This document shows positions 1 through 64,000 of a stretch of DNA of 64,000 nucleotides, in pieces. The notes under the pieces are model-generated. The model worked only from the letters and a program-made list of their open reading frames with translations. It searched no databases and was not told the DNA's origin. The translations under genes and the position numbers were made by a program. Within the stretch, counting starts at the first letter, position 1; the number at the start of each line of letters is the position of its first letter. Source of the stretch: Rhodobacteraceae bacterium LNNU 3342 (GTDB lineage: Bacteria; Pseudomonadota; Alphaproteobacteria; Rhodobacterales; Rhodobacteraceae); assembly GCA_008711135.1 (NCBI GenBank), contig VUAW01000011.1:1-64000 (forward strand), read 5' to 3'.

Positions 1-2
1 GC

Positions 3-86
3 CCCGAGGCACGGGCAGAGGCGATTGCCACCGCGACGGACGCGCTTCGTCAACTGGCGGCCGATGAACTGGCCAAGGTCGCCTGA
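3..86 (+). CDS. C-terminal end of an unidentified protein (partial)
   Basis: An open frame enters from the left edge and ends at TGA 84-86, giving a 27-residue alanine-rich, probably helical tail (ending LAADELAKVA). The gene starts outside the window. A strong hairpin with a T run follows directly, which supports a true gene end. The tail is too short to assign a family. Confidence 0.6.
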   Translation, partial: PEARAEAIATATDALRQLAADELAKVA

Positions 87-99
87 GCATCATCCCACA

Positions 100-133
100 A
101 CGGCCCGCCGGAATTGCCCCGGCGGGCCGTTTT
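100..133 (+). terminator. Rho-independent terminator
   Basis: A 12-bp perfect stem (100-111 pairs with 119-130) with a 7-base loop is followed by TTTT. It lies 14 bases after the stop codon of the partial gene at the left edge and before the convergent FAH-family gene, so it probably ends transcription from the left and may also serve the opposite strand. Confidence 0.85.
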
Positions 134-163
134 CATGACACCCTTTCGATCATCGGCCTCCTG

Positions 164-841
164 TCAGCCGATGGTGACCTCCAGCGGCTCCAGCCCGTCA
201 AAGGTGGCGACCAGCTTGTCCCCCTTCACCACCGGGCCCACGCCATGCGGCGTTCCCGTCAGGATAATGTCGCCGGGGAACAGCTCGAAATATTCCGACA
301 GGCGGCTGATGATTTCCGGCATTTTCCAGATGAGCAGCGAAACATCGGATTCCTGCCGCGTCTCTCCGTTCACGGTCAGGCAGATGCGGCCCTTTTCGAT
401 CAGGCCGGTTTCGGTCACGGGGGTCAGGGGACCCACGGGGAATGAATGATCGAATGACTTGGCGATTTCCCACGGCAGGCCACCGCCCTGAATATCGCGG
501 CGGGTCATGTCGAGGCCCACGGCATAGCCCCAGACATGGTCAAGCGCCTCATCCTCGGGGATGTTCTTGCCGCCCTTGCCGATGGCGATGACCAGTTCCA
601 CCTCATGGTGGAAATCCTTCGTCACGCCCGGATAGGGGATCGTGCTGCCCGAAGTGACCACCGCATCGCTGGGCTTTTGAAAAAACAGCGGCGGGTCGCG
701 GTCGGCGCTGCCGCCCATTTCCTCGACATGGGCAACGTAGTTGCGCCCGATGCAATAGATGCGCCGGACGGGGAAAAACTTGTCACTGCCCTTTACGGGG
801 ATGGCCGCGGGCTCTGGCGCCGGGATCACGAACTCGGTCAT
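164..841 (-). CDS. Fumarylacetoacetate hydrolase family protein (FAHD1/acylpyruvase type)
   Basis: A 225-residue single-domain FAH protein. These metal-dependent cytosolic enzymes cleave C-C bonds of acylpyruvates, or decarboxylate oxo acids. Visible family marks are IGRNY at 31-35, FFQKP at 53-57, the acidic metal ligands E80 and E82 in HHEVELV with D111 in GLDMTRRD, and GTPHGVGP at 196-203. The start chosen is the ATG at 841, because an upstream in-frame ATG lies inside the GGAGGAGGAG ribosome binding site. Members include fumarylpyruvate hydrolase and oxaloacetate decarboxylase; substrate cannot be read from sequence. A second FAH protein lies at 38167 beside gentisate dioxygenase, so this one could take another acylpyruvate. 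It is transcribed away from the ABC operon at 1021. Confidence 0.88.
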   Translation of the reverse strand: MTEFVIPAPEPAAIPVKGSDKFFPVRRIYCIGRNYVAHVEEMGGSADRDPPLFFQKPSDAVVTSGSTIPYPGVTKDFHHEVELVIAIGKGGKNIPEDEALDHVWGYAVGLDMTRRDIQGGGLPWEIAKSFDHSFPVGPLTPVTETGLIEKGRICLTVNGETRQESDVSLLIWKMPEIISRLSEYFELFPGDIILTGTPHGVGPVVKGDKLVATFDGLEPLEVTIG

Positions 842-923
842 CGCACTCCTCCTCCTCATGCTTCGCCGTCAGGCTAGCCGTGTACAATTCGTGGATCAAC
901 AGCAATCATACATTATTTGGGCT

Positions 924-942
924 TTGACATGTAATCGCATGT
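924..942 (+). promoter_or_regulatory. Candidate promoter and operator before the ABC operon
   Basis: TTGACA at 924-929 is a perfect -35 box, although no good -10 follows at 17 bases. It overlaps an inverted repeat, ACATG-6-CATGT (927-942). A further TGTACA-like site lies at about 881. These could be operators for the GntR-family regulator encoded last in this operon; that link is an inference. Confidence 0.4.
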
Positions 943-1020
943 ACCCGACACTGATCCGGCGCCCGAAGGGTTGGAGGAGCCTGAGGGCTGCATCGACATC
1001 TGCCACCAGGGAGGAATTCA

Positions 1021-2028
1021 ATGACAAGACTGTGCGCCCGCGCTTTCGCGGTCGGCCTCGCCCTTGCCTTTGGCGGGCCCGCCGCGGCGCAGACGACGGA
1101 ACTGACGCTCGTCCTGCCCAACCCGTCCGCCTTGAACAACTTTCCGCTGCATGTCGCGGTGGGCGAAGGCTACTTCGCCGAGGAAGGGATCGAGGTGAAC
1201 GTCGAAATCGTCAACGGCTCGGCCTCGGTCCTGCAACTGCTGGCCTCTGGGCAGGCGGATATCGGGCAACCCGGCCCGGCGCCGCTGCTGGCCGCGCGGG
1301 CGCGGGATGTGGACGTCGTCTTCCTGTACAACCACTTTGCCAAGTCGGTCTTTGGCCTTGTTGTCCCCGAGGAGTCAGAGGCCCAGGGCCCCGAGGATCT
1401 TCGCGGCACGGTGATCGGCGTCGGCACCGCCGACGGGGCCGAGGTCGGCTTTGTCCGCGCCATGATGACCGAGGCGGGGATGGTCGAAGGCACCGACTAT
1501 GAATTCCTGGCCGTGGGCGATGGCGGCACCGCCGCCGCCGCGCTGATCAATGGCGAGGTTCAGGCCTATGCCGCAGCAAGTTCGGACGCCGCGATCATCT
1601 CGGCCCGCGGCTTTGCCCTGCGTGAGATCACGCCGGAACCCTTCTTTGCCTATTTCGGCAACGGCTGGGCCGCGATGCGCGAATTCATCGACGCCAACCC
1701 CGAGGTGATCGAGGGCTTTGGCCGCGCGCTGGTCCGGGGCACCCGCTTCGGCCTTGACCCGGCGAACGAGGACAAGGTGCTCGAATACACCGCCGCCGCC
1801 AACCCGCAGGAAGGCGAGGACCCGGAATTCGCACGCGCCCTGCTGCACGCCATCCAGGAACGCGCCGTATCCGCCGACCCCGACGCCCCCTTCGGCTATC
1901 ACCCGCCCGAGGCATGGGAGAAGTGGCACGAAAGCCTGCAGGCCAGCGGCGAGCTGTCCGAACCGCTGGAAGACCTTGAAGCCGCCTATACCAACGAGTT
2001 CGTCGAAGCATGGAACGAAGCGCCATGA
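1021..2028 (+). CDS. ABC transporter periplasmic substrate-binding protein, NMT1/SsuA/TauA type
   Basis: A 335-residue secreted binding protein. Residues 1-23 form a Sec signal peptide ending AAA-Q. The mature part has the NMT1/THI5-like pattern: LHVAVGEGYFAEEGIEV at about 39-55 and LASGQADIGQPG at about 76-87. Such proteins deliver sulfonates, nitrate, pyrimidine precursors or aromatic acids to an inner-membrane permease. A GGGAGG ribosome binding site precedes the ATG. The stop overlaps the next start as ATGA, so the binding protein, ATPase, permease and GntR regulator form one operon (1021-4392). The ligand is unknown; the neighbouring FAH gene hints at an organic acid but does not prove it. 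Confidence 0.88.
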   Translation: MTRLCARAFAVGLALAFGGPAAAQTTELTLVLPNPSALNNFPLHVAVGEGYFAEEGIEVNVEIVNGSASVLQLLASGQADIGQPGPAPLLAARARDVDVVFLYNHFAKSVFGLVVPEESEAQGPEDLRGTVIGVGTADGAEVGFVRAMMTEAGMVEGTDYEFLAVGDGGTAAAALINGEVQAYAAASSDAAIISARGFALREITPEPFFAYFGNGWAAMREFIDANPEVIEGFGRALVRGTRFGLDPANEDKVLEYTAAANPQEGEDPEFARALLHAIQERAVSADPDAPFGYHPPEAWEKWHESLQASGELSEPLEDLEAAYTNEFVEAWNEAP

Positions 2029-2828
2029 TGCAGCAGGCGGTCGAGGCGGGGGTCCGGCATGTGCCGGGCCGTCCCATCTATCAACTGAGGAACGTCAGCC
2101 GCAGCTATGGCGCCTTCAGGGCCCTGACCGGGATCAACCTTGACCTGACCGAGGGGAGCTTCTCCTCGGTCATCGGGCCGTCGGGCTGCGGCAAGACGAC
2201 CCTGCTGAAGATCATGGCCGGGCTCGCGCCGCCATCGACCGGCAGCGTGATCCTGAACGGGCGGCCGGTCATGGGGCCACAGCGCCAGATCGGGATGATG
2301 TTCCAGCAGGCGACGCTGCTGCCGTGGCGGACGGCGATCGACAACATCCTGCTGCCGATTGAAATCCGCGACGGCCGGCAGGCGGCACGGGCACACCGCG
2401 ATGACGCCGGCGCCCTGCTGGATCTGGTCGGGCTCAAGGGGTTCGAAAACGCATATCCCCGGCAGCTTTCGGGCGGCATGGCGCAGCGGACGGCGATCTG
2501 CCGGATGCTGATCACCCGGCCAGAGGTGCTGTTGCTGGACGAACCCTTCAGCGCGCTGGATGAACTGTCGCGCGACAACATGAACCTTGAACTGCAGCGG
2601 GTCTGCCTCGCGCGGAACGCGACCGCCTTCCTGATCACCCATTCGATCCCCGAGGCGGTGTTCCTCTCCGACACGGTCTACATCATGTCCGCCCGTCCCG
2701 GCCGGTTTTCCGAGGCCGTCACCATCGACCTGCCCCGCCCCCGCACGCTGGAGATGATGACGACGCCGGAATTCGGCGCCTATGTCACCTATATCCGCAA
2801 CCGCCTCGACGAAGGAGCGGCGCCATGA
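2025..2828 (+). CDS. ABC transporter ATP-binding protein (SsuB/TauB-like)
   Basis: A 267-residue nucleotide-binding subunit. Walker A is GPSGCGKT at 51-58, the Q-loop MMFQQ is at 91-95, the signature LSGGM at 148-152, Walker B LLLDEP at 169-174, and the switch histidine is H206 in LITHS. The sequence FQQATLLPW is typical of the nitrate/sulfonate/taurine group. An in-frame ATG at 2010 lies inside the binding-protein gene, but the ATG at 2025 forms a four-base ATGA overlap with its stop and is preferred. The enzyme hydrolyses ATP at the inner membrane to drive import by the permease at 2825. Confidence 0.9.
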   Translation: MMQQAVEAGVRHVPGRPIYQLRNVSRSYGAFRALTGINLDLTEGSFSSVIGPSGCGKTTLLKIMAGLAPPSTGSVILNGRPVMGPQRQIGMMFQQATLLPWRTAIDNILLPIEIRDGRQAARAHRDDAGALLDLVGLKGFENAYPRQLSGGMAQRTAICRMLITRPEVLLLDEPFSALDELSRDNMNLELQRVCLARNATAFLITHSIPEAVFLSDTVYIMSARPGRFSEAVTIDLPRPRTLEMMTTPEFGAYVTYIRNRLDEGAAP

Positions 2829-3700
2829 TCACCGTCAAGGGCCAGCCCATCCGCACCACCAACGAAACATTCCCGGAAACCGTCTGGGCCGAACATGTCG
2901 CCCACATCGACCGCATCCCGCGCCCCATCGCGATGATCGGCCTGCTGCTGATCTTCCTTGGCCTGTGGCAGGCGGTGCATGTCTTCGGGCTGGTTTCCCC
3001 CATCATCCTGCCCTCGCCGGCCGAGGTTGGGCGTGACATCCTGTTCGTCGGCAGCAACCTGATCAGCGGCGGCTACATGCTGAGTGCCATGTGGATCACC
3101 GCGCAAGAGGCCCTGCTGGGCTTTGCCTTTGCCATCACCATCGGCTTTTCGCTGGGAGTGCTGGTGGGGGAAACCAGCTTTGGCGAACGCGCTGTCCTGC
3201 CCTACCTCGTCGCCATCGACACGATGCCCAAGGTGGCCTTTGCGCCGCTGTTTCTGGCGTGGCTGGGGTTCGGGATCTCGTCCAAGGTCGCGCTGGCCGC
3301 CTTCATCGCCACCTTCCCGATCGTGGTGGGCACCGCGTCGGGCCTTTACGCCGCCGATGAAAACGCCCGGGCGCTGTTCCGGTCGATGGGCGCAAGCCGG
3401 TGGCAGACGCTTTGGCGGCTGAAGATCCCCAACGGGCTGCCGCAGATATTTACCGGGTTGAAGATCGGCGCCGTCGGCGTCATGGCGGGCGCGATCACCG
3501 CCGAATTCCTTGGCGGCGGCAAGGGGCTGGGCGAGCTGATCCGCGTCGCTGCGTCGCAACTGCAGACGCCGCGGGTGTTCTCGCTGATCCTTTACCTGTC
3601 GCTTCTGGGCTATCTGCTGTTCTGGACCGTTGTCCTGCTTGAGCGTCGGCTGGTCTTCTGGCATCGGGCCAGTGCAACCGGGATCGAGGAGGCACGGTGA
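2825..3700 (+). CDS. ABC transporter permease (SsuC/TauC-like)
   Basis: A 291-residue inner-membrane protein with about six hydrophobic segments: about 36-57, 96-115, 127-148, 155-172, 213-235 and 255-275. The cytoplasmic EAA loop that docks on the ATPase is at about 183-205 (FRSMGASRWQTLWRLKIP). The N terminus is longer than usual by about 30 polar residues. Its start overlaps the ATPase stop (ATGA), and its stop overlaps the GTG start of the GntR gene, so translation is probably coupled. It forms the import pore for the ligand delivered by the protein at 1021. Confidence 0.88.
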   Translation: MITVKGQPIRTTNETFPETVWAEHVAHIDRIPRPIAMIGLLLIFLGLWQAVHVFGLVSPIILPSPAEVGRDILFVGSNLISGGYMLSAMWITAQEALLGFAFAITIGFSLGVLVGETSFGERAVLPYLVAIDTMPKVAFAPLFLAWLGFGISSKVALAAFIATFPIVVGTASGLYAADENARALFRSMGASRWQTLWRLKIPNGLPQIFTGLKIGAVGVMAGAITAEFLGGGKGLGELIRVAASQLQTPRVFSLILYLSLLGYLLFWTVVLLERRLVFWHRASATGIEEAR

Positions 3701-4392
3701 CAGTCGAAACAGGGCCCCGCAAGCGGTCGGAAAAGGGAACGTCCAGCACGTTCGTCTATCACGCGCTGAAGCGGGACATCGTGCGCGGCGTGCTGGAGCC
3801 GGGGGAAAAGCTGCAGATCGAACAGGTCGCAAGCCGCTATTCCGTCGGCACCAACCCGGTGAGGGAGGCGCTGAACCGCCTGTCCGCCGAACGGCTGGTG
3901 GACCGGGAGGACCTGCGCGGCTTCTTCGTCCCGCCGATCTCGGTCAGCCTGTTCCGCGAACTGGTGAAAACCCGCTGCTGGCTGGAAGGCAAGGCGCTGG
4001 AGGAATCCATCCGCAACCGGACCGAGGAATGGGAGGATGCGATCATCCTTGCCAACCACAAGCTGGCCCGCACACCGATCCTTCTGCCCGACGAAAGCGG
4101 CGCGCCGGTGGACAATTCCGAATGGGAGGAACGTCACCGCGCCTTTCACCGCGCCCTGATCGCCAACTGCGGGTCACGGCCCCTGCTGGGGTTTTGCGAC
4201 GACCTCATGATCCAGATCGAACGCTATCGCCATATCTCGATGGCCAACAGCTATCCCCGCCGCCGCAGCGTCGAGGAACACCAGGGCATCGTGGACGCCA
4301 CGCTGGACGGGAACATCCCGCTTGCCGTGGAACGACTGACCGCCCAGTACCAGCTGACGCTGAAGGTGTTCGAGGAAACCACCGGCGCGTGA
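3697..4392 (+). CDS. GntR-family transcriptional regulator
   Basis: A 231-residue regulator. An N-terminal winged helix-turn-helix (about 18-85) contains the GntR mark GTNPVREALNRLSAERLV, followed by a helical effector domain of the FadR/FCD type. The GTG start at 3697 overlaps the permease stop as GTGA and is preceded by GAGGAGGC. As the last gene of the ABC operon it probably controls that operon in response to the transported ligand. The palindrome at 927-942 is a candidate operator. It converges with the peptide-transporter permease at 4429, and no clear terminator is visible in the 36-base gap. Confidence 0.85.
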   Translation: MTVETGPRKRSEKGTSSTFVYHALKRDIVRGVLEPGEKLQIEQVASRYSVGTNPVREALNRLSAERLVDREDLRGFFVPPISVSLFRELVKTRCWLEGKALEESIRNRTEEWEDAIILANHKLARTPILLPDESGAPVDNSEWEERHRAFHRALIANCGSRPLLGFCDDLMIQIERYRHISMANSYPRRRSVEEHQGIVDATLDGNIPLAVERLTAQYQLTLKVFEETTGA

Positions 4393-4428
4393 CGGGCGGC
4401 CAGCCGCGTCACCAACGGTAGCAACCCG

Positions 4429-5307
4429 TCACACCGGGTCGCTGCGGACATCCAGCGCGTCGCGCAGCCCATCCCCGATGAAGTTGAAGCTGGTCACCGC
4501 CATGGTGATGGTGATGCCCGGCACGATGGCCAGCCAGGGCGCGCTGGCCAGATACTGCTGCGCCCCGTTCAGCATGTTGCCCCAGCTGGGCAGCGGCGGC
4601 TGGATCCCATAGCCAAGGAAGCTGACGTAAGCCTCCAGCAGGATGGCGCGGGCGACGGTCAGGGTCGCGGCCACGATGATCGGGCCCATGGCATTCGGCA
4701 GGATTTCCCGGAACATGATGTGGCTGCGGCTGAGGCCCAGCATCCGGCCCGCCTGCACGAACTCGCGCTCTCGCAGCGAACGGACCTCGGCCTCGACGAT
4801 GCGGGCGACCTCCATCCAGCTGGTGAGGGCGATGATCACGGTGATCATGATCGGGCTTGGCTTCAGCAGCGCGGCCAGAGCCAGCACAAGAAAGATCGAC
4901 GGGAAGGCGAGAAAGGCATCGACCATCCGCATCAGCGCCGCCCCGATCCAGCCGCCGCGATACCCCGCGATCACGCCGACCAGCGCCCCGACCAGCGTCG
5001 AAAGCACCATCGCGCAGAACCCGACGAGCAACGAGATCCGCCCCGCCATCAAGAGCCGCGCCGCGATGTCCCGGCCCAGCGGGTCGGTGCCCAGGTAGTG
5101 CTGCCCGGTCAGCGGCGGCGAAAACCGCGCCCGCAGGTCGATGAAGAGAGAGTCATAGGGCAGCAGCCACGGCCCCGCCACGCAGGCAAAGGTCAGGAAG
5201 GTGATCATCACCACCCCGATCAGCGCGAGCCGGTGGCGGGCAAAGCGCCGGACCGCGCGGTTCTGCCACCAGCGGGCGGGGGCTGCAGGAAGGGCGAGTG
5301 TGGACAT
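4429..5307 (-). CDS. Oligopeptide/dipeptide-type ABC permease, DppC-like
   Basis: A 292-residue inner-membrane permease. It has the OppC/DppC N-terminal segment (RRFARHRLALIGVVM at about 20-34), a first transmembrane helix at about 27-50, GTDPLGRDIAARLL at about 96-109, and the EAA-type loop REFVQAGRMLGLSRSHIMFREILPNA, here at about 184-209. It should pair with the DppB-like subunit at 5332, 24 bases upstream in the same operon. A good AAGGAG site precedes the ATG. It is the last gene of a four-gene minus-strand operon (ATPase, binding protein, DppB, DppC). Substrates of this family include peptides, opines and glycosides. Confidence 0.88.
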   Translation of the reverse strand: MSTLALPAAPARWWQNRAVRRFARHRLALIGVVMITFLTFACVAGPWLLPYDSLFIDLRARFSPPLTGQHYLGTDPLGRDIAARLLMAGRISLLVGFCAMVLSTLVGALVGVIAGYRGGWIGAALMRMVDAFLAFPSIFLVLALAALLKPSPIMITVIIALTSWMEVARIVEAEVRSLREREFVQAGRMLGLSRSHIMFREILPNAMGPIIVAATLTVARAILLEAYVSFLGYGIQPPLPSWGNMLNGAQQYLASAPWLAIVPGITITMAVTSFNFIGDGLRDALDVRSDPV

Positions 5308-5331
5308 GTCGGTCTCCTTGCAGGCTGTGGC

Positions 5332-6282
5332 TCATCCCACGCGTATGCGCGGGTCGACCGTGGCGACCACGATATCGGCGATCAGGTTGCCCAATACGGT
5401 AAGAATGGCGGAAAACATCAGAAGCCCCATCACCACCGGGTAGTCACTGTAGCCAAGGCTGTCGAGGAACAGCCGCCCCATGCCCGGCCAGGTAAAGACG
5501 GTCTCAGTCACCAGCGCGCCGCCAAGAATGCTGGGCAGTTGCATCCCGGCCAGCGTGATCATCGGCAGCAGGGCGTTGCCGACCACGTGCTTCATCAGCA
5601 CGCGGCGTTCGGTCAGCCCCTTGGCGCGGGCGGTCTTGACGAAGTCCTGGTTGATGACGTCCAGCGTCGCGCTGCGCATGTAGCGGCTCCAGACCGCGAC
5701 GTTGACCAGCGAAAGAACGATGCTGGGCAGGATCAGGTGGTGCAGGTAGTTCAGCACCGACTCGTTCCCGATCGTGTACATGTTCCCGGCCGGCACCCAG
5801 CCCAGCCGCAGCGAAAACACATAGATCCCCACCAGCCCGAACCAGAAGGTCGGGATCGACAGCGCCACCATCGCGCCGATCGTCGCGCTGTAGTCAAAGA
5901 TGGAATAGCGATGCGTGGCGCCCCGGATGCCGATCCAGGTGCCGATAGCGATGGCGATGGCCGTCGATGACCCCATCAGCAGCAGCGTCGCGAACAGATG
6001 CCGCTGGATCACCTGCAGCACCGGCACCCCGTCGCGGAACGAGGTTCCCCAGTCGCCCTGCAGCATCCGCAGCAGCCAGTCCAGGTACTGCACCGGCAGC
6101 GGGCGGTTCAGCCCCATCTGTTCCGCCAGGCGGTCAAGGTCGGCCTGCGTCATGCCGGGGTCCAGCGCGTACTGGGCCAGCGGCCCCCCGGGGATCATGT
6201 TCAGCACCGTGAAGCCGATGATCGACACGATCACCAGCAGGATGGCGCTTTGCCACAGGCGGTTGAGCAGGAAGACCAGCAT
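5332..6282 (-). CDS. Oligopeptide/dipeptide-type ABC permease, DppB-like
   Basis: A 316-residue inner-membrane permease. The N-terminal helix is at about 9-29 and carries the family mark FTVLNMIPGGP. LNRPLPVQYLDWL at about 58-70 and GDWGTSFRD at about 76-84 are typical of DppB/GsiC. The EAA-type loop is at about 217-242 (DFVKTARAKGLTERRVLMKHVVGNA). It forms the pore with the DppC-like protein. A hairpin at 6322-6344 separates it from the binding-protein gene, which usually lowers expression of membrane subunits relative to binding protein. Confidence 0.88.
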   Translation of the reverse strand: MLVFLLNRLWQSAILLVIVSIIGFTVLNMIPGGPLAQYALDPGMTQADLDRLAEQMGLNRPLPVQYLDWLLRMLQGDWGTSFRDGVPVLQVIQRHLFATLLLMGSSTAIAIAIGTWIGIRGATHRYSIFDYSATIGAMVALSIPTFWFGLVGIYVFSLRLGWVPAGNMYTIGNESVLNYLHHLILPSIVLSLVNVAVWSRYMRSATLDVINQDFVKTARAKGLTERRVLMKHVVGNALLPMITLAGMQLPSILGGALVTETVFTWPGMGRLFLDSLGYSDYPVVMGLLMFSAILTVLGNLIADIVVATVDPRIRVG

Positions 6283-6321
6283 GGGGGCCCCTCGACGGAT
6301 CAGCAGGTTTCGGTGGGATGC

Positions 6322-6344
6322 GCCGCCCCCGTTACAGGGGCGGC
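6322..6344 (-). other. Intercistronic hairpin inside the peptide ABC operon
   Basis: An 8-bp perfect GC stem, GCCGCCCC with GGGGCGGC, and a 7-base loop lie between the binding-protein stop and the DppB start. No T run follows, so it looks like an mRNA-stabilising or partial-attenuation stem rather than a full terminator. Confidence 0.6.
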
Positions 6345-6356
6345 AGCCGCGTCAGG

Positions 6357-8024
6357 TCAGGTCGCCCAGTACCACTTGGCCGCGTTCCAGGTTTCGGTGC
6401 GGGTGTTGCCGTTATGCTCGACCCCCTCGATCCCGGTCTTCCAGGCGCGGATGGAGTTGTCCGAGAAAAGCGGCAGGAACGGCAGGTCAGCGCGGACCAG
6501 TTCCTGCACCTCCATGTAGATCTCGCGGCGGCGCTCGGTGTCGAAGGTGCTGCTGCCCTCTTCCAGAAGCTCGTCCACCCGCGCGTTCTTGTACTGCGAG
6601 TTGTTCGACCCGCGCCCGCCCTGCGCGATGATCGCGCTGGAATGGAAGCGGTTGGTCACGTCCGGGTCGGGACCGATCAGGTAGGTGATCCCCACGACGA
6701 CGGAGTCGAACTGCGACTGCGTCCAGAAGTCCCCCCAGATGACGGCGGCGGGAAGGTTCTCGATCGTCATCTCGACCCCGATCTCGCGCAGGCTCTGCTG
6801 AACGAACTGTTGCAGTTGTTCACGCAGGTGGTTGCCCGAGGTGGTGGAGTTCACGAACGCAAGCCGCACGCCGTCCTTGGCCCGGATCCCGTCCGCCCCC
6901 GGCACCCAGCCTGCCTCGTCCAGCAGTTGCCGCGCGCGGTCGAGGTTGAACTCATGGCGCGGCAGGTCGGTGTGAACATAGGCCGAGGTCCGCGGCATGA
7001 AGGTTTCGACCGGTTCGGGCAGCCCGTAGTAAAGCGCCTCGATGATCAACTCCTTGTCGATGGCGGCATAGATCGCCTCGCGCACCGCGAGTTCCTTGAA
7101 GACCGGCCGTTCAAGGTTGAGGTAGATCGTTTCGACCGAGGATGCCGGTTCCAGCTTCACCACCCGGTTCGGCAGGGTCACGGCCTCGGCATAGTTGTCG
7201 GGGGTGATGTACATCCGCCCCAGCAGATCGACGTCGCCGCTCTTGAACTGGGTGTAAAGCACGGTCACGTCGGGGATGTACTTGAAGACCAGCTGTTCCA
7301 CATAGGGGCCTTCGCCGAAATAGTCGGGGTTGGCGGTCAGGCTGATGTGGTCGCCCGCGGTACGGTTGCCCCACTTGAACGCGCCCGTGCCGATCGGTGC
7401 CTGATTGAAGGCGGCGGTGTTCGGGTCGGCCTCGGCCTCCAGCACGTGCTTGGGCACGATGAAGGTTTCGGTCAGGAACGACAGGTAAGGGGAGAACGGC
7501 TCTTCCATCCGCCAGGTGATCTCGGTCGGGGAAACGACGGTGATCTCGCGGACCAGCGTATGCCCGGCTGTGCGCCAGCTGCGGAACTCGGGGTTGACGA
7601 TCAGTTCCAGCGTGAACTTGACGTCCTCGGCGGTGAAGGGCGCGCCATCGTGCCAGGTCACGTCGTCGCGCAGCTTGACCCGCCACTCCAGACCATCCTC
7701 GGAAATGCCGCCATTGGCCTGCGACGGCACCTCGACCGCAAGGTTGGGCACGATTTCCCCGTCCGGCATCACCCGGAACAGCGCATCGAACATCGAGAAA
7801 TGGACCCCGTCGTCCACCTCGATCTTGACCATCAGCGGGTTGAAGTTCGTGGGCTCCTGCGACAGGCCGACGATGATGCGGCCCGTGGGGGCATCCGGCG
7901 GTGTCGCGCCAAAGGCCGGTTTGCCCAGCAGGTTCGGGGCCAGAAATCCGGCCGTCCCGGCCGCCCCCATCAGCCCAAGGGCGCTGCGGCGTGAAATCTT
8001 GTTGGTCGTTTTGCGGTCAGCCAT
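6357..8024 (-). CDS. ABC transporter substrate-binding protein, family 5 (DppA/OppA type)
   Basis: A 555-residue periplasmic binding protein. The N terminus carries a twin-arginine signal (SRRSALGLMG at about 9-18) and a hydrophobic stretch ending near PAFGA, so export by Tat is likely. SBP_bac_5 marks include LRDDVTWHDGAPFTAEDVKFTLE at about 101-123 (shown in part) and the repeated F(N)LDRARQLLDEAGW segment near 365-380. The start used is the ATG at 8024, with AGGGAGA in front; an upstream ATG would lengthen it by ten residues. It should feed the DppB/DppC pore. The ligand could be a peptide or another amine compound, since the divergent genes encode a DAO-type oxidase. Confidence 0.88.
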   Translation of the reverse strand: MADRKTTNKISRRSALGLMGAAGTAGFLAPNLLGKPAFGATPPDAPTGRIIVGLSQEPTNFNPLMVKIEVDDGVHFSMFDALFRVMPDGEIVPNLAVEVPSQANGGISEDGLEWRVKLRDDVTWHDGAPFTAEDVKFTLELIVNPEFRSWRTAGHTLVREITVVSPTEITWRMEEPFSPYLSFLTETFIVPKHVLEAEADPNTAAFNQAPIGTGAFKWGNRTAGDHISLTANPDYFGEGPYVEQLVFKYIPDVTVLYTQFKSGDVDLLGRMYITPDNYAEAVTLPNRVVKLEPASSVETIYLNLERPVFKELAVREAIYAAIDKELIIEALYYGLPEPVETFMPRTSAYVHTDLPRHEFNLDRARQLLDEAGWVPGADGIRAKDGVRLAFVNSTTSGNHLREQLQQFVQQSLREIGVEMTIENLPAAVIWGDFWTQSQFDSVVVGITYLIGPDPDVTNRFHSSAIIAQGGRGSNNSQYKNARVDELLEEGSSTFDTERRREIYMEVQELVRADLPFLPLFSDNSIRAWKTGIEGVEHNGNTRTETWNAAKWYWAT

Positions 8025-8076
8025 GGATACATCTCCCTGATGCGGCTCAGCCAAAGTCGATTATTTGATCCGGGTC

Positions 8077-9729
8077 TCAGGCGCCCGGTTGTTCCCCCGG
8101 GATCGCCGCCACCAGCTCACGGGTATAGGCGGATTGGGGGTTGAGGAAGATCTGCGAGGGCGGACCGCACTCGACGATCTTGCCCCGCTGCATCACCGCG
8201 ATCTCATCGCAGATCTGCGAGGCAACGCGCAGGTCGTGGGTGATGAAGATCATCGCCACACCTGTTTCGCGCTGCACCTGGTCCAGAAGCTGAAGGATCT
8301 GCGCTTGGATCGACACATCGAGCGCAGAGACGGCTTCATCCGCCACCAGCAGCCGGGGCCGGAACATCAGCGCGCGCGCGATGCCCACCCGCTGACGCTG
8401 GCCGCCTGAAAATTCGTGCGGATAACGGCCGAAGGCCCCGGCATCCAGCCCGACGTGGGTCAGCAATTCCTGCGCGTCGGCGCGGGCCTTGGCATAGGGC
8501 ACCCCATGCGCCACCGGTCCCACCGTCAGGCTGTGCCCGATCGTCGAACGCGGGTTGAGCGAGGCGAAGGGGTCCTGGAAGATCATCTGGATCTTCGGGC
8601 GCAGGGCGCGGAAGTCATCCTCCTTCAGCCCGGCGATGTCCTGGCCTTCGAACAGGATCTTGCCGCTGTCGCTTTCCATCAGCTTGACCAGCAGCCGGCC
8701 AAGCGAGGATTTGCCCGAACCGCTTTCCCCCACGACGCCCAGCGTCCGCCCCGGCGAAAGATCGAACGAGACGCCATCGACCGCCTTCACCACGCGCTCG
8801 CTCCGGAACAGCTTGCTGCCGCTGCGGTAGGTCTTGACCAGGTTTTCGACACGAAGAAGCGGCGCACCCCCTGCCCCGGCGTTTTCCGGCGGAACGCGGT
8901 CTTCCGAGGTCAGGTGCGGCACCGCCGCGATCAGGCGCTGGGTATAGGGGTGCGAGGGGTTGCGCAGAACCTGGTCGGCGCTGCCCTGTTCGACGATGCG
9001 GCCCTTTTCCATCACGACGACGCTGTCGGCGATTTCGGCCACCACGCCAAAGTCGTGGGTGATGAACATCACGCTCATGCCCTTGCGGCGCTGGATGTCG
9101 CGGATCAGCTTCAGGATCTGGGCCTGCGTCGTCACGTCAAGCGCGGTCGTCGGTTCATCCGCGATCAGGATCGACGCTTCCATCGCCAGCGCCATGGCGA
9201 TCATCACCCGCTGCCGCTGCCCGCCTGATAGGCGGAAAGGGTACTGGCGATACATCAGCGGCGGATCGGGCAGGCCGACCTCGGCCAACAGTTCCAGCGT
9301 GCGGATGCGGCGGCTTTCGGGGGTTCCTACCCCGTGCGCCATCATCGCCTCGTTGATCTGCGCGCCCACAGTCATGAGCGGATTGAGCGCAGACAGCGGG
9401 TCCTGGAAGATCATCGACACGCTTTGCCCGCGCAGGCTGCGCATCTTCTCGCTTCCCGCCGTCAGGATGTCCGTGTCCCCGAGCCGGATCGAGCCTTCGG
9501 AAACCCGGATGCTTTGCGGCAGCAGGCCCATCACCGCATGGGCGGTGACCGACTTGCCCGAACCGGACTCCCCGATGATGCAGAGGATCTGGCCAGAGAG
9601 CAGATCGAACGAGATCCCCTGGACGGCATGGGCCCGTTCCATCCCCTTTGGAAGGCTGACGGTCAGGCCACGCACCGAAAGCGCAGCCTTGCCGGTCACC
9701 TCGATGGGTTGCGTGCTCGAATCCAACAT
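8077..9729 (-). CDS. Fused double ABC ATPase (DppD-DppF / GsiA-like)
   Basis: A 550-residue protein with two complete nucleotide-binding domains that in many bacteria are separate. Domain 1 has Walker A GESGSGKS at 53-60, signature LSGGQ at 168-172 and ADEPTTALD at 190-198. Domain 2 has Walker A GESGSGKS at 334-341, signature FSGGQ at 440-444 and ADEAVSALD at 463-471. The second Walker B has A where P is usual after DE, a common change in this family. GsiA is a known natural example of this fusion. The ATG at 9729 is likely; longer starts up to 9795 are possible because its ribosome site (GGGGGGA) sits very close. First gene of the operon. Confidence 0.88.
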   Translation of the reverse strand: MLDSSTQPIEVTGKAALSVRGLTVSLPKGMERAHAVQGISFDLLSGQILCIIGESGSGKSVTAHAVMGLLPQSIRVSEGSIRLGDTDILTAGSEKMRSLRGQSVSMIFQDPLSALNPLMTVGAQINEAMMAHGVGTPESRRIRTLELLAEVGLPDPPLMYRQYPFRLSGGQRQRVMIAMALAMEASILIADEPTTALDVTTQAQILKLIRDIQRRKGMSVMFITHDFGVVAEIADSVVVMEKGRIVEQGSADQVLRNPSHPYTQRLIAAVPHLTSEDRVPPENAGAGGAPLLRVENLVKTYRSGSKLFRSERVVKAVDGVSFDLSPGRTLGVVGESGSGKSSLGRLLVKLMESDSGKILFEGQDIAGLKEDDFRALRPKIQMIFQDPFASLNPRSTIGHSLTVGPVAHGVPYAKARADAQELLTHVGLDAGAFGRYPHEFSGGQRQRVGIARALMFRPRLLVADEAVSALDVSIQAQILQLLDQVQRETGVAMIFITHDLRVASQICDEIAVMQRGKIVECGPPSQIFLNPQSAYTRELVAAIPGEQPGA

Positions 9730-9883
9730 TCCCCCCGATGTCCCGCTGGTTGCTGCAGTTCCGAGAACGAGAGCATATATTGAAAATTGTGGCAAGCAGC
9801 ATGTCGCACTTTCAGAAGATGAAGATGACCGGGGCGGCGTATGTTTGGCCCACGCTATTGTTTAACGGAGATTATTTGATTCA

Positions 9884-9900
9884 CGCCTAAAAGTTAGGCG
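9884..9900. promoter_or_regulatory. Perfect hairpin/palindrome in divergent control region
   Basis: CGCCTAA and TTAGGCG form a 7-bp inverted repeat with a 3-base loop in the AT-rich gap between the divergent peptide ABC operon and the XRE-cupin gene. It may be a regulator site or an mRNA hairpin; no T run follows. Confidence 0.45.
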
Positions 9901-9927
9901 GAACATCTCATCGGCTGCTGCAACATA

Positions 9928-9960
9928 GATATTGAAAGTTCCCGCAGAACCTTCAATATC
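9928..9960. promoter_or_regulatory. Inverted repeat operator candidate before XRE-cupin regulator
   Basis: GATATTGAA (9928-9936) and TTCAATATC (9952-9960) are a perfect 9-bp inverted repeat with a 15-base spacer, just upstream of the regulator start at 10013. A third copy, ATATTGAA, lies at 9777-9784 on the side of the ABC operon. Three copies around a divergent promoter suggest binding sites for the regulator itself. Confidence 0.55.
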
Positions 9961-10012
9961 GTTCGGGCGCAAGGGCGCCTCTGTTGTCGGCCGCAAGGTT
10001 CGGGGAAGGCTC

Positions 10013-10642
10013 ATGGATCAGCAGGCAGACACACCAGTCGCGGGCCAGCCCGCCACCACCGATCAGGCCCCGGAAACCCGCGTCGGCCGGACCCTGCGCC
10101 AGTTGCGCAAGAAGAACGGCATGTCGCTTCAGGCGCTGGCCGAGGCATCCGGGGTATCGGTCGGCATGATAAGCCAGGTCGAACGCGGACTTGCCAATCC
10201 GTCCGTCCGGCTGCTGACGGCGCTGCGGCGGGCGCTCAACGTCTCCATGCAGGAACTTTTCGGGGAAACGCCGCCGGCCGAACAGACCGACGCCGACCCG
10301 CCCTTCGTCCGGCGCCGTGAAAACCGGCCGGTCATCAACCTCGGCATGATCCGCAAGGAGCTGATGACCCCGGCCGACCGCCAGAACCTGCAGCTGATGA
10401 TCCTGAAAATCGATCCGGGCGGCGAATCCGGTGGCCGCGCCCTCAGCTACCCGGCGGAAAAGGGCGGCGTCGTCCTGTCGGGTCGCCTGACGCTGAGCGT
10501 GGACAACCAGACGGTGGACCTGAACACCGGCGACAGTTTCTGTTTCGACAGCGCCCTGCCCCACAGCCTGCGCAATACCAGCAACGAGCCGACCGAAGTT
10601 CTTTGGATTATCGGCGCGGTGCAATTCGACCGTCACCTCTAG
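10013..10642 (+). CDS. XRE-family regulator with C-terminal cupin domain
   Basis: A 209-residue regulator. The XRE helix-turn-helix is at about 24-80 (TLRQLRKKNGMSLQALAEAS and SQVERGLANPSVRLL, both typical), and a cupin sensor is at about 125-205 (GGVVLSGRLTLSVD, NTGDSFCFDSALPHSL). Such PuuR/SutR-type proteins often control amine or amino-acid catabolism. The start at 10013 has GGGGAAGG in front; a longer frame from 9932 would run through the inverted repeat and is less likely. It is divergent from the peptide-type ABC operon and 22 bases from the DAO-family oxidase at 10665, so it probably controls both. Confidence 0.87.
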   Translation: MDQQADTPVAGQPATTDQAPETRVGRTLRQLRKKNGMSLQALAEASGVSVGMISQVERGLANPSVRLLTALRRALNVSMQELFGETPPAEQTDADPPFVRRRENRPVINLGMIRKELMTPADRQNLQLMILKIDPGGESGGRALSYPAEKGGVVLSGRLTLSVDNQTVDLNTGDSFCFDSALPHSLRNTSNEPTEVLWIIGAVQFDRHL

Positions 10643-10664
10643 CCCAGCCCCAGGAAGGCCGACC

Positions 10665-11972
10665 ATGCAGCAGCCCAGCGTCGCGGAAAAGAGCACCCCC
10701 TACTGGTGGGAGGCCGCCGCGGTGCGCCCCCTGCCGTCGCAGCCGCTGGCGCGGCAGGCGGATGTGGTCATCGTGGGTGCCGGCTATGCCGGGCTGACGG
10801 CGGCGCTGACGCTGGCGCGGGCTGGGCGGTCGGTCACGGTGCTTGACCGCATGAACCCCGGCGAAGGGGCATCCACCCGCAACGGCGGCATCACCAGCGG
10901 CAATATCCGGCTGAACTTTGCCCAGTTGAAGCGTCGCTATGGCGAGGAACGCGCCCTGGCGATCGAGGCCGAGGGCAAGGTCGCCCGCGACTTCACCTAT
11001 GATTTCATCCGGAGCGAAGGGCTCGACTGCGATTTTCAGCTGACCGGCCGGTTCCACGGCGTGATCGGGCACAAGCAGTATGAAGTTGCCGCCCGCAGCG
11101 CCGAGACCCTGCAGCGCAAGCTGGGGATCGAATCCTATGCCGTGCCCCACGCCGAACAGCGCAACTACATCGGCACCGACTATTACCGCGGCGGGACGGT
11201 GCGGATGGATATTGGGGGGCTGCATCCGGCCAAGTATCATGCGGAGATCCTGCGCGTCACGCTGGCGGCGGGGGCCGTGGTGCATTCGGGTTGCGCGGTG
11301 ACCGGCATTGAACAGGATGGCGCGGGGTTCAGCGTCATGACCTCGGCTGGCACGATCAAGGCACGGCAGGTGCTGATCTGCACCAACGGCTATACCGACG
11401 GCGCCGCGCCCTTCCTGCGCCGCCGGCTTGTTCCTGTCCGCAGCCGTATCATCGCGACCGAGGAACTGCCGCAGGACCTGATGGACCGGCTGATGCCGCG
11501 GCGGATGATGATGTCCGAAGGCAAGGAGCTGGGATTCTACTACCGCCCCTCGCCCGACGGGCGGCGCATCCTGTTGGGGGGTCGTGATGCCTCTCAATCA
11601 GGGGACCCGGCAGCACCGACGCTGTTGCTGAGAAAGGGGCTGATCGAGCTTTTCCCGGAGCTGTCGAACGTTCGGCTCAGCCACAGCTGGTTCGGGAACG
11701 TGGCGATGCACCGCGACATGATCCCCCGGATTTTCGAGCACAAGGGACTGACCTACGCCACCGGCTTTTGCGGATCGGGCGTGGTCTGGGCGCCGTGGAT
11801 CGGCAGCCGGGCGGCGTACAAGCTGCTGGGCGACGACAAGGGCAAATCGGCCTTCGACCTGCGCCCGCCGCCGTTCGTGCCGCTTTACAATGGCAAGCCG
11901 TGGTTCATGCCGGCCTTCATCCAGGTTTACCGGATGCAGGACCGTCTCGCGCTCAGCCGCGCCGCCCGCTGA
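10665..11972 (+). CDS. FAD-dependent amine/amino-acid oxidoreductase (DAO family, PuuB-like)
   Basis: A 435-residue flavoprotein. The FAD-binding Rossmann motif VIVGAGYAGLTAALTLA is at about 35-51, the second family mark GEGASTRNGGITSG at about 65-79, and the C-terminal FAD contact CGSGVVWAPW at about 370-379. The STRNGG element is typical of gamma-glutamylputrescine oxidase and related amine oxidases. It should oxidise an amine or N-substituted amino acid to an imine. Its operon partners are the XRE-cupin regulator and a 2-hydroxyacid dehydrogenase, and the divergent ABC operon probably imports the substrate. AGGAAGG precedes the ATG. Confidence 0.85.
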   Translation: MQQPSVAEKSTPYWWEAAAVRPLPSQPLARQADVVIVGAGYAGLTAALTLARAGRSVTVLDRMNPGEGASTRNGGITSGNIRLNFAQLKRRYGEERALAIEAEGKVARDFTYDFIRSEGLDCDFQLTGRFHGVIGHKQYEVAARSAETLQRKLGIESYAVPHAEQRNYIGTDYYRGGTVRMDIGGLHPAKYHAEILRVTLAAGAVVHSGCAVTGIEQDGAGFSVMTSAGTIKARQVLICTNGYTDGAAPFLRRRLVPVRSRIIATEELPQDLMDRLMPRRMMMSEGKELGFYYRPSPDGRRILLGGRDASQSGDPAAPTLLLRKGLIELFPELSNVRLSHSWFGNVAMHRDMIPRIFEHKGLTYATGFCGSGVVWAPWIGSRAAYKLLGDDKGKSAFDLRPPPFVPLYNGKPWFMPAFIQVYRMQDRLALSRAAR

Positions 11973-11998
11973 CCCCTTCCCTGCAAAGGACCGCGTTT

Positions 11999-12925
11999 GT
12001 GACCTTCCTGATTCTGTCCTACCCGGAGCGGGTGGAAACCTTCCGCCGCATCTTTGCCCGCGACCTGCCCGAGGTCCGGTTCGTCAGCGACGCCGCCGAG
12101 GTCGATCCCGCCGAGGTCCGCTTCCTGATGACCTGGACCTTCCCGGTGGATCTGGCGACCCGGTACCCGAACCTCGAGCTGATCTTTTCCACCGGGGCGG
12201 GCATCGACCAGGTGGTGAAGGCGGAACTGCCGCCACGGGCGCGGCTGGTGCGGATGGTCGAACAGGGCCTGACGACGATGGTGCGCGACTATGTGGTAAT
12301 GGCTGTGCTGGCGCTTCACCGCGACCTGCCCGCCTATCTGGACCAGCAGCGCCGCCAGGTCTGGAAGGAGCGGAGCTTCGTCTGGCCGGATGAACGTCGG
12401 GTGGGAATTCTGGGCCTTGGCGAACTGGGGCGCACTACGGCAGAGGCGCTGCGCCCCTTCGGGTTCCAGATCGCCGGCTGGTCGCGCAACCCAAAGACGC
12501 TGGAGGGTGTGACCTGCCACCACGGCGCAGATGGGCTGCAAACGATGCTGGCCGAGAGTGACATTCTTGTCTGCCTGCTGCCCCTGACGGACGAAACGCG
12601 CGGGATCCTGAACGCCGACCTTTTTGCCCGGCTGCCCACTGGGGCGGCGCTCGTGCAGGCTGGGCGCGGTGGCCATCTGGACCAGGAGGCTTTGCTGGAT
12701 GCGCTGGACGCGGGGCACCTGTCGGGCGCCTTTCTTGACGTGACGACGCCAGAACCCCTGCCCGAGGGCCATCGCCTTTGGTCCCATCCCCGCGTCGTGC
12801 TGACGCCCCACATTGCCGGCCATACCCGATCCGAAACTGCGGCGGCCGCGACGGTCGAAAACGTCCGCCGGCGCCTTGAAGGGCAGCCCGTCAACGGGCT
12901 GGTCGATCCGCAGCGGGGGTACTAG
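11999..12925 (+). CDS. D-isomer specific 2-hydroxyacid dehydrogenase (GhrA-like)
   Basis: A 308-residue NAD(P)H-dependent dehydrogenase. The nucleotide fold GLGELG is at 139-144, and the catalytic triad is visible: R223 in AGRGGHL, E252 in TTPEPLP and H271 in TPHIAGHT. The form resembles glyoxylate/hydroxypyruvate reductase A, which reduces 2-oxo acids. The GTG start at 11999 has AAAGGA about ten bases upstream; an earlier in-frame ATG would overlap the oxidase gene by about 200 bases and is unlikely. It probably reduces the oxo acid (for example glyoxylate) released by the oxidase at 10665; this is an inference. Confidence 0.87.
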   Translation: MTFLILSYPERVETFRRIFARDLPEVRFVSDAAEVDPAEVRFLMTWTFPVDLATRYPNLELIFSTGAGIDQVVKAELPPRARLVRMVEQGLTTMVRDYVVMAVLALHRDLPAYLDQQRRQVWKERSFVWPDERRVGILGLGELGRTTAEALRPFGFQIAGWSRNPKTLEGVTCHHGADGLQTMLAESDILVCLLPLTDETRGILNADLFARLPTGAALVQAGRGGHLDQEALLDALDAGHLSGAFLDVTTPEPLPEGHRLWSHPRVVLTPHIAGHTRSETAAAATVENVRRRLEGQPVNGLVDPQRGY

Positions 12926-12937
12926 GGCGTCAGCCGA

Positions 12938-13020
12938 CTGTTCCTGAACAGCCATGGCTTTGAAAAGGCGCCTGTATCTTCGGGGCTGTTCCGGCCATTT
13001 GAACAGCCGTTAAACGGCTG
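12938..13020. repeat. Cluster of three inverted repeats at the edge of the replication module
   Basis: Three palindromes lie in 83 bases: CTGTTC-2-GAACAG (12938-12951), GGCTGTTC-9-GAACAGCC (12984-13008), and CAGCCGTT-A-AACGGCTG (13004-13020). They share the CTGTTC/GAACAG core and sit between the dehydrogenase stop and the rep stop, with a ParB-site-like palindrome just beyond. They could terminate the two convergent genes or be protein sites; no T run follows. Confidence 0.6.
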
Positions 13021-13044
13021 AGTCACCAGCGAAAATCCGGCTTC

Positions 13045-13058
13045 TTGCCAACTGGCAA
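13045..13058. other. Candidate ParB centromere site (parS-like), copy 1
   Basis: TTGCCAACTGGCAA is a near-perfect 14-base palindrome touching the stop codon of the rep gene. The same palindrome with one base changed lies at 16839-16852, directly after parB. Flanking of a rep-parAB module by two copies fits a partition site, but no family consensus was checked. Confidence 0.55.
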
Positions 13059-14072
13059 TCAAATCGGGTTTGCCTCGGCATATTTGCGAAAGAAGGCCAG
13101 GTAGCCCTTGTCAGGGTCGATTGCGGGCGGTTTTCCGGACGCCCAAGCGCGCCATTCGGCCTCTACGAAATAGATGTCATAGCCGGGATAGCGCATCCGC
13201 GCCGTTTCATACGTCTCGGTGCGGAGCGCAGCTCCCTTGCTCTCAAGCCAGGCTGGACGCGCCCTGTCCTGCGTCGCCGCCTGCGCCTGTTCCTCCACCC
13301 GGATCTTGCGACCGACCTTCGAGAATTGCAGCGCGCGATCTGCGGCGCCTGCGGCGTCGTCATCCTTGCGCCACCACCGCAGTTCGACATGAGTCACGCT
13401 GCGGCCAGTCTTGATCGGGTCGATCGCCACCATGAAATCCGACAGCGCGTTCACCTCGGCCACGGCGGGATCGATCGCGCGGAGCTTGAGGTTCGACCAC
13501 GAAGTAAGCTTGCCGCGCGGGACGCCCAGCACCCCCCGCAGCGCCTCGAGCGAGAATTTTTCGGATGAGCGCCAGCGCAGGTTTCCGCGCTTCTGCACCA
13601 TCTCGTAGAGCGTCAGGGCATATTTGGAGGAGAGCGCGAACATCACTTCCCGCTGAAGCCGCGCAAAGACGGTGGAGTTGCTGATGATGCGGCGCAGGCG
13701 CGCCGGGATTTCGTATTCGATCAGCCCGTCGGACCGGTTCGCCTCGATATTCCCCCCCAAAAGCTGGACCCGTTCCACCGCCGGCTCACCGTCCCAGATC
13801 ACCGCGACCTTGACGATGGCCGACATCAGCCGTTCGAGGCTGTCCCCTACCCTGTCGTTGGAATTGTGCGACCCGCGCAAGGCAGCTTTGGCAATCACAT
13901 GGCTGACCGGCTTGTCGATCGCGTCCCAGGCATTTTCCAGAAGCTGGTTATAGATCCGCCGGTCGGTGAGCGAGAGCGGCGTCACCTCGATCAGATCAAC
14001 AAGCTCGCCGGGCTTGACCAAGCTCTCGGCATTCGGGCGCGCGTCGACGGTACGATAGGATCTCTCTGCCAT
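13059..14072 (-). CDS. Plasmid replication initiator, Rep_3-type
   Basis: A 337-residue replication initiator. The N-terminal half (about 25-215) has the winged-helix look of Rep_3/RepA-like initiators: LTDRRIYNQLLENAW at about 36-50, LYEMVQKRGNLRWR at about 157-170 and FSLEALRGVLGVPRGK at about 174-189. The C-terminal part is basic and ends in a tryptophan-rich segment (AEWRAWASG). It should bind the iterons at 14163-14370 and open the origin with host DnaA. GAGGTAAGGA precedes the ATG. It is transcribed away from parA, with the origin between them, so Rep may also repress its own promoter at the iterons. Confidence 0.85.
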   Translation of the reverse strand: MAERSYRTVDARPNAESLVKPGELVDLIEVTPLSLTDRRIYNQLLENAWDAIDKPVSHVIAKAALRGSHNSNDRVGDSLERLMSAIVKVAVIWDGEPAVERVQLLGGNIEANRSDGLIEYEIPARLRRIISNSTVFARLQREVMFALSSKYALTLYEMVQKRGNLRWRSSEKFSLEALRGVLGVPRGKLTSWSNLKLRAIDPAVAEVNALSDFMVAIDPIKTGRSVTHVELRWWRKDDDAAGAADRALQFSKVGRKIRVEEQAQAATQDRARPAWLESKGAALRTETYETARMRYPGYDIYFVEAEWRAWASGKPPAIDPDKGYLAFFRKYAEANPI

Positions 14073-14162
14073 GTCCTTACCTCGGAATGCTTACTTTTGT
14101 ATCGTGAGCCGGGTAAGTTTTCAACATCTGATCCGCCGGCTTGCCGATGGCCCAGGGTTCTG

Positions 14163-14463
14163 CACCCAAAATGTAAGCCAAGCGTAAAGGCAGCGTACGC
14201 AGGTGATTCGCAGCCCCTTGATGATAAGGGATAAAAATCAGTCTGCAGAAGGCTTCACGTAGGGCACCCGAAATGTAAGATTTGAGGCCCTCCCGATCTG
14301 TAAGGCCAACATCTCCGATTCGTAACGCAAACCATCCCAGAACGTATGAATTGGCACCCAATCCGTAAGGAATAAGGCCAAATGACACAGGATTTCAACA
14401 TCTTGCGCTTCAGGAACATATGAATCCTGAAGACTCTGAACCAGAGGTTTGTTTTTATCCACA
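14163..14463. other. Replication origin (oriV): iterons and DnaA box
   Basis: Repeats of the form CCC(A/G)A-N3-GTAAG start near 14163, 14265, 14290, 14312, 14334 (diverged) and 14355. The last five are spaced 25, 22, 22 and 21 bases, about two helical turns, as expected for initiator-bound iterons. TTATCCACA at 14455-14463 is a perfect DnaA box. The region lies between the divergent rep and parA genes. Confidence 0.8.
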
Positions 14464-14661
14464 GTTTGAGGGGCGGCAACCACGGCCGCTCCGCCCAACT
14501 CTTACCAATTGGATGCGGCGCGGTGCTTTCGGTGCATAATCTTCCGGAAACAACTGCAACATTCCCCAACTTCCGCTTTTTGGATCGGTATGCCGCAAAA
14601 TTCGAACTTTACGGCGATACCCGATTATCCCATGCTCTGCACGAACTAGCAAAGAGGCAGC

Positions 14662-15861
14662 ATGACCCCCGTCCTCCCCCCCGTTTCGCTGGAAGAACTT
14701 GGCCAACTGACCCGCCGCGCCAGCACGGTGATCGAGCGCCTGCGCGAGCGTGTATTTGCCCCAGGCACCCAAAAGCAACTCGACCTGCGCTTCAACGTCC
14801 GGACCGCCGCCGAAATGGTGGGACGGACGGAAAAGGCGATCCGTGACGCCGAGGGCGACGGCCGCCTGCCTGAGCCCGACAAGGATCCTGGCACCCAGCG
14901 CCGCACCGGTTATACGCTGGCGCAGGTCAACCGGATGCGCGAGGTGTTCGGCACGCTTCCCCATCGCGCGCCGGACGACCCGCCGCTGGTTCTTGCGGTG
15001 CAGAACTTCAAGGGCGGCGTGGGCAAATCCACCCTCGTGAGCCATCTGGCGCAGTATTTCGCGCTAAAGGGTTACCGGGTCTGCGTGATCGATTGCGACA
15101 GCCAAGCCTCCACCACTGCGATCTTCGGGATGAACCCGGACGTGGATGTGGATGAGGATGAGGACACGCTTTACCCGTTCCTGCGGCACGGCGGCCCGAA
15201 GACGCTGCATTACGCGCTCCGGGCGACCTACTGGCCGGGGATTGCGCTGATCCCGGCGAACCTCGGGCTTTACGATGCGGAATATGAATTCGCCGCCCGG
15301 ATGGCGCGGGAGCCGACCTTCATCCTCGACCGTCTGCGCGAGGGGGTGGAGAGCATCGCGGACCAGTTCGACGTCATCCTGCTCGACCCGCCGCCGGCGC
15401 TCGGCATGCTGTCGCTGTCGGTGCTGCGGGCGGCGAATGCGCTGCTGATCCCGGCGCCGCCGAACAACGTGGATTTCGCCTCCACCGCGCATTTCCTCAA
15501 GATGATGGAGGCGACGCTGTCGGAGCTTGCGCAACACGGGGGTGCGCGCAGCTATAGCTTTGTTAAGGTTATCGCGACAAAGATGAACGACCAGAAATCG
15601 GCGCATCTTGCCATCAAGCGGATGATGGACGCGGTATTTCCGCAGGACATGCTGCAGGCCACGCTGAAGGACAGCGCCGAGATCGACAATGCAACTGCTA
15701 ACCTGAGCACGGTATATGAGCTGACCGGCCCCGCCACGCGCACCGAAACCCACCGCCGCTGCCGCGCCTACCTGGACGCCGTCGGCCGCGAGGTGGAGCT
15801 TCTGGCGCGCAAGACCTGGCCCAGCCACCACCGCGCGCTTCGCAAGGAGGGAGTGCTATGA
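14662..15861 (+). CDS. parA: Plasmid partition ATPase ParA
   Basis: A 399-residue ParA of the type with an N-terminal DNA-binding extension. A MerR-like helix-turn-helix (about 43-95; RTAAEMVGRTEKAIRDAE and YTLAQVNRMREVF) precedes the deviant Walker A KGGVGKST at 117-124, Walker A' VIDCDSQAS at about 144-152 and Walker B ILLDPPPALG near 230-239. It is an ATP-dependent nucleoid-binding protein that moves plasmid copies through ParB, and it usually represses its own promoter through the N-terminal domain. The stop overlaps the parB start as ATGA. A near-palindromic pair (ATCGGTA near 14584 and ATACCCGAT near 14617) upstream could be its operator. Confidence 0.92.
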   Translation: MTPVLPPVSLEELGQLTRRASTVIERLRERVFAPGTQKQLDLRFNVRTAAEMVGRTEKAIRDAEGDGRLPEPDKDPGTQRRTGYTLAQVNRMREVFGTLPHRAPDDPPLVLAVQNFKGGVGKSTLVSHLAQYFALKGYRVCVIDCDSQASTTAIFGMNPDVDVDEDEDTLYPFLRHGGPKTLHYALRATYWPGIALIPANLGLYDAEYEFAARMAREPTFILDRLREGVESIADQFDVILLDPPPALGMLSLSVLRAANALLIPAPPNNVDFASTAHFLKMMEATLSELAQHGGARSYSFVKVIATKMNDQKSAHLAIKRMMDAVFPQDMLQATLKDSAEIDNATANLSTVYELTGPATRTETHRRCRAYLDAVGREVELLARKTWPSHHRALRKEGVL

Positions 15862-16838
15862 GCAAACGCCACGACGCGCTGTTCGAAGATGTGCTGAAGG
15901 ATTTCGAACCCGCCCAGCCGGCTGTCGAGGATCGGGGCGGGGCGCGGTTCCTCAAACGCTCCTCCGCGCTGGCCGAGGCCGGGGAGCGCGAGGAGAAGGT
16001 GCTGCGCTGGGTCGATCCGGCGCAATGCGTGATGTGGGAACGGCACAACCGGGCCTATGACCTGCTGACCGAGGTGAACTGCGGCGATCTCATCGCCTCG
16101 ATCAAGGCGCAGGGGCGGCAGGAGTTTCCGGCCATCGTGCGCCGCCGCGAAGGCGAGGGGGCGGAGTACGAGGTCATCTGCGGCGCCCGCCGCCACTTCG
16201 CGATCAGCTGGCTTCGGGCGAACAACTATCCGCAGTTCCGCTACCTGATCGAGGTGCGCGACCTGACGGACGAGGAAGCCTTCCGCCTTGCGGATCTGGA
16301 GAACCGCGACCGCGAGGATATTTCGGACTTCGAACGTGCCCGCGACTATGCCATGGCTCTGGAAACCTATTACGGCGGCCAGCAGAAGGCGATGGCAGAG
16401 CGGCTGGAGGTATCGGAGGCGTGGCTCTCGCGCTACCTGCAGCTTGCCCGCTTGCCGGAGGAGGTTGTGGCCGCATATGCCAGCATCCGCGACATCAAGG
16501 AGCTTCACGCCCGCACGCTGAAGCCGCTGCTGGCCGACCCGAAGGCCCGTGCCAAGGTGCTGGACGCGGCGGCCGAGATCGCGGCCGAGCAGGCGGAGGC
16601 GCGGAAAGGGCAGGGGGAGGCCATCGCCCCGGCGCAGGTTCTGTCGCGGCTCAAGGCGGCGGCGACGGCGCGCAAGAAGACCCGCCCGCCTGAAAACATC
16701 TTCCGCCGTGCGCCAGAGGAAAGCGGCGTCACCATGCGCCGCAAGAACGGCCGCATCACGCTGGAATTCTTGGAAACGCTGTCGGACGAGGCGCTGCGGG
16801 CGGCCTTTGACCAGTTCATCGAAACGCGGCGGAAGTGA
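15858..16838 (+). CDS. parB: Plasmid partition protein ParB
   Basis: A 326-residue centromere-binding CTPase-type protein. The ParB N-terminal domain is at about 60-155, with GRQEFPAIVRRR near 88-99 and the hallmark ICGARRHFAISWLRA near 107-121. A helix-turn-helix follows at about 170-200 (QKAMAERLEVSEAWLSRYL), then a C-terminal dimerisation segment. It is translationally coupled to parA. The perfect palindrome TTGCCAATTGGCAA starts at the second base after its stop codon begins and is the best candidate binding site. Confidence 0.92.
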   Translation: MSKRHDALFEDVLKDFEPAQPAVEDRGGARFLKRSSALAEAGEREEKVLRWVDPAQCVMWERHNRAYDLLTEVNCGDLIASIKAQGRQEFPAIVRRREGEGAEYEVICGARRHFAISWLRANNYPQFRYLIEVRDLTDEEAFRLADLENRDREDISDFERARDYAMALETYYGGQQKAMAERLEVSEAWLSRYLQLARLPEEVVAAYASIRDIKELHARTLKPLLADPKARAKVLDAAAEIAAEQAEARKGQGEAIAPAQVLSRLKAAATARKKTRPPENIFRRAPEESGVTMRRKNGRITLEFLETLSDEALRAAFDQFIETRRK

Positions 16839-16852
16839 TTGCCAATTGGCAA
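16839..16852. other. Candidate ParB centromere site (parS-like), copy 2
   Basis: TTGCCAATTGGCAA is a perfect 14-base palindrome directly behind parB, matching the copy at 13045-13058 at 13 of 14 positions. A partial copy (ACCAATTGGAT) lies upstream of parA at 14504-14514. Confidence 0.6.
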
Positions 16853-16904
16853 GAACTGGAGATTATTTAGTTGCAACAATGCCTTGTCGGATAATCAGTT
16901 AATT

Positions 16905-16941
16905 GCCCTGCGATGCGGCAACGCGTGCCGCTTCGCAGGGC
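16905..16941. terminator. Long symmetrical hairpin after parB
   Basis: Arms 16905-16920 and 16926-16941 pair over 16 positions with one T-T mismatch and a 5-base loop. It lies between the convergent parB and the small gene at 16952. No T run follows, so factor-independent termination is uncertain, but position favours a terminator for both genes. Confidence 0.5.
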
Positions 16942-16951
16942 GCAGAATGCG

Positions 16952-17128
16952 TCAAGGACCCGGGATGTGATTAGGGTCGTCGAAATCCTTGACGGGTTCT
17001 TCTAAATGGCTCGGCTCGGCTGATCCTTGGTCAGCCTTGTCAGCGTTCGCCGGTTCTTTTCCTGATCCGGGATCGGGATTTCCCTCGGGCGTCTTGGTGC
17101 GGTCTTCTTCACGGCCATCGTCTTCCAT
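16952..17128 (-). CDS. Small acidic hypothetical protein
   Basis: A 58-residue, strongly hydrophilic and acidic protein, rich in D, E, P and G, with no hydrophobic core and probably disordered. AAGGAG lies seven bases before the ATG at 17128, which is the main support for a real gene; the frame is open further upstream. It lies between the partition genes and the flavoprotein at 17196. No family was recognised and no function is proposed. Confidence 0.5.
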   Translation of the reverse strand: MEDDGREEDRTKTPEGNPDPGSGKEPANADKADQGSAEPSHLEEPVKDFDDPNHIPGP

Positions 17129-17195
17129 CGGGCAACTCCTTGGGTATGGGCTGCTGATCAAACGACGGCCGTGCCGTGCTGTTCCCGTGCCGGGG

Positions 17196-19172
17196 TCATG
17201 TTCGCAGGGCGGCGATGTAGGCTTCACGCATGGCGGCGTGGACGTCTCGCGAGGCGACGGCATCGCCAAGCAGTGTCGCCACCGGCGCAAGCTTGCCCGA
17301 CGCGGCGAATCCCGCCTTCAGTTCTGCATGGAGGTCGTGCAGGGGCAGGGTGCCCAGTTCAACGACGATCTGCCCTGCGGGAACCGTCCTGATCGCTCGG
17401 CTGAAGGTGTGGCGGAGGGTCGCGGTCAGGCCGTTCCCCGTCTTTTCGACCCGGAGCAGTTCGTGATCGGCCAGCGTGTGGATGCCCTTTTCCGCGAACC
17501 GCTTCCGAAAGCCGGTGTTGTCCTGATAGCCCATCTCTTGCCCCACGACACCGTCGGGGGTCACAAAGATCACCGACGCCCCTGCCTGCCGCGCCATCAG
17601 CGCAGCCGAGGGCGCAGCGGCCCGGCCGGTTCCGTCATAGATCAGGATCTCTCGCTGCACCGAAAGGCCACCGGAAAGCAGATCCCAGGTTGTTGCGCAA
17701 TGTTCGCCACCCTCAAGCTGGTCAAGGGCGGGCAGGCCGCCCGTGGCGATGAACACGTGGTCGGGCGCTTCGGCGGTCACGTCGGCGACTTCGGCAAAAT
17801 GGTTGGTGCGCACCTCGACCCCAAGCCGGTCCAGTTCCGCGATGCGCCAGTCGATGATGGCGATCAGGTCGCCCCGTTCCGGCGCCCGGGCTGCCAGCCG
17901 CAACTGCCCGCCGACTTCCGACGCGGCTTCGAACAGGATCACCTTGTGCCCGCGCAGGGCGGACACGCGCGCGGCCTCCAGACCCGCAATCCCGCCGCCG
18001 ACCACGACCACCTTGCCCGGCGCGTCAGAGGGCGGGACATCATGGCCGATCGTCAGCTCGTTCCCCGTAGACGCGTTGTGGATGCAGGTCGCTTTTTTAT
18101 AGAGGCAGTAGGAGGCACCGACGCAGGGGCGGATGCGGTCCTCCTGCCCTTCCTCCAGCCGGCGCACGATGTGAGGGTCGGCAAAATGGGCGCGGGTCAT
18201 CCCGACCAGGTCAACGATGTCTTCGCGGATGACATGCCGGGCGGTGGCGACATCACGGATGCCGCCGGCGTGGATCAGGGGCAGGCGCGTTTCGGCCCGG
18301 AACAGCCTGACCGCGCCAAGGTAGGGGGCGCTTGGCTGGAACAGGCCGGGCATGTTGTCTTCGGACAGGATCAGGTCGCTGTCCATCCGGCCGTAGATCG
18401 CGTTGAAGTAATCGACCGTGCCTTCACGTTCGAACATCTGGGCCAGGGCGATGCCGTCTTCGGCCGTCAGGCCGCCCGGCACGCCTTCGTCCACTACGAT
18501 CCGGATGCCGACGACCAGCTTGTTGCCCACTGCCTTGCGGATCGCCTCATGCACCATGAGGCCAAAGCGCGCGCGGTTTTCTAGTGAGCCGCCAAATTCG
18601 TCGGTGCGGTGGTTGGCCAGCGGCGACATGAACTGGCCAATCAGATGGCCGCCGCAGACGGTCTCCACCCCATCCAGCCCGCCTTCCAGGGCGCGCTTGG
18701 CGGCGCAGGCATAGTCGGCGATGACGCGGTCGATGTCGTCGCGGTCCATTTCGCGCGGGAAGCCACGGCTGCGTACCTCGCGCAGGGGCGAAGGCGCGAT
18801 GACCGGCAGCCAATCCCCGTGGAATGCGTTCGCCCGCCGCCCGAGGTGAGAGATCTGGGTCATCACCGCCGCGCCGTGGCCATGCACGCGGTCGGACAGC
18901 GACTGGAGGTAGGGAATAATGCGGTCACTGCTCATGTCCAACTGGCCGCCGCCCCAGCTCGAATCCCGAGATACCATGGCGCTGCCGCCGATCATGGTCA
19001 TCGCCACGCCGCCGCGGGCCTTTTCCTCGTGATAGGCTTGGTAGCGTTCCGCAGGCATGCCGCGGTCGTCATACATCGACGCATGGCTGGTGCTGACGAT
19101 GCGGTTGCGCAGCCGCAGCCTTCCCAGCGTGAAGGGCGACAGGAGCGGGTCTTTGGAAGGGGCAGCGATCAT
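17196..19172 (-). CDS. NADH:flavin oxidoreductase, old-yellow-enzyme type with NAD/FAD domain (FadH/N-methylproline demethylase-like)
   Basis: A 658-residue two-part flavoprotein. Residues about 8-340 form the FMN TIM barrel (RNRIVSTSHAS at 23-33, GVETVCGGHLIGQF at about 168-181, NRTDEFGGSLENR-like segment at about 187-200). Cysteines C350, C356 and C363 follow, then an FAD/NAD module beginning VVVVGGGIAGLEAAR at about 388-402. Known relatives reduce dienoyl-CoA or demethylate N-methylated amines. The classic 4Fe-4S pattern has four cysteines; the second is replaced here (RPCVGASYC), as in some N-methylproline demethylase-like proteins. The ATG at 19172 has AGGA upstream. It is divergent from the LysR gene at 19265, its likely regulator. 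Confidence 0.83.
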   Translation of the reverse strand: MIAAPSKDPLLSPFTLGRLRLRNRIVSTSHASMYDDRGMPAERYQAYHEEKARGGVAMTMIGGSAMVSRDSSWGGGQLDMSSDRIIPYLQSLSDRVHGHGAAVMTQISHLGRRANAFHGDWLPVIAPSPLREVRSRGFPREMDRDDIDRVIADYACAAKRALEGGLDGVETVCGGHLIGQFMSPLANHRTDEFGGSLENRARFGLMVHEAIRKAVGNKLVVGIRIVVDEGVPGGLTAEDGIALAQMFEREGTVDYFNAIYGRMDSDLILSEDNMPGLFQPSAPYLGAVRLFRAETRLPLIHAGGIRDVATARHVIREDIVDLVGMTRAHFADPHIVRRLEEGQEDRIRPCVGASYCLYKKATCIHNASTGNELTIGHDVPPSDAPGKVVVVGGGIAGLEAARVSALRGHKVILFEAASEVGGQLRLAARAPERGDLIAIIDWRIAELDRLGVEVRTNHFAEVADVTAEAPDHVFIATGGLPALDQLEGGEHCATTWDLLSGGLSVQREILIYDGTGRAAAPSAALMARQAGASVIFVTPDGVVGQEMGYQDNTGFRKRFAEKGIHTLADHELLRVEKTGNGLTATLRHTFSRAIRTVPAGQIVVELGTLPLHDLHAELKAGFAASGKLAPVATLLGDAVASRDVHAAMREAYIAALRT

Positions 19173-19264
19173 TGGCGTGTCCTGAGCTTTGATGCCCCCA
19201 TCATCCGCCCGGACGTCCCTTGGATACAGATTGAAAAGATGCGGCAAGGCTATACGCTGGACGT

Positions 19265-20269
19265 ATGGCCGAACTTGCACGTCTCATCTCCTCGCCCCGG
19301 TCGCTTCTGATCTTCGAAGCGGTGGCACGGCATGGCAGCTTCAGCAGGGCGGCGCAGGACTTCAACATCTCCCAACCCTCGGTCAGTCGCAACATCGCCC
19401 AGCTGGAACGGGATCTGGGGCTGCCGCTGTTCGTGCGTGGCGCCAAGGGGGTGGTGCTGACCCCTGCCGGCAAGGAGCTTTTCGCGGTGGTGAGCGACGG
19501 CGTCACCCGCATTGCCGAGGTGGTCACCACCTTGCGCGACCGCGGCCAGAAGGCGGGGAACGAGGTGATCCTGTCGCTGTCCAACGCCTTCGTCACGAAC
19601 TGGCTGACCCTGCGGCTGAGCCAGCTTTCGGCGGCCTTTCCGCAGGCGACGCTGCGTTTCGAACTGGTGGCCGGGACGCGAACCTCTGTTCCGGAAGAGG
19701 TGGATCTTGCCACGCTGATTACCTCGGGGGCAGAGGCGCCGGGCCTTGCTTTGGCGCCAGAGGTCATCGTCCCGGTCTGCAGCCCCGCCTACCTTGAAAC
19801 GCACGGGGTCCTGACGGCCAGCGCCGGTCACAGGTTCCTGCACCTGTCGGACCATGACGCGGCAGTTTGGGACCCGGTTCTGGGGGCAGGGGCGGCGGCG
19901 CGGGCGGGGGCGGTGTGGCATTCGTTTTCCGACTATGCCGCGATCATCCAGGCGGCGATGGACGGGACCGGGATCGCACTTGGCTGGCTCAGCGTGGTGG
20001 CCTCTTCGCTGCGCAGCGGGCGGCTGGTGCCCGCCTGGCAGGGCGGCTGGATCGAGACGGGGCGCACGATCCGGCTGCTTTCCACCCGGCCAGGGCCGAT
20101 GCGCCCGCTGGTGCGCGACATCGCCGACTGGCTTTGCGCCCGGATGGACGAGGATCTGGAGGCCCTTGCCGCCCAGGGGCTGGGACCGCTGCGCAGGCGC
20201 AACGGTGCAGCAGATAGTGTCGCCGGGGGGCTGCATACGGTATCAAAATCCGCGGATCTGCCGGCATAG
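19265..20269 (+). CDS. LysR-family transcriptional regulator
   Basis: A 334-residue LysR regulator, slightly longer than usual. The helix-turn-helix is at about 12-70 (FEAVARHGSFSRAAQDF, ISQPSVSRNIAQLERDLG, LPLFVRGAKGVVLTPAG). The effector domain follows from about 95. The start has no strong ribosome site. It lies 92 bases from the divergent flavoprotein gene, the usual arrangement for a LysR protein and its target. It ends in about 25 polar residues beyond the normal fold. Confidence 0.87.
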   Translation: MAELARLISSPRSLLIFEAVARHGSFSRAAQDFNISQPSVSRNIAQLERDLGLPLFVRGAKGVVLTPAGKELFAVVSDGVTRIAEVVTTLRDRGQKAGNEVILSLSNAFVTNWLTLRLSQLSAAFPQATLRFELVAGTRTSVPEEVDLATLITSGAEAPGLALAPEVIVPVCSPAYLETHGVLTASAGHRFLHLSDHDAAVWDPVLGAGAAARAGAVWHSFSDYAAIIQAAMDGTGIALGWLSVVASSLRSGRLVPAWQGGWIETGRTIRLLSTRPGPMRPLVRDIADWLCARMDEDLEALAAQGLGPLRRRNGAADSVAGGLHTVSKSADLPA

Positions 20270-20324
20270 TCAGTGCCAGAAGCGTTCGGTCCGTGCCGGC
20301 GCGCAGCGATGGAAAAGGTCACGG

Positions 20325-21302
20325 ATGCAGGGCGAAGGTCTCTCTACCACCTCCGGTGCGGGTCAGCCGACCACGGGCAAGATCAGTTCAGAGGCGCGCT
20401 ATCACGCCTTCATGGCCGCCACGCAGGAGGACGACCAGCCGCTGCGGCTTGATGCCTTCGAGGCGCGGATCAAGCCGGTCGAGGAGGCAGACCGTTCGCT
20501 GTTGCACGAGCTGACGGTCAGCGTCTTTTGGCCGCATCGGCCGCATGACATCGATCTCTTCATCTCGCTGGGGCAGGGGTATCTGGCGCTGGATGAGATC
20601 GGGCGGCCGCTCTGTTCGGCGATGTTTTTCCCGATGGGCGAGGATTTCGCGATGTTCGGGATGATGGCCACCACGCCGCGGCTTCAGGCCCAAGGGGCAG
20701 GGCGGCGTCTGCTGCGGCGCATCATGCAGGATTGCGCGGGCAGGGATCTGCGGCTCAGCGCGACAAGCTCTGGCTATCGGCTGTACGAATCTGCGGGTTT
20801 CGAACCGGTGGCGACGATCTGGCAACAGCAGGGAATCGCCCGCCCGATCAGCCTGCCCGAAGCGGTGCCGGGGCTGGAATGGCGCGCGCTGCGGCAGGAT
20901 GACCAAGACGCCATCCGCAGGCTGGATGCCCATGCCTATGGAGCGACGCGGACGGCGGTTCTGGATGCTTTGTTCGAACTGGCCACCGGGGCCGTCGTGG
21001 CCCGCGGGGGCGAGATCTGCGGCTATGCGCTGATGCGGCCCTTCGGCAAGGGCGTGGTGATCGGCCCCGTCGTGGCCGAGGATGACCCGATGGCGATGCA
21101 GCTTGTCGCGCCCCTGATCCAGCAGTGCGAGGGGCAGTTCACCCGCATCGACACCCCGCAGCAGAGCCAGCACTTCCGCGCCTTCCTCGCCGCCGCGGGG
21201 ATGGGGACCTTCGACACCGTGACTGAGATGCGCATCGGCCCGGCCCGCCGGTCGACCGAAGGCGGGCTGATCTATGGCCTTGCCTCGCATTCGCTGGGGT
21301 AG
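20325..21302 (+). CDS. GNAT-family N-acetyltransferase, two-domain
   Basis: A 325-residue protein with an N-terminal GNAT fold (about 45-165) including the acetyl-CoA-binding loop QAQGAGRRLLRRIM and the typical SATSSGYRLYESAGF segment, then a second acetyltransferase-like domain (about 185-315) with ICGYALMRPFGKGVVIGPVVA. This pairing is common in YitH-like proteins that acetylate small amines. Starts at 20325 or at the later ATG 20412 are possible; the first has GGAAAAGG upstream. It follows the LysR gene in the same direction by 55 bases. Substrate unknown. Confidence 0.78.
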   Translation: MQGEGLSTTSGAGQPTTGKISSEARYHAFMAATQEDDQPLRLDAFEARIKPVEEADRSLLHELTVSVFWPHRPHDIDLFISLGQGYLALDEIGRPLCSAMFFPMGEDFAMFGMMATTPRLQAQGAGRRLLRRIMQDCAGRDLRLSATSSGYRLYESAGFEPVATIWQQQGIARPISLPEAVPGLEWRALRQDDQDAIRRLDAHAYGATRTAVLDALFELATGAVVARGGEICGYALMRPFGKGVVIGPVVAEDDPMAMQLVAPLIQQCEGQFTRIDTPQQSQHFRAFLAAAGMGTFDTVTEMRIGPARRSTEGGLIYGLASHSLG

Positions 21303-21521
21303 GTGAATCGGTTCCGTTTCTGCAATAGACGGGTTGGCAGGGTCCGTGTTGCGATGCGGTTGCCCTGAATGGCGCGTCCGCTAAGGCGCCGCCCTGAGGA
21401 TCGATAATCAACCCGCTCGCCCCTTTGGGCGAAGACCGAAGTGCCGAACTGGTAACTTCTTCCGGTGACGCATCACCTCCTGAAGCGATGGCGTCATCCC
21501 GGAAAGACTGGGAGGTTCTTC

Positions 21522-21827
21522 ATGGCGAACATCACCGTGGCACCGGCCTCTGACAAGCTGCTGGACGCTCCGGCAGCGACACGAGGGACGGACTTGGGCA
21601 ACGACATGATGGACGGCTTGGGAGACTGCCTCCTGAGCATGGACGAAGATGCGGACAACCCATTGCAGCGGTACATGACAATATACGAGCAAGCTATGGC
21701 ATCCGATAAGTCAAGCTTCCCGGATGAAGCGGAAGAAGGACAGGGGCGGCGGATGAATTGGCGCTGGCGCCGAATGGGCGCCGCGACGGTATGTTTAAAC
21801 ACTGCAAAGGCTATAAGGCTTAGTTAG
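21522..21827 (+). CDS. Hypothetical protein
   Basis: A 101-residue predicted protein with GGGAGG ahead of the ATG. The first 70 residues are mostly hydrophilic and acidic (DLGNDMMDGLGDCLLSMDED); the tail is basic with a tryptophan-rich patch (NWRWRRMG). No family was recognised. It stands alone at the border of a gene-poor stretch, so it may be an orphan or the remnant of a larger gene. Confidence 0.4.
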   Translation: MANITVAPASDKLLDAPAATRGTDLGNDMMDGLGDCLLSMDEDADNPLQRYMTIYEQAMASDKSSFPDEAEEGQGRRMNWRWRRMGAATVCLNTAKAIRLS

Positions 21828-22540
21828 GAACGGTGCTTTGAGGCCCTTGCGACATCCATCCGCTAGATCCCCTTGCGGTAGACAGCAGATGTGCCAGCCC
21901 GAGCGCCTCTGCCGTTGTGCAGAAGGGCGTTGTGGCTGCGAACAGGGCTTGCTCGTCCTTTCACTGTACGTCGTATCCCATGGGCCGCTGACTGCTCCGG
22001 CGGCAGCGAGGTTCGTGACGTCAGCCGAGACCGCGTAAGTTAGTCAGCTCGCTTCGCAGCGATCATCGTTAGGTTTGGAAGAGATTGGCCACGTGGTTGT
22101 GGATAGATAAGAGCCGCCGAGATTGCACGGGGAACTTGAAGCGCTTCGCGATCCGTATCCCTAGCCGCGTCGGCTGAAGGCCGTTCCCTGCAAGTTGTCA
22201 CAATTCTTGTGCTGGCGCTAGCGGCGCCCGGGCATGATCGCTCTCTGGGCCCTGTAGTTTCGCATCTGCGGGTGATGCAACGCACCGCTAGTACGTCTGA
22301 CGGCAATCTAAACTTAATGACCTCTTCAAGATGCCACTTTTCGCCTGCCGCGATTGTCCCCTCGATTTTCCTCAGCCTTAGCAAAAGGCGGACGTAAAGC
22401 GCCATGGCGATGATCGCCGCTGATCTTGTTCGCCGCGAACTGCGTCAGCAAGCGGCGCCCTCTGGGTATGCAGGTGCGATCAGTAGCAGCATTATGTAAG
22501 GGACCCTCATATTATTGTTGAACTGGCAGGTGCTTTTGTT
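21828..22540. other. Gene-poor stretch, possibly decayed DNA
   Basis: About 700 bases without a convincing gene. Base composition is lower in GC than the flanks, and open frames are short and lack good ribosome sites. A possible transposase remnant is listed separately. The 3' part leads into the control region of the molybdenum hydroxylase genes. Confidence 0.5.
22265..22405 (-). pseudogene. Possible transposase remnant (IS6-like)
   Basis: A minus-strand frame reads LRKIEGTIAAGEKWHLEEVI and continues to about 22265. GEKWHLEEV resembles the GDKWHLDEV segment around the first catalytic aspartate of IS6-family transposases, but the D is E here and the match then fades. No inverted terminal repeats were seen. 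It is a weak resemblance only. Confidence 0.2.
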
Positions 22541-22591
22541 ACACAATTGGCAGCGTGGGGCGCCTGTCGCACACAATACGTAGCGTGCGGC
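22541..22591. promoter_or_regulatory. Direct repeats upstream of the molybdenum hydroxylase genes
   Basis: Two 21-base direct repeats start at 22541 and 22571 (ACACAAT-N4-AGCGTG-N-GGC pattern), identical at 17 of 21 positions and spaced exactly 30 bases. They begin about 150 bases before the start at 22692 and just after a TTGAAC element (22518-22523). Same-face spacing suggests activator sites. Confidence 0.45.
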
Positions 22592-22691
22592 AAGGCGCAG
22601 CACGCTGCTGCCAGCCGAGCAGCCCAGCCGCCCGCGGCCCGGGCCTTACCTTCTGGAGGGGAGGTATCGGCAAGCCTTGGGAGGAGAGGCC

Positions 22692-23153
22692 ATGGAAATC
22701 ACACTCAACATCAACAACGAGCCCGTGACGGTGGACGTTGATCCGGAGACCCCGCTGCTGTGGGTGCTTCGCGATTCCGTCGGGCTGACCGGCACCAAGT
22801 TCGGCTGCGGTATCAGCCAATGCGGCGCCTGCACGGTGCATATCGACGGTCAGGCCGCGAGGTCCTGCGACACACGCGCGTCGGAGGCGGTCGGGCGCCA
22901 GATCACCACGATAGAGGGGCTTTCGCCCGACAGCAGCCATCCGGTCCAGCAGGCCTGGAAGGAACTGAGCGTCGCCCAGTGCGGCTATTGCCAGTCCGGC
23001 CAGATCATGCAGGCGGCGGCGCTACTTGAGCGGAGCCCGCGTCCGACTGACTCAGAGATCGACTCGGCCATGTACGGCAACCTGTGCCGCTGTGGCACCT
23101 ATCTCCAGATTCGAGCCGCGATTCATCGCGCGGCCGATATCGGTCAGGCTTAG
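22692..23153 (+). CDS. iorA: Molybdenum hydroxylase 2Fe-2S subunit (isoquinoline 1-oxidoreductase alpha-like)
   Basis: A 153-residue two-cluster ferredoxin subunit. The plant-type cluster ligands are C39, C44, C47 and C59; the second cluster ligands are C97, C100, C132 and C134 (CGYCQSGQ and CRCG). This is the complete pattern for the small subunit of the xanthine oxidase family, and its length matches IorA. It carries electrons from the molybdopterin subunit encoded next (29-base gap). GGGAGGAGAGG precedes the ATG. Substrates of related pairs include isoquinoline, nicotinate-like heterocycles and aldehydes, so the gene symbol indicates family only. Confidence 0.85.
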
Positions 23154-23182
23154 GCGCCGCATTTTTCCGGGAGGACCCATAG

Positions 23183-25387
23183 ATGAACGTCCCGTCCGCA
23201 AAGACGGCGATCTCTCGCCGCAGTTTTATCCTATCAGCCTCGGCGGCGGCCGGTGGCGGCCTTGTGCTGGGCTTTCACGTTCCGGCCGCCGGCGCCGCGA
23301 CGACGCAGGCGCAGCCTTGGAAGACGGCCGTCGAGGGCACGGAAATCAACGCCTGGCTGACCATCAATCCTGACGGCACAACCACGATCCGCGTGCCGCA
23401 TACCGAGATGGGCCAGGGCGGCATGACCTCGGTCGCGCTGATGATCGCCGAAGAACTCAACGTGCCGTGGGAGAGCGTGCACGCGGTTTTCGCCGACCCG
23501 AACCGGCACATCCGCAATAACGAAGAATACAAGGTGATGACCACGCATGGCTCTCAGCTTGTCATGCTGCAACACCCGCACATCATGCAGGCAGGCGCCT
23601 CGGCGCGCGAGCGTCTGAAGCAGGCGGCCGCGGAAGCCTGGGGTGTAGAGCGCAGCGAGGTTGCCGCGGAGCAGGGCGTCCTTTCCGCCGGAAGCAACAA
23701 TGCCCCGTATGCCGACTTCGCCAGTGCCGCCGCCGCAGTGACTCTGGAGGTCGAGCCGGAGATCAAGTCGCCGTCGGAATGGTGGCTTCTGGGAGGAGAG
23801 ATCGCACGCCTCGACGTGCCGCTTAAGGTCAACGGCAGTGCCGCCTATGCGCTGGATACCAAGCTTCCGGATATGGTTTATGCGGCGGTAAAGTCTTGTC
23901 CGGTCCCCTTCGGCAGGCTGGCAAGCTATGACGCCGACGCCGTCAAGGATCGTCCTGGCATCGTCGCCGTGATCGAACTCAAAGCTGTCGAAGGCGCGCG
24001 TGGAATGCCCGACATGCAAAACGGCATCGCTGTCGTTGCCGACAGCTGGTACCGGGCGAAGACTGCGCTGGACCTGATGCCGATCGTATGGGATCTGGGG
24101 GAAAACGGCACCATCTCTTATGACGACATGCGTGCCAAAATGGCGGCCATACTCGACGAGGAGGGCACCGTCACCAACGAGGTCGGAGACGATCCGCGCG
24201 CGTTGATCGAGGCGTCGGACAAGATCGTCACAGCAGAGTATGAGCGGCCTTTCGAGGCGCATGTGCGCATGGAGCCTGTCAATGCGACGGTGTCGGTGAC
24301 AGATGAGCGTATTGACGTCTGGTCCCCGACGCAGGACCAATCAGCCGCGCTTCGGTACGCTGCCGATCAGGCCGGGCGCAGCACTGACGACGTCTATGTC
24401 CATACCGTTTTCCTTGGCGGCGGTTTTGGCGGCGGCGGTGGTGGCAACACGGCTGTTACGCGTCAGGCGACCGAACTTTCCAAGCAGCTTGGGCGTCCGG
24501 TAAAGGTCGTGTGGAGCCGAGAAGAAGACATCATCCAGGGCAAGCATCGCCCCCCGAGCATGGCGCGCCTGACCGCCGCCCTTGGCGACGACGGTCTTCC
24601 GACTGCGATCCATACGCGTGCGGCTTGGGTGACGATGGACGGCGCCGGACGGGTCGGCCCGGCCGGCAGTTCTGACTACGTCATCTACAACATGCCCTAC
24701 ATCATCCCCAGCCGCAGGCACGAGGCCCATACGGTTACCGGTCATATCCCGACCGCCACCCACCGGGCGCCGGGTGCCAACCAGAACGGCTTCATGGTAG
24801 AGGTCTTCGTTGACGAACTGGCCGAGGCGGGAGGCTGGGACCCGCTTGACTGGCGCCTCAGGATGACAGAGGGGCTGGACGACTGGCAACTCGTGCTCAC
24901 GACGCTCAAGGACAAGTCGGGCTATAGAACCAACCTCCCGCAAGGTGAGGGAATGGGTGTCGCAGCCGTCGCCTGTCATGGCACGATTGCGGCCTGTTCG
25001 GCGCATGTCTCGGTCAGCCGGCGCGGCCAGCTCTTTATCGAGGAGATCCACGTGGTGGTTGATTCCGGTCACGTGATCAACAGGCTCGCGGCAAGGGAAC
25101 AGCTCGAAGGCTCTGTCTGCTATGAGCTTTCCCACGCCTTGATGGGTGGCCTCGAGATCCGCAATGGCCAGGTCCAGAATACGAATTTCCATAACTACAG
25201 TCTGCTGCGCATCGACGAGATGCCCGAGGTTCATTGCCACTTCGCGCTGAGCGGCGGCTCCAAGTGGGGCGGAATTGGTGAGCCTGCCGGGCCGCCCACT
25301 CCGCCTGCCATCGCCAATGCGATCTATGCGGCTACGGGCAAGCGCTTACGTTCAACGCCGTTCAACAAGTACGACCTGAGAGCCTGA
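23183..25387 (+). CDS. iorB: Molybdopterin-binding subunit (isoquinoline 1-oxidoreductase beta-like)
   Basis: A 734-residue catalytic subunit of the IorB/periplasmic aldehyde oxidase type. It begins with a twin-arginine signal (SRRSFILSASAAAGGG at about 11-26), so the enzyme is exported folded with its cofactor. Molybdenum-domain marks include TEMGQGGMTSVALMIAEEL (about 74-92), VFLGGGFGGGGGGN (about 409-422) and ATHRAPGANQNGFMVE (about 527-542). No FAD subunit is encoded nearby, so electrons probably pass to a cytochrome, as for other IorAB pairs. Membership of the periplasmic group fits oxidation of an aldehyde or N-heterocycle. A terminator follows at 25401. Confidence 0.87.
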   Translation: MNVPSAKTAISRRSFILSASAAAGGGLVLGFHVPAAGAATTQAQPWKTAVEGTEINAWLTINPDGTTTIRVPHTEMGQGGMTSVALMIAEELNVPWESVHAVFADPNRHIRNNEEYKVMTTHGSQLVMLQHPHIMQAGASARERLKQAAAEAWGVERSEVAAEQGVLSAGSNNAPYADFASAAAAVTLEVEPEIKSPSEWWLLGGEIARLDVPLKVNGSAAYALDTKLPDMVYAAVKSCPVPFGRLASYDADAVKDRPGIVAVIELKAVEGARGMPDMQNGIAVVADSWYRAKTALDLMPIVWDLGENGTISYDDMRAKMAAILDEEGTVTNEVGDDPRALIEASDKIVTAEYERPFEAHVRMEPVNATVSVTDERIDVWSPTQDQSAALRYAADQAGRSTDDVYVHTVFLGGGFGGGGGGNTAVTRQATELSKQLGRPVKVVWSREEDIIQGKHRPPSMARLTAALGDDGLPTAIHTRAAWVTMDGAGRVGPAGSSDYVIYNMPYIIPSRRHEAHTVTGHIPTATHRAPGANQNGFMVEVFVDELAEAGGWDPLDWRLRMTEGLDDWQLVLTTLKDKSGYRTNLPQGEGMGVAAVACHGTIAACSAHVSVSRRGQLFIEEIHVVVDSGHVINRLAAREQLEGSVCYELSHALMGGLEIRNGQVQNTNFHNYSLLRIDEMPEVHCHFALSGGSKWGGIGEPAGPPTPPAIANAIYAATGKRLRSTPFNKYDLRA

Positions 25388-25400
25388 GGCCAATTCAAAG

Positions 25401-25433
25401 CCCGCTGCCGGAGGCTGCTCCGGCGGCGGGTTT
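25401..25433 (+). terminator. Terminator after iorAB-like genes
   Basis: A 13-bp stem (25401-25413 with 25418-25430, one G-T pair) and 4-base loop, followed by TTT, lies 13 bases after the stop codon. It closes the two-gene unit. Confidence 0.8.
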
Positions 25434-26064
25434 CCATTCTGTAACGGGCGTGGTCGCGGGCACTGGGATCGTTATGGCCGGCGAGGATTGCTGGAAGTTG
25501 AAGGTACCACGCACCGCGATAAGGGACTGCGCATCACTGGCGGGACCATCGTCATCTTTGGACTGGTCGGCGCCGGTTCTTCAATCCCTTGTGCCCCGAA
25601 CGTGGCGCCTCGATTGCGGCATACGCCGTATCGCGGGGGCTGCCATCCGCAGCGCAATTGAATGGGCGCCGGGAGAACTGGTTCGGATTTGTATGGTGCC
25701 GGGCAATCGGCCTGTTGGCGTTCAGCTGGACCGGAAGGTGATCACGGAAATCCCGAAGGCCCCGAGACGCGGTCCTCAATGGTCTCCGCCATCGGGCCGA
25801 GACCGGCGCTTTCGCCATCGCCCGCACCAGAGCTTGTGCATCACTGACAGTCATTAATTACCTGATACCGTCATTGCACAGAAACGCGTTTGGTTCTTGA
25901 CCCGGGCAGGGAAGTTGATGTGTAAGGGAACCATACAATGCGGCGCGGGGAGGCGTCGCCGTGTCGGTGCCATCGCAGAGCCTTTGAAGACGTGAATCCG
26001 ACACTTGGTGATGTCGGGCAATCGGCTGAGCGAAGTGCCGGCGGTATCCAGGGAGGGATCGGAC
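25434..26064. other. Intergenic stretch without a supported gene
   Basis: About 630 bases. Short frames occur on both strands (for example minus 25552-25854 and plus 25450-25857), but none has a good ribosome site or a recognised family, and the amino-acid use looks random. The right part holds the leader of the TRAP operon, with TTGACC near 25892 as a possible -35 element. Confidence 0.45.
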
Positions 26065-27015
26065 ATGAAGCTGAAGTATCTGTTTGCGGCCGTGGCTTTC
26101 GCGGCCCTTGGTTCGGCGCCGCTTTCCGCGCAGCCGCTGGGCATTGGCACGATGGGACAGGGTACCTCGGGCTATTCGATGGGATCTGCCATCGCCAGCG
26201 TCCTGGCGGCGAATGGCATCAATGCGCTGGTGCAGCCCGCAAGCGGGACCAGTGCATTTCTTCCGCTGATAGATTCGGGGGAGCTGGATTTTGGCATCGT
26301 CAACGCCTTGGAGGTCGCCGAGGCGACGGCCGGCGAGTTCGCGTTCGAGGGACGACCCCTTGAAAATCTGCGCATGGCAGCACGCCTGTTCCCGTTCCGC
26401 GTAGGTGTCTTTGTGCGCAACGACAGCCCCATCCAAAGCATCAGCGATTTGGCCGGACAGCGTGTGACCTATGGTTTTACATCGCAGTTGACGCTGAGCC
26501 GGGTGTTCGACGGCCTGCTGGCCACCGAGGAAGTGGGACCTGATGACATCCAGCAGGTGCTGGTGCCGAACGTGGTGCGAGGGGCCGATGATTTTGCCGC
26601 GGGACAGGCTGATGCGGCGTTCTTCGCGATGGGGTCGGGAAAGGTGTCCGAAGTCGACGCCGCGGTCGGCGGTATCCGCTTTCTTCCGGTCTCGACGGAT
26701 GATGCCGCCGTGGCGCGAATGCAGGCAATCGTGCCGCAAGCCTACGTACAGATGGTCGAGCCGTCAGAGAGCCTGACCGGGCTGCGCGAGGAAATGGGCG
26801 TGATGTCCTATGACTATGTGCTGGTCGCCGGCGCACATGTTCCCGACGACGCGGTCGAACGGGCGGTGACGGTGTTGCACGAAAACCAGGAGGCCCTGAC
26901 CGAGGCCTTCGCCAACTTCAGCACGATGGACGCGGACGCGATGTATGGGGACTTGGGGTCGCCATGGCATGAGGGCGCAATGGCGGCCTATCGGGCGCTT
27001 GGGCAGGCCGAGTAG
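26065..27015 (+). CDS. TAXI-family TRAP transporter solute-binding protein
   Basis: A 316-residue periplasmic binding protein with a Sec signal at 1-22 (ending PLSAQ). The TAXI pattern is present: GIGTMGQGTSGYSMGSAIAS at about 25-44, NGINALVQPASGTSAFLPLI at about 49-68 and ELDFGIVNALE at about 72-82. It should hand an organic acid to the fused membrane protein at 27076. AGGGAGGG seven bases before the ATG at 26065 sets the start; an upstream ATG at 26005 is not needed. As the first gene of the aromatic island, its ligand may be an aromatic or keto acid. Confidence 0.87.
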   Translation: MKLKYLFAAVAFAALGSAPLSAQPLGIGTMGQGTSGYSMGSAIASVLAANGINALVQPASGTSAFLPLIDSGELDFGIVNALEVAEATAGEFAFEGRPLENLRMAARLFPFRVGVFVRNDSPIQSISDLAGQRVTYGFTSQLTLSRVFDGLLATEEVGPDDIQQVLVPNVVRGADDFAAGQADAAFFAMGSGKVSEVDAAVGGIRFLPVSTDDAAVARMQAIVPQAYVQMVEPSESLTGLREEMGVMSYDYVLVAGAHVPDDAVERAVTVLHENQEALTEAFANFSTMDADAMYGDLGSPWHEGAMAAYRALGQAE

Positions 27016-27075
27016 GCGTGCAGCGAGGCATCGCCCGGCAGGGCGGTGCGTTCTGGGCCGGGGAGCGGACGCAGG

Positions 27076-29028
27076 ATGAACGACCAGAGCGGAGAGGCGC
27101 AGTGGCTGGAGCGGGCCATGCAGGGGCTTGGCTGGGCCATGGCGGGAACAATGTCACTGGCCGCCATTGCCTATGCACTGGACGTGCCGCGCCGGCTGGC
27201 GTTGCCGCTGTATACCGAGCAGTATCTGGCGCTGATCCTTGCGCTGACGCTGGGCGTAGCGTTTCTGAGATATCCGCTGTTCCGAGGATGGTTCCGGCTG
27301 ATCGATCTGGCCTGCGCGCTGGCGGGGTTCGGGGCGGCGTTCTACATCGCGCTGTTCTATCCGCAGCTGGTGAATGAACTGGTCTACCGGCCGCTGGATG
27401 GCAAGATCATCTCGATCATCATCGCCGTGCTGACTATCGAGGCGGTACGCCGCGCCACCGGCTGGGGGCTGACGGCGGTGGTGGCGGGCTTCATGCTCTA
27501 TGGGCTTTTCGGTCACCTGCTGCCTTTTGGCGTGTCGCGCGCGATGCTGTGGGACCGGCTGTTGATCTATGTGGTGGCCGACACGAACGGCATGCTTGGC
27601 CTGCCGCTGATGGTGGCTGCGATCGTGGTCTATACCTTCATCCTGATGGGACAGGTGCTGCAGGTATCGGGCGGGAGCGCGTTCTTCAACGATCTGGCCA
27701 TGGCGGTTGTCGGGCGGGCGCGGGGCGGGGCAGCGAAGATTGCGGTGGTGTCGTCGTTCCTGTTCGGCTCGGTTTCGGGCAGTGCGGTGGCGAACGTTGT
27801 CGCATCGGGCGTGGTGACGATCCCGATGATGAAACGGTCGGGCTATAGTCCGAAGTTCGCGGCGGCGACGGAGTCGCTGGCTTCGACCGGGGGCCAACTG
27901 GCGCCGCCGATCATGGGGGCGGCAGCGTTCCTGATGGCTGAGTTCCTGCAGATTTCCTATGCGACAGTTGTTCTGGCGGCGGTCATTCCCACGGCGCTCT
28001 ATTACTTCTCGATCATGCTTTACGTGCATGTCCATGCCACGGCGCAGAACCTGAGCATCCCCGAGGATGTCGAGATCCCCCGGGTGCGGGACGTGCTGAA
28101 GGACGGGTGGCATTTCATTCTGCCCTTCGTGATCCTGATCGGGACGCTCTTCTGGCTGAACTGGCGGCCAGAGCTGTCGGCGCTGTCGGCTGCCGGGGCG
28201 CTGGCCGTTCTGGCGCTGGTGGTGCCGTACAGGGGCTTCAAGCCAAGGCTGCGCGAGGTTCTGGGAACGATCCCAGCTACCGGCTTTGGCGTGGTGGAGA
28301 TCATTGTCATCTCGGCGGCGGCGGGCATCGTCATCGGGGTGCTGAACCTGACCGGGCTGTCGTTTTCGCTTACCCTGCAACTGGTCCAACTTGCGGCGGG
28401 CAACCTGTTCCTGTTGCTGATCATCGCGGCACTGGTCTCGGTGGTGCTTGGCATGGGGATGCCGACGGTGGGGGTCTATGTGCTGCTTGCGAGCCTGATC
28501 GGGCCCGCGCTGGTGCGGGCGGGGATCGATCCCATCGCGGCGCATCTGTTCCTGCTGTACTTTGGCATGTTGTCGATGATCACCCCGCCTGTGGCGCTGG
28601 CGAGCTTTACCGCCGCCGCGATCGCCGGTTCAAAACCAATGGAGACCGGGTTCCAAGCCGTCAAGATGGGGTGGGTGGCGTATCTGATCCCGTTCATGAT
28701 CGTGTTCGAGCCGGGGCTGGTGATGCGCAGCGGCTGGGGGGAGGCGGCCTGGAACACCGCCGCTGCCGTGGCCGGAATCGTCTTTGCGACCGGTGCGATC
28801 TACGGCTTCCTGTGGCGGCCGCTGCGGATATGGGAACGGGTGGCGTTGATCGTCGTCGGAATTGTGGCGCTGCTGCCGGTGCATGTTTTTGCCGGGACTT
28901 CGCATCTGCCGAACGCGCTGGCGCTCGTGCTGGGGGCGGGGCTTCTTTTTTACATCCGGCGTCCGGTTGCAGGGGTGCACGACGTCGGCGGTGCCGGGGA
29001 ACGTCCCATTCGAGGCCGGTCCGGGTAG
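27076..29028 (+). CDS. TRAP transporter fused membrane protein (DctQM type)
   Basis: A 650-residue inner-membrane protein in which the small (DctQ, about 20-130) and large (DctM, about 130-560) TRAP subunits are fused, as is usual for TAXI systems. More than 14 hydrophobic segments are visible. DctM marks include LFGSVSGSAVANVVASG (about 230-247), ATESLASTGGQLAPPIMGAA (about 264-283) and GMGMPTVGVYVLLA (about 455-468). It imports its substrate with a sodium or proton gradient. The start at 27076 is preferred to 27046 because GGGGAGCGG lies just before it. It sits between the binding protein and the amidohydrolase, in one operon. Confidence 0.87.
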   Translation: MNDQSGEAQWLERAMQGLGWAMAGTMSLAAIAYALDVPRRLALPLYTEQYLALILALTLGVAFLRYPLFRGWFRLIDLACALAGFGAAFYIALFYPQLVNELVYRPLDGKIISIIIAVLTIEAVRRATGWGLTAVVAGFMLYGLFGHLLPFGVSRAMLWDRLLIYVVADTNGMLGLPLMVAAIVVYTFILMGQVLQVSGGSAFFNDLAMAVVGRARGGAAKIAVVSSFLFGSVSGSAVANVVASGVVTIPMMKRSGYSPKFAAATESLASTGGQLAPPIMGAAAFLMAEFLQISYATVVLAAVIPTALYYFSIMLYVHVHATAQNLSIPEDVEIPRVRDVLKDGWHFILPFVILIGTLFWLNWRPELSALSAAGALAVLALVVPYRGFKPRLREVLGTIPATGFGVVEIIVISAAAGIVIGVLNLTGLSFSLTLQLVQLAAGNLFLLLIIAALVSVVLGMGMPTVGVYVLLASLIGPALVRAGIDPIAAHLFLLYFGMLSMITPPVALASFTAAAIAGSKPMETGFQAVKMGWVAYLIPFMIVFEPGLVMRSGWGEAAWNTAAAVAGIVFATGAIYGFLWRPLRIWERVALIVVGIVALLPVHVFAGTSHLPNALALVLGAGLLFYIRRPVAGVHDVGGAGERPIRGRSG

Positions 29029-29046
29029 ATTACGGAGGAGAATAAA

Positions 29047-30066
29047 GTGAAAAAGATAGACGTATTCAACCACATCTGGCCAGAGCCCTTTTTCAAGGCG
29101 CTGATCGAGGAGATCGGCACCATGAGCGACATGACCCGACGTTCAGGCATGGTACCGATGATGACCGACCTGAACCGCCGGTTCGAGGTGATGGACATGT
29201 TTGGCGAAGACTACTGCCAGATCCTGTCGCTGGCCTCTCCTCCGCTGGAGAAATTCGCGGGGCCGGAGAAGGCGCTGGAACTGTCGCGTATCGGTTCGGA
29301 TTCGATGGCTGAGCTGTGTCAGAAACATCCGGACCGGTTCCCTGGTTTCATCGGCACGGTGCCGATGAACAACCCCGATGCGATGGTGGAGGAATGCCGC
29401 CGCGCCATTGAGGATCTTGGCGCGGTGGGGATGCAGATCTTTACCAACGTCAATGGCAAGCCCATAGACCTGCCCGAGTTTGAGCCGCTGTTCGAATATA
29501 TGGCGAAGTCGGGCAAGGCGCTGTGGCTGCATCCGGCGCGTGGCCAGGATTTCGCAGATTACAAGACCGAGACACGTTCGGAATACGAGATCTACTGGAC
29601 CTTTGGCTGGCCATACGAGACGTCAGCCGCGATGGCGCGCATGGTGTTTTCGCGATTGTTCGACAAGTACAAGGGGCTGAAGGTCATCACCCACCACGGC
29701 GGAGGCATGATCCCGTACTTCGAGGGGCGCGTGGGGCCGGGTTGGGACCAGATGGGGGCGCGTACCTCGGACCGGGATCTGAAGAAGGACGTGCTGGACG
29801 CGCTGGAGCGGCCGCATCTGGAGTATTTCAAGGAATTTTATGCCGATACTGCCACCTTCGGGTCGCGCAAGGCCATCGAGCACGCGATGGAGTTCTTTGG
29901 CGAGGATCGGGTGCTGTTCGCTTCGGATGCGCCCTTTGACCCGGAGGGCGGGCCCTATTACATCCGCGAGACAATCCGGCTGCTGGATACCATGGACCTT
30001 ACCGACGAACAGCGGCGCAAGATCTATCAGGACAACGCAGTCGAGCTGCTTGGGCTTACGCTTTGA
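29047..30066 (+). CDS. Amidohydrolase-family protein, ACMSD/decarboxylase-like
   Basis: A 339-residue TIM-barrel protein of the amidohydrolase 2 (ACMSD, gamma-resorcylate and 5-carboxyvanillate decarboxylase) group. Likely metal or active-site residues are H9, H162 (LWLHPAR), H216-H217 (ITHHGGG) and D294 (FASDAPFDPEGG). The N-terminal metal pair normally reads HxH, but here position 7 is F (IDVFNHIWP), so the first ligand is missing. The GTG start has GGAGGAG in front and begins 18 bases after the TRAP gene. Activity is probably hydration or decarboxylation of an aromatic acid or ring-cleavage product; the altered site leaves this open. Confidence 0.82.
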   Translation: MKKIDVFNHIWPEPFFKALIEEIGTMSDMTRRSGMVPMMTDLNRRFEVMDMFGEDYCQILSLASPPLEKFAGPEKALELSRIGSDSMAELCQKHPDRFPGFIGTVPMNNPDAMVEECRRAIEDLGAVGMQIFTNVNGKPIDLPEFEPLFEYMAKSGKALWLHPARGQDFADYKTETRSEYEIYWTFGWPYETSAAMARMVFSRLFDKYKGLKVITHHGGGMIPYFEGRVGPGWDQMGARTSDRDLKKDVLDALERPHLEYFKEFYADTATFGSRKAIEHAMEFFGEDRVLFASDAPFDPEGGPYYIRETIRLLDTMDLTDEQRRKIYQDNAVELLGLTL

Positions 30067-30123
30067 GTTCGTGACGGCGGTGCGGGAAACTGCGCCGCCA
30101 TTTTGTGCAGAAAGGTGGGACGA

Positions 30124-30678
30124 GTGGGTCAGGCTGCGGGCTTGTGGGATTTCACGCTTCGGTTCTACGGCGCCCCGGGGGTGGCCGAAGCTTGCCTGGC
30201 CTTGCAGGACCGGCACGAGGCGGACGTGACGCTGTTGATCTTTGCCGCTTGGGTGGGGGCCGATCAGCGCGCGCTGCTGGATACAGGTAAGGCCGAGGCT
30301 GCTGCAGAGGCGGTGGCGGACTGGCACGCCGAAATCGTGCGGCCGCTGCGGGCGGTTCGGCGGCGGATGAAGGTGGGACCCGGCCCAGCCCCCAGCCCAC
30401 AGACCGAGGCGCTGCGCGACAAGCTCAAGGCGGTAGAAGTCGGCGCGGAGAAGATCGAACTTCAGGTGCTGGAGAGATTTTCGCAGCCACCGGGCGAGCT
30501 GCCCGTTGATCAGGCCGTACGCGCCAACCTGAGGACAATGCTGGCACGGACGGCTGGGGCCAATCTGCCGGACGGTACCGCCGCTGCGCTGGAAGTTCTG
30601 GTGGCAGCGGCGGCGGAACTTCAAAATTGGCCGGTGGCGGCGGGCGACCGGGAGGATAACGAGGGGGAGAGCGCGTGA
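30124..30678 (+). CDS. TIGR02444-family protein (uncharacterised)
   Basis: A protein of about 184 residues with the family opening LWDFTLRFYGAPGVAEACLALQ and the LLIFAAWVG segment, then a helical, charged C-terminal part. Members are found in many proteobacteria and have no established function. The GTG at 30124 is preceded by AAAGGTGGG; a GTG at 30115 and an ATG at 30103 are alternatives. Its stop overlaps the GTG start of the MBL hydrolase, so the two are translated together. The gene is usually found in unrelated contexts, so its place in an aromatic operon is unexplained. Confidence 0.75.
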   Translation: MGQAAGLWDFTLRFYGAPGVAEACLALQDRHEADVTLLIFAAWVGADQRALLDTGKAEAAAEAVADWHAEIVRPLRAVRRRMKVGPGPAPSPQTEALRDKLKAVEVGAEKIELQVLERFSQPPGELPVDQAVRANLRTMLARTAGANLPDGTAAALEVLVAAAAELQNWPVAAGDREDNEGESA

Positions 30679-31502
30679 GCACTGCAACCACGATGAAGAT
30701 CGGCAAGGCAGAGGTGTCGGTTCTGACGGATGGAGCCTCGGTCTTTGGGGCGGAGATGTTTCCCGCGACTGAGCCTGCGCATATCGACGGGCTGCTGAAG
30801 GCAGCACGTGAGTCCGAGGTGCGGACCAACTTCAACGCCAATCTGATTCGCACCGGGGATCGGGTCGTTCTGGTGGACGCCGGGGCTGGGGCATTGTTTG
30901 GTCCAGCCTGCGGACATGTACCTGAAGGGCTGGCAGGATTGGGGATAACCAGGGATCAGGTCGATACTTTCTACGTCACCCATCTGCATCCTGACCACAT
31001 CGGCGGGGCAATGACGGCAGATGGCCAGGCCATGTTCCCCAATGCCGAGCTGGTGGTGCAGAGGGCCGACGCCGATTTCTGGAGCGGTGAGATCCCAGGC
31101 GCGCCAGAGATGATCCTCAACTGGCAGAAACTGGCGCAGGGATTGCTGGCCGCCTATGGCGACAGGCTGCGGCTGATCGAGGGCGAGGCGGAGATCGTTC
31201 CGGGGATGCATTCGCTGCCCCTGCCGGGGCACACCCCGGGGCATGCAGGGTATCGGCTGACCTCGGGGGAGGAGCAGTTGATCCATGTGGGCGACATTGT
31301 CCATGCACCACATGTGCAGATCAGCGATCCGGAGGTGGCCGTGGTCTTTGACATTGACGCGGAGCAGGCCCGCGTTTCGCGGAAGCGGCTGCTGGATCAG
31401 CTGGCGACCGAGGGGTCGCTGATCACAGGGGGGCATCTGCTGGCGCCTGCGTTCAACCGGGTGACGCGCGACGGGCGCGGCTACCGGCTGACAGGGCGCT
31501 GA
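30675..31502 (+). CDS. MBL-fold metallo-hydrolase
   Basis: A 275-residue metallo-beta-lactamase-fold hydrolase. The metal motif HLHPDH is at 103-108, with further ligands in GHTPGHAG near 185, HVGDIVH near 205 and GGHLLAP near 255. The sequence resembles MBL proteins that open lactones or esters (N-acyl-homoserine-lactonase-like). The GTG start overlaps the previous stop as GTGA. In this operon it could hydrolyse a lactone formed during aromatic breakdown, which is inference. Cytosolic: no signal peptide. Confidence 0.85.
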   Translation: MSTATTMKIGKAEVSVLTDGASVFGAEMFPATEPAHIDGLLKAARESEVRTNFNANLIRTGDRVVLVDAGAGALFGPACGHVPEGLAGLGITRDQVDTFYVTHLHPDHIGGAMTADGQAMFPNAELVVQRADADFWSGEIPGAPEMILNWQKLAQGLLAAYGDRLRLIEGEAEIVPGMHSLPLPGHTPGHAGYRLTSGEEQLIHVGDIVHAPHVQISDPEVAVVFDIDAEQARVSRKRLLDQLATEGSLITGGHLLAPAFNRVTRDGRGYRLTGR

Positions 31503-31510
31503 GGGGCGCA

Positions 31511-33028
31511 GTGACGCCCGTTGAGATATCGCGGGACGAGGAGCAACGAGTTGGGTTGATCCTTGTCTGCGTTGCCATTGTGCTGTTGCTGGCATCGCTG
31601 GGCCAGACCAGCGTGTCGCCGGCCTTTCCGACCATCGCCGCCGAGTTGGGCGGCTTGGACCGGATTTCGTTTCTGGTGACCTCCTACCTGCTGGCCTCGA
31701 CCATCAGCGCGCCAGTTTGCGGAAAGCTGGGGGACCTGTTCGGGCGCAAGGTGGTGATCCAGGCAGGAATCGTGGTTTTCCTGTGCGGCTCTGTGGTGTC
31801 CGGGTTGGGGCAGAGTCTGGAAGTGGTGGTGCTTGGCCGGACCATCCAGGGGTTGGGCGGCGGTGGGCTGATCGTCGTCGCCATGGCTGTCGTGGCCGAT
31901 GTGCTTCCGGCGCGAAGCCGGGGGCGGGCGCAGGGCCTTATGGGCGGGGTCTTTGGCGTATCAACCGTGATCGGGCCCCTGATCGGCGGGTTCCTGGTCG
32001 AGCATCTGAACTGGCACTGGATTTTCTTCTTCAACCTGCCGCTGGGGCTGGTGGTGCTGGTCATTCTGCAGGTGGTGCTGCGGCCTGCCGCGCCCCGCAT
32101 GCGCCCCAAGGTGGATTATGCCGGGGCGGTGCTGCTGGCGACACTGCTGAGCAGCGGGGTGCTGATCGCCAATCTGGGCGGGCGGACGCTGGCCTGGGAC
32201 TCGGGCGCAATCCTTTTGCTGTCGGCGACAGGCTTGGTGGCGGTGGCTGGTTTCGTTCTGGTGGAAGCGCGCGCGGTAGAGCCGATCCTGCCGCTGGCGC
32301 TGTTTGGCAACAACAATTTCGTGCTGCTGAACCTGTGGGGGATGATCGCGGGCGCGGCGATGTTCGGCACCATCACCTTCATGCCGCTCTACATGCAGGT
32401 GGTTCAGGGGGTCAGTCCGACGGTTTCCGGCATGTTCCTGTTGCCGATGATGGCCGGGATCATGGTCGGGTCGATGTTGGCCGGGCAGGTCATGGTGGCG
32501 GCGGGGCGGTACAAGGTGTTGCCGCTGGTGGCGGCCTGCGTGCTGACGCTGGGCATGTTGTTGATGGCGACGCTTTCACCGACGACGCCATTGTGGCTGG
32601 TGGCGCTGTTCATGCTGATCACCGGGTTGGGGATCGGCCCGGCGATGAGCGTGGGAGCCACGGCGGTGCAGAACGCCGTCGCCCCGTCGCTGCTGGGAGT
32701 GGCGACGGCCAGCGCGAACATGTTTCGGCTGGTGGGCGGCAGTATCGGCACCTCCGTCTATGGCGTGCTTTTTGCGGCGGGGCTTGAAGCGCGGCTGGCC
32801 GAAGAACTGGCGCGCGGCCAGATCGTCGACTTGCGGGCGCTGAATGCGGCCACGGTAGCAAGCATGCCGCCGGAGCTGAGAGATGCTGTGATGCGAGCGT
32901 TTTCCGAGGTGTTGCACCCGATCTTCCTGATCGGCGCCGGGCTGGCTGTGGTGGCGGCGCTGGCTTCGCTGGCGATCCGCGAGGTGCCGCTGTCGGCCAT
33001 CCTGCCGCACAATCCGCCGGAGCGGTAA
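31511..33028 (+). CDS. MFS transporter, DHA2 (EmrB/QacA, 14-helix) type
   Basis: A 505-residue proton-driven transporter with about 14 hydrophobic segments. Motif A between helices 2 and 3 reads GKLGDLFGRKVV (about 71-82), and GLGGGGLIVVAMAVVADVLPARSRGRAQG-type motifs follow (about 114-142); motif C-like GGVFGVSTVIGPLIGG is at about 145-160. Such proteins usually export drugs or toxic aromatic acids. The GTG start at 31511 follows GAGGGGC by three bases and lies eight bases after the MBL gene, the last gene of this operon. It converges with UbiX with only one base between stop codons. Confidence 0.86.
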   Translation: MTPVEISRDEEQRVGLILVCVAIVLLLASLGQTSVSPAFPTIAAELGGLDRISFLVTSYLLASTISAPVCGKLGDLFGRKVVIQAGIVVFLCGSVVSGLGQSLEVVVLGRTIQGLGGGGLIVVAMAVVADVLPARSRGRAQGLMGGVFGVSTVIGPLIGGFLVEHLNWHWIFFFNLPLGLVVLVILQVVLRPAAPRMRPKVDYAGAVLLATLLSSGVLIANLGGRTLAWDSGAILLLSATGLVAVAGFVLVEARAVEPILPLALFGNNNFVLLNLWGMIAGAAMFGTITFMPLYMQVVQGVSPTVSGMFLLPMMAGIMVGSMLAGQVMVAAGRYKVLPLVAACVLTLGMLLMATLSPTTPLWLVALFMLITGLGIGPAMSVGATAVQNAVAPSLLGVATASANMFRLVGGSIGTSVYGVLFAAGLEARLAEELARGQIVDLRALNAATVASMPPELRDAVMRAFSEVLHPIFLIGAGLAVVAALASLAIREVPLSAILPHNPPER

Positions 33029-33029
33029 T

Positions 33030-33590
33030 TTATTCCTTCCAGCGGCAGACGGTCCCTGTGTCCAGCCCGAACAGATCGAGCGCGCGGCCTACGCTGTGGT
33101 CGATCATCTCCTCAAGCGTTCTTGGCCGGGCATAGAAGGCGGGGACCGGCGGCATTATTATGGCGCCTGCCTGTGTGGCGCGGGCCATGAGGTCGATGTG
33201 TCCGGCATGCAGGGGCGTTTCGCGCAGCATCAGCACAAGTCGGCGTCGCTCCTTCAGGCAGACATCGGCGGCGCGCACGATAAGCTGGTCTGCATAGCTG
33301 TTGGCGATGCCGCTGAGGGTCTTGATCGAACAGGGCGCCACCAGCATCCCATCCGACCGGAAAGAGCCGGAAGATACGGAGGCGCCGATATCCCGAAACG
33401 CGTGTGTATGATCGGCAAGTGCACGGATGTCGTCTGCGGAGATGTCCACCTCATGCTGGGCGGTGACCAGGGCAGAGGGCGAAATGATCGCATGTGTTTC
33501 GATGCCACCCATCGCCCGCAGGATCTGCAAGGCGCGGATGCCGTATATCGTGCCTGAAGCGCCCGAGATGCCAACGATGATGCGCTTCAT
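33030..33590 (-). CDS. ubiX: UbiX-family flavin prenyltransferase
   Basis: A 186-residue flavoprotein of the UbiX/Pad1 family. It attaches dimethylallyl phosphate to FMN to make prenyl-FMN, the cofactor of UbiD decarboxylases. Family marks are the start VGISGASGTIYGIRAL (about 5-20), SDGMLVAPCSIKTLSGIA near 85-102, and RRLVLMLRETPLHAGH near 120-135. AAGGAA precedes the ATG at 33590. A UbiD gene lies at 46972 in the same island, so this copy probably serves it rather than ubiquinone synthesis. Confidence 0.9.
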   Translation of the reverse strand: MKRIIVGISGASGTIYGIRALQILRAMGGIETHAIISPSALVTAQHEVDISADDIRALADHTHAFRDIGASVSSGSFRSDGMLVAPCSIKTLSGIANSYADQLIVRAADVCLKERRRLVLMLRETPLHAGHIDLMARATQAGAIIMPPVPAFYARPRTLEEMIDHSVGRALDLFGLDTGTVCRWKE

Positions 33591-33690
33591 GCAGAGTTCC
33601 TTTTGTGGCGGGACGGACGACCTGTGTATAACGTAATTTGTTAAAGACGAATCCGGTTCAGGTCCAGCCTGCCTGGCCGCCACCCGGACT

Positions 33691-34464
33691 TCAGATGGCC
33701 ATGATGCCGCCGTCGACCGGAATCGTCACGCCAGTCATATAGCTGGAGGCGGGCGAGGCCAGCAGCAGAGCGACGCCCTTGATCTCTTCTGCCTCGGCGA
33801 TGCGGCGCATGGGTACTGTTTCGGCGAACATGGCAGCGACCTGCGGATCCCGGATGCGCCCGCCTGCGATATTGGTGCGGAACGGGCCGGGAGCAATGCC
33901 GTTCACGGTCACGCCGTGCTGCGCCAGTTCGACGGCTGAGTGGCGCACCAGATTGACCACGGCGGCCTTGGTGGCGGCATAGGCATAACCCACCATGCGT
34001 TCAGACTTTAGCCCGGCGACCGAGGCTGTGGCGATGATCCGGCCATAGCCACGCGGTTTCATCACACCGGCCGCAGCCTGAATGGTGGTGAACACGCTGG
34101 TCAGGTTCATGTGCAGGACCTGATCCCACTGATCATCGTTCACCGAAGAAAGTTGCCCGCCTTCGGTCATGTGGCTCGGGCCTGCGGTAATGCCCGCGTT
34201 GGCGATGACGATGTCCAGCCTTTGGTAGCGGCGGTCGATCTCTGCCACTGCGGCGCGGAGGGCCGCGCGGTCGGAGACATCAAGCGTCAGCGTCTCGCCG
34301 GCGCCAGGCAGCGCCGAGTGCGCCTCGGCCAGTGCCTCGGCGTTGATGTCCACCAGCACCACCTGTGCCCCCGCTTCGGCGAGCACCTCGGCCATCGCGC
34401 GGCCCAGGCCGCTGCCCGCGCCGGTAACCACCGCGACCTGCCCGTCAAGATTGAAAAGGTTCAT
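33691..34464 (-). CDS. SDR-family oxidoreductase
   Basis: A 257-residue classical short-chain dehydrogenase. The cofactor motif TGAGSGLG is at 14-21, NAG at 89-91, the active-site serine is about S148, and YxxxK is Y162/K166. D39 after the second beta strand favours NAD. AAGGAGG lies before the ATG at 34464. The gap to the divergent hydrolase at 34651 contains the perfect inverted repeat at 34566. It could oxidise a cis-dihydrodiol or a hydroxy acid in the aromatic pathway; substrate unknown. Confidence 0.85.
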   Translation of the reverse strand: MNLFNLDGQVAVVTGAGSGLGRAMAEVLAEAGAQVVLVDINAEALAEAHSALPGAGETLTLDVSDRAALRAAVAEIDRRYQRLDIVIANAGITAGPSHMTEGGQLSSVNDDQWDQVLHMNLTSVFTTIQAAAGVMKPRGYGRIIATASVAGLKSERMVGYAYAATKAAVVNLVRHSAVELAQHGVTVNGIAPGPFRTNIAGGRIRDPQVAAMFAETVPMRRIAEAEEIKGVALLLASPASSYMTGVTIPVDGGIMAI

Positions 34465-34565
34465 ATTAGGCCTCCTTGTCTTCAAGGTATGCAAACCGAA
34501 AAAGCGTCTGCAAGACGTTCCCGAGGAACAGCCCCGTATGCTGCATCATTGCGGCAATAATGACA

Positions 34566-34581
34566 AACGTTGTTCAACGTT
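34566..34581. promoter_or_regulatory. Operator candidate: AACGTTG-TT-CAACGTT
   Basis: A perfect 7-bp inverted repeat with a two-base spacer lies in the divergent promoter region between the SDR (33691) and hydrolase (34651) genes. A similar 16-mer (13 of 16 identical) is found upstream of ubiD at 48565-48580. The GntR, IclR and MarR proteins nearby are all possible binders. Confidence 0.6.
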
Positions 34582-34650
34582 GACGAAATCATTTTGAAAG
34601 AGTATACAAAAATTAGTTGAAGGCAGTTTCTGGCTGTGCGAGGGGGTACC

Positions 34651-35427
34651 ATGGGCCATACCGAGATCACCGAAACCGTAGCCGGATGCCGGATCAGGAT
34701 CATGCGCAAGGGCAGTGGTGCGCCGCTGCTGTTCCTGCACGGCGCGGGCGGGGCCAGCGGGTGGCTGCCGTTCATGGAGGCGCTGGCACAGCACTATGAT
34801 GTAATCGTGCCCGAACATCCGGGCTTTGGGCAGAGCGAGACGCCAGGATGGCTCGATTCAATCGGCGATCTGGCATTTTTCTACCTCGACCTGATCGGGC
34901 AGATGGGCCTTTCGCCGGCGCATGTGATGGGCACATCGCTGGGTGGATGGATAGCCGCGGAAATGGCTATCCGTGATCCGGGCGCATTGCGGTCGCTGAC
35001 GCTGGTGGCGCCCGCGGGAATCCATCTCAAGGGCGTCGCGCGCGGCGACATTTTCATGTGGTCGGAGGAACAGACGGCGCGCAACCTGTTCCATGACCCG
35101 GCGCTGGCAGCCACGGTGCCGTTGCCCGCCAATGACGACGAAATGATGGCAGCGCTGAAAAATCGCGAAACCACTGCACGGCTGGGCTGGAACCCGCGTC
35201 TGCACAACCCTGACCTGCCCAAGTGGCTGCATCGGGTCGCGGTGCCCACGCTGATCATCTGGGGCGATGACGACAAGGTTCTGCCGGCGGCCTTTGGTCC
35301 GGCCTACCGCGACCTGATCCCTGGTGCAGAGTTGGAGATCTTTCCGGCCTGTGGGCATCTGCCGCATGTCGAGAAAGCCGCCGATTTTACCGCCACCACC
35401 CTGCGGTTCCTGCAAAAGGCGGCCTGA
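34651..35427 (+). CDS. Alpha/beta hydrolase
   Basis: A 258-residue hydrolase with the oxyanion segment LFLHGAGG (27-34), nucleophile S96 in GTSLGG, acid in WGDDDKV (about 208) and histidine in CGHLPHVE (about 236). The build is like meta-cleavage-product hydrolases (MhpC/BphD) and esterases. GAGGGGG precedes the ATG at 34651. It is divergent from the SDR and convergent, by seven bases, with the GntR gene. It could hydrolyse a ring-cleavage product or an aromatic ester. Confidence 0.83.
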   Translation: MGHTEITETVAGCRIRIMRKGSGAPLLFLHGAGGASGWLPFMEALAQHYDVIVPEHPGFGQSETPGWLDSIGDLAFFYLDLIGQMGLSPAHVMGTSLGGWIAAEMAIRDPGALRSLTLVAPAGIHLKGVARGDIFMWSEEQTARNLFHDPALAATVPLPANDDEMMAALKNRETTARLGWNPRLHNPDLPKWLHRVAVPTLIIWGDDDKVLPAAFGPAYRDLIPGAELEIFPACGHLPHVEKAADFTATTLRFLQKAA

Positions 35428-35433
35428 CCGCGT

Positions 35434-36096
35434 TCAGTCAGCGGAGTCGGCCAGATGAATGATCGAGAACAGATGTCCCGACATGGCGGCCTCGGCCCAG
35501 TCGGGATTACGGGCCTGAAGGGCGTCGATGATTTCTCGATGCTGGATATGGGTGCGGCGCGTGCGGTTGTCGACGGGTTCCGAATAGGTGTTGAAGATCG
35601 ACGCGGGCAGTTCCAGCGAGGCCGCGAGGATCTTTTCCAGCCGCGGGCTGTCGGCGGCGCGGGCGATGAGGGTATGGAAATCGTTGTTCAGGCGGTCGAA
35701 TTCCGCCAGATGCTTGTGCCAGCCCAACTGGCTGAAGGCGGTTTCCATCCGCGCCTCGATTTCATTCAGTTGGGCGATCTCGGCATCGGTGATGCGCCGG
35801 GCTGCGCGGCGGGCGCCGTGGCCTTCAAGCTTGGCGCGGAGACGAAAGACCTCGGCGACATCGGCGCCGCTGAACTGGGCGACCCGGGCGCGGCGGTAAC
35901 GTTCCAGAAGCACCAACCCCTCATTGCTCAGCCGGCTGAGAGCCTCGCGCACGGGGGTGCGGCTGACGCCGATGCGCTCAGCCAACCAAGTCTCGCGCAG
36001 GATTTCGCCAGGCTGCAGTTCGCCGGTGATGATTGCGTGGCGGATATGGCGATAGGCGGTTTCGACTGCGCCACTCGCATCCGTCTGATCGGCCAC
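35434..36096 (-). CDS. GntR-family regulator with FCD domain
   Basis: A 220-residue regulator: winged helix at about 10-75 (AIITGELQPGEILRETWLAE and GVSRTPVREALSRLSNEGLV), then a FadR C-terminal (FCD) ligand domain at about 85-212 with metal-type histidines (NNDFHTLI, HREIIDAL and SGHLFSII). The GTG start has AAGGAAC upstream. It is divergent from the gentisate operon at 36279, its likely main target, and may also read the AACGTT palindrome at 34566. Confidence 0.87.
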   Translation of the reverse strand: MADQTDASGAVETAYRHIRHAIITGELQPGEILRETWLAERIGVSRTPVREALSRLSNEGLVLLERYRRARVAQFSGADVAEVFRLRAKLEGHGARRAARRITDAEIAQLNEIEARMETAFSQLGWHKHLAEFDRLNNDFHTLIARAADSPRLEKILAASLELPASIFNTYSEPVDNRTRRTHIQHREIIDALQARNPDWAEAAMSGHLFSIIHLADSAD

Positions 36097-36278
36097 GCGC
36101 TGTTCCTTATGCTGTGGGTGGGCGCAGGCCTGGGCGCGCGCCGCGGTCGGTTGAACCGGTACACACTGGCATCCCTTGGCCGAAGAGGCAAGGCCGCGGC
36201 CAGGAGCGGCAGCCAGAGAGGGCCGGATCTGGCAACGTTGGAAGGCAGGGGCAGAGATTTACCTTCAAGAGGGGCTGC

Positions 36279-37091
36279 ATGAAGCTGGAACAGGGGCAGA
36301 TCGCGTTCGTGTCAGGCGCGGGTTCCGGGATCGGGCGCGCGCTGGTACTGGCGCTGACGGCGCGCGGGATCAGGGTCGCGGCCTCCGACATCCGGATGGA
36401 GGCCGCCGAGGAGACTGTGGCGATGGCCGGGCCACATGCACAGGCTTTTTGCGTCGATGTGTCGGATCCGGCATCGATGGAGGCGGTTGCCGATGCCGTA
36501 GAACGCGACATGGGGCCGCTGGACCTAGTGTTCAACAATGCCGGCGTGGCCATGCATGGCAAGCCCATCCATGAACTGAGCCTGGAAGAATGGGATTGGG
36601 TAATCGGGGTCAATCTGTATGGCGTGATCCACGGCATCAGGGCCTTCGTGCCGCGTCTGCTGTCGCGGGAGGGAGCGACCCATATCGTTAATACGGGATC
36701 TGTCGCGGGGTTTCAGGTGAACCCGGACTTCCTGACAGGCGCCTATTCTGCCACGAAATCGGCAGTCGTGGCGCTGAGCGAGGCGTTGGAACTGGAAAAC
36801 CGGGGCAGCCGGATGGGGGTTTCGGTGCTGGCCCCGGCGGCGGTGAATACCGAGTTGCACCTTTCCGAGCGTGCACGGCCAGAGCGGATGGGCGGGGCCT
36901 TTGTCCGGAGCGAGAACCATTTCCTAGGGCCGCTGATCGAGATCGGCACCAGCCCAGACGCGATTGCGGCGCAGGTGCTGGAGGCAGTAGAGGCCAACCG
37001 GTTCTACATCATGACTCACCCCGAAACGCGCGGCTGGTTGCAGCGGCGGTTCAACCGGATTCTGAACGCCTATCCTGAAGCGGCAGAGTGA
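36279..37091 (+). CDS. SDR-family oxidoreductase
   Basis: A 270-residue classical SDR. SGAGSGIG (12-19) binds cofactor, D38 follows the second strand, NNAGVAMHG is near 87-95, the active serine is in NTGSVAGFQ (about 143) and YSATKSAV gives Y and K (about 156 and 160). AGAGGGG precedes the ATG. It is the first gene of the operon SDR, gentisate dioxygenase, fumarylpyruvate hydrolase, RibB (36279-40090). A dehydrogenase here could oxidise a hydroxybenzyl alcohol or similar precursor; the specific substrate is not visible. Confidence 0.85.
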   Translation: MKLEQGQIAFVSGAGSGIGRALVLALTARGIRVAASDIRMEAAEETVAMAGPHAQAFCVDVSDPASMEAVADAVERDMGPLDLVFNNAGVAMHGKPIHELSLEEWDWVIGVNLYGVIHGIRAFVPRLLSREGATHIVNTGSVAGFQVNPDFLTGAYSATKSAVVALSEALELENRGSRMGVSVLAPAAVNTELHLSERARPERMGGAFVRSENHFLGPLIEIGTSPDAIAAQVLEAVEANRFYIMTHPETRGWLQRRFNRILNAYPEAAE

Positions 37092-37101
37092 AAGGATCAC
37101 C

Positions 37102-38148
37102 ATGACCATGCAGACGTCAACCGAGGCCGTACGGCAGGAGTTCTATGACCGGCTGGCCGAGAAGGACATGGCCCCGCTTTGGGCAGTATTGAAGGGGCTG
37201 TTGCCCAACGAGCCGCGATCGAAGGCGAGGCCGCACAGGTGGCGGTATGATGATGTCCGGCCCCTGATGATGGAGGCGGGTGCCCTGTTGACGGCAGAAG
37301 AGGCCGAGCGCCGGGTGCTGGTGCTGGAAAACCCGGCGCTGAAGGGCATGTCGCGGGCGACGGCGACGATCTATGCGGGGATCCAGCTTATTCTGCCGGG
37401 TGAGACGGCGCCCGCGCACCGGCATTCGCCATCAGCCCTGCGCTTCATGCTAGAGGGCGAGGGGGCGATCACCGCCGTGGGCGGCGAGCGTACCGTAATG
37501 CGACGCGGAGATTTCGTGATCACCCCCTCGTGGGCCTGGCACGACCATGGGGCCGAGGGGAATGATCCCTGCGCCTGGCTCGACGGGCTTGACGTGCCAC
37601 TGGTGCAGTTCCTGGAGGCTGGGTTCAACGAGCATTACAACGACAAGAACCAGGCAATCATCCGTCCCGACGGGGACTCCATGGCGCGCTTCGGCATGAA
37701 CATGCTGCCGATGAGGGCGCAGAGCCCCTATGGGCTGACCACGCCGATCTTCAACTATCCGTATGAGCGGTCCCGCGCGGCGCTGGTGGCAGCCGCCGCC
37801 GGGGCTGCGCCGGACAAGCACGAGGCGGTGTCGCTGCGCTATGTCAACCCACTGGACGGCGGCTGGGCGATGCCGACCATGTCGGCTTGGATGATGCACC
37901 TACCCGCGGGGTTCGAGACGGCGCCGATCCGGTCGACTGATGGCATCGTGATGTGCGTAGCAGAGGGGCGGGTGAGCACCGAACTTGGCGGTGAGCGGTA
38001 TGACCTGGAGGAGCGTGACGTGGCTGTTGCACCCGGCTGGGCATGGCGGCGCTTTCGGGCTGAGCGAGACAGCTTCCTGTTCTGTTTTTCAGACCGGGTG
38101 GTGCATGAAAAGCTGGGCCTTTGGCGCGAAGAGCGCGGCGCGGCCTGA
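37102..38148 (+). CDS. Gentisate 1,2-dioxygenase
   Basis: A 348-residue bicupin Fe(II) dioxygenase that opens gentisate (2,5-dihydroxybenzoate) to maleylpyruvate. The family marks are RPHRWRYDDVRP (43-54) and AGIQLILPGETAPAHRHSPS (92-111, shown in part), with Fe ligands H106, H108 and a histidine in WAWHDHG (H147 or H149). The second cupin (about 270-340) lacks the metal set, as usual. AAAGGA precedes the ATG. It is followed by the FAH-type hydrolase at 38167. No separate maleylpyruvate isomerase is seen in the window. Confidence 0.93.
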   Translation: MTMQTSTEAVRQEFYDRLAEKDMAPLWAVLKGLLPNEPRSKARPHRWRYDDVRPLMMEAGALLTAEEAERRVLVLENPALKGMSRATATIYAGIQLILPGETAPAHRHSPSALRFMLEGEGAITAVGGERTVMRRGDFVITPSWAWHDHGAEGNDPCAWLDGLDVPLVQFLEAGFNEHYNDKNQAIIRPDGDSMARFGMNMLPMRAQSPYGLTTPIFNYPYERSRAALVAAAAGAAPDKHEAVSLRYVNPLDGGWAMPTMSAWMMHLPAGFETAPIRSTDGIVMCVAEGRVSTELGGERYDLEERDVAVAPGWAWRRFRAERDSFLFCFSDRVVHEKLGLWREERGAA

Positions 38149-38166
38149 CAGAAGGGAACAGAACAG

Positions 38167-39018
38167 ATGCGTTTTTGCCGTTTCGACGATAACCGCTTGG
38201 GCGTGATCAAGGGTGATATGGTCCATGACGTGACAGAGGCGCTGGCGGCACTGCCGCCGCTGGCTTGGCCGGTGCCGCATGGCGACCAGTTCTTTAACCA
38301 CTTCGACATGCTGCGTCCGCAGATGGAGGCGCTGGCGGACAGGGTGCCGGGAAGGCCGGTGGGCGAGGTCAGGCTGTTGTCGCCGGTGGGCAACCCCGGC
38401 AAGATCGTAGCGGCGCCAGTGAATTATGCGCTGCATCTGGATGAGTCACGGGCTGACAGGCAGATCAACTTTGGAAGCGAGATCAAGACTATCCATGAGT
38501 ACGGGGTGTTCCTGAAGTCGCCCAGTTCGGTGATCGGGGCGGGCGACGCCGTTGTGGTGGACTGGGAGGACCGGCGAACCGATCATGAAATTGAACTGGC
38601 TCTCGTAATCGGCAAGCAGGGTTTCCGCATTGCGGAGGAGGATGCGCTGGATCATGTGGCAGGCTATATGATCGGGCTGGACATGACCATTCGCGGCACC
38701 GAGGATCGTTCCTTCCGCAAGTCGCTGGACACATTCACGGTTCTGGGGCCGCATATCGTCACCGCCGATGAGGTCGGCAATCCCGGGGCGTTGGATTTCG
38801 AGATCACGGTCAACGGCGAGTCGCGGCAGAAATCGAACACGGCGCTGTTGATCCTGAACGTGCAGCAGCTGATTGCCTATGCGTCAAAGGCGTACACCCT
38901 TTACCCCGGCGATGTGATCATGACCGGCACGCCCGAAGGGGTGGCCCCGGTCAAGCCGGGCGACGTGATGCACGCTTGGATCGATAGGGTGGGCGAGATG
39001 TCGGTACGCGTGGCATGA
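38167..39018 (+). CDS. FAH-family hydrolase, probable fumarylpyruvate/maleylpyruvate hydrolase
   Basis: A 283-residue FAH enzyme with an N-terminal extension of about 75 residues before the catalytic domain. Metal ligands E141 and E143 lie in DHEIELALVIG, D172 in GLDMTIRG, and GTPEGVAPVKPGD is near 259-271. Its place directly behind gentisate dioxygenase points to the last gentisate step, releasing pyruvate plus fumarate or maleate. The choice between fumarylpyruvate and maleylpyruvate is open because no isomerase gene was found. The stop overlaps the RibB start (ATGA). Confidence 0.87.
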   Translation: MRFCRFDDNRLGVIKGDMVHDVTEALAALPPLAWPVPHGDQFFNHFDMLRPQMEALADRVPGRPVGEVRLLSPVGNPGKIVAAPVNYALHLDESRADRQINFGSEIKTIHEYGVFLKSPSSVIGAGDAVVVDWEDRRTDHEIELALVIGKQGFRIAEEDALDHVAGYMIGLDMTIRGTEDRSFRKSLDTFTVLGPHIVTADEVGNPGALDFEITVNGESRQKSNTALLILNVQQLIAYASKAYTLYPGDVIMTGTPEGVAPVKPGDVMHAWIDRVGEMSVRVA

Positions 39019-40090
39019 CCGCGCCCATTGCGCCCATTGCTGACATCATCGAGGACGCCTGCGCTGGACGGATGTTCATCCTTTTGGACCACGAGGACCG
39101 CGAGAATGAGGGCGACTTGGTCATTCCCGCCTCGATGGCGACGCCTGAAGCGATCAATTTCATGGCGCGCCATGGGCGCGGGCTGATCTGTCTGGCGCTG
39201 ACGGCTGAACGGGTCGATGCGCTGGCCCTGCCCTTGATGACCAGCAACAATGCCTCGCGTCACGAAACCGCATTTACCGTCTCGATCGAGGCGCGGGAGG
39301 GAGTGACGACGGGAATATCGGCAAAGGACCGTGCGGTGACCATCGCGACCGCCATCGACCCGCAGAAGGGAACGACCGATCTGGCGACGCCGGGACACGT
39401 GTTTCCGTTGCGGGCGCGGGATGGCGGGGTTCTGGTGCGGGCTGGGCATACCGAGGCGGCGGTCGATATTGCGCGGCTGGCGGGGCTGAATCCGTCGGGG
39501 GTGATTTGCGAGATCATGCGCGAGGATGGCACCATGGCGCGGCTGCCTGATCTGGTCGAGTTTGCGCGAAAACATGGGCTGAAGATCGGCACAATTTCAG
39601 ACCTGATCGCTTATCGGCGGCGCAACGACAACCTTGTCCAGCTGGTCGAGCAGAAGCCCGTGAGTTCGGCTTTTGGCGGCGACTGGATGATGCGGGTCTA
39701 TCGGGACACGGTGGAGGGGCGGAGCATATCGTGCTGTCGATGGGCGACGTGTCAGACGGTGGGCCGGTGACGGTGCGGATGCATGTTCTGGACTCGGCGG
39801 AAGACGTATTAGGCATCCGGACTGCGCCGTTCAACCTTGCGGAGAGGGCCATGCAGATCATCGCAGCCAAGGGCCGTGGCGTGATGCTGTTGTTGCGCGA
39901 CACCCGCAAGACCATCGACCGCAGTGCGGGCACCGCGCCCTATGTGCTGCGCGATTACGGGCTGGGGGCGCAGATCCTGACCTCGCTGGGGATTCACGAG
40001 ATCGATCTGTTGACCAAGAACCGGATCGTGCGGCCAGTGGCGCTGAATGGCTACGACCTCTCAATCCGGTCCTGCACGCAGATCAGCTAG
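39015..40090 (+). pseudogene. ribB: RibB-type 3,4-dihydroxy-2-butanone-4-phosphate synthase with C-terminal GCHII-like domain, frameshifted
   Basis: The first frame (39015-39770) encodes a complete synthase domain, with DHEDRENEGDLVIPA (about 25-39) and [15 protein letters not shown] (about 143-157). At the run of four G (39716-39719) the homologous reading moves to another frame, which continues the GTP cyclohydrolase II-like domain to 40090. One extra G would restore VEGAEHIVLSMGDVSDGG and a protein of about 358 residues. The C-terminal domain lacks the zinc cysteines, as in other alphaproteobacterial RibB. The catalytic N-terminal domain may still work. It makes a riboflavin precursor, and a spare copy here could raise FMN for UbiX. 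It ends 8 bases inside the convergent IclR gene. Confidence 0.82.
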
Positions 40091-40931
40091 AGCGTTTCAT
40101 GCGCTCTTGCCGGTCGCGGGTATTGTAGCCCAGGCGGTCAGACAGGCGCTGCGTTGATTCCAGCAATAGTTTGGCGATACCTTTGGCCTTGGCGCCCGAC
40201 ATTGCCTTGTCAGACCCCAGCACGGTGGTTGCGGCAACGATGCGCCCGGTGTGGTCGAAAATCGGCGCGGCCATGGCGGCGAAGTTGGCGTTGATGTTGT
40301 TCCGGGAGGTCGCGTAACCCTGCTGGCGGATCACCTCCATCTGGTTCTCGATAGCTTCGAGGTCATCAGGCAGATCGGAGGCGCCGGGCCAGATGTCTTC
40401 GCCCGTCCTGATTGCTGCAAGTTCCTCCGCCAGAAGCTGTGCGGTTTCCGAGCGGTTGAGGTAGGCTAGGAAGACCCGCCCTGTTGCGGAGGCATAAAGC
40501 GGCAGCACGTAGCCCAGCCGCACCGTCAGGGAGCCTTGCCGCTGACCATCCACCTTGGACACGATCCCGGGTCCGCGATTGCCCCATACCGAAAGATATG
40601 TAGCGAAGCTCGTCGCCTCTTGCAGCGAAACCAGTTCGTCGCGCGAAAGGCTCACTACATCAAGCTGGCGGATGGCCGAATGACCAAGCTGGATGGCAAA
40701 GCTGCCCAGCCCGTAATGGCCGGTGTGCGGGTCCTGTCGCACAAGCCCTTCGCGGATGAAGCTGACAAGATAAAGGTGAACCTTGCTGGGCGGCATTCCG
40801 GCAATTGCCGCCACATCGCGCAGGGGCAGGGGGCCATCGGCGGATTCCATCGCACGGATCACCTGAAAGCCCACCTCAATCGACTGGATCCGCCGTTGTG
40901 ACCAGTCATCATCCCTGTCGGCTCTCTTCAT
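40083..40931 (-). CDS. IclR-family transcriptional regulator
   Basis: A 282-residue IclR regulator. The winged helix is at about 14-75 (SIEVGFQVIRAMES, PLPLRDVAAIAGMPPSKVHLYL), and the effector domain at about 90-265 has the family segments LPLYASATGRVFLAYL and GYATSRNNINANFAAMAAPI. AGAGGA precedes the ATG. IclR proteins commonly regulate aromatic acid breakdown (PcaU/PobR types). It converges with RibB and precedes the aldolase and dehydrogenase genes on its own strand, so it could regulate either side. Confidence 0.88.
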   Translation of the reverse strand: MKRADRDDDWSQRRIQSIEVGFQVIRAMESADGPLPLRDVAAIAGMPPSKVHLYLVSFIREGLVRQDPHTGHYGLGSFAIQLGHSAIRQLDVVSLSRDELVSLQEATSFATYLSVWGNRGPGIVSKVDGQRQGSLTVRLGYVLPLYASATGRVFLAYLNRSETAQLLAEELAAIRTGEDIWPGASDLPDDLEAIENQMEVIRQQGYATSRNNINANFAAMAAPIFDHTGRIVAATTVLGSDKAMSGAKAKGIAKLLLESTQRLSDRLGYNTRDRQERMKRSS

Positions 40932-40993
40932 GTTGTCCTCTTGATTATCCGCGCACGAGTTTAGCCCATATCATGCATCCGGTCGATGCCGGT

Positions 40994-41794
40994 TCAACCG
41001 CGGAATGATGGGTCGATCCGGTCCAGCATGCGCAGCATCGCTGGCCATTCCTTGAGTCCCGGAATGGCGGGAGATTGCTCATACATGTGCGCGGTCAGTT
41101 CTGCGATGGTCTCGGGCGGCACCGTGAGCCCGCCTGGCTGCGCGGCCATGGCGGCAAGCTGGGCACGGGCGGCTTTTTCGAGCCAGAAGGTCCAGACGAA
41201 CGCCTCGCCGACTGTGGCACCTGCCGTCAGGGTCCCGTGGTTGCGCAGGATCATCGCCTTGTTGGTGGGGCCGAGGTCCTGGATCAGACGCTCCTGCTCC
41301 TCCATGTTCAGGGCGAGCCCTTCGTACCCGTGATAGCCGATGCGGTTGTAAAAGAACATCGAGTGCTGCGAGAGCGGCAGCAGCCCGCAGTCGAGCATCG
41401 ACAGGGCCATGCCGGCCTCGGTGTGCAGGTGCATCACGCAGTGCAGATCGGGGCGGCCGCGGTGGATGGCATGGTGGATCACAAAGCCCGCGCCGTTCAC
41501 GGGCCAGTCGCTTTGGCCGATGATGCGGGCCTGGTGGTCGATCTTGACCAGGTTGGAGGCTGTGATCTCGTCGAACCGAAGGCCGAAGGGGTTGATCAGG
41601 AAATGATCCTCGTGCCCCGGCACGCGGGCAGAGATATGGGTATAGATCAGGTCATCCCAGCCGTAATGCGCGGCCAGCCGATAGGCGGCGGCCAGATCAA
41701 CCCGAAGCGCCCATTCCTCGTCCGTGATGGGGGCGGCGGGGACGTTGGCTTGGTCGGTATCCAGGCCGATGACATGGCGTTGGGTTGAACTCAT
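40994..41794 (-). CDS. Class II aldolase/adducin-family protein
   Basis: A 266-residue protein. The class II aldolase fold is at about 30-235, with TH(I)SARVPGHEDHFLINPFG-type signature (about 55-74), the zinc pair HLH in CVMHLHTEAG (about 122-131) and a further histidine in LRNHGTL (about 182). Such enzymes split or decarboxylate sugar phosphates and hydroxy acids; in aromatic clusters some act on 4-hydroxy-2-oxo acids or decarboxylate phthalates. GAGGA precedes the ATG at 41794. It follows the dehydrogenase gene by 11 bases as its operon partner. Confidence 0.82.
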   Translation of the reverse strand: MSSTQRHVIGLDTDQANVPAAPITDEEWALRVDLAAAYRLAAHYGWDDLIYTHISARVPGHEDHFLINPFGLRFDEITASNLVKIDHQARIIGQSDWPVNGAGFVIHHAIHRGRPDLHCVMHLHTEAGMALSMLDCGLLPLSQHSMFFYNRIGYHGYEGLALNMEEQERLIQDLGPTNKAMILRNHGTLTAGATVGEAFVWTFWLEKAARAQLAAMAAQPGGLTVPPETIAELTAHMYEQSPAIPGLKEWPAMLRMLDRIDPSFRG

Positions 41795-41805
41795 GGTTTC
41801 GGTCC

Positions 41806-42747
41806 TCATGCTGGCAGGGCGACGGGGGTTGGCAGGGGCTGGTCTGCGAAAAAGGCGGCAAGATTGTTGATCAACAGGCGGCCCATGGCTTCTCGTGTGT
41901 CTTGGGTGGCGCTGCCCTGGTGCGGAGTCAGGATGACGTTTGGCAGGGCGCGCAGGCGCGCAGGCACGTTGGGTTCGTCGGCAAAGACATCCAGCGCGGC
42001 AAAGCCGAGGGTCCCTGTTTCCAGTGCCTCGATCAGCGCGGGTTCGTCGACGATGGACCCCCGCGCCACGTTGACCAGAGTTCCCTGCGGACCAAGGGCG
42101 GCCAGCACCCCGGCATTGACGATGCCCCGCGTCTGCGCGTTGGCGGGGCAGGCAAGGATCAGGAAATCGCTGTCCTCTGCCAACGCGGTCAGGTCCGGTT
42201 CGTGCCGCCAGGGAACATCCTTGGGCCGTGGACCATGCCAGGCGATGATCAGGCCGAAGCCCTGCGCCCGGAGCGCGATCTGATAGCCGATGCCGCCGAG
42301 CCCGACGATGCCCAGCCTGCGCCCCCGTAGGCCCCGCCCCAGCGGCAGTTGTGCCACAAGGTTGGTCCACCGCCCGCTGCGCACATAGGTGTCGCTGGCC
42401 GGGATCGCGCGGGCCGAGGACAGGAGCAGCGCCATCGCTAGGTCAGCCACGGCGTCGGTCAGCAGGCCCGGAGTGTTTATGACGCGGATGCTCCGCGCGG
42501 CGGCGGCAGCGAGATCCACCGCGTCGATGCCCACGCCATAGACGGCGATCAGTTCCAGCCCCGGCACGGCATCCATCATTGCCGCCGTGACGCCGCGTCC
42601 CGGATCCGTGACCAGAACCCGCGCGTGCGGATTTGCCTCTGGCGAAAAGGGTTGCAGATCATGCGTCGTGGCGAGCACCTGGGTGATGGCGGGCGGCAGG
42701 GCCTCTGTGGCCATAACGAGGGGCAGGCGCGCGCTGTGCTGCGGCAT
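41806..42747 (-). CDS. D-isomer specific 2-hydroxyacid dehydrogenase
   Basis: A 313-residue NAD(P)-dependent dehydrogenase. GLGGIG (about 147-152) binds NAD, followed by an HGPRPK segment that suggests NADPH preference. The catalytic R is in NVARGSIVDE (about 230), E in DEPNVP (about 259) and H in TPHQGSAT (about 277). AGGAGA precedes the ATG at 42747. It is transcribed first, then the class II aldolase. The pair could process the 2-hydroxy or 2-oxo acid end products of a ring-cleavage route; this is an inference. Confidence 0.86.
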   Translation of the reverse strand: MPQHSARLPLVMATEALPPAITQVLATTHDLQPFSPEANPHARVLVTDPGRGVTAAMMDAVPGLELIAVYGVGIDAVDLAAAAARSIRVINTPGLLTDAVADLAMALLLSSARAIPASDTYVRSGRWTNLVAQLPLGRGLRGRRLGIVGLGGIGYQIALRAQGFGLIIAWHGPRPKDVPWRHEPDLTALAEDSDFLILACPANAQTRGIVNAGVLAALGPQGTLVNVARGSIVDEPALIEALETGTLGFAALDVFADEPNVPARLRALPNVILTPHQGSATQDTREAMGRLLINNLAAFFADQPLPTPVALPA

Positions 42748-42934
42748 GAGGTCTCCTGATGAAGGTCGGCAGCCGGCAGAACTCTGGCTGAGCGAATTTG
42801 ATAATGTCATATAGACTTCGAAAACGTCAACAGAGTTGCAGGAGGATTTTGCCGCGGCAATGGCGGGCAGCGTACTGGCGCATGGCGAATGGCGGCAGCA
42901 GAGGCGCCGGGGAGTTTGGCGCCCGGCTGGTCCT

Positions 42935-43693
42935 TTAAGGAAGTGGAGGCGACAGAAGCGCGTCCAGCCGTCCGCGCAGCGCGGCGCGGGTGCTGACGCC
43001 CAGTTTCTCATAGGCCCGCGCCCGGTAGGTGATGACAGAGCTGGGCTGCAGGGCAAAGCGGGCAGCGATCTCGGTCTGGTCATGGCCCGCCATGATCAGG
43101 GCGACCACCTGCGCCTCACGGTTGCTGAGGGTGGTGACTTCCGTCAGGCGGCGGGCGAGGGCGGCGGGATCTGTCGTAGGCGGCTGGGCATCAAGCAATT
43201 GGGCATGACGTTCCAGCGCGGCATGCAAGCAGCGGGCAAGGGTGGCGAAAGCCTGCGCATGGTCCGGGTGAAACGGCCCGCTGGACCGTTCACGGTAGGC
43301 ATTGGCGATGATGGAGGGCACGCCGCGGCGATAAAGCGAGAGGCGTTCGGTGACGGAGCCTTCGGTATAACATTCATGCTGGTATTCAACGTCACGGATG
43401 CCCCGCGCGGGGCGCTTCAGGATCTGCACCGTCCGATGCGCCCGTCCCAGCGTCGACAGCGCCGCGACGTCGCGGCGCCAGTAGCGTTGTGCATATCGCA
43501 GCGAGGCCACGCGGGCGAAGGCCGAAGAGGCCGGGTTGCTGCTTTCAGCCACAAGAACCGCAGGCTGATCCTCTTTTAGCGTGAAGACAGAGCAGAGGTC
43601 GGCCCCGCAGTGCCGGTGCAGCAGGTTCATCAGCGCAGGGCCGAGCCCAGCCGTCCCAAGCGCGGTCAGAAGCGGCGCGATATCGTCCAGCAT
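42935..43693 (-). CDS. LuxR-family transcriptional regulator
   Basis: A 252-residue regulator whose C-terminal helix-turn-helix (about 185-245) is plain: LSNREAQVVALIMAGHDQTEIAARF-type pattern and SSVITYRARAYEKLGVSTRAAL. The N-terminal 180 residues are a GAF-like sensor without a phosphorylation site or a recognised quorum-sensing domain. AGAGGGA precedes the ATG at 43693. It is divergent from the VOC gene at 43789 and upstream of the dehydrogenase-aldolase pair, so either could be its target. The 187-base gap on its 3' side holds no gene. Confidence 0.84.
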   Translation of the reverse strand: MLDDIAPLLTALGTAGLGPALMNLLHRHCGADLCSVFTLKEDQPAVLVAESSNPASSAFARVASLRYAQRYWRRDVAALSTLGRAHRTVQILKRPARGIRDVEYQHECYTEGSVTERLSLYRRGVPSIIANAYRERSSGPFHPDHAQAFATLARCLHAALERHAQLLDAQPPTTDPAALARRLTEVTTLSNREAQVVALIMAGHDQTEIAARFALQPSSVITYRARAYEKLGVSTRAALRGRLDALLSPPLP

Positions 43694-43788
43694 CTTGTCC
43701 CTCTTTAGACGGGACAGAATGATTGGCCGGGGGCGGTAGTCTGTCAAGCGCAGGGGCCGTTGCGGCCCCGACCGTTCGGGAGGATCAG

Positions 43789-44313
43789 ATGACAGACGCG
43801 CCCAAGATCAAGGGACTTTACCACTATTCGTTCCCCTGCCGCGATGGCGAGGAGACGCGCAGGTTCTACGAGGACATCATGGGCCTGCCGTTAGTGGCCT
43901 GCATGATGTCCGATGTGGTGCCCAGCACTGGGGAGAAGAAACCCTACTCGCATTTCTTCTTTGAAATGGGTGACGGGTCCTACATCGCCTTCTTCGACCT
44001 CGGCGAAAACCAGATGCCGCAACCTTCGCCCAACACGCCAGATTGGGTGATGCACTTTGCCGTAGAGGTTGAAAGCGTAGATGCCGTGCTCGCGATGAAG
44101 AAGCGGCTGAACGACGCCGGGATCAAGACGACGGACATCGTTGATCATCATTTCATCAACTCGATCTACTTCTTTGATCCGAACGGCCTGCGGCTGGAAG
44201 TCACCGCCCGGGTGGATGAGCCAGGCTTCCTGGAGCAGCAGGCCCGCGAGGCACATGATGAACTGAAGAGATGGACTGAAAAGAAAAAGAAGATGCTGGA
44301 AGGCGTCGCCTGA
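43789..44313 (+). CDS. VOC-family protein (glyoxalase or one-domain extradiol dioxygenase)
   Basis: A 174-residue vicinal-oxygen-chelate protein. The expected metal ligands are all visible: H12 in LYHYSFPCRDGEE, H89 in DWVMHFAVEVES and E137 in GLRLEVTARVD. This 2-His-1-Glu set is shared by extradiol dioxygenases, glyoxalases and epimerases. The last 30 residues form a charged helix. GGGAGG precedes the ATG. It is monocistronic, with a terminator at 44336. In this setting a dioxygenase or aldehyde-acid lyase role is possible, but sequence alone does not decide. Confidence 0.82.
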   Translation: MTDAPKIKGLYHYSFPCRDGEETRRFYEDIMGLPLVACMMSDVVPSTGEKKPYSHFFFEMGDGSYIAFFDLGENQMPQPSPNTPDWVMHFAVEVESVDAVLAMKKRLNDAGIKTTDIVDHHFINSIYFFDPNGLRLEVTARVDEPGFLEQQAREAHDELKRWTEKKKKMLEGVA

Positions 44314-44335
44314 ACTGACTGCCAATCCGGCCGTG

Positions 44336-44366
44336 GCGCCCGTCGGGGAATGTCCCCGGCGGGCGC
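44336..44366 (+). terminator. Terminator after VOC gene
   Basis: A 14-bp stem (44336-44349 with 44353-44366, one G-T pair) with a three-base loop, then TGTT. It lies 22 bases after the VOC stop codon. Confidence 0.75.
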
Positions 44367-44406
44367 TGTTCCTTCCGCGGAGGATAATGGTTGACCAGCC
44401 CCTCAA

Positions 44407-44443
44407 GTTTGTCATAGTCGAATAACATTCGATCAAGACAAAC
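44407..44443. promoter_or_regulatory. Nested double palindrome before hydrolase gene
   Basis: TCGAAT-AAC-ATTCGA (44418-44432) sits exactly inside a second inverted repeat, GTTTGTC (44407-44413) and GACAAAC (44437-44443). All arms are perfect and share one centre at 44425. It ends 11 bases before the start codon at 44455, where a bound protein or RNA hairpin would block expression. Confidence 0.65.
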
Positions 44444-44454
44444 TGGAATCCTGT

Positions 44455-45636
44455 ATGGCCAATCAGATCAAAGCCGGCTGGCGGCGCCAGATCCAGATCG
44501 TCTCGTTTCCGGAGGTGGCCAAGGCAACTGAGGTTTACGGCTTTGCCGGCAATTCTGGCATGGTCAACCTGGAAGGGCAGTTGCTTGCCGGGGATGCGCC
44601 GTCTAAGACCGTACTGGTGTTCATGCACCCGGCCTCGACTCTGCAACTCTTGCCGATGCCGATGGCGCTGGCTGACGCGGGCTTTAATGTGCTTTGTGCA
44701 GCCAGCCGCTATGCGCGCAATGACAGCGCGCTGATCATGGAGAAGGTCGCGATGGACCTGGGTCAGTGGATCCGACATGCGCGCGAGAAGCTGGGTTATG
44801 AGAAGGTGGTGCTGGTTGGCTGGTCAGGCGGTGGTTCGCTTTCGCTCTTCTACCAAGCGGAGGCGGAGAACCCGACCATCACCCATACGCCTGCCGGTGA
44901 TCCTGCGGATCTGGTGGCGGCGGGGCTGACGCCGGCAGATGGTGTGATCTTCATCGCAGCCCATCTGAGCCGCGCTGAAACAATGACCGAATGGCTGGAC
45001 CCGTCTGTGACCAACGAACTTGATCCCGACAGGCGCGATCCTGAATTCGACATCTATTCCGACACCTGCCCCCATCAGCCACCCTATGCGCCCGAGTTCA
45101 TAGCTCGGTTCCGCGAGGCGCAGCGGGCGCGCAACCGCCGCATCACTATTTGGGCGCAGGATCTGCTTGCCGACCTGAAGGCACGTGATACGCCTGAGGT
45201 AGAGCGCGCGTTCGTGGTCCATCGGACGATGTGCGACGTGCGCTGGCTCGACCCCAGCATCGACCCCAACGGGCGCAAGCCGGAATGGACCTACATGGGT
45301 CATCCCCGCACCGTGAACGTGGGGCCGGTCGGACTGGCCCGATATACCACGCTGCGATCCTGGCTGAGCCAGTGGAGCTATGACCTGTCAAATGCCAAAG
45401 GTCCCCTGAACGCGGCAAGGATAGCCCGTACACCAGTCCTGCAGATCGTTAACGGCGCCGATGATGCCGTGCCTGCTACCCATAATCCCGCGATCCGCGC
45501 CGCCTTGGCAACCGCTGACCAGACCTATGTCGAGATCGAGGAGGCGACACATTACTACCTGGGCCAGCCTGATCTGTTGGCGCGCTGTATCGAGACAGTA
45601 AGCGACTGGTGTGACGCGCGTGGGATGGGCCGTTGA
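44455..45636 (+). CDS. Alpha/beta hydrolase-like protein
   Basis: A 393-residue protein with an alpha/beta hydrolase core: nucleophile S124 in VGWSGGGS, acid in NGADDAVPATH (about 342) and histidine in EATHYYLGQ (about 363). A large insertion (about 140-300) between the nucleophile strand and the acid replaces the usual lid. An N-terminal stretch of about 50 residues precedes the core. A weak GGAA site precedes the ATG. It is followed by the FAD hydroxylase 82 bases away. The family is often found with aromatic or steroid genes; its substrate is unknown. Confidence 0.78.
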   Translation: MANQIKAGWRRQIQIVSFPEVAKATEVYGFAGNSGMVNLEGQLLAGDAPSKTVLVFMHPASTLQLLPMPMALADAGFNVLCAASRYARNDSALIMEKVAMDLGQWIRHAREKLGYEKVVLVGWSGGGSLSLFYQAEAENPTITHTPAGDPADLVAAGLTPADGVIFIAAHLSRAETMTEWLDPSVTNELDPDRRDPEFDIYSDTCPHQPPYAPEFIARFREAQRARNRRITIWAQDLLADLKARDTPEVERAFVVHRTMCDVRWLDPSIDPNGRKPEWTYMGHPRTVNVGPVGLARYTTLRSWLSQWSYDLSNAKGPLNAARIARTPVLQIVNGADDAVPATHNPAIRAALATADQTYVEIEEATHYYLGQPDLLARCIETVSDWCDARGMGR

Positions 45637-45717
45637 TCAGCGCAGGGGACTTCTGACGTCAAAGAATGCCGTTCCCAGACAAACGCCGACGTTCCCTGCC
45701 TGGAATCAACGCAGGCC

Positions 45718-46941
45718 ATGAAGCAGAAGGATCTTCACGTGCAAGCCAGAACCATCATGATCGCAGGGGCCGGAATAGGCGGATTGACGGCGGCGCTCGC
45801 GCTTTTGCAGCGGGGTTTCGACGTTATCGTATTCGAGCAGGCGCCTGAACTGAAAGAACTGGGCGCGGGCATCCAGATCGCCGCTAACGGGTCACGTGTG
45901 CTGATCGAGCTGGGGCTGGAAGAGCGGTTGAAGCCGATCATCTGCGAGGCTGCTTCGAAAGAGGTGCGGCTGTGGAACACCGGCCAGTCGTGGAAGCTGT
46001 TCGACCTAGGCGAAGATTCAATCAAGCGGTTCGGCGCGCCATACTGGATGGTTCACCGGGGCGATCTGCACCGGGTGCTGCTTGAGGCGGTGCGGGCGCT
46101 CAAGCCTGATGCGGTGGTGACTGGTGCGCAAGTTGATGGATTTGAGCAAGTTGGCGAGATCGTCACGGTACAGCTGGCGGATGGGCGAACCGCGTCTGGT
46201 CACGCGCTGATCGGGGCGGACGGGGTGCATTCAAGGCTGCGCTCGCAGATGTTCAAGTCGCCGCAGGTGCGGTTTGCGGGGCTCATGGCCTGGCGTGGGC
46301 TCGCGCCGATGGACAAGCTCTGCCCTGAGTTGCAGCGGCCGGTGGGCACCAACTGGATCGGGCCCGGCGGCCATGTGATCACCTACCCCATCCGCGGCAA
46401 CACGCTGCTGAATTTCGTTGGGCTGGTGGAGAATGTGGATTGGACCAGTGAAAGCTGGACCGAGGCTGGCACCAAGGAGGAATGCAAGGCCGACTTCGAA
46501 GGCTGGAACTCGTTGATCCATGAGGTTATCGACGTGATGAGCACGCCCTACCGCTGGGCGCTGGTGGGCCGAGACCCGCTGCCTGTCTGGACCCAGGGAA
46601 ACGTGACCCTTTTGGGGGACGCCTGCCATCCCACGTTGCCGTTCCTGGCGCAGGGGGCCATCATGGCGATCGAGGATGGGCTGATCGTGGCCCGCTGCCT
46701 CGAGGAGCAACCGGATCACATCCATTTGGCGTTCAAGACCTACGAGGGACTGCGCACAGAACGTACGGCGGCCATCGTGCGCGGGTCTGAGGCGAACCTG
46801 CACCGGTTCCACAACCAGGCGCTTGCCGAGCCGGTGACTGCGGTAGAGTATGTCGAGCGCGAGTGGCAGCCGGAAAAGGTGCGCAAGCGCTACGACTGGC
46901 TGTTTGAATATGATGCGACGCGGCTGCCGATACCGGCGTGA
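45718..46941 (+). CDS. FAD-dependent aromatic hydroxylase (3-hydroxybenzoate 6-hydroxylase/salicylate hydroxylase-like)
   Basis: A 407-residue class A flavoprotein monooxygenase. GAGIGG at 17-22 binds FAD, the DG motif is ALIGADGVHSRLR near 160-172, and the GD motif LLGDACHPTLPFLAQGA is near 298-314. It uses NADH or NADPH and O2 to hydroxylate a phenolic acid. With gentisate dioxygenase in the same island, 3-hydroxybenzoate or salicylate to gentisate is the natural reading. The ATG at 45718 has a poor ribosome site; a GTG at 45739 with AGAAGGA is an alternative start. A bidirectional terminator follows. Confidence 0.87.
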   Translation: MKQKDLHVQARTIMIAGAGIGGLTAALALLQRGFDVIVFEQAPELKELGAGIQIAANGSRVLIELGLEERLKPIICEAASKEVRLWNTGQSWKLFDLGEDSIKRFGAPYWMVHRGDLHRVLLEAVRALKPDAVVTGAQVDGFEQVGEIVTVQLADGRTASGHALIGADGVHSRLRSQMFKSPQVRFAGLMAWRGLAPMDKLCPELQRPVGTNWIGPGGHVITYPIRGNTLLNFVGLVENVDWTSESWTEAGTKEECKADFEGWNSLIHEVIDVMSTPYRWALVGRDPLPVWTQGNVTLLGDACHPTLPFLAQGAIMAIEDGLIVARCLEEQPDHIHLAFKTYEGLRTERTAAIVRGSEANLHRFHNQALAEPVTAVEYVEREWQPEKVRKRYDWLFEYDATRLPIPA

Positions 46942-46946
46942 CGAAG

Positions 46947-46965
46947 CGGGGGCCGATGGCCCCCG
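46947..46965. terminator. Bidirectional terminator between hydroxylase and ubiD
   Basis: CGGGGGCC and GGCCCCCG form an 8-bp perfect stem with a three-base loop in the 30-base gap between two convergent genes. Confidence 0.75.
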
Positions 46966-46971
46966 TTCTGC

Positions 46972-48504
46972 TCAGACGTTCAGGAAGTAGCGGCCCATGT
47001 CGTCCCGTTCGAGCCCCTGGGCGCGGAAGCTGTCAAGCTCACGGACGATTTCGCGGCCATCGCGGCTGCCGACGGCAGCGATCAGTTCCTCGAACCGTTT
47101 CGGGCCGTCCTCAAGCGCCGCGCGGATCGAGGGGAAGCGCTTTCCGTCATAGGTTGGGGCCGAGGGAGTTTGCAGTTCCCAGCGGCTGGCATGTTCCATC
47201 GGCCAAGTCAGGTCATACCCCGCCTTGGCCCCGGTGCGTGCGCCGTGCAGCGACGGATCCAGCGGGCTGAGCCGCACGCCGGTTGCGATGACCAGATCAC
47301 GGTCGGCTTGGAAGCGGGTGCCGAAAGCCCATTCCATCTGGTTGTCATCGAAAATGTCGATGTCGTCATTGACCACGAAGACGTTCTTGACCCCCACCGC
47401 CCCCAGCACCGCGTAAAGGGCGGAGCGGGCCTCGCCCGGATAGGTGGGCTTGATCGAAAAGCGCATACTCATTGATCCGCCTGCCGCGACCGGGGCGTAA
47501 ACGGCGACCGGCTGGCGGGCTACGCCTTCGAGCGCCGACCACACCGCAAGTTCCATCCGCAGGGCCTCCAAGTTCGAGGTGTCGGTCAAGTCCATGCGGT
47601 TGCCACTGATCGTGACGGTCTGGAACAGCGCATCGCGGCGGCGGGTGATAGCGGTGACATGGAAGACTGGGTTGGTCTTTACCCCGCCGTAGTAGCCCAG
47701 ATATTCGCCGTAAGGGCCTTCCTTTTCGACATAACCGGCTTCGTGGAAATATCCCTCGATAACGATTTCCGCGTCGGCGGGCACGTAGAGGTCGTTGGTC
47801 ACACATTTGACCACCGGCAGTGGCGCGGCGCGCAGGCTGGAAAGCAGCTCCAGCTCATCGGTCGGAACCTTCATCGTGGCAGAAACCATGTCGATGGGGT
47901 GGCAGCCGATGACATAGGCCACCGGCACCCTTTCGCCCCGGGCCGAGGCCGCCATGTACATCACCCGCAGGTCCGACGGGGCAATCAGGTCGACGCCGGC
48001 CTCGCGGGGGCCACGCATCATCAGGCGGCGCATGCCACAATTCCGGCGCCCAGTGGCAGGATCGGCCGTGTAGTCGATGGTGGCAGAAATATAGGGCGCA
48101 CCGTCCATGCCGTGCTGAAGATGGACCGGGAAATCCAGTAGATCGGCGTCTTCGCCGGTCTGCACCACCTGTTGCACGGGGGCTTCGTCGCGGCTCAGCT
48201 CGATCAATTCAGGCTTCAGGCCAAGGCGGCGCTTCATCTCCCGCGCTACCTCACGGGGCGGCACCCCAAAGGCCATCGCCAAACGCGCACGGCTGCCCAC
48301 GACGTTGCCGATCATTTCTTGGCCGCCGGCGTTCTTGAACCATACGGCCTTGGGGTTGTTTTGCAAGATCGCAGCGACGTCGATCAGGTCCACCGGCTCT
48401 TCGTGGACGTCCAGTTCGTTGGAGTGACCAAGTTCCTCGACAAAGCGACGCAGGCGGAAGCGGTCGATGTCAATGGTATCGATCGTCTCGGTTGCGATGT
48501 TCAT
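46972..48504 (-). CDS. ubiD: UbiD-family prenyl-FMN-dependent decarboxylase
   Basis: A 510-residue UbiD/Fdc-type enzyme for reversible (de)carboxylation of aromatic or acrylic acids with prenyl-FMN made by UbiX. Visible marks are NCGMRRLMMRGP (about 180-191), with a likely catalytic arginine, and YVEKEGPYGEYLGYYGG (about 283-299), which contains the conserved acidic pair. GGGAGG precedes the ATG at 48504. UbiX is 13 kb away in the same island. Candidate substrates are a hydroxybenzoate, a phthalate-type diacid or a cinnamate; the sequence does not decide. The 16-mer at 48565 lies in its promoter region. Confidence 0.9.
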   Translation of the reverse strand: MNIATETIDTIDIDRFRLRRFVEELGHSNELDVHEEPVDLIDVAAILQNNPKAVWFKNAGGQEMIGNVVGSRARLAMAFGVPPREVAREMKRRLGLKPELIELSRDEAPVQQVVQTGEDADLLDFPVHLQHGMDGAPYISATIDYTADPATGRRNCGMRRLMMRGPREAGVDLIAPSDLRVMYMAASARGERVPVAYVIGCHPIDMVSATMKVPTDELELLSSLRAAPLPVVKCVTNDLYVPADAEIVIEGYFHEAGYVEKEGPYGEYLGYYGGVKTNPVFHVTAITRRRDALFQTVTISGNRMDLTDTSNLEALRMELAVWSALEGVARQPVAVYAPVAAGGSMSMRFSIKPTYPGEARSALYAVLGAVGVKNVFVVNDDIDIFDDNQMEWAFGTRFQADRDLVIATGVRLSPLDPSLHGARTGAKAGYDLTWPMEHASRWELQTPSAPTYDGKRFPSIRAALEDGPKRFEELIAAVGSRDGREIVRELDSFRAQGLERDDMGRYFLNV

Positions 48505-48564
48505 GCGGTTTCCTCCCATGCAGATGCTTGGAGAAAACCGTACGGGCAAACCCGTAGTGGATCA

Positions 48565-48580
48565 AACGTTATTAAACATT
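48565..48580. promoter_or_regulatory. Operator-like 16-mer before ubiD
   Basis: AACGTTATTAAACATT matches the perfect palindrome at 34566-34581 in 13 of 16 positions and keeps its symmetry in part. It lies 61 bases upstream of the ubiD start and just after the end of the marR gene. It suggests common control of ubiD and the SDR/hydrolase promoter region. Confidence 0.45.
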
Positions 48581-48600
48581 ATGCAGGGCCGGTCACCTGA

Positions 48601-49056
48601 TCACGCGTGCGTCATCCTTGTGATCTGGGCGCGCAGGGTGTCATGCAGCATCTGGCGCTGGTCCGGCGGCAGGCTCTCAAGAAGCTCTGCCTCGAGCTCG
48701 TCGGCGATCCCGTCGCAGACTTCCAGCAGGGCAAGGCCCTCGGGCAGGACCCGCGCGATCAGGATGCGCTTGTTCTGCTCGCTTTCAGTCCGTGCGATCA
48801 GGCCGCGCCGTTCCAGCGCCGTGACGGATTCGTTCATCGTCTGTGGAGTGACGAAGAAGCGGCGCGACAGTTCGGCTGAGGAGATCCCGTCGCGGTCCCT
48901 GATAAGCGTCAGGATCGTGTACTGCAGGCTGCCCAACTTGTGCGGCTTGAGTCGCTCATCAAGGGCTTTGCGTAGCAGAAGGTTCAGGTTGTTGATCAGG
49001 TAGATCATGCGCGGGCGCAGCGCCCCGGCAGCGCTTTTGCGCGATGCTGATGACAT
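48601..49056 (-). CDS. MarR-family transcriptional regulator
   Basis: A 151-residue MarR regulator with the winged helix at about 40-110: LGSLQYTILTLIRDRDGISSAE-like opening, FFVTPQTMNESVTALERRGLI, then the wing with RILIARVLPEG. Members such as CouR and FerC repress hydroxycinnamate genes and are released by hydroxycinnamoyl-CoA. It is divergent from the hydratase/lyase at 49122 with a 65-base gap holding CTTATATATG, which recurs before the acyl-CoA synthetase at 54557. Confidence 0.87.
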   Translation of the reverse strand: MSSASRKSAAGALRPRMIYLINNLNLLLRKALDERLKPHKLGSLQYTILTLIRDRDGISSAELSRRFFVTPQTMNESVTALERRGLIARTESEQNKRILIARVLPEGLALLEVCDGIADELEAELLESLPPDQRQMLHDTLRAQITRMTHA

Positions 49057-49073
49057 TGACAGTGTAAGGGTTC

Positions 49074-49083
49074 CTTATATATG
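49074..49083. promoter_or_regulatory. CTTATATATG element, copy 1
   Basis: This AT-rich 10-mer lies between the divergent marR and hydratase/lyase genes, 39 bases before the 49122 start. The identical 10-mer lies before the synthetase gene at 54464. It may be part of a MarR operator or a -10-like element. Confidence 0.45.
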
Positions 49084-49121
49084 ATCTCCTTTCATACTAG
49101 AGGAAGTCAGGGAGACTGACA

Positions 49122-49979
49122 ATGAGCGACACAGCAACCGGCCTCGGCGAAGGGGCGGGGTGGGGAGAGTTCGTCACCACCGAAGTGCGCGACGGGATCG
49201 CATGGATCACACTGAACCGCCCGGACAAGCGCAACGCCATCAATCCCGGTATCGTGCGTGAAATGACTGCTGTTCTGGATGCGATGGAGGGCGATGATGC
49301 GGCCGAGGTGCTGGTCATTACCGGTGCAGGGGATGCATTCTCCGCGGGGCAGGACCTCAAGGAATATTTCCGTGAAACGGAAAACTGGCCTCCGCATGAG
49401 CGGGATCGGATGTTCGCGGCAAATGCCGCGTGGCAGTGGCGGCGGCTCATGTACTATCGCAAGCCGACCATTGCGATGGTGAACGGGTGGTGCTTTGGCG
49501 GGGCATTTCAGGTGTTGGTGGGATGCGATCTGGCGATTGCGGCCGAAGATGCCACCTTTGGCCTCTCAGAGATCAACTGGGGCATCATACCGGCCGGGAT
49601 CGTCACGAAGTCCGTGTCCATGGTCATGCCACAGCGGGACGCGATGTATTACATCATGACCGGTGAGACCTTTTCAGGCACGCAGGCCGCCGAGATGAGG
49701 CTGGTCAACAAGGCTGTACCGCTGGATCAGCTGCGGGACGAGGTAACAAGGCTGGCCGAAACATTGAGAAAGAAGAATCCCCATGTGCTGCGTGCTTGCA
49801 AGACGGCGTATCATCATGTGCGTCAGATGGGCTGGGAACAGTCGCTGGAATACCTGATGGCCAAGTCGGACGCGACCAAGTTCCGCGACCCCGAGCGCGG
49901 CGACGAAAAGGGCATGTCGCAGTTCATCGATCAGAAGAAGTTCAAGCCCGGCTTAGGTGCCTATGACCGGGAGAGCTAA
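49122..49979 (+). CDS. Enoyl-CoA hydratase/lyase, hydroxycinnamoyl-CoA hydratase-lyase-like (paralogue 1)
   Basis: A 285-residue crotonase-fold enzyme close to p-hydroxycinnamoyl-CoA hydratase/lyase, which converts feruloyl- or coumaroyl-CoA to a benzaldehyde and acetyl-CoA. AGQDLKEYF (about 76-84) and NGWCFGGAF (121-129) form the oxyanion hole, and E150 in FGLSEINWG matches catalytic E143 of the Pseudomonas enzyme. The position of S123 in that enzyme is Q130 here, so activity or substrate may differ. The start is chosen after AGGAAGTCAGGGAGACTGAC-type purine-rich leader. It is divergent from the MarR gene, its likely regulator. Confidence 0.82.
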   Translation: MSDTATGLGEGAGWGEFVTTEVRDGIAWITLNRPDKRNAINPGIVREMTAVLDAMEGDDAAEVLVITGAGDAFSAGQDLKEYFRETENWPPHERDRMFAANAAWQWRRLMYYRKPTIAMVNGWCFGGAFQVLVGCDLAIAAEDATFGLSEINWGIIPAGIVTKSVSMVMPQRDAMYYIMTGETFSGTQAAEMRLVNKAVPLDQLRDEVTRLAETLRKKNPHVLRACKTAYHHVRQMGWEQSLEYLMAKSDATKFRDPERGDEKGMSQFIDQKKFKPGLGAYDRES

Positions 49980-50001
49980 GGCGGCTTTCCCAGCGAGGTA
50001 G

Positions 50002-50030
50002 AGCGGCCGGAATACCGGCCGCTTATTTGG
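50002..50030. terminator. Terminator between hydratase/lyase and tctA
   Basis: A 9-bp stem (50002-50010 with 50015-50023) and a four-base loop are followed by TATTT. It lies between convergent genes. Confidence 0.75.
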
Positions 50031-50043
50031 GTCTTCCATGTAC

Positions 50044-51570
50044 TTATTCGGCAGCCGCAGAGTTCCGTGCCGCGCGGCGGATACTGCGGCTGCGGAAGGC
50101 TGCCCAAAGCGTGAAGACGACAATCAAGAATGCCAGCGCGAGAAAGGTGCCGCTGATGGGTCGTGTCAGGAACACGGTGTAGTCACCTCGATGCAGCATC
50201 AACGTGCGACGCAGATTTTCTTCCAGCATCGGGCCAAGGATCAGCCCCAGCACCAGTGGTGCGGGTTCGAAGCGGAGGTATGTCATCAGGCAGCCAAGCA
50301 CCCCGAAAAACAGCAGGACGTACAGGTCGGTCACGCTGTTGTTCACGCTGTAGACGCCGATGCAAATGAAGGCGATGATGAAAGGGTAGAGCACCGAGTA
50401 GGGAATTGACAGCATCCGCACCCACAGTCCGATCAGCGGTATGTTCAGCAGCAGCAACAGGAAATTACCGATCAGGAAGCTGACCAGCAGGCCCCAGAAC
50501 AGGTCGGGATGCGCGGTGATGACGGCGGCCCCTGGCTGGATGCCGTGGATGATCATCGCGCCCATCATGATCGCCATGATCACGTCGCCCGGGATGCCCA
50601 GCGTCAGGGTGGGAATGAAGGCCGTCTGGACGGCAGCGTTGTTGGCGGCCTCGGGTCCTGCAATGCCCTCGATCGCGCCATTGCCAAAGCGGCTGGGATC
50701 CTTGGCGACACGCTTTTCCATTGCATAGGACATGAAGGCGGCCAGAAGACCCCCTGTGCCAGGCAGCGCCCCGAAGAACGAGCCGAGCCCCGTGCCGCGC
50801 AGCATCGCGCCGCGCGATTTCTGCCAGTCGTCCTTGGTGGGTACCATCGACCGGAAGGTGATGTCTCGCGCGCTGAGCTTGCGCGGCATGATCTTGCCGG
50901 CGTTGCGGATCACCTCTGGCAGGCCAAAGATGCCCAGTGCGACGGCGACCAGAGGCAAGCCTTCGTATAATTCGTCCACCCCATAGCTGAATCGCAGCAA
51001 GCCGCTGTGCAGGTCCCGCCCGACCAGCCCTAGGATCAGCCCAAGCCCGATCATTGCTATTCCTCGCAGAGGAGAGCCGGAAGAGAGCATCGACGCCGCG
51101 ACAAGGCCCAAAACCATCAGCGCAAAGAAATCCGGGCCGCTGAAGCTCATGGCCAGCGCGGCCAGCGGGGGCGAGAAGATGCCCATGATGATCATGCCGA
51201 TGATGCTGCCGACAAACGACGCGATGGCGGTTATGAAGAGCGCCACTCCGGCCCGGCCATGCTGCGCCATTGGATAGCCGTCAAGGCATGTCACGGCGGA
51301 GGAGGGCGAGCCGGGCAGGTTGAGCAGAATGGAGGCGGTGGAGCCGCCGTAATTTGATCCGTAGTATATGCCGGCCAGCATGATCAGCGCGTGCGTGGCC
51401 TCAAGCCCGAAGGTAAGCGGAAGCAGAAGCGCGATCGCAGCCAGCGCCCCGATGCCGGGAAGGACGCCGACGAACGTCCCCAGCGTCACGCCGATGAAGC
51501 AATACCACAGTCCCTGCAGCGAAAAAGCGACGCTGAAGCCAAGGGAAAGGTTGGACATGAGGTCGTTCAT
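50044..51570 (-). CDS. tctA: Tripartite tricarboxylate transporter large permease (TctA family)
   Basis: A 508-residue membrane protein with about 11-12 hydrophobic segments. The two TctA repeats each carry a conserved proline-glycine motif: GVLPGIGALAAIALLLPL near 36-53 and GALPGTGGLLAAFMSYAME near 255-273, plus YGGSTASILLNLPGSPSS near 72-89. It imports carboxylates with an ion gradient using the binding protein at 52145. The start at 51570 overlaps the tctB stop (ATGA). Homologues import citrate, terephthalate and other aromatic acids; given the island, an aromatic acid is plausible. Confidence 0.9.
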   Translation of the reverse strand: MNDLMSNLSLGFSVAFSLQGLWYCFIGVTLGTFVGVLPGIGALAAIALLLPLTFGLEATHALIMLAGIYYGSNYGGSTASILLNLPGSPSSAVTCLDGYPMAQHGRAGVALFITAIASFVGSIIGMIIMGIFSPPLAALAMSFSGPDFFALMVLGLVAASMLSSGSPLRGIAMIGLGLILGLVGRDLHSGLLRFSYGVDELYEGLPLVAVALGIFGLPEVIRNAGKIMPRKLSARDITFRSMVPTKDDWQKSRGAMLRGTGLGSFFGALPGTGGLLAAFMSYAMEKRVAKDPSRFGNGAIEGIAGPEAANNAAVQTAFIPTLTLGIPGDVIMAIMMGAMIIHGIQPGAAVITAHPDLFWGLLVSFLIGNFLLLLLNIPLIGLWVRMLSIPYSVLYPFIIAFICIGVYSVNNSVTDLYVLLFFGVLGCLMTYLRFEPAPLVLGLILGPMLEENLRRTLMLHRGDYTVFLTRPISGTFLALAFLIVVFTLWAAFRSRSIRRAARNSAAAE

Positions 51571-52025
51571 GGGCGCCACCGGACGATGTCGGCGTTCATG
51601 CCCAACCCGACCTTGAAGATCAGGACGGAAACGACAGGAACGGCAATTGCAAGGAGGATCTTCTGCAGCAACGGGGTGCTTTCATCTGCAAGCGAGCCCA
51701 GGAAGACGGCGACCGCTGTGGCCGGAAACATGCCGAAGCGCTGGATCATCAGCGCAAAGGCGATCACGCCGGCCAGGATCAGCAGCAGGCCACGCAGGCT
51801 AGGCAACTGCCCGAACTGCATCTCTTCCCGCGGCGGGCGCAGACCCTCCAGCACGATGCCCACGCCGATGATCAGCATAGCTAGGCCGATGTAGTAGGGA
51901 AAGTATCCCGGCCCCATGTTGCGGGCGTTGCCCATGCTGAAGGAGAGCGACTCGATAACCGACAGGACGCCGATCAGGATCACGAAGAGCCCTGCCAGAA
52001 CGTCTATCTTGTTGAGCTTCGCCAC
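51567..52025 (-). CDS. tctB: Tripartite tricarboxylate transporter small permease (TctB family)
   Basis: A 152-residue membrane protein with four hydrophobic segments (about 8-27, 40-60, 80-98 and 100-140 in two parts), the normal TctB layout. The GTG start has GGAGGCA in front. It overlaps tctA by four bases and follows the binding-protein gene by 119 bases. It stabilises the TctA pore in the inner membrane. Confidence 0.85.
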   Translation of the reverse strand: MAKLNKIDVLAGLFVILIGVLSVIESLSFSMGNARNMGPGYFPYYIGLAMLIIGVGIVLEGLRPPREEMQFGQLPSLRGLLLILAGVIAFALMIQRFGMFPATAVAVFLGSLADESTPLLQKILLAIAVPVVSVLIFKVGLGMNADIVRWRP

Positions 52026-52144
52026 AAGTGCCTCCGATACTCATGTTGTGTGGAGATTGCTTACGGGAGCGGCGGCAGGAGGTTGACGCTCTCTGCCGCC
52101 TTCGGTTCTAGCAGCATCATGCGCAGAGGCAGATGGATGCCGGT

Positions 52145-53134
52145 TCAGTTCTTTGGCAGGTCGGCCAGTTCAACCAGATATTGGGCTTCGTCCACCGAAC
52201 GGACCATCATGGCATCTACTTCCTCAGGGGTGCCGATCCAGGTGTCACCGCCCATCGACGCCAGGAAGGTCTGGGTCTCTTCGCGCTCGAGCACTTCGCG
52301 GAAAAAGCCGTTCAGCTTCATGACTACATCATCGGGCGTGCCTGCCGGAACCCAGGCCGCCCACCAGCCAATCTGATCAATCTCGAGCCCGACTTCCGCC
52401 AGTGTGGGAATATCGGGTGCCACCTGCATTCGGGTGCCGGCGCCGGTTGCCAGGGTCCGGGTGCGGCCTTCGCGGGCGTTGACCATAGTCTGCACCGGGT
52501 CAGACACTGCGAAATCGACGGCGAGGCTTACGATGTCGGGCAGCGCGTCGGTGCCGGTACGGTACTGCACCTCTACCGGGTTCACCCCAAGCGCATTGGC
52601 ATAGGCGGCTCCGAGCACGCGCCCCGAGGTGGCAGAGGTGGCGTATGAGGCGTTATCGCCCGCCTCGCGCAGATAGGCGTTGAGGTCTTCAATCGTTTGA
52701 TGCGGAGAGTCCGCACCCACGACGATGTAAAAAGGCTGCTGGTTGATGGCAGCTACGCCGCGCAGATCGCTTCGGGGGTCGATGGGCGGGTTGTTCCACA
52801 GGTGATAGTTCATGGCGGTGGACGATCCGGCATGGAGATAGACGGTGTGGCCATCAGGATCGGCACGTGCAGTGTATTCGGCGGCGATGTTCCCGGCAGC
52901 GCCGGCCTTGTTCTCGACAATAACGGTCGCACCTGCAACTTCGCTCACGGCTTGGGCGAAATAACGTACCAGCACGTCCGCGCCGCTGCCTGCTGGAAAG
53001 GCGCAGACGAAGCTGATGGTCCTGGATGGATAATCCTGCGCTAAGGCCGGCAGGGCGGCCACTGAACTCAGTATCGCCGCTCCGGCAAGGGCGAGGCTTT
53101 TGCGGCGGGTCAGTTTGAAGATTGGATCATTCAC
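52145..53134 (-). CDS. tctC: Tripartite tricarboxylate transporter binding protein (TctC/Bug family)
   Basis: A 329-residue Bug-type periplasmic protein. The N terminus (TRRKSLALAGAAILSS) carries a twin-arginine-like signal ending at PALAQ. Family marks are YPSRTISFVCAFPAGSGADV (about 33-52) and VVENKAGAAGNIAAEY (about 74-89). It captures a carboxylate for TctAB. The GTG start at 53134 has AGGGAGGAAA in front. It is first in the operon tctC-tctB-tctA. Bug proteins bind aromatic acids, nicotinate or citrate; the ligand cannot be read here. Confidence 0.88.
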   Translation of the reverse strand: MNDPIFKLTRRKSLALAGAAILSSVAALPALAQDYPSRTISFVCAFPAGSGADVLVRYFAQAVSEVAGATVIVENKAGAAGNIAAEYTARADPDGHTVYLHAGSSTAMNYHLWNNPPIDPRSDLRGVAAINQQPFYIVVGADSPHQTIEDLNAYLREAGDNASYATSATSGRVLGAAYANALGVNPVEVQYRTGTDALPDIVSLAVDFAVSDPVQTMVNAREGRTRTLATGAGTRMQVAPDIPTLAEVGLEIDQIGWWAAWVPAGTPDDVVMKLNGFFREVLEREETQTFLASMGGDTWIGTPEEVDAMMVRSVDEAQYLVELADLPKN

Positions 53135-53711
53135 GTGGTTTCCTCCCTGGATTGATGAATTTGAAAGCGTCATCTCGCTTGCCTTGCACGTTGATCCTCG
53201 TCGCCATGGCCCTCCCTGCCAGCGGCGGCGATGTGGCTGACGTGGCTGTGGCCGGGCTTCCTCCTTGCACGGCCATGCGGTCGGCTCATGCGCCTGAACG
53301 GCGCCAAGCACTGCTATGCTTGTGCGTTTGACAACAGCGCAAGTTGCCCTCGGCAGTCAAGGAATATATTCGATCTCCGCGTAACAATGCCAAGGTCACA
53401 TCAGCCCGAACTAAGGTATAAGCGGCGATATTCAAATAATAATTTTGAACGCCTGATGTTGGCCTGAGGAACATGTCTTTATCATATAGTGTTATACGAT
53501 GACGGAAGAGACCTTTCCCTGATGCCGGTAGCCAACCCTTGAGGCACCTAGCCGTTGCCGCCGCGCGAAACGGACACACGACCATCTCATAACGGCCACA
53601 ACGCGGCGGAAGGAGCCTGACGACAGATGATTCGTCCTGCCATGGCGCATGCTATACATTGACAAATGATGTTCAGGAAAATCGAATACCGGAGCTTGTA
53701 GGGAGGGCAAC
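53135..53711. other. Long divergent control region between tctC and SDR genes
   Basis: 577 bases without a supported gene. It contains an AT-rich inverted repeat TTCAAA-7-TTTGAA (about 53430-53448) and a near-palindrome around TATAGTGTTATA (about 53485-53496). A promoter for the plus strand has TTGACA at 53659-53664 and TCGAAT at 53682-53687 with a 17-base spacer. A short frame at 53231-53467 has no ribosome site and is not called. Confidence 0.5.
53659..53687 (+). promoter_or_regulatory. Sigma-70-type promoter for SDR gene
   Basis: TTGACA (53659-53664), a 17-base spacer and TCGAAT (53682-53687; four of six positions of the consensus) lie about 28 bases before the SDR start. Confidence 0.5.
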
Positions 53712-53714
53712 GTG

Positions 53715-54434
53715 ATGAGGTTGGACAATCGGGTAGCAATTGTAACCGGAGCCAGTTCAGGCATCGGGCGATCCATTGCCCGCGGTTTCGCGGCGGAGGG
53801 AGCAAAGGTGATTGTCGCCGCGCGCACCGCAGGCAAGTTGAATGCACTGGTGGCTGAGATCGAGCGTGCAGGAGGGGCGGCGCATGCGGTGACCACTGAC
53901 GTCACCGATGAAAAGCAGGTACAGGCGCTCTTTGCAGCCTGCGTCGCCGCCTATGGCCCGCCGAACCTTCTTGTCAATAATGCTGGGATCGCGGATCACA
54001 CGCCCAGCCCTGACCTGTCGCTTGAACGGTGGCAGGAGGTGCTTACCATCAACCTCACCTCTGTGTTCCTGTGCAGCCGCGAGGCGCTGCGGCTGATGAC
54101 AGGAGGCGGGAGGATCATCAACATTGGTAGCATCTCGGCGAAGGTGCCGCGCCAGCATACAGCGGCCTATACCGCCAGCAAGTTCGGGCTCGAGGGACTG
54201 ACCCGCTCAATGGCGCTGGACGGGCGCGACCAGGGTGTGGCGGTGTCGATGCTGCATCCCGGCAGCACGACCAGCTCGCTGGTTCCCGGCATCACCGACC
54301 AGCCGCGCCCCGGATCAATGGACCCTGACGATGTGGCGCGTGTGGCGGTACTGATGGCCAGCCTGCCCAACGATGTGAACCTGTTCGAAAGCACAATACT
54401 GCCGATCTCCATGCCGTTTCTGGGACGCGGCTGA
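53715..54434 (+). CDS. SDR-family oxidoreductase (FabG-like)
   Basis: A 239-residue classical SDR. TGASSGIG (about 11-18) binds cofactor, NNAG is at about 85-88, the active serine is in NIGSISAKVP (about 136) and YTASK gives Y and K (about 149 and 153). The R after the second strand (AARTAGK) favours NADPH. GGGAGGG precedes the start; a GTG one codon earlier is equally possible. It lies 122 bases before the synthetase gene. It could act on an aromatic alcohol, aldehyde or 3-hydroxyacyl intermediate. Confidence 0.85.
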   Translation: MRLDNRVAIVTGASSGIGRSIARGFAAEGAKVIVAARTAGKLNALVAEIERAGGAAHAVTTDVTDEKQVQALFAACVAAYGPPNLLVNNAGIADHTPSPDLSLERWQEVLTINLTSVFLCSREALRLMTGGGRIINIGSISAKVPRQHTAAYTASKFGLEGLTRSMALDGRDQGVAVSMLHPGSTTSSLVPGITDQPRPGSMDPDDVARVAVLMASLPNDVNLFESTILPISMPFLGRG

Positions 54435-54463
54435 ACCCCTGCTGGCCTCGGCAGATGCGTTGA

Positions 54464-54473
54464 CTTATATATG
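54464..54473. promoter_or_regulatory. CTTATATATG element, copy 2
   Basis: Same 10-mer as at 49074-49083, here 84 bases before the synthetase start. TTGACTTATATATGG contains it directly after a TTGACT box. It suggests that the MarR protein at 48601 also controls this operon. Confidence 0.45.
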
Positions 54474-54556
54474 GGTCCCTGATAAGCAGGCTGCAATGGA
54501 GGAAGTGGCGGGCCTGCCCATCTGGCGGCCCTGTCACGACGGGAAGGACACAAGAC

Positions 54557-57500
54557 ATGACGCACCCTTCGGGTTCGTCGGCGTGCAGGGCCGCCGACGA
54601 TGGACACATGCTGGCCCGGCTCCTGCGGCCCCGTTCGATCGCCATTCTCGGGGCCTCGCCCGAACGGACCTCCGTCGGCGGCGGTGTTCTCGCAAACCTT
54701 GAGGATTTCGGCTATGACGGCGAGATCCACCTGGTCAGCCGCTCACGCGACAGCATCAACGGGCGCGCGTGCGTCAAGTCTGTCAATGACCTGCCGATGG
54801 GGATCGACGTCGCGGTGCTTATCGTGCCCTTTGCTGCCATTCGTGAATCCGTCGTTGCCTGTATCGGGCGGGGTGTGGGCGCCATCGTCATCTACACATC
54901 CGGCTTTGCCGAGGCCAGCGACGAAGGGCGACGTCAACAGGAAGAACTTGCGGACTTGTGCCGTGCGGCGGGCGTGGCGCTGCTGGGGCCTAACTGCATG
55001 GGCTATACCAACTACGTGGACGGCATCCCGCTGACCTTTGAGCCGGTCGAAAAGAAGGGCGCGGGCGAAGGCGCGCGCGTGGCCATCGTCGCGCAGAGCG
55101 GGGCAACAGCCGCCAACATCCGCTTTGCCATGCAGGCGCGTAAAATCCCGATTGCGCATGTTGTTGCTACCGGCAACGAGGCGCTGCTGAGCGCCGAGGA
55201 TTTCATTGACTACAGCATCAATGACCCGCAGATCACCGCCGTCGCCGTCTATGTGGAGCAGTTGCGCGATCCGGCGCGGTTTCTTGCCGTCGCCCGCGCC
55301 GCGCGTGCCAAGGGCAAACCCATCGTCATGTTGCATCCGGGGTCCAGTGAACGGGGGCGCAAGGCGGCGGAATCCCATACCGGCGCGCTGGCGGGGGACC
55401 ATGCCGTGATGCAGGCAGCCGCCCGCAACGAGGCCGTGGTGATCGTCGACACGCTGGACGAGATGTTTGACGTGCTGGCCATTCTCGTCCGCTTTCCGGT
55501 ACCGAAGCCGGGGCGGGCAGGAATCGTGACCAATTCGGGCGCAATTCGCGGGCTGGCCTTTGACTTCTGCGAGCATGTAGGGCTGGAACTTGCCCGGCTT
55601 TCACCTGAGGTAGAAGCCGAGCTGCGCGCGCAGGTGCCAGATTATGTGCACGTGGACAATCCGTTCGACGTGGGCACCACCGGCTTTTCCAATCCGGGGA
55701 TCTTCGGCACCTCGGCTGCGTCGATGCTGAAAGATCCCGAAGTCGGCATGATCCTGAGCGCCCATGCGGGTGGTTCTGCCCCCATGCAGGTCAAGAAGTC
55801 GGACTACCTGTTGCCGGTCTATAGGACGGCTGAAAAACCTATCATCTTTACCATCATCGGGGATGATTATCCGCTGGACCCGCAGTTCATGCGCGACGTG
55901 CGCGGCAGCGGGATTCCCTTCTTCCGCTCGCCTGAACGGGCGATCAGGGCGATGAAGGTGGTGTCTGATTACGCCGATGCCCTTGCCGCCGTGAAAGACC
56001 GGAGCACGGAGGCCGCCGCGCAGCTGGACCTCCCGTCTGGAGGTGCCTTGGCCGAACATGCCGGCAAGCGCATTCTGGTTGATCTGGGCATAAGGTGCCC
56101 GAAGGGTGAGCTGGTGCAGGATATAGAGGCTGCGCTGAACGTGGCCGCCCGGATCGGCTTTCCGGTTGTCATCAAGGCACAGGCGCCTGACCTGAGCCAC
56201 AAGAGCGACGCGGGCGCCGTTCTTATCAACTTGCGTGATGAGGCTGAACTGCGGGCGGGATGGGACCAGCTGCACGCCAATCTGGCCAAGGCTGCCCCCG
56301 GTCTGGCACTTGATGGCGTGCTGGTCGAGGAGATGGCGCCGCAGGGGTTGGAACTGGTGGTCGGCGCGCGCCGGGATCCCGGCTGGGGATCGGTGCTTCT
56401 TGTGGGGCTGGGCGGTGTGTGGATCGAGGTCCTGAAAGATTCTCGCCTGCTGCCTGCCGATATTAGCCATGCCCGCGCGATGTCCGAGATCCACAAGCTG
56501 AAGGCTGCCAGGCTGCTGGGACCCTTCCGTGGTCAGCCAGCGCGCGATGTGGCGGCAGTCGCGGATGTGGTGGTGAAGCTGGGGGCGCTGATGCGGGCAA
56601 ACCCGCAGATCGCCGAGGTGGATATCAACCCGCTTCTTGTTTTTGCCGAGGGGAAGGGGGTTGTGGCGCTGGATGCGCTGTTCGTCACGGAAGGAGGCCG
56701 CGCAGCGGTAGGGGGGGGGGGAATGAATCAAAGCTATGGCGAGCTGAACCTGTTCATTGACGGGGAGTGGCTGGGGGCAGGCGGACGCAACGCAGAGGAT
56801 GTGATCAACCCTGCGACAGGCGAGGCGATCGGTTCGCTACCTCATGCCACGCCCGCCGATCTGGACCGTGCTTCTGCCGCTGCGGCCCGCGCCTTCGCCG
56901 ACTGGCGCAAGGTCCCCGCTTATGATCGTGCCAAGATCCTTCGCAAGGCAGCCGACCTGCTGCGCGAACGCGCCCAGGGAATTGCCCGCCGGATGACGAT
57001 GGAGCAGGGCAAGCCACTGGCAGAGGCGCTGCAAGAGGTCTTCATCTCCGCGGACATCTTCGACTATACGGCTGATGAGGGACGCCGAGTGTATGGTCGC
57101 ATCGTGCCCTCTCGCGTTCCTGGGGTGCGCTGGATGGTCACCAAGGAACCCGTCGGTCCTGTCGCTGCCTTCACGCCGTGGAACTTCCCTGCCGTCATAC
57201 CGGCCCGCAAGATCTCGGCGGCGCTCGCGACGGGTTGCACCATGGTCATCAAGCCGTCCGAGGAAACGCCTGCCAGTGTGCTGGAACTGGCCCGCGCGCT
57301 GGACGACGCAGGGCTGCCGAAGGGTGTCCTGAACGTGGTCTATGGCGTGCCGGCGGAGGTTTCGGAACATCTGATCGCGGCAGAGGAAATTCGCAAGATC
57401 ACCTTTACCGGGTCTACCGCCGTGGGTCAGCATCTGGCGGTGCTTGCTGCGAAGGCTGGTGTGAAGCGCGCCACGATGGAATTGGGGGGCCATGCGCCGG

Positions 57501-58162
57501 TCCTCATTTTCGACGATGCCGATGTCGATGCGGCAATCGCGGTCATGGCCGGGGCCAAGTACCGCAATGCAGGGCAGGTCTGCGTGTCGCCCACCCGGTT
57601 CTTCGTGCAGGAAAGCGTGCACGACCGGTTCGTGGACGGCTTTACCAAGGCCGCCGCCGCAATCCGCACCGGCAACGGGCTCGAGGAGGGCGTTACCATG
57701 GGCCCGCTGGCGAATGACCGCCGCGTGGCGGCAATGGACCGGCTGATAGCCGATGCCGTAAGCCACGGGGCCGAGCTGCGGCAAGGTGGCGAGGCGCTTG
57801 GCAACCGCGGCAATTTCTTTGCGCCGACCGTTCTGGCCCATGTGCCTGATACGGCCCGGATCATGAACGAAGAGCCCTTTGGCCCCATCGCAGTGACCTC
57901 TTCCTTCGTGTCGTTTGACGAGGTGATCGCGCGGGCAAACCGTCTGCCCTTTGGCCTAGCCGCCTATGCCTTCACCAGTTCGGCCACCACGGCCGCCAAG
58001 CTGGCCGATGCGCTGGAAGCTGGGATGGTGGGCATCAACAACACCTTCATCAACATGCCCGAAACCCCCTTTGGCGGCGTCAAGCAAAGCGGCTATGGCA
58101 GCGAGGGCGGGATCGAGGGGATGGAAGCGTATCTGGTCACCAAGACCGTCAGCCAATCCTGA
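54557..58162 (+). CDS. Apparent fusion: FerA-like ADP-forming acyl-CoA synthetase + aldehyde dehydrogenase
   Basis: A 1201-residue open frame. Residues 1-722 are an NDP-forming acyl-CoA synthetase: CoA-binding domain (about 20-120), ligase domains with the phosphohistidine H274 in AESHTGALAGDH, and an ATP-grasp domain (about 500-715). FerA of Sphingobium, a feruloyl-CoA synthetase, has this build. Residues 723-1201 are a full-length aldehyde dehydrogenase with TPWNFP, catalytic E975 (MELGGHAP) and C1009 (GQVCVSPT). The join is a run of 11 G followed by AATGA: the ATG at 56723 would be a natural ALDH start, and with 10 G the synthetase would stop at the overlapping TGA. So these may be two coupled genes. 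GGAAGGA precedes the ATG at 54557. Likely roles: activate a hydroxycinnamate, and oxidise the benzaldehyde made by the lyase at 58174. Confidence 0.85.
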   Translation: MTHPSGSSACRAADDGHMLARLLRPRSIAILGASPERTSVGGGVLANLEDFGYDGEIHLVSRSRDSINGRACVKSVNDLPMGIDVAVLIVPFAAIRESVVACIGRGVGAIVIYTSGFAEASDEGRRQQEELADLCRAAGVALLGPNCMGYTNYVDGIPLTFEPVEKKGAGEGARVAIVAQSGATAANIRFAMQARKIPIAHVVATGNEALLSAEDFIDYSINDPQITAVAVYVEQLRDPARFLAVARAARAKGKPIVMLHPGSSERGRKAAESHTGALAGDHAVMQAAARNEAVVIVDTLDEMFDVLAILVRFPVPKPGRAGIVTNSGAIRGLAFDFCEHVGLELARLSPEVEAELRAQVPDYVHVDNPFDVGTTGFSNPGIFGTSAASMLKDPEVGMILSAHAGGSAPMQVKKSDYLLPVYRTAEKPIIFTIIGDDYPLDPQFMRDVRGSGIPFFRSPERAIRAMKVVSDYADALAAVKDRSTEAAAQLDLPSGGALAEHAGKRILVDLGIRCPKGELVQDIEAALNVAARIGFPVVIKAQAPDLSHKSDAGAVLINLRDEAELRAGWDQLHANLAKAAPGLALDGVLVEEMAPQGLELVVGARRDPGWGSVLLVGLGGVWIEVLKDSRLLPADISHARAMSEIHKLKAARLLGPFRGQPARDVAAVADVVVKLGALMRANPQIAEVDINPLLVFAEGKGVVALDALFVTEGGRAAVGGGGMNQSYGELNLFIDGEWLGAGGRNAEDVINPATGEAIGSLPHATPADLDRASAAAARAFADWRKVPAYDRAKILRKAADLLRERAQGIARRMTMEQGKPLAEALQEVFISADIFDYTADEGRRVYGRIVPSRVPGVRWMVTKEPVGPVAAFTPWNFPAVIPARKISAALATGCTMVIKPSEETPASVLELARALDDAGLPKGVLNVVYGVPAEVSEHLIAAEEIRKITFTGSTAVGQHLAVLAAKAGVKRATMELGGHAPVLIFDDADVDAAIAVMAGAKYRNAGQVCVSPTRFFVQESVHDRFVDGFTKAAAAIRTGNGLEEGVTMGPLANDRRVAAMDRLIADAVSHGAELRQGGEALGNRGNFFAPTVLAHVPDTARIMNEEPFGPIAVTSSFVSFDEVIARANRLPFGLAAYAFTSSATTAAKLADALEAGMVGINNTFINMPETPFGGVKQSGYGSEGGIEGMEAYLVTKTVSQS
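56711..56721 (+). repeat. Run of 11 G at synthetase-ALDH junction
   Basis: Eleven consecutive G at the domain border, directly followed by AATGA. The run doubles as a purine-rich ribosome site for the ATG at 56723. Its length sets whether one fused or two coupled proteins are made. Confidence 0.95.
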
Positions 58163-58173
58163 AAGGCCATCCC

Positions 58174-59016
58174 ATGACAACCACATCCCCCGAACCTTGG
58201 GGCGAAAACGTTCTGGTGGAATTCGAAGAGGGCATTGCTTGGGTCAAGCTGAACCGCCCCGAAAAGCGCAACGCCATGTCGGTCGGTCTGGCCGAGGAAA
58301 TGAACCGCGTGCTCGACGCGCTGGAAGTGGACGACCGCTGCGGTGTGATAGTCCTGACTGGTGTGGGCGAGGCTTTTTCAGCGGGGATGGATCTCAAGGA
58401 TTTCTTCCGGGCCACTGATGGGGTTTCTGATGTAGAGCGGATGCGGGCCTACCGGTCCACCCGCGCATGGCAGTGGCGGACGCTGATGCACTATGCCAAG
58501 CCGACGATCGCCATGGTCAACGGCTGGTGCTTTGGCGGCGCCTTCACACCGCTTATCTGCTGTGACCTGGCCATCGCCGATGAGAACGCCACCTTCGGCC
58601 TGTCGGAAATCAACTGGGGCGTGATCCCCGGCGGCGTGGTGTCCAAGGCGATCTCCACCCTGATGAACGACCGCAAGGCCATGTATTACGTCATGACCGG
58701 CGAGAAGTTCGACGGCAGGAAAGCCGAGCAGCTTGGCCTGATCAACGAGGCCGTCCCCGCCGACCAGCTTCGCGCGCGGACGGTGGAACTGGCAAAGGTC
58801 CTGCTGGCGAAAAACCCGACGGTGCTGCGGCAGGCGCGACTGGCGTATAAATACGCCCGCTACATGGACTGGGAACAGGCCGCTGAATACCTGACTGCCA
58901 AAGCCGACCAGACCACCTTCGTTGATCCCGAAAGGGGCCGCGAACAAGGCTTGAAGCAGTTCCTGGACGAGAAGACCTACCGCCCGGGCCACGGGACCTA
59001 TCAGCGCGAGGCCTGA
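58174..59016 (+). CDS. Hydroxycinnamoyl-CoA hydratase/lyase-like enzyme (paralogue 2)
   Basis: A 280-residue crotonase-fold enzyme. NGWCFGGAF (116-124) forms the oxyanion hole, E145 in FGLSEINWG matches the catalytic glutamate of feruloyl-CoA hydratase/lyase, and T125 takes the place of its S123. It would convert a 4-hydroxycinnamoyl-CoA to a 4-hydroxybenzaldehyde and acetyl-CoA. It lies 11 bases after the synthetase-ALDH frame, so the enzymes before and after this step are in one operon. AAAGG precedes the ATG. Its stop directly adjoins the ATG of the acyl-CoA dehydrogenase. Confidence 0.88.
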   Translation: MTTTSPEPWGENVLVEFEEGIAWVKLNRPEKRNAMSVGLAEEMNRVLDALEVDDRCGVIVLTGVGEAFSAGMDLKDFFRATDGVSDVERMRAYRSTRAWQWRTLMHYAKPTIAMVNGWCFGGAFTPLICCDLAIADENATFGLSEINWGVIPGGVVSKAISTLMNDRKAMYYVMTGEKFDGRKAEQLGLINEAVPADQLRARTVELAKVLLAKNPTVLRQARLAYKYARYMDWEQAAEYLTAKADQTTFVDPERGREQGLKQFLDEKTYRPGHGTYQREA

Positions 59017-61368
59017 ATGCGGCTGACCCTGACGGACGAACAGCTTGCCCTGCGCGACTCTGCGCGCCGAGTACTGGCAGAGACCTATGACTTCGGCCAG
59101 CGGCGGCGCATCGCGGCACAGGGCGGGTTCGATCCACAGGTCTGGGCGCGTTTCGCGGATCTGGGATGGCTCGCGCTGGCACTGCCGGAAGAACACGGGG
59201 GCCTGGGCTGCGGAGGAGCCGAGGTGGCAATCCTGGCCGAGGAGCTTGGCCGGGCGGCGGTACTCGAACGCTGGGTGGCCTGCGTGGTGCTGGCAGGCGG
59301 TGTCATCGCGGCGGTGGCAACGCCGGCACAGGCGTCGGCGCTGCTGCCGCCCGTGGCCGAGGGACGGTCCCGTCCGGCGTTGGCGCATTTCGAAGGAAGC
59401 GACAGTCTGATAACTGTTACCGCCAAGGCGCGCCCTGCGGGCGTGGATTGGCGGCTGACCGGCACCAAGCACCTGGTGCTTGATGGTCATGTGGCTGATC
59501 TTCTGCTGGTGACCGCACAGGCTGAGGATGGGCTGGGGGTCTTTATGGTGCGGCCCGATGTGCAGGGCGTGACCCTGTCCCCCTTCGATACGGTCGATGG
59601 TGGGCGTGCCGCCGATCTGGTGCTTGATGACGTTACAGCCGAACGGCTGGGCGAGGGCGACGCCACCGCCGCGCTGTTGGCCTGCATCGACCGGGCCAAT
59701 GCCGCGCAATGCGCCGATGCGCTAGGGGCCATGGGGGCGCTGTTGGATGCCACAACGGCTTATACCAAGGAGCGTGTGCAATTCCGCCAGCCGCTTGCGC
59801 AGTTTCAGGCGCTGCGGCACCGGATGGCGGAAATGGCCGTTAAGCTAGAGGAGGCCCGGGGTATGGCCCTGCTGGCCGCGCTGAGCGTCGATGGCGATGC
59901 CGACACTCGCGCGCGCGGCGTTTCCGGTGCGCGGGCCAAGATCGGGCTGTTGTCACGGCGACTGGCGCAAGAGGCGATCCAGCTTCATGGCGCCATGGGG
60001 TTTTCAGAGGAGATGCCCATCGGCACCTGGTTCAAGCGGCTTTACGCCTTTGAAAACCTCTGGGGCAGCACCGCGCTTCATCTGAGGCGCTACTCGGAAG
60101 TGATCACACGCCCCGAGGTTCTGCAATCCTCGTTGCTGCGCCCCGGCGCAGCGTCGGACGATGCCCTCAACCTGACCATGTCTGAGGAGGACGCTGCCTT
60201 TCAGGCCGAAGTGCGGGCGTTTCTCGACAGTGCCCTGAACGAAGAGACAAAGCGCGCGGAGCGGCTGAATCCCAGCTTTCTGGCGCATCCTGACATCGGC
60301 CTTCCATGGCAGGCACAGCTTCACCAAAAAGGGTGGGTCGCGCCTTCATGGCCCGCAGAATATGGCGGCACCGGCTGGACGCTGACGCAGCGCTACATCT
60401 TTGATCAGGAATGCGAACGCGCCGGAGAGCCGCATTTTCGTGGCGCCAGCCTGAAGATGATCGCCCCGGTCCTGATGCGCTTTGGAACTGAGGCGCAGAA
60501 GGCCTTTTACCTGCCGCGCATCCTGTCTGGAGAGGATCTCTGGGCGCAGGGGTATTCCGAACCGGGATCTGGATCTGACCTCGCATCATTAAGCACCAAG
60601 GCCGTGCGCGAGGGGGACCATTATATCATCAACGGGTCAAAGATCTGGACGACGCTGGGCCATCACGCCACGCGCATGTTCGCGCTGGTCCGCACGGACG
60701 ACACGGGGAAAAAGCAGCAGGGCATCACCTTTCTTCTGATCGACATGAAGGCCCCGGGTATCACCATCAAGCCGATCATCTCGATCTGCGGCACGCATGA
60801 ATTTAACCAGGTCTTCTTTGACAACGTGCGCGTGCCGGTGGCGGATCGCGTCGGCGAAGAGGGAGCAGGCTGGACCATCGCCAAGTACCTGTTGGAATAC
60901 GAACGTGGCGGGGCCTTTGCCGGGGGCTTGCTCCGGGCGCTTTACGTGCGGCTTTACCGCATGGCGGCGACGCCCGGGCCAGATGGGTCACGGGTGCTGG
61001 ATGACCCGCTGTTTCTGGCCCGCTTTGCCGAAATCGGAACCGACATCGACGCCAATGACATGCTGGAACTGGCCGCCATGTCCAGCGTGCAATCGGGTGG
61101 TAGCCCTGGCCTAGTGCCGTCGTCGGTCATGAAGATCGAGCGTAGCCGCATCCGGCAGGAGATCACCGAACTGGCCGCGATGAACCTGGGCCCGGGCGCC
61201 CTGCGTTGGTACCGCGAACGACTGCTCCACCACCTGCCCCAGCAGGACGCGGTGACCGAAGATCGCATGGTTGCCCCGGCGCTTTACTTCAACGCGCGGT
61301 CGCAAAGCATCTTTGGTGGCAGTAACGAGATTCAGCTGGAGATCATCGCGCGGGAACTGCTGGGCTAG
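59017..61368 (+). CDS. Double-length acyl-CoA dehydrogenase (two fused ACAD domains)
   Basis: A 783-residue flavoprotein with two acyl-CoA dehydrogenase units in tandem. The first (about 1-375) has LALPEEHGGLGCGGAEVAIL and ends with QEAIQLHGAMGFSEEMPIGTWFKR-type C-terminal marks. The second (about 390-783) has GYSEPGSGSDLASL, NGSKIWTTLGHHA and a final FGGSNEIQLEII. Such alpha-beta fusions are known (FadE34-like), and only one unit normally carries the active site. In this operon it would dehydrogenate a saturated phenylpropanoyl-CoA to the cinnamoyl-CoA used by the lyase. The start touches the previous stop (TGAATG). It overlaps the convergent oxidase by four bases. Confidence 0.87.
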   Translation: MRLTLTDEQLALRDSARRVLAETYDFGQRRRIAAQGGFDPQVWARFADLGWLALALPEEHGGLGCGGAEVAILAEELGRAAVLERWVACVVLAGGVIAAVATPAQASALLPPVAEGRSRPALAHFEGSDSLITVTAKARPAGVDWRLTGTKHLVLDGHVADLLLVTAQAEDGLGVFMVRPDVQGVTLSPFDTVDGGRAADLVLDDVTAERLGEGDATAALLACIDRANAAQCADALGAMGALLDATTAYTKERVQFRQPLAQFQALRHRMAEMAVKLEEARGMALLAALSVDGDADTRARGVSGARAKIGLLSRRLAQEAIQLHGAMGFSEEMPIGTWFKRLYAFENLWGSTALHLRRYSEVITRPEVLQSSLLRPGAASDDALNLTMSEEDAAFQAEVRAFLDSALNEETKRAERLNPSFLAHPDIGLPWQAQLHQKGWVAPSWPAEYGGTGWTLTQRYIFDQECERAGEPHFRGASLKMIAPVLMRFGTEAQKAFYLPRILSGEDLWAQGYSEPGSGSDLASLSTKAVREGDHYIINGSKIWTTLGHHATRMFALVRTDDTGKKQQGITFLLIDMKAPGITIKPIISICGTHEFNQVFFDNVRVPVADRVGEEGAGWTIAKYLLEYERGGAFAGGLLRALYVRLYRMAATPGPDGSRVLDDPLFLARFAEIGTDIDANDMLELAAMSSVQSGGSPGLVPSSVMKIERSRIRQEITELAAMNLGPGALRWYRERLLHHLPQQDAVTEDRMVAPALYFNARSQSIFGGSNEIQLEIIARELLG

Positions 61369-62735
61369 CCCTCGTGGCCAAGCTTGCCGGGGTTCATGAT
61401 GCCCTTCGGATCGAAGGCAGATTTGAGCGCTTTCATCAGCTCCACCGCCTCCCCATGTTCACGGCGAAGGTACTTCAGCTTCGAAATGCCTACGCCATGC
61501 TCGCCGCTGAAGGTGCCCTCCATGTCCATCGTGCGCTGGTAGAGCCGCTCTGCCAGCCGCTCCGCCTCGGCCAGTTCGGCGGGGATCTCAGGCTTGATCA
61601 GGTAGCCCACGTGGAAGTTTCCGTCGCCGACATGGCCGATGATCTTGCCGGTGATGAAGGATGCGTCGAGATCCGCCCGCGCTGCGAGGATCGCCTCGGG
61701 GAGGCGGGAGACGGGGACACAGACATCGGTGGTGTAGGTCTTGCATCCCGGGCGCAGCGACTGGTTCGAATAGATCGTTTCGTGCCGCGCCTTCCAAAGC
61801 CGGGCACGATCTTCGGTGCGTGTCGCCCAATCAAAATCCGCGCCGCCGTTCTCAGCGGCCAGCGAGCGCACGGTCTCGGATTGCTCTTCCACCCAGCGGG
61901 CGCTGCCGTGAAATTCGAGGAACAGCGTCGGCTGGCGTTTCAGGCCAAGATTGGCATGTGCATTGGCGGCATCCACGGCCACCTCGTCCAGGAATTCGAT
62001 CCGCGCCACGGGGATGCCGCTTTGCAGGGTTTCGACCACGGTTTCCACCGCGCCCCTCATGGTGGCAAAGCTGCAGATCGCCGAGGCGATGACATCGGGC
62101 ACCGGCTGAAGGCGGACGGTCACCTGCGTGATGACGCCCAGCGTGCCCTCTGCCCCCACGAAGATCTTGGTCAGATCATAGCCCGTCGAGGATTTCTTGA
62201 CCCGCCGCCCGGTGGTGATGATCTGCCCCGAGGGCGTGACCACGCGCAGGGCGATGACGTTTTCACGCATCGTGCCATAGCGTACTGCCGTCGTGCCGCT
62301 GGCGCGGGTCGAAGCCATGCCGCCAAGGCTCGCGTCGGCGCCGGGATCGACGGGAAACATCAGCCCCATGTCGCGCAAGTGCTCGTTCAGCTGCTTGCGC
62401 GTGACGCCGGCCTCTACCACCGCATCGAAATCCTGCGGGTGTACCGCCAGGATGCGGTTCATCCGCGTCATGTTCAACGAGATGCCGCCCCGGATCGGGA
62501 TCGTGTGCCCCTCCATCGACGAGCCCGCGCCGAAAGGGACCACGGGCAGGCCATGCTGGTGGCAAAGGGCGACGGTGCGGACCACGTCGTCTTCGGTTTC
62601 GGCAAAGACTACGGCATCGGGGAGGTGCGGGGGCTGGCGGGACATGTCGTGGCTGTGGTGATCGCACACCGCCGCGTTCTGCGAAAGCTTTTCACCAAGC
62701 GCCTGTTGCAGGATCGTGATCGCGGCTTGGTTCAT
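61365..62735 (-). CDS. FAD-binding 2-hydroxyacid dehydrogenase (GlcD/D-lactate dehydrogenase type)
   Basis: A 456-residue flavoprotein of the vanillyl-alcohol-oxidase fold. The FAD domain at about 35-215 has VVPFGAGSSMEGHTIP (about 65-80) and DPGADASLGGMASTRASGT (about 129-147); the C-terminal domain holds GHVGDGNFHVGY (about 366-377) and GEHGVGISK (about 412-420). It oxidises a D-2-hydroxy acid (glycolate, D-lactate or D-mandelate type) to the 2-oxo acid. GGAGGT precedes the ATG, which overlaps the stop of the L-type enzyme upstream (ATGA), so the two are translated together. Confidence 0.87.
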   Translation of the reverse strand: MNQAAITILQQALGEKLSQNAAVCDHHSHDMSRQPPHLPDAVVFAETEDDVVRTVALCHQHGLPVVPFGAGSSMEGHTIPIRGGISLNMTRMNRILAVHPQDFDAVVEAGVTRKQLNEHLRDMGLMFPVDPGADASLGGMASTRASGTTAVRYGTMRENVIALRVVTPSGQIITTGRRVKKSSTGYDLTKIFVGAEGTLGVITQVTVRLQPVPDVIASAICSFATMRGAVETVVETLQSGIPVARIEFLDEVAVDAANAHANLGLKRQPTLFLEFHGSARWVEEQSETVRSLAAENGGADFDWATRTEDRARLWKARHETIYSNQSLRPGCKTYTTDVCVPVSRLPEAILAARADLDASFITGKIIGHVGDGNFHVGYLIKPEIPAELAEAERLAERLYQRTMDMEGTFSGEHGVGISKLKYLRREHGEAVELMKALKSAFDPKGIMNPGKLGHEG

Positions 62736-63955
62736 GATACCTCCGGCGGGGTGAAATCAGCGCTGGTCCAGGCGTCGGGATGGCGGGTCCGCAGGCTGCG
62801 CACGTGATCAAGCGACGTGAGGCCGCATTGCGCCATGGCGCTACTTAGCTCCTCGATAAATGCCCCGGCCATGTGCCGCGCTCCGATATCCCCCAATGCC
62901 GCCAGTGCCAGCATGAAGGCCCGTCCGGCAAAGGCACCCTGCGCACCCAATGCCATCGCCCGCAGGACGTCCACGCCCCCGGTCACGCCGCTGTCCAGCA
63001 TTATCGTGCAGCGGTCGCCGACGGTTCGTGCGATTTCGGGCAGCACATCGATGCCGGCCGGCGCGGCATCGAACTGGCGCCCACCGTGGTTGGACACGAT
63101 GATGCCATCGATACCCAAGGCCACGGCCTGTTCGGCATCCCCCGGGTGCATGACGCCCTTGACCATCATCGGGCGCGGCCAGCGGTCGCGCAGTCGGGCC
63201 AACGCCTCCCACTCGAACCCGCCGCCGACGTTCTTCTGCACGAAGCTGGCCGTTTGCTCATACCCTCCGCCACTGTAGGCCAGCATATTGGCAAAGTTCG
63301 GCCTGCCGCGCCGGGCCAGCGCCAGCGACCACGGCAGGGCGGTCGCCATCTGCACCAGCATCCCCGGCCCCAGCCGGAAGGGCATGACAAAGCCGTTGCG
63401 CAGGTCGCGCGGGCGCTTGGTGCGGGCCGGCACATCCAGTGTGGCCACCAGCACCTGCGCCCCCGCCGCCTGCGCGCGGTCTGCAAGATGATGGCTGATG
63501 CGATGATCGTCGGCAGGCAGGGGATAAAGCTGGAACCACGTCACATCGGGGGCGATGGTGGCGACAGTTTCGATGGTTTCAGTCGCCAGCGTGCCTACCA
63601 GGTAGGGAATGTTGGCACGCTGCGCCGCGTCTGCGAACAGCCGGGTGGCGCCGGGCCACATGATGCCGTCAAAGCCGATGGGCGAGATGCCGATGGGGGC
63701 GGCATACCGACGGCCAAAGAGCGTGGCCGAGGGATCGACCGGTGCCACCTTGCGGCCATAGCGCGGGGCGATCTGCACCGATTGCAGAGCGGCGCGGTTA
63801 CGCAACAGACCACTCTCGTCGCCGGCGCCGCCTTGGATGAAGTCGAAGGCAAAGCGGGGGATGCGCCGAGCCGCACGACGTTCAAGGTCGCTGACCGACG
63901 GAAAGCCCCGGCGCAGTTGTGCAAGACGCCGGATTTCGGACGGAACAGCGTCCAT
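62732..63955 (-). CDS. FMN-dependent L-2-hydroxyacid dehydrogenase (LldD/mandelate dehydrogenase type)
   Basis: A 407-residue FMN barrel enzyme. SDLERRAARRIPRFAFDFIQGGAGDE-type opening (about 21-46), ISPIGFDGIMWPGA near 92-105, the active-site segment GIIVSNHGGRQFDAAPAG near 284-301 with the catalytic histidine, and LDSGVTGGVDVLRAMALGAQ near 315-334. It oxidises an L-2-hydroxy acid such as L-lactate or (S)-mandelate. Its start lies three bases after the stop of a further upstream gene. Together with the D-type enzyme both stereoisomers of one acid could be used. Confidence 0.87.
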   Translation of the reverse strand: MDAVPSEIRRLAQLRRGFPSVSDLERRAARRIPRFAFDFIQGGAGDESGLLRNRAALQSVQIAPRYGRKVAPVDPSATLFGRRYAAPIGISPIGFDGIMWPGATRLFADAAQRANIPYLVGTLATETIETVATIAPDVTWFQLYPLPADDHRISHHLADRAQAAGAQVLVATLDVPARTKRPRDLRNGFVMPFRLGPGMLVQMATALPWSLALARRGRPNFANMLAYSGGGYEQTASFVQKNVGGGFEWEALARLRDRWPRPMMVKGVMHPGDAEQAVALGIDGIIVSNHGGRQFDAAPAGIDVLPEIARTVGDRCTIMLDSGVTGGVDVLRAMALGAQGAFAGRAFMLALAALGDIGARHMAGAFIEELSSAMAQCGLTSLDHVRSLRTRHPDAWTSADFTPPEVS

Positions 63956-63958
63956 GCC

Positions 63959-64000
63959 TCAGTAACTCACCACGACTTCCAGAAGCGCCTGCTGGCCGCT
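63959..64000 (-). CDS. C-terminal end of an unidentified protein (partial)
   Basis: The last 13 codons of a minus-strand gene (ending ALLEVVVSY) with TGA at 63959-63961, three bases before the LldD-type start. The ending resembles the last strand of thiamine-diphosphate enzymes (pattern PALLEVVVD), but this is too short to be sure. The close spacing makes it part of the 2-hydroxyacid operon. Confidence 0.5.
   Translation of the reverse strand, partial: SGQQALLEVVVSY

Follow-up and report, generated by a model that had tools for sequence, protein, structure and literature searches.

Does the open reading frame at 54557-58162 (+) encode one enzyme or two? The window, that is, the whole stretch of 64,000 nucleotides analysed from Rhodobacteraceae bacterium LNNU 3342, contains here a frame of 1201 amino acids that is open throughout and runs continuously over two full-length domain sets, those of an ADP-forming acyl-CoA synthetase (ACS) and of an aldehyde dehydrogenase (ALDH), as expected of a gene fusion. 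A sequence-only reading of the same DNA had described a full synthetase leading in frame into a full ALDH through 11 G, and had named the stops that ten and twelve G would produce; both descriptions held, the second when we recomputed the frame for runs of 7-14 G. The features concerned are these:

54557..56722, + strand: ACS part, 722 codons ending just before the ATG of ALDH (PF13380, PF13607, PF13549)
56711..56721, + strand: run of exactly 11 G, then A, then the ATG at 56723 (from the sequence)
56723..58162, + strand: ALDH part with its own conserved ATG, 479 amino acids (PF00171, E 1.5e-160)
56758..56760, + strand: TGA at which the synthetase would end with a run of 9 or 12 G (frame recomputation)

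The ACS part is 83% identical to its counterpart in Rhodobacter sp. NTK016B (L002) and has the CoA-binding, succinyl-CoA-ligase-like and ATP-grasp domains of an ADP(NDP)-forming, FCS1-like synthetase; SHTGALAG, a candidate counterpart of the phospho-histidine site of FCS1 (His267), is invariant in the eight aligned rows. The ALDH part is 89% identical to its L002 counterpart and its PF00171 domain spans residues 23-476 (Pfam). Homology identifies ATG 56723 as the ALDH start, relatives starting at or near the equivalent position. The predicted junction peptide of the putative fusion lies around VTEGGRAAVGGGGMNQSYGELNLF; a structure prediction for the fusion (residues 2-1201, eight rows) was of too low a quality to be used (mean pLDDT 52.4, pTM 0.42).

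The G run would code for glycines and sets the reading frame. With 8, 11 or 14 G the two parts are fused. With 7, 10 or 13 G, and hence not with the assembled 11, they form a coupled pair in which the synthetase ends at a TGA overlapping the ALDH start as ATGA (722 amino acids with 10 G), while 9 or 12 G lead to the more distant TGA listed above (734 amino acids with 12 G). As in phase-variable loci, a long repeat is present in which the change of one unit shifts the frame. Such runs are rare: the window has 21 occurrences of GGGGGG (six of these inside the G11 run) where shuffles predict 84, the second longest of the 17 window homopolymers of at least six measures 7, and the 3.78 Mb genome has 16 G runs of 8 or more, among which this run, one G10 and one G15 reach 10.

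The roles of the two halves can be judged from the genes around them:

53712..54434, + strand: gene of a short-chain dehydrogenase (SDR), at the upstream side of the cluster (PF00106, E 2.8e-58)
58174..59016, + strand: p-hydroxycinnamoyl-CoA hydratase/lyase gene (NF006588, 415 bits; cut-off 276)
59017..61368, + strand: double acyl-CoA dehydrogenase gene, 783 amino acids, two ACAD halves in one frame (Pfam)

With a lyase above its curated cut-off beside a CoA ligase and an ALDH (Pfam), the cluster is, on family assignment, a hydroxycinnamate (ferulate-type) operon for plant phenolic acid breakdown; L002, like most relatives, has the SDR gene at this position. The ACS part is a probable hydroxycinnamoyl(feruloyl)-CoA synthetase and the ALDH part, by context, a probable vanillin/hydroxybenzaldehyde dehydrogenase, which would place one enzyme before the lyase at 58174 and the other after it, as suggested earlier. 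The two would catalyse the non-consecutive steps 1 and 3, so that no direct transfer from one to the other is to be expected. This weighs against a fixed, selected bifunctional enzyme, for example one holding synthetase and ALDH in one complex with the lyase, as do its being shared by none of the 21 relatives described below and the poor means of fixing a fusion that a slippery run offers as a linker. Such an enzyme would nonetheless be consistent with the glycine-rich linker, with an assembled count that keeps the frame, and with the double acyl-CoA dehydrogenase of the same operon (two stretches each of PF00441, PF02771 and PF02770), which is stably fused across Rhodobacterales relatives (in L121 and L122 its counterpart is full length and in a single frame) and exists as two genes in Neorhizobium. 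We regard selection for a bifunctional enzyme as improbable.

The history of the junction is approached through its relatives. From 80 listed loci, junctions were read in L002-L019, with L030-L081 left out; L020-L029 were searched for ALDH and gave no match, and L082 and L124 were set aside as repeats of L012 (Wenxinia marina) and L002. The sequence-only reading had proposed a search for the same join, with two separate genes in relatives counting against it; ACS and ALDH are separate at all 21 distinct junctions examined and fused at none. Nor was a second fusion found in a family sample of 394 genomes (two with a match at E <= 1e-200) or in a class sample of 385 genomes (four with a match at E <= 1e-150), and at 52 other ALDH places in the latter no open frame reaches 1000 amino acids. 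Absence from the 21 relatives and these 52 places speaks against the reading that we favour below. Two candidates were rejected: the fusion-like synthetase frame of 1194 amino acids in G776 and G786 is actually two same-frame genes with one TGA between them, and the ALDH of G425, in an open frame of 957 amino acids, has an ALDH domain only (Pfam).

Two further features emerge from this comparison:

56693..56695, + strand: GGA codon where L125, L126 and L127 have a TGA stop after ...VTE (relatives' junctions, codon read-out)
56709..56711, + strand: TAG in another frame than the synthetase, which may be what is left of a stop such as the L002 TAG (L002 alignment)

ACS ends in ...VTE* in three of five Rhodobacterales relatives (L125, L126, L127), in VTQ* in L002 and in VTEAP* in L012. 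From the GGA, ten codons lead through the G run to the ALDH ATG. Judged against these relatives, the old ACS stop has been lost, and the very place at which they carry a G-rich Shine-Dalgarno sequence, for example gcgggggaggaacc-ATG in L016, is taken here by a long G run. Since the stop was lost upstream of the run as well, the junction differs from those of relatives by more than one base. The longest G run at the 21 junctions is 8 (L018), the others being 5 or less, so the tract is not kept in relatives as a phase-variable tract might be. Long G runs in the relatives (18 stretches) followed no general rule; that of L107 is placed, like the G11 run, between a stop and an ATG. The same junctions bear on whether ACS and ALDH are commonly joined by leakage in this operon, the two lying in one frame in several relatives, where read-through of a single TGA would yield a fusion. 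In seven of the 21 (L009, L014, L016, L017, L019, L125, L126) the two genes share a frame and one TGA lies between them; however, seven one-stop and eight same-frame junctions are at the level of chance (1 in 3), and spacer lengths and residues differ between groups. Same-frame read-through was rejected as a general mechanism on the strength of the chance-level count, and we attach almost no credence to it.

The count of 11 G comes from one assembly of 62 contigs. Were the true run 10 G, the genes would be separate and coupled through ATGA, as in W. marina, where the stop and start of ACS and ALDH overlap in exactly this way. Such a consensus error would agree with the separate genes of all 21 relatives and with miscounts being likeliest in long G runs. 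In Neorhizobium galegae VafX2 the annotation splits this same gene into three overlapping pieces, and the L127 copy is broken near residue 95; hence miscounted or broken copies of it do occur in databases. Singleton frame transitions are likely to be indel mutations or sequencing errors, according to the available text of one study (PMC3711429). A miscount in the run would, however, leave the loss of the conserved stop after VTE unexplained, and the SDR, ACS, ALDH, lyase and double dehydrogenase can each be aligned to the L002 genome as a single piece without a break. Among 13 scanned ORFs with other G8-G10 runs, moreover, eight are in frame, five undecided and none broken, a run being judged in frame where a conserved domain or homologue crosses it; those in frame include the G9 and G10 runs within two proteins of the same genome, a carbon-nitrogen hydrolase and a penicillin-binding protein. 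As these runs are in frame wherever judged, a miscount of the G11 run is possible and not favoured. The sequence-only reading, which left the choice between a read error and a switch by run length, is supported in part: the separate genes of the relatives are one half of what it had named as a refutation, and the lost upstream stop and the in-frame G8-G10 runs speak against a miscount. We therefore rate consensus error as unlikely, though deserving serious weight, and infer that 11 G is the true consensus.

A search of the genome assembly (62 contigs) for SSU rRNA found nothing, and for the pairing calculation we therefore assumed a 16S tail that we take to be the host anti-Shine-Dalgarno. With this assumed tail, duplex energy is -14.2 kcal/mol at 11 G and -11.1 to -14.3 kcal/mol over 7-13 G, compared with -7.9 in L002 and -9.5 in L012. 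The run can pair at all lengths tried, and ALDH should therefore be made in every state, so that a 'switch' would change the synthetase tail only and not ALDH production. This tempers the earlier idea of a switch between fused and separate enzymes, whose length classes are otherwise borne out. As a selected, phase-variable device, such a switch could appeal to three defined products from three length classes and, in the available text of its description, to the poly-G precedent of HCAN_0660 in Helicobacter canadensis (PMC2823697). Against this, none of the 21 relatives has a run of 10 or more at the junction, and since ALDH retains both its start codon and a strong Shine-Dalgarno whatever the length tried, little difference in output is expected from one state to another. 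Species known for phase variation have many long G-run loci, whereas this genome is poor in them, with its 16 of 8 or more. We consider a selected switch very unlikely.

The explanation towards which we lean is a junction specific to this lineage and prone to slippage, fused in its consensus genotype and with no demonstrated switch; the G run is probably a ribosome-binding site that slips, not a switch that serves a purpose. An ordinary operon pair, ACS then ALDH, would have lost its intercistronic stop in one lineage, and the G-rich Shine-Dalgarno before ALDH would have grown into 11 G. Ribosomes finishing ACS would then continue for some ten codons (GGRAAVGGGG) into ALDH, giving the 1201-amino-acid fusion, and the poly-G would also recruit ribosomes to the conserved ATG 56723, giving free ALDH too. 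Occasional slippage by one base is to be expected and would yield ACS with a short tail and the ATGA overlap (10 G) or with a tail 12 residues longer (12 G). Because both activities would survive in every run-length state, the change is probably close to neutral. A bolder extension makes one G run at once the ALDH Shine-Dalgarno, a glycine linker and the selector of a fused, ATGA-coupled or tail-extended synthetase, so that a population would always mix free and tethered enzymes of phenolic-acid breakdown and slippage could tune their share; we hold this to be a long shot.

If the fusion is made, it would tether an ADP-forming acyl-CoA synthetase to an ALDH, an arrangement seen at none of the 21 junctions and none of the 52 other ALDH places, and would offer a simple natural case for the origin of gene fusions through a lost stop and a grown Shine-Dalgarno. 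If the run varies, the locus would provide a case from metabolism, and from outside pathogens, in which poly-G chooses whether one protein or two are made; if the run was miscounted, the locus is a warning for annotation.

The idea that poly-G may decide whether a fused protein or two separate ones are made is already published, and in the available text (PMC2823697) a poly-G of H. canadensis, its length ranging from 11 to 16 in reads, could merge HCAN_0660 with the next gene. As here, it lies near the 3' end of the first gene, and its length would decide merging; HCAN_0660 and HCAN_0661 differ in being both hypothetical, with a partner of 82 amino acids and length variation seen in reads (PMC2823697), whereas the present pair consists of two full known enzymes and is known from one assembled run length. 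The operons of Rhodobacter sp. NTK016B, W. marina and Neorhizobium (L116) share gene order and 69-89% protein identity, but have two separate genes and a junction without a run of 10 or more G. FCS1, an ADP-forming-type enzyme from a soil metagenome tested as a feruloyl-CoA synthetase, has, compared by domains, the same three Pfam domains as the ACS part, but is a separate enzyme, and the available text mentions no ALDH partner (PMC6388921). Among the titles and beginnings of abstracts that a literature search listed, none names an ACS-ALDH fusion. Cytosolic 10-formyltetrahydrofolate dehydrogenase (PDB 7rlu) likewise carries a C-terminal ALDH on a longer polypeptide (match 423-899), although its N-terminal part is unrelated and it is an established enzyme. 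PDB 9it0/9isq, 'Protein acetyltransferase' by the depositors' name, likewise joins an ADP-forming synthetase-like part (match 6-690 of 886) to further residues, although its C-terminal part is not an ALDH. Each half thus tolerates a join, the ALDH in 7rlu and the synthetase-like chain in 9it0, which we count in favour.

The sequence-only reading had described an ADP-forming acyl-CoA synthetase (ACS) running into an aldehyde dehydrogenase (ALDH), and had worked out where runs of 10 or 12 G would end the synthetase. The fused frame is confirmed, a single open frame of 1201 codons encoding both enzymes, and the frame arithmetic proved correct when the frames were recomputed. The junction lies in the following setting:

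Upstream of the fused frame: short-chain dehydrogenase (SDR) gene
54557-58162, + strand: fused ACS-ALDH frame
56711-56721, + strand: run of 11 G, then A at 56722 and the ALDH ATG at 56723
Downstream of the fused frame: p-hydroxycinnamoyl-CoA hydratase/lyase gene (415 bits against a cut-off of 276)
59017-61368, downstream: double acyl-CoA dehydrogenase gene (783 aa, two acyl-CoA dehydrogenases in one gene)

The synthetase carries the same three Pfam domains as are described for the tested feruloyl-CoA synthetase FCS1 in PMC6388921. The ALDH matches succinate-semialdehyde-type models, all under the model cut-offs, and the operon context points to vanillin or hydroxybenzaldehyde as its substrate. 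As the pathway runs from synthetase to lyase to ALDH, the joined enzymes would catalyse steps one and three. Just past the window, on the opposite strand (G000:C2:65692-67107), is another ALDH of this group with 55% identity. The double acyl-CoA dehydrogenase is retained as a fusion in Rhodobacter sp. NTK016B and Wenxinia, and its match spans the whole length in three further loci (L128-L130); Neorhizobium petrolearium has two genes instead of one.

The same ACS-ALDH join, sought in related genomes, was absent. In the scan of named genomes (best 80 of 119 loci) the two genes adjoin in 18 (L002-L019); three loci (L125-L127) were added from the genus of NTK016B, where 4 of 18 genomes, NTK016B among them, have the synthetase. 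ACS and ALDH are separate in all 21 relatives, with spacers of 182-218 nt (ten), 30-48 nt (six), 10-11 nt (two) and 3 nt (two), and one ATGA overlap, in Wenxinia marina (order Rhodobacterales). The ALDH is likewise annotated as a separate gene in two plasmid records. Seven relatives hold both enzymes in one frame parted by a single TGA, which is the chance level; in L125 and L126 (near position 1500) only TGA-GCC intervenes, so reading through the stop would yield a frame of 1194 aa. The synthetase of L127 (1272-3363) is broken by a frame change near residue 95, either a pseudogene or a read error, with a normal junction and a genome in few contigs; Neorhizobium galegae VafX2 (L117:2404-4542) has its synthetase annotated in three overlapping parts, suggestive of indels in the record.

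Synthetases of the relatives end in LFVTE (L125-L127), LIVTQ (NTK016B) or LIVTEAP (W. marina). The window has GAA (56690-56692) followed by GGA GGC CGC GCA GCG GTA and the G run, so that no stop stands at the relatives' stop position; it was lost either via one base change or via an insertion upstream of the out-of-frame TAG at 56709-56711. A run of 10 G would still leave the window's synthetase 11 residues longer than theirs. The G run occupies the position of their G-rich Shine-Dalgarno sequence, for example gcgggggaggaacc-ATG in L016. Pairing energies, calculated against an assumed 16S tail of alphaproteobacterial type, are -14.2 kcal/mol for a run of 11 G and lie between -11.1 and -14.3 across lengths of 7-13 G; the same calculation gives weaker values for the ALDH of NTK016B (-7.9) and W. 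marina (-9.5) and for the starts of the window's synthetase (-9.5), lyase (-7.2) and SDR (-11.3). Because every register of the run pairs, suitable spacing is always possible; the ALDH should therefore be made independently whatever the run length, the count affecting only how the synthetase ends.

Among the window's 17 homopolymers of at least six bases the run is exceptional, the next longest being 7. The whole genome holds 16 G runs of at least 8 (twelve of 8, one each of 9, 10, 11 and 15); the longest, 15 G at L083:2043-2057 (minus strand), is crossed by no long coding frame. The main rival is a miscount, the real run being 10 G: the assembly is a 62-contig draft in which an SSU rRNA search found none, and G11 is harder to count than G10. 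Against this, the genome's other long G runs served as a control, leaving out the G15 run and one at a contig start (L097), and none of 13 Pfam-scanned ORFs was seen to break frame at its run. A domain spans the run in frame in seven (L085, with G9, L086, L087, L088, L091, L094 and L095), in L086 starting just six residues ahead of it; in L084 (G10) Pfam stops before the run, near residue 679, and a penicillin-binding protein 1A match continues across (query 605-726); L089, L090, L092, L093 and L096 give no verdict. Our judgement, which is not a measurement, is that 11 G is probably the true consensus.

Across the class, 53 ALDH places in 39 of 385 genomes (E <= 1e-170) yielded no second open frame of at least 1000 aa; the window's stands alone. 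The next-longest, 957 aa, was rejected as a fusion, having an ALDH domain only. Synthetase frames reach 732, 750 and 809 aa in the class sample (E <= 1e-150) and 725 aa in the family sample. By analogy with PDB chains holding an ALDH or synthetase part in a longer polypeptide (7rlu; 9it0), joins at either protein's end would in principle be structurally possible; the predicted structure of the fusion was too poor for judging the join. Of the 61 relatives searched, 44 have G runs of at least 10, numerous in some. One locus (L107:1566-1576) has G11 straight after a TAA stop with ATG 7 bases on, an arrangement like the ACS-ALDH junction, and another (G005, L113, minus strand, near position 1610) has a run of 47 G.

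Most likely, then, the junction is specific to this lineage and prone to slippage, its consensus genotype being the fused one, with cells producing free ALDH too; there is no evidence for a selected switch. PMC3711429 sets phase variation apart from translational coupling and from singleton frame transitions, and regards these last as likely indels or errors. In form, the present junction, known from one assembled run length, is like a case in Helicobacter canadensis, for which PMC2823697 reports eight genes with late poly-G tracts, one of which could merge with the next gene; that paper terms such a choice, two proteins or a single one, 'perhaps unprecedented'.
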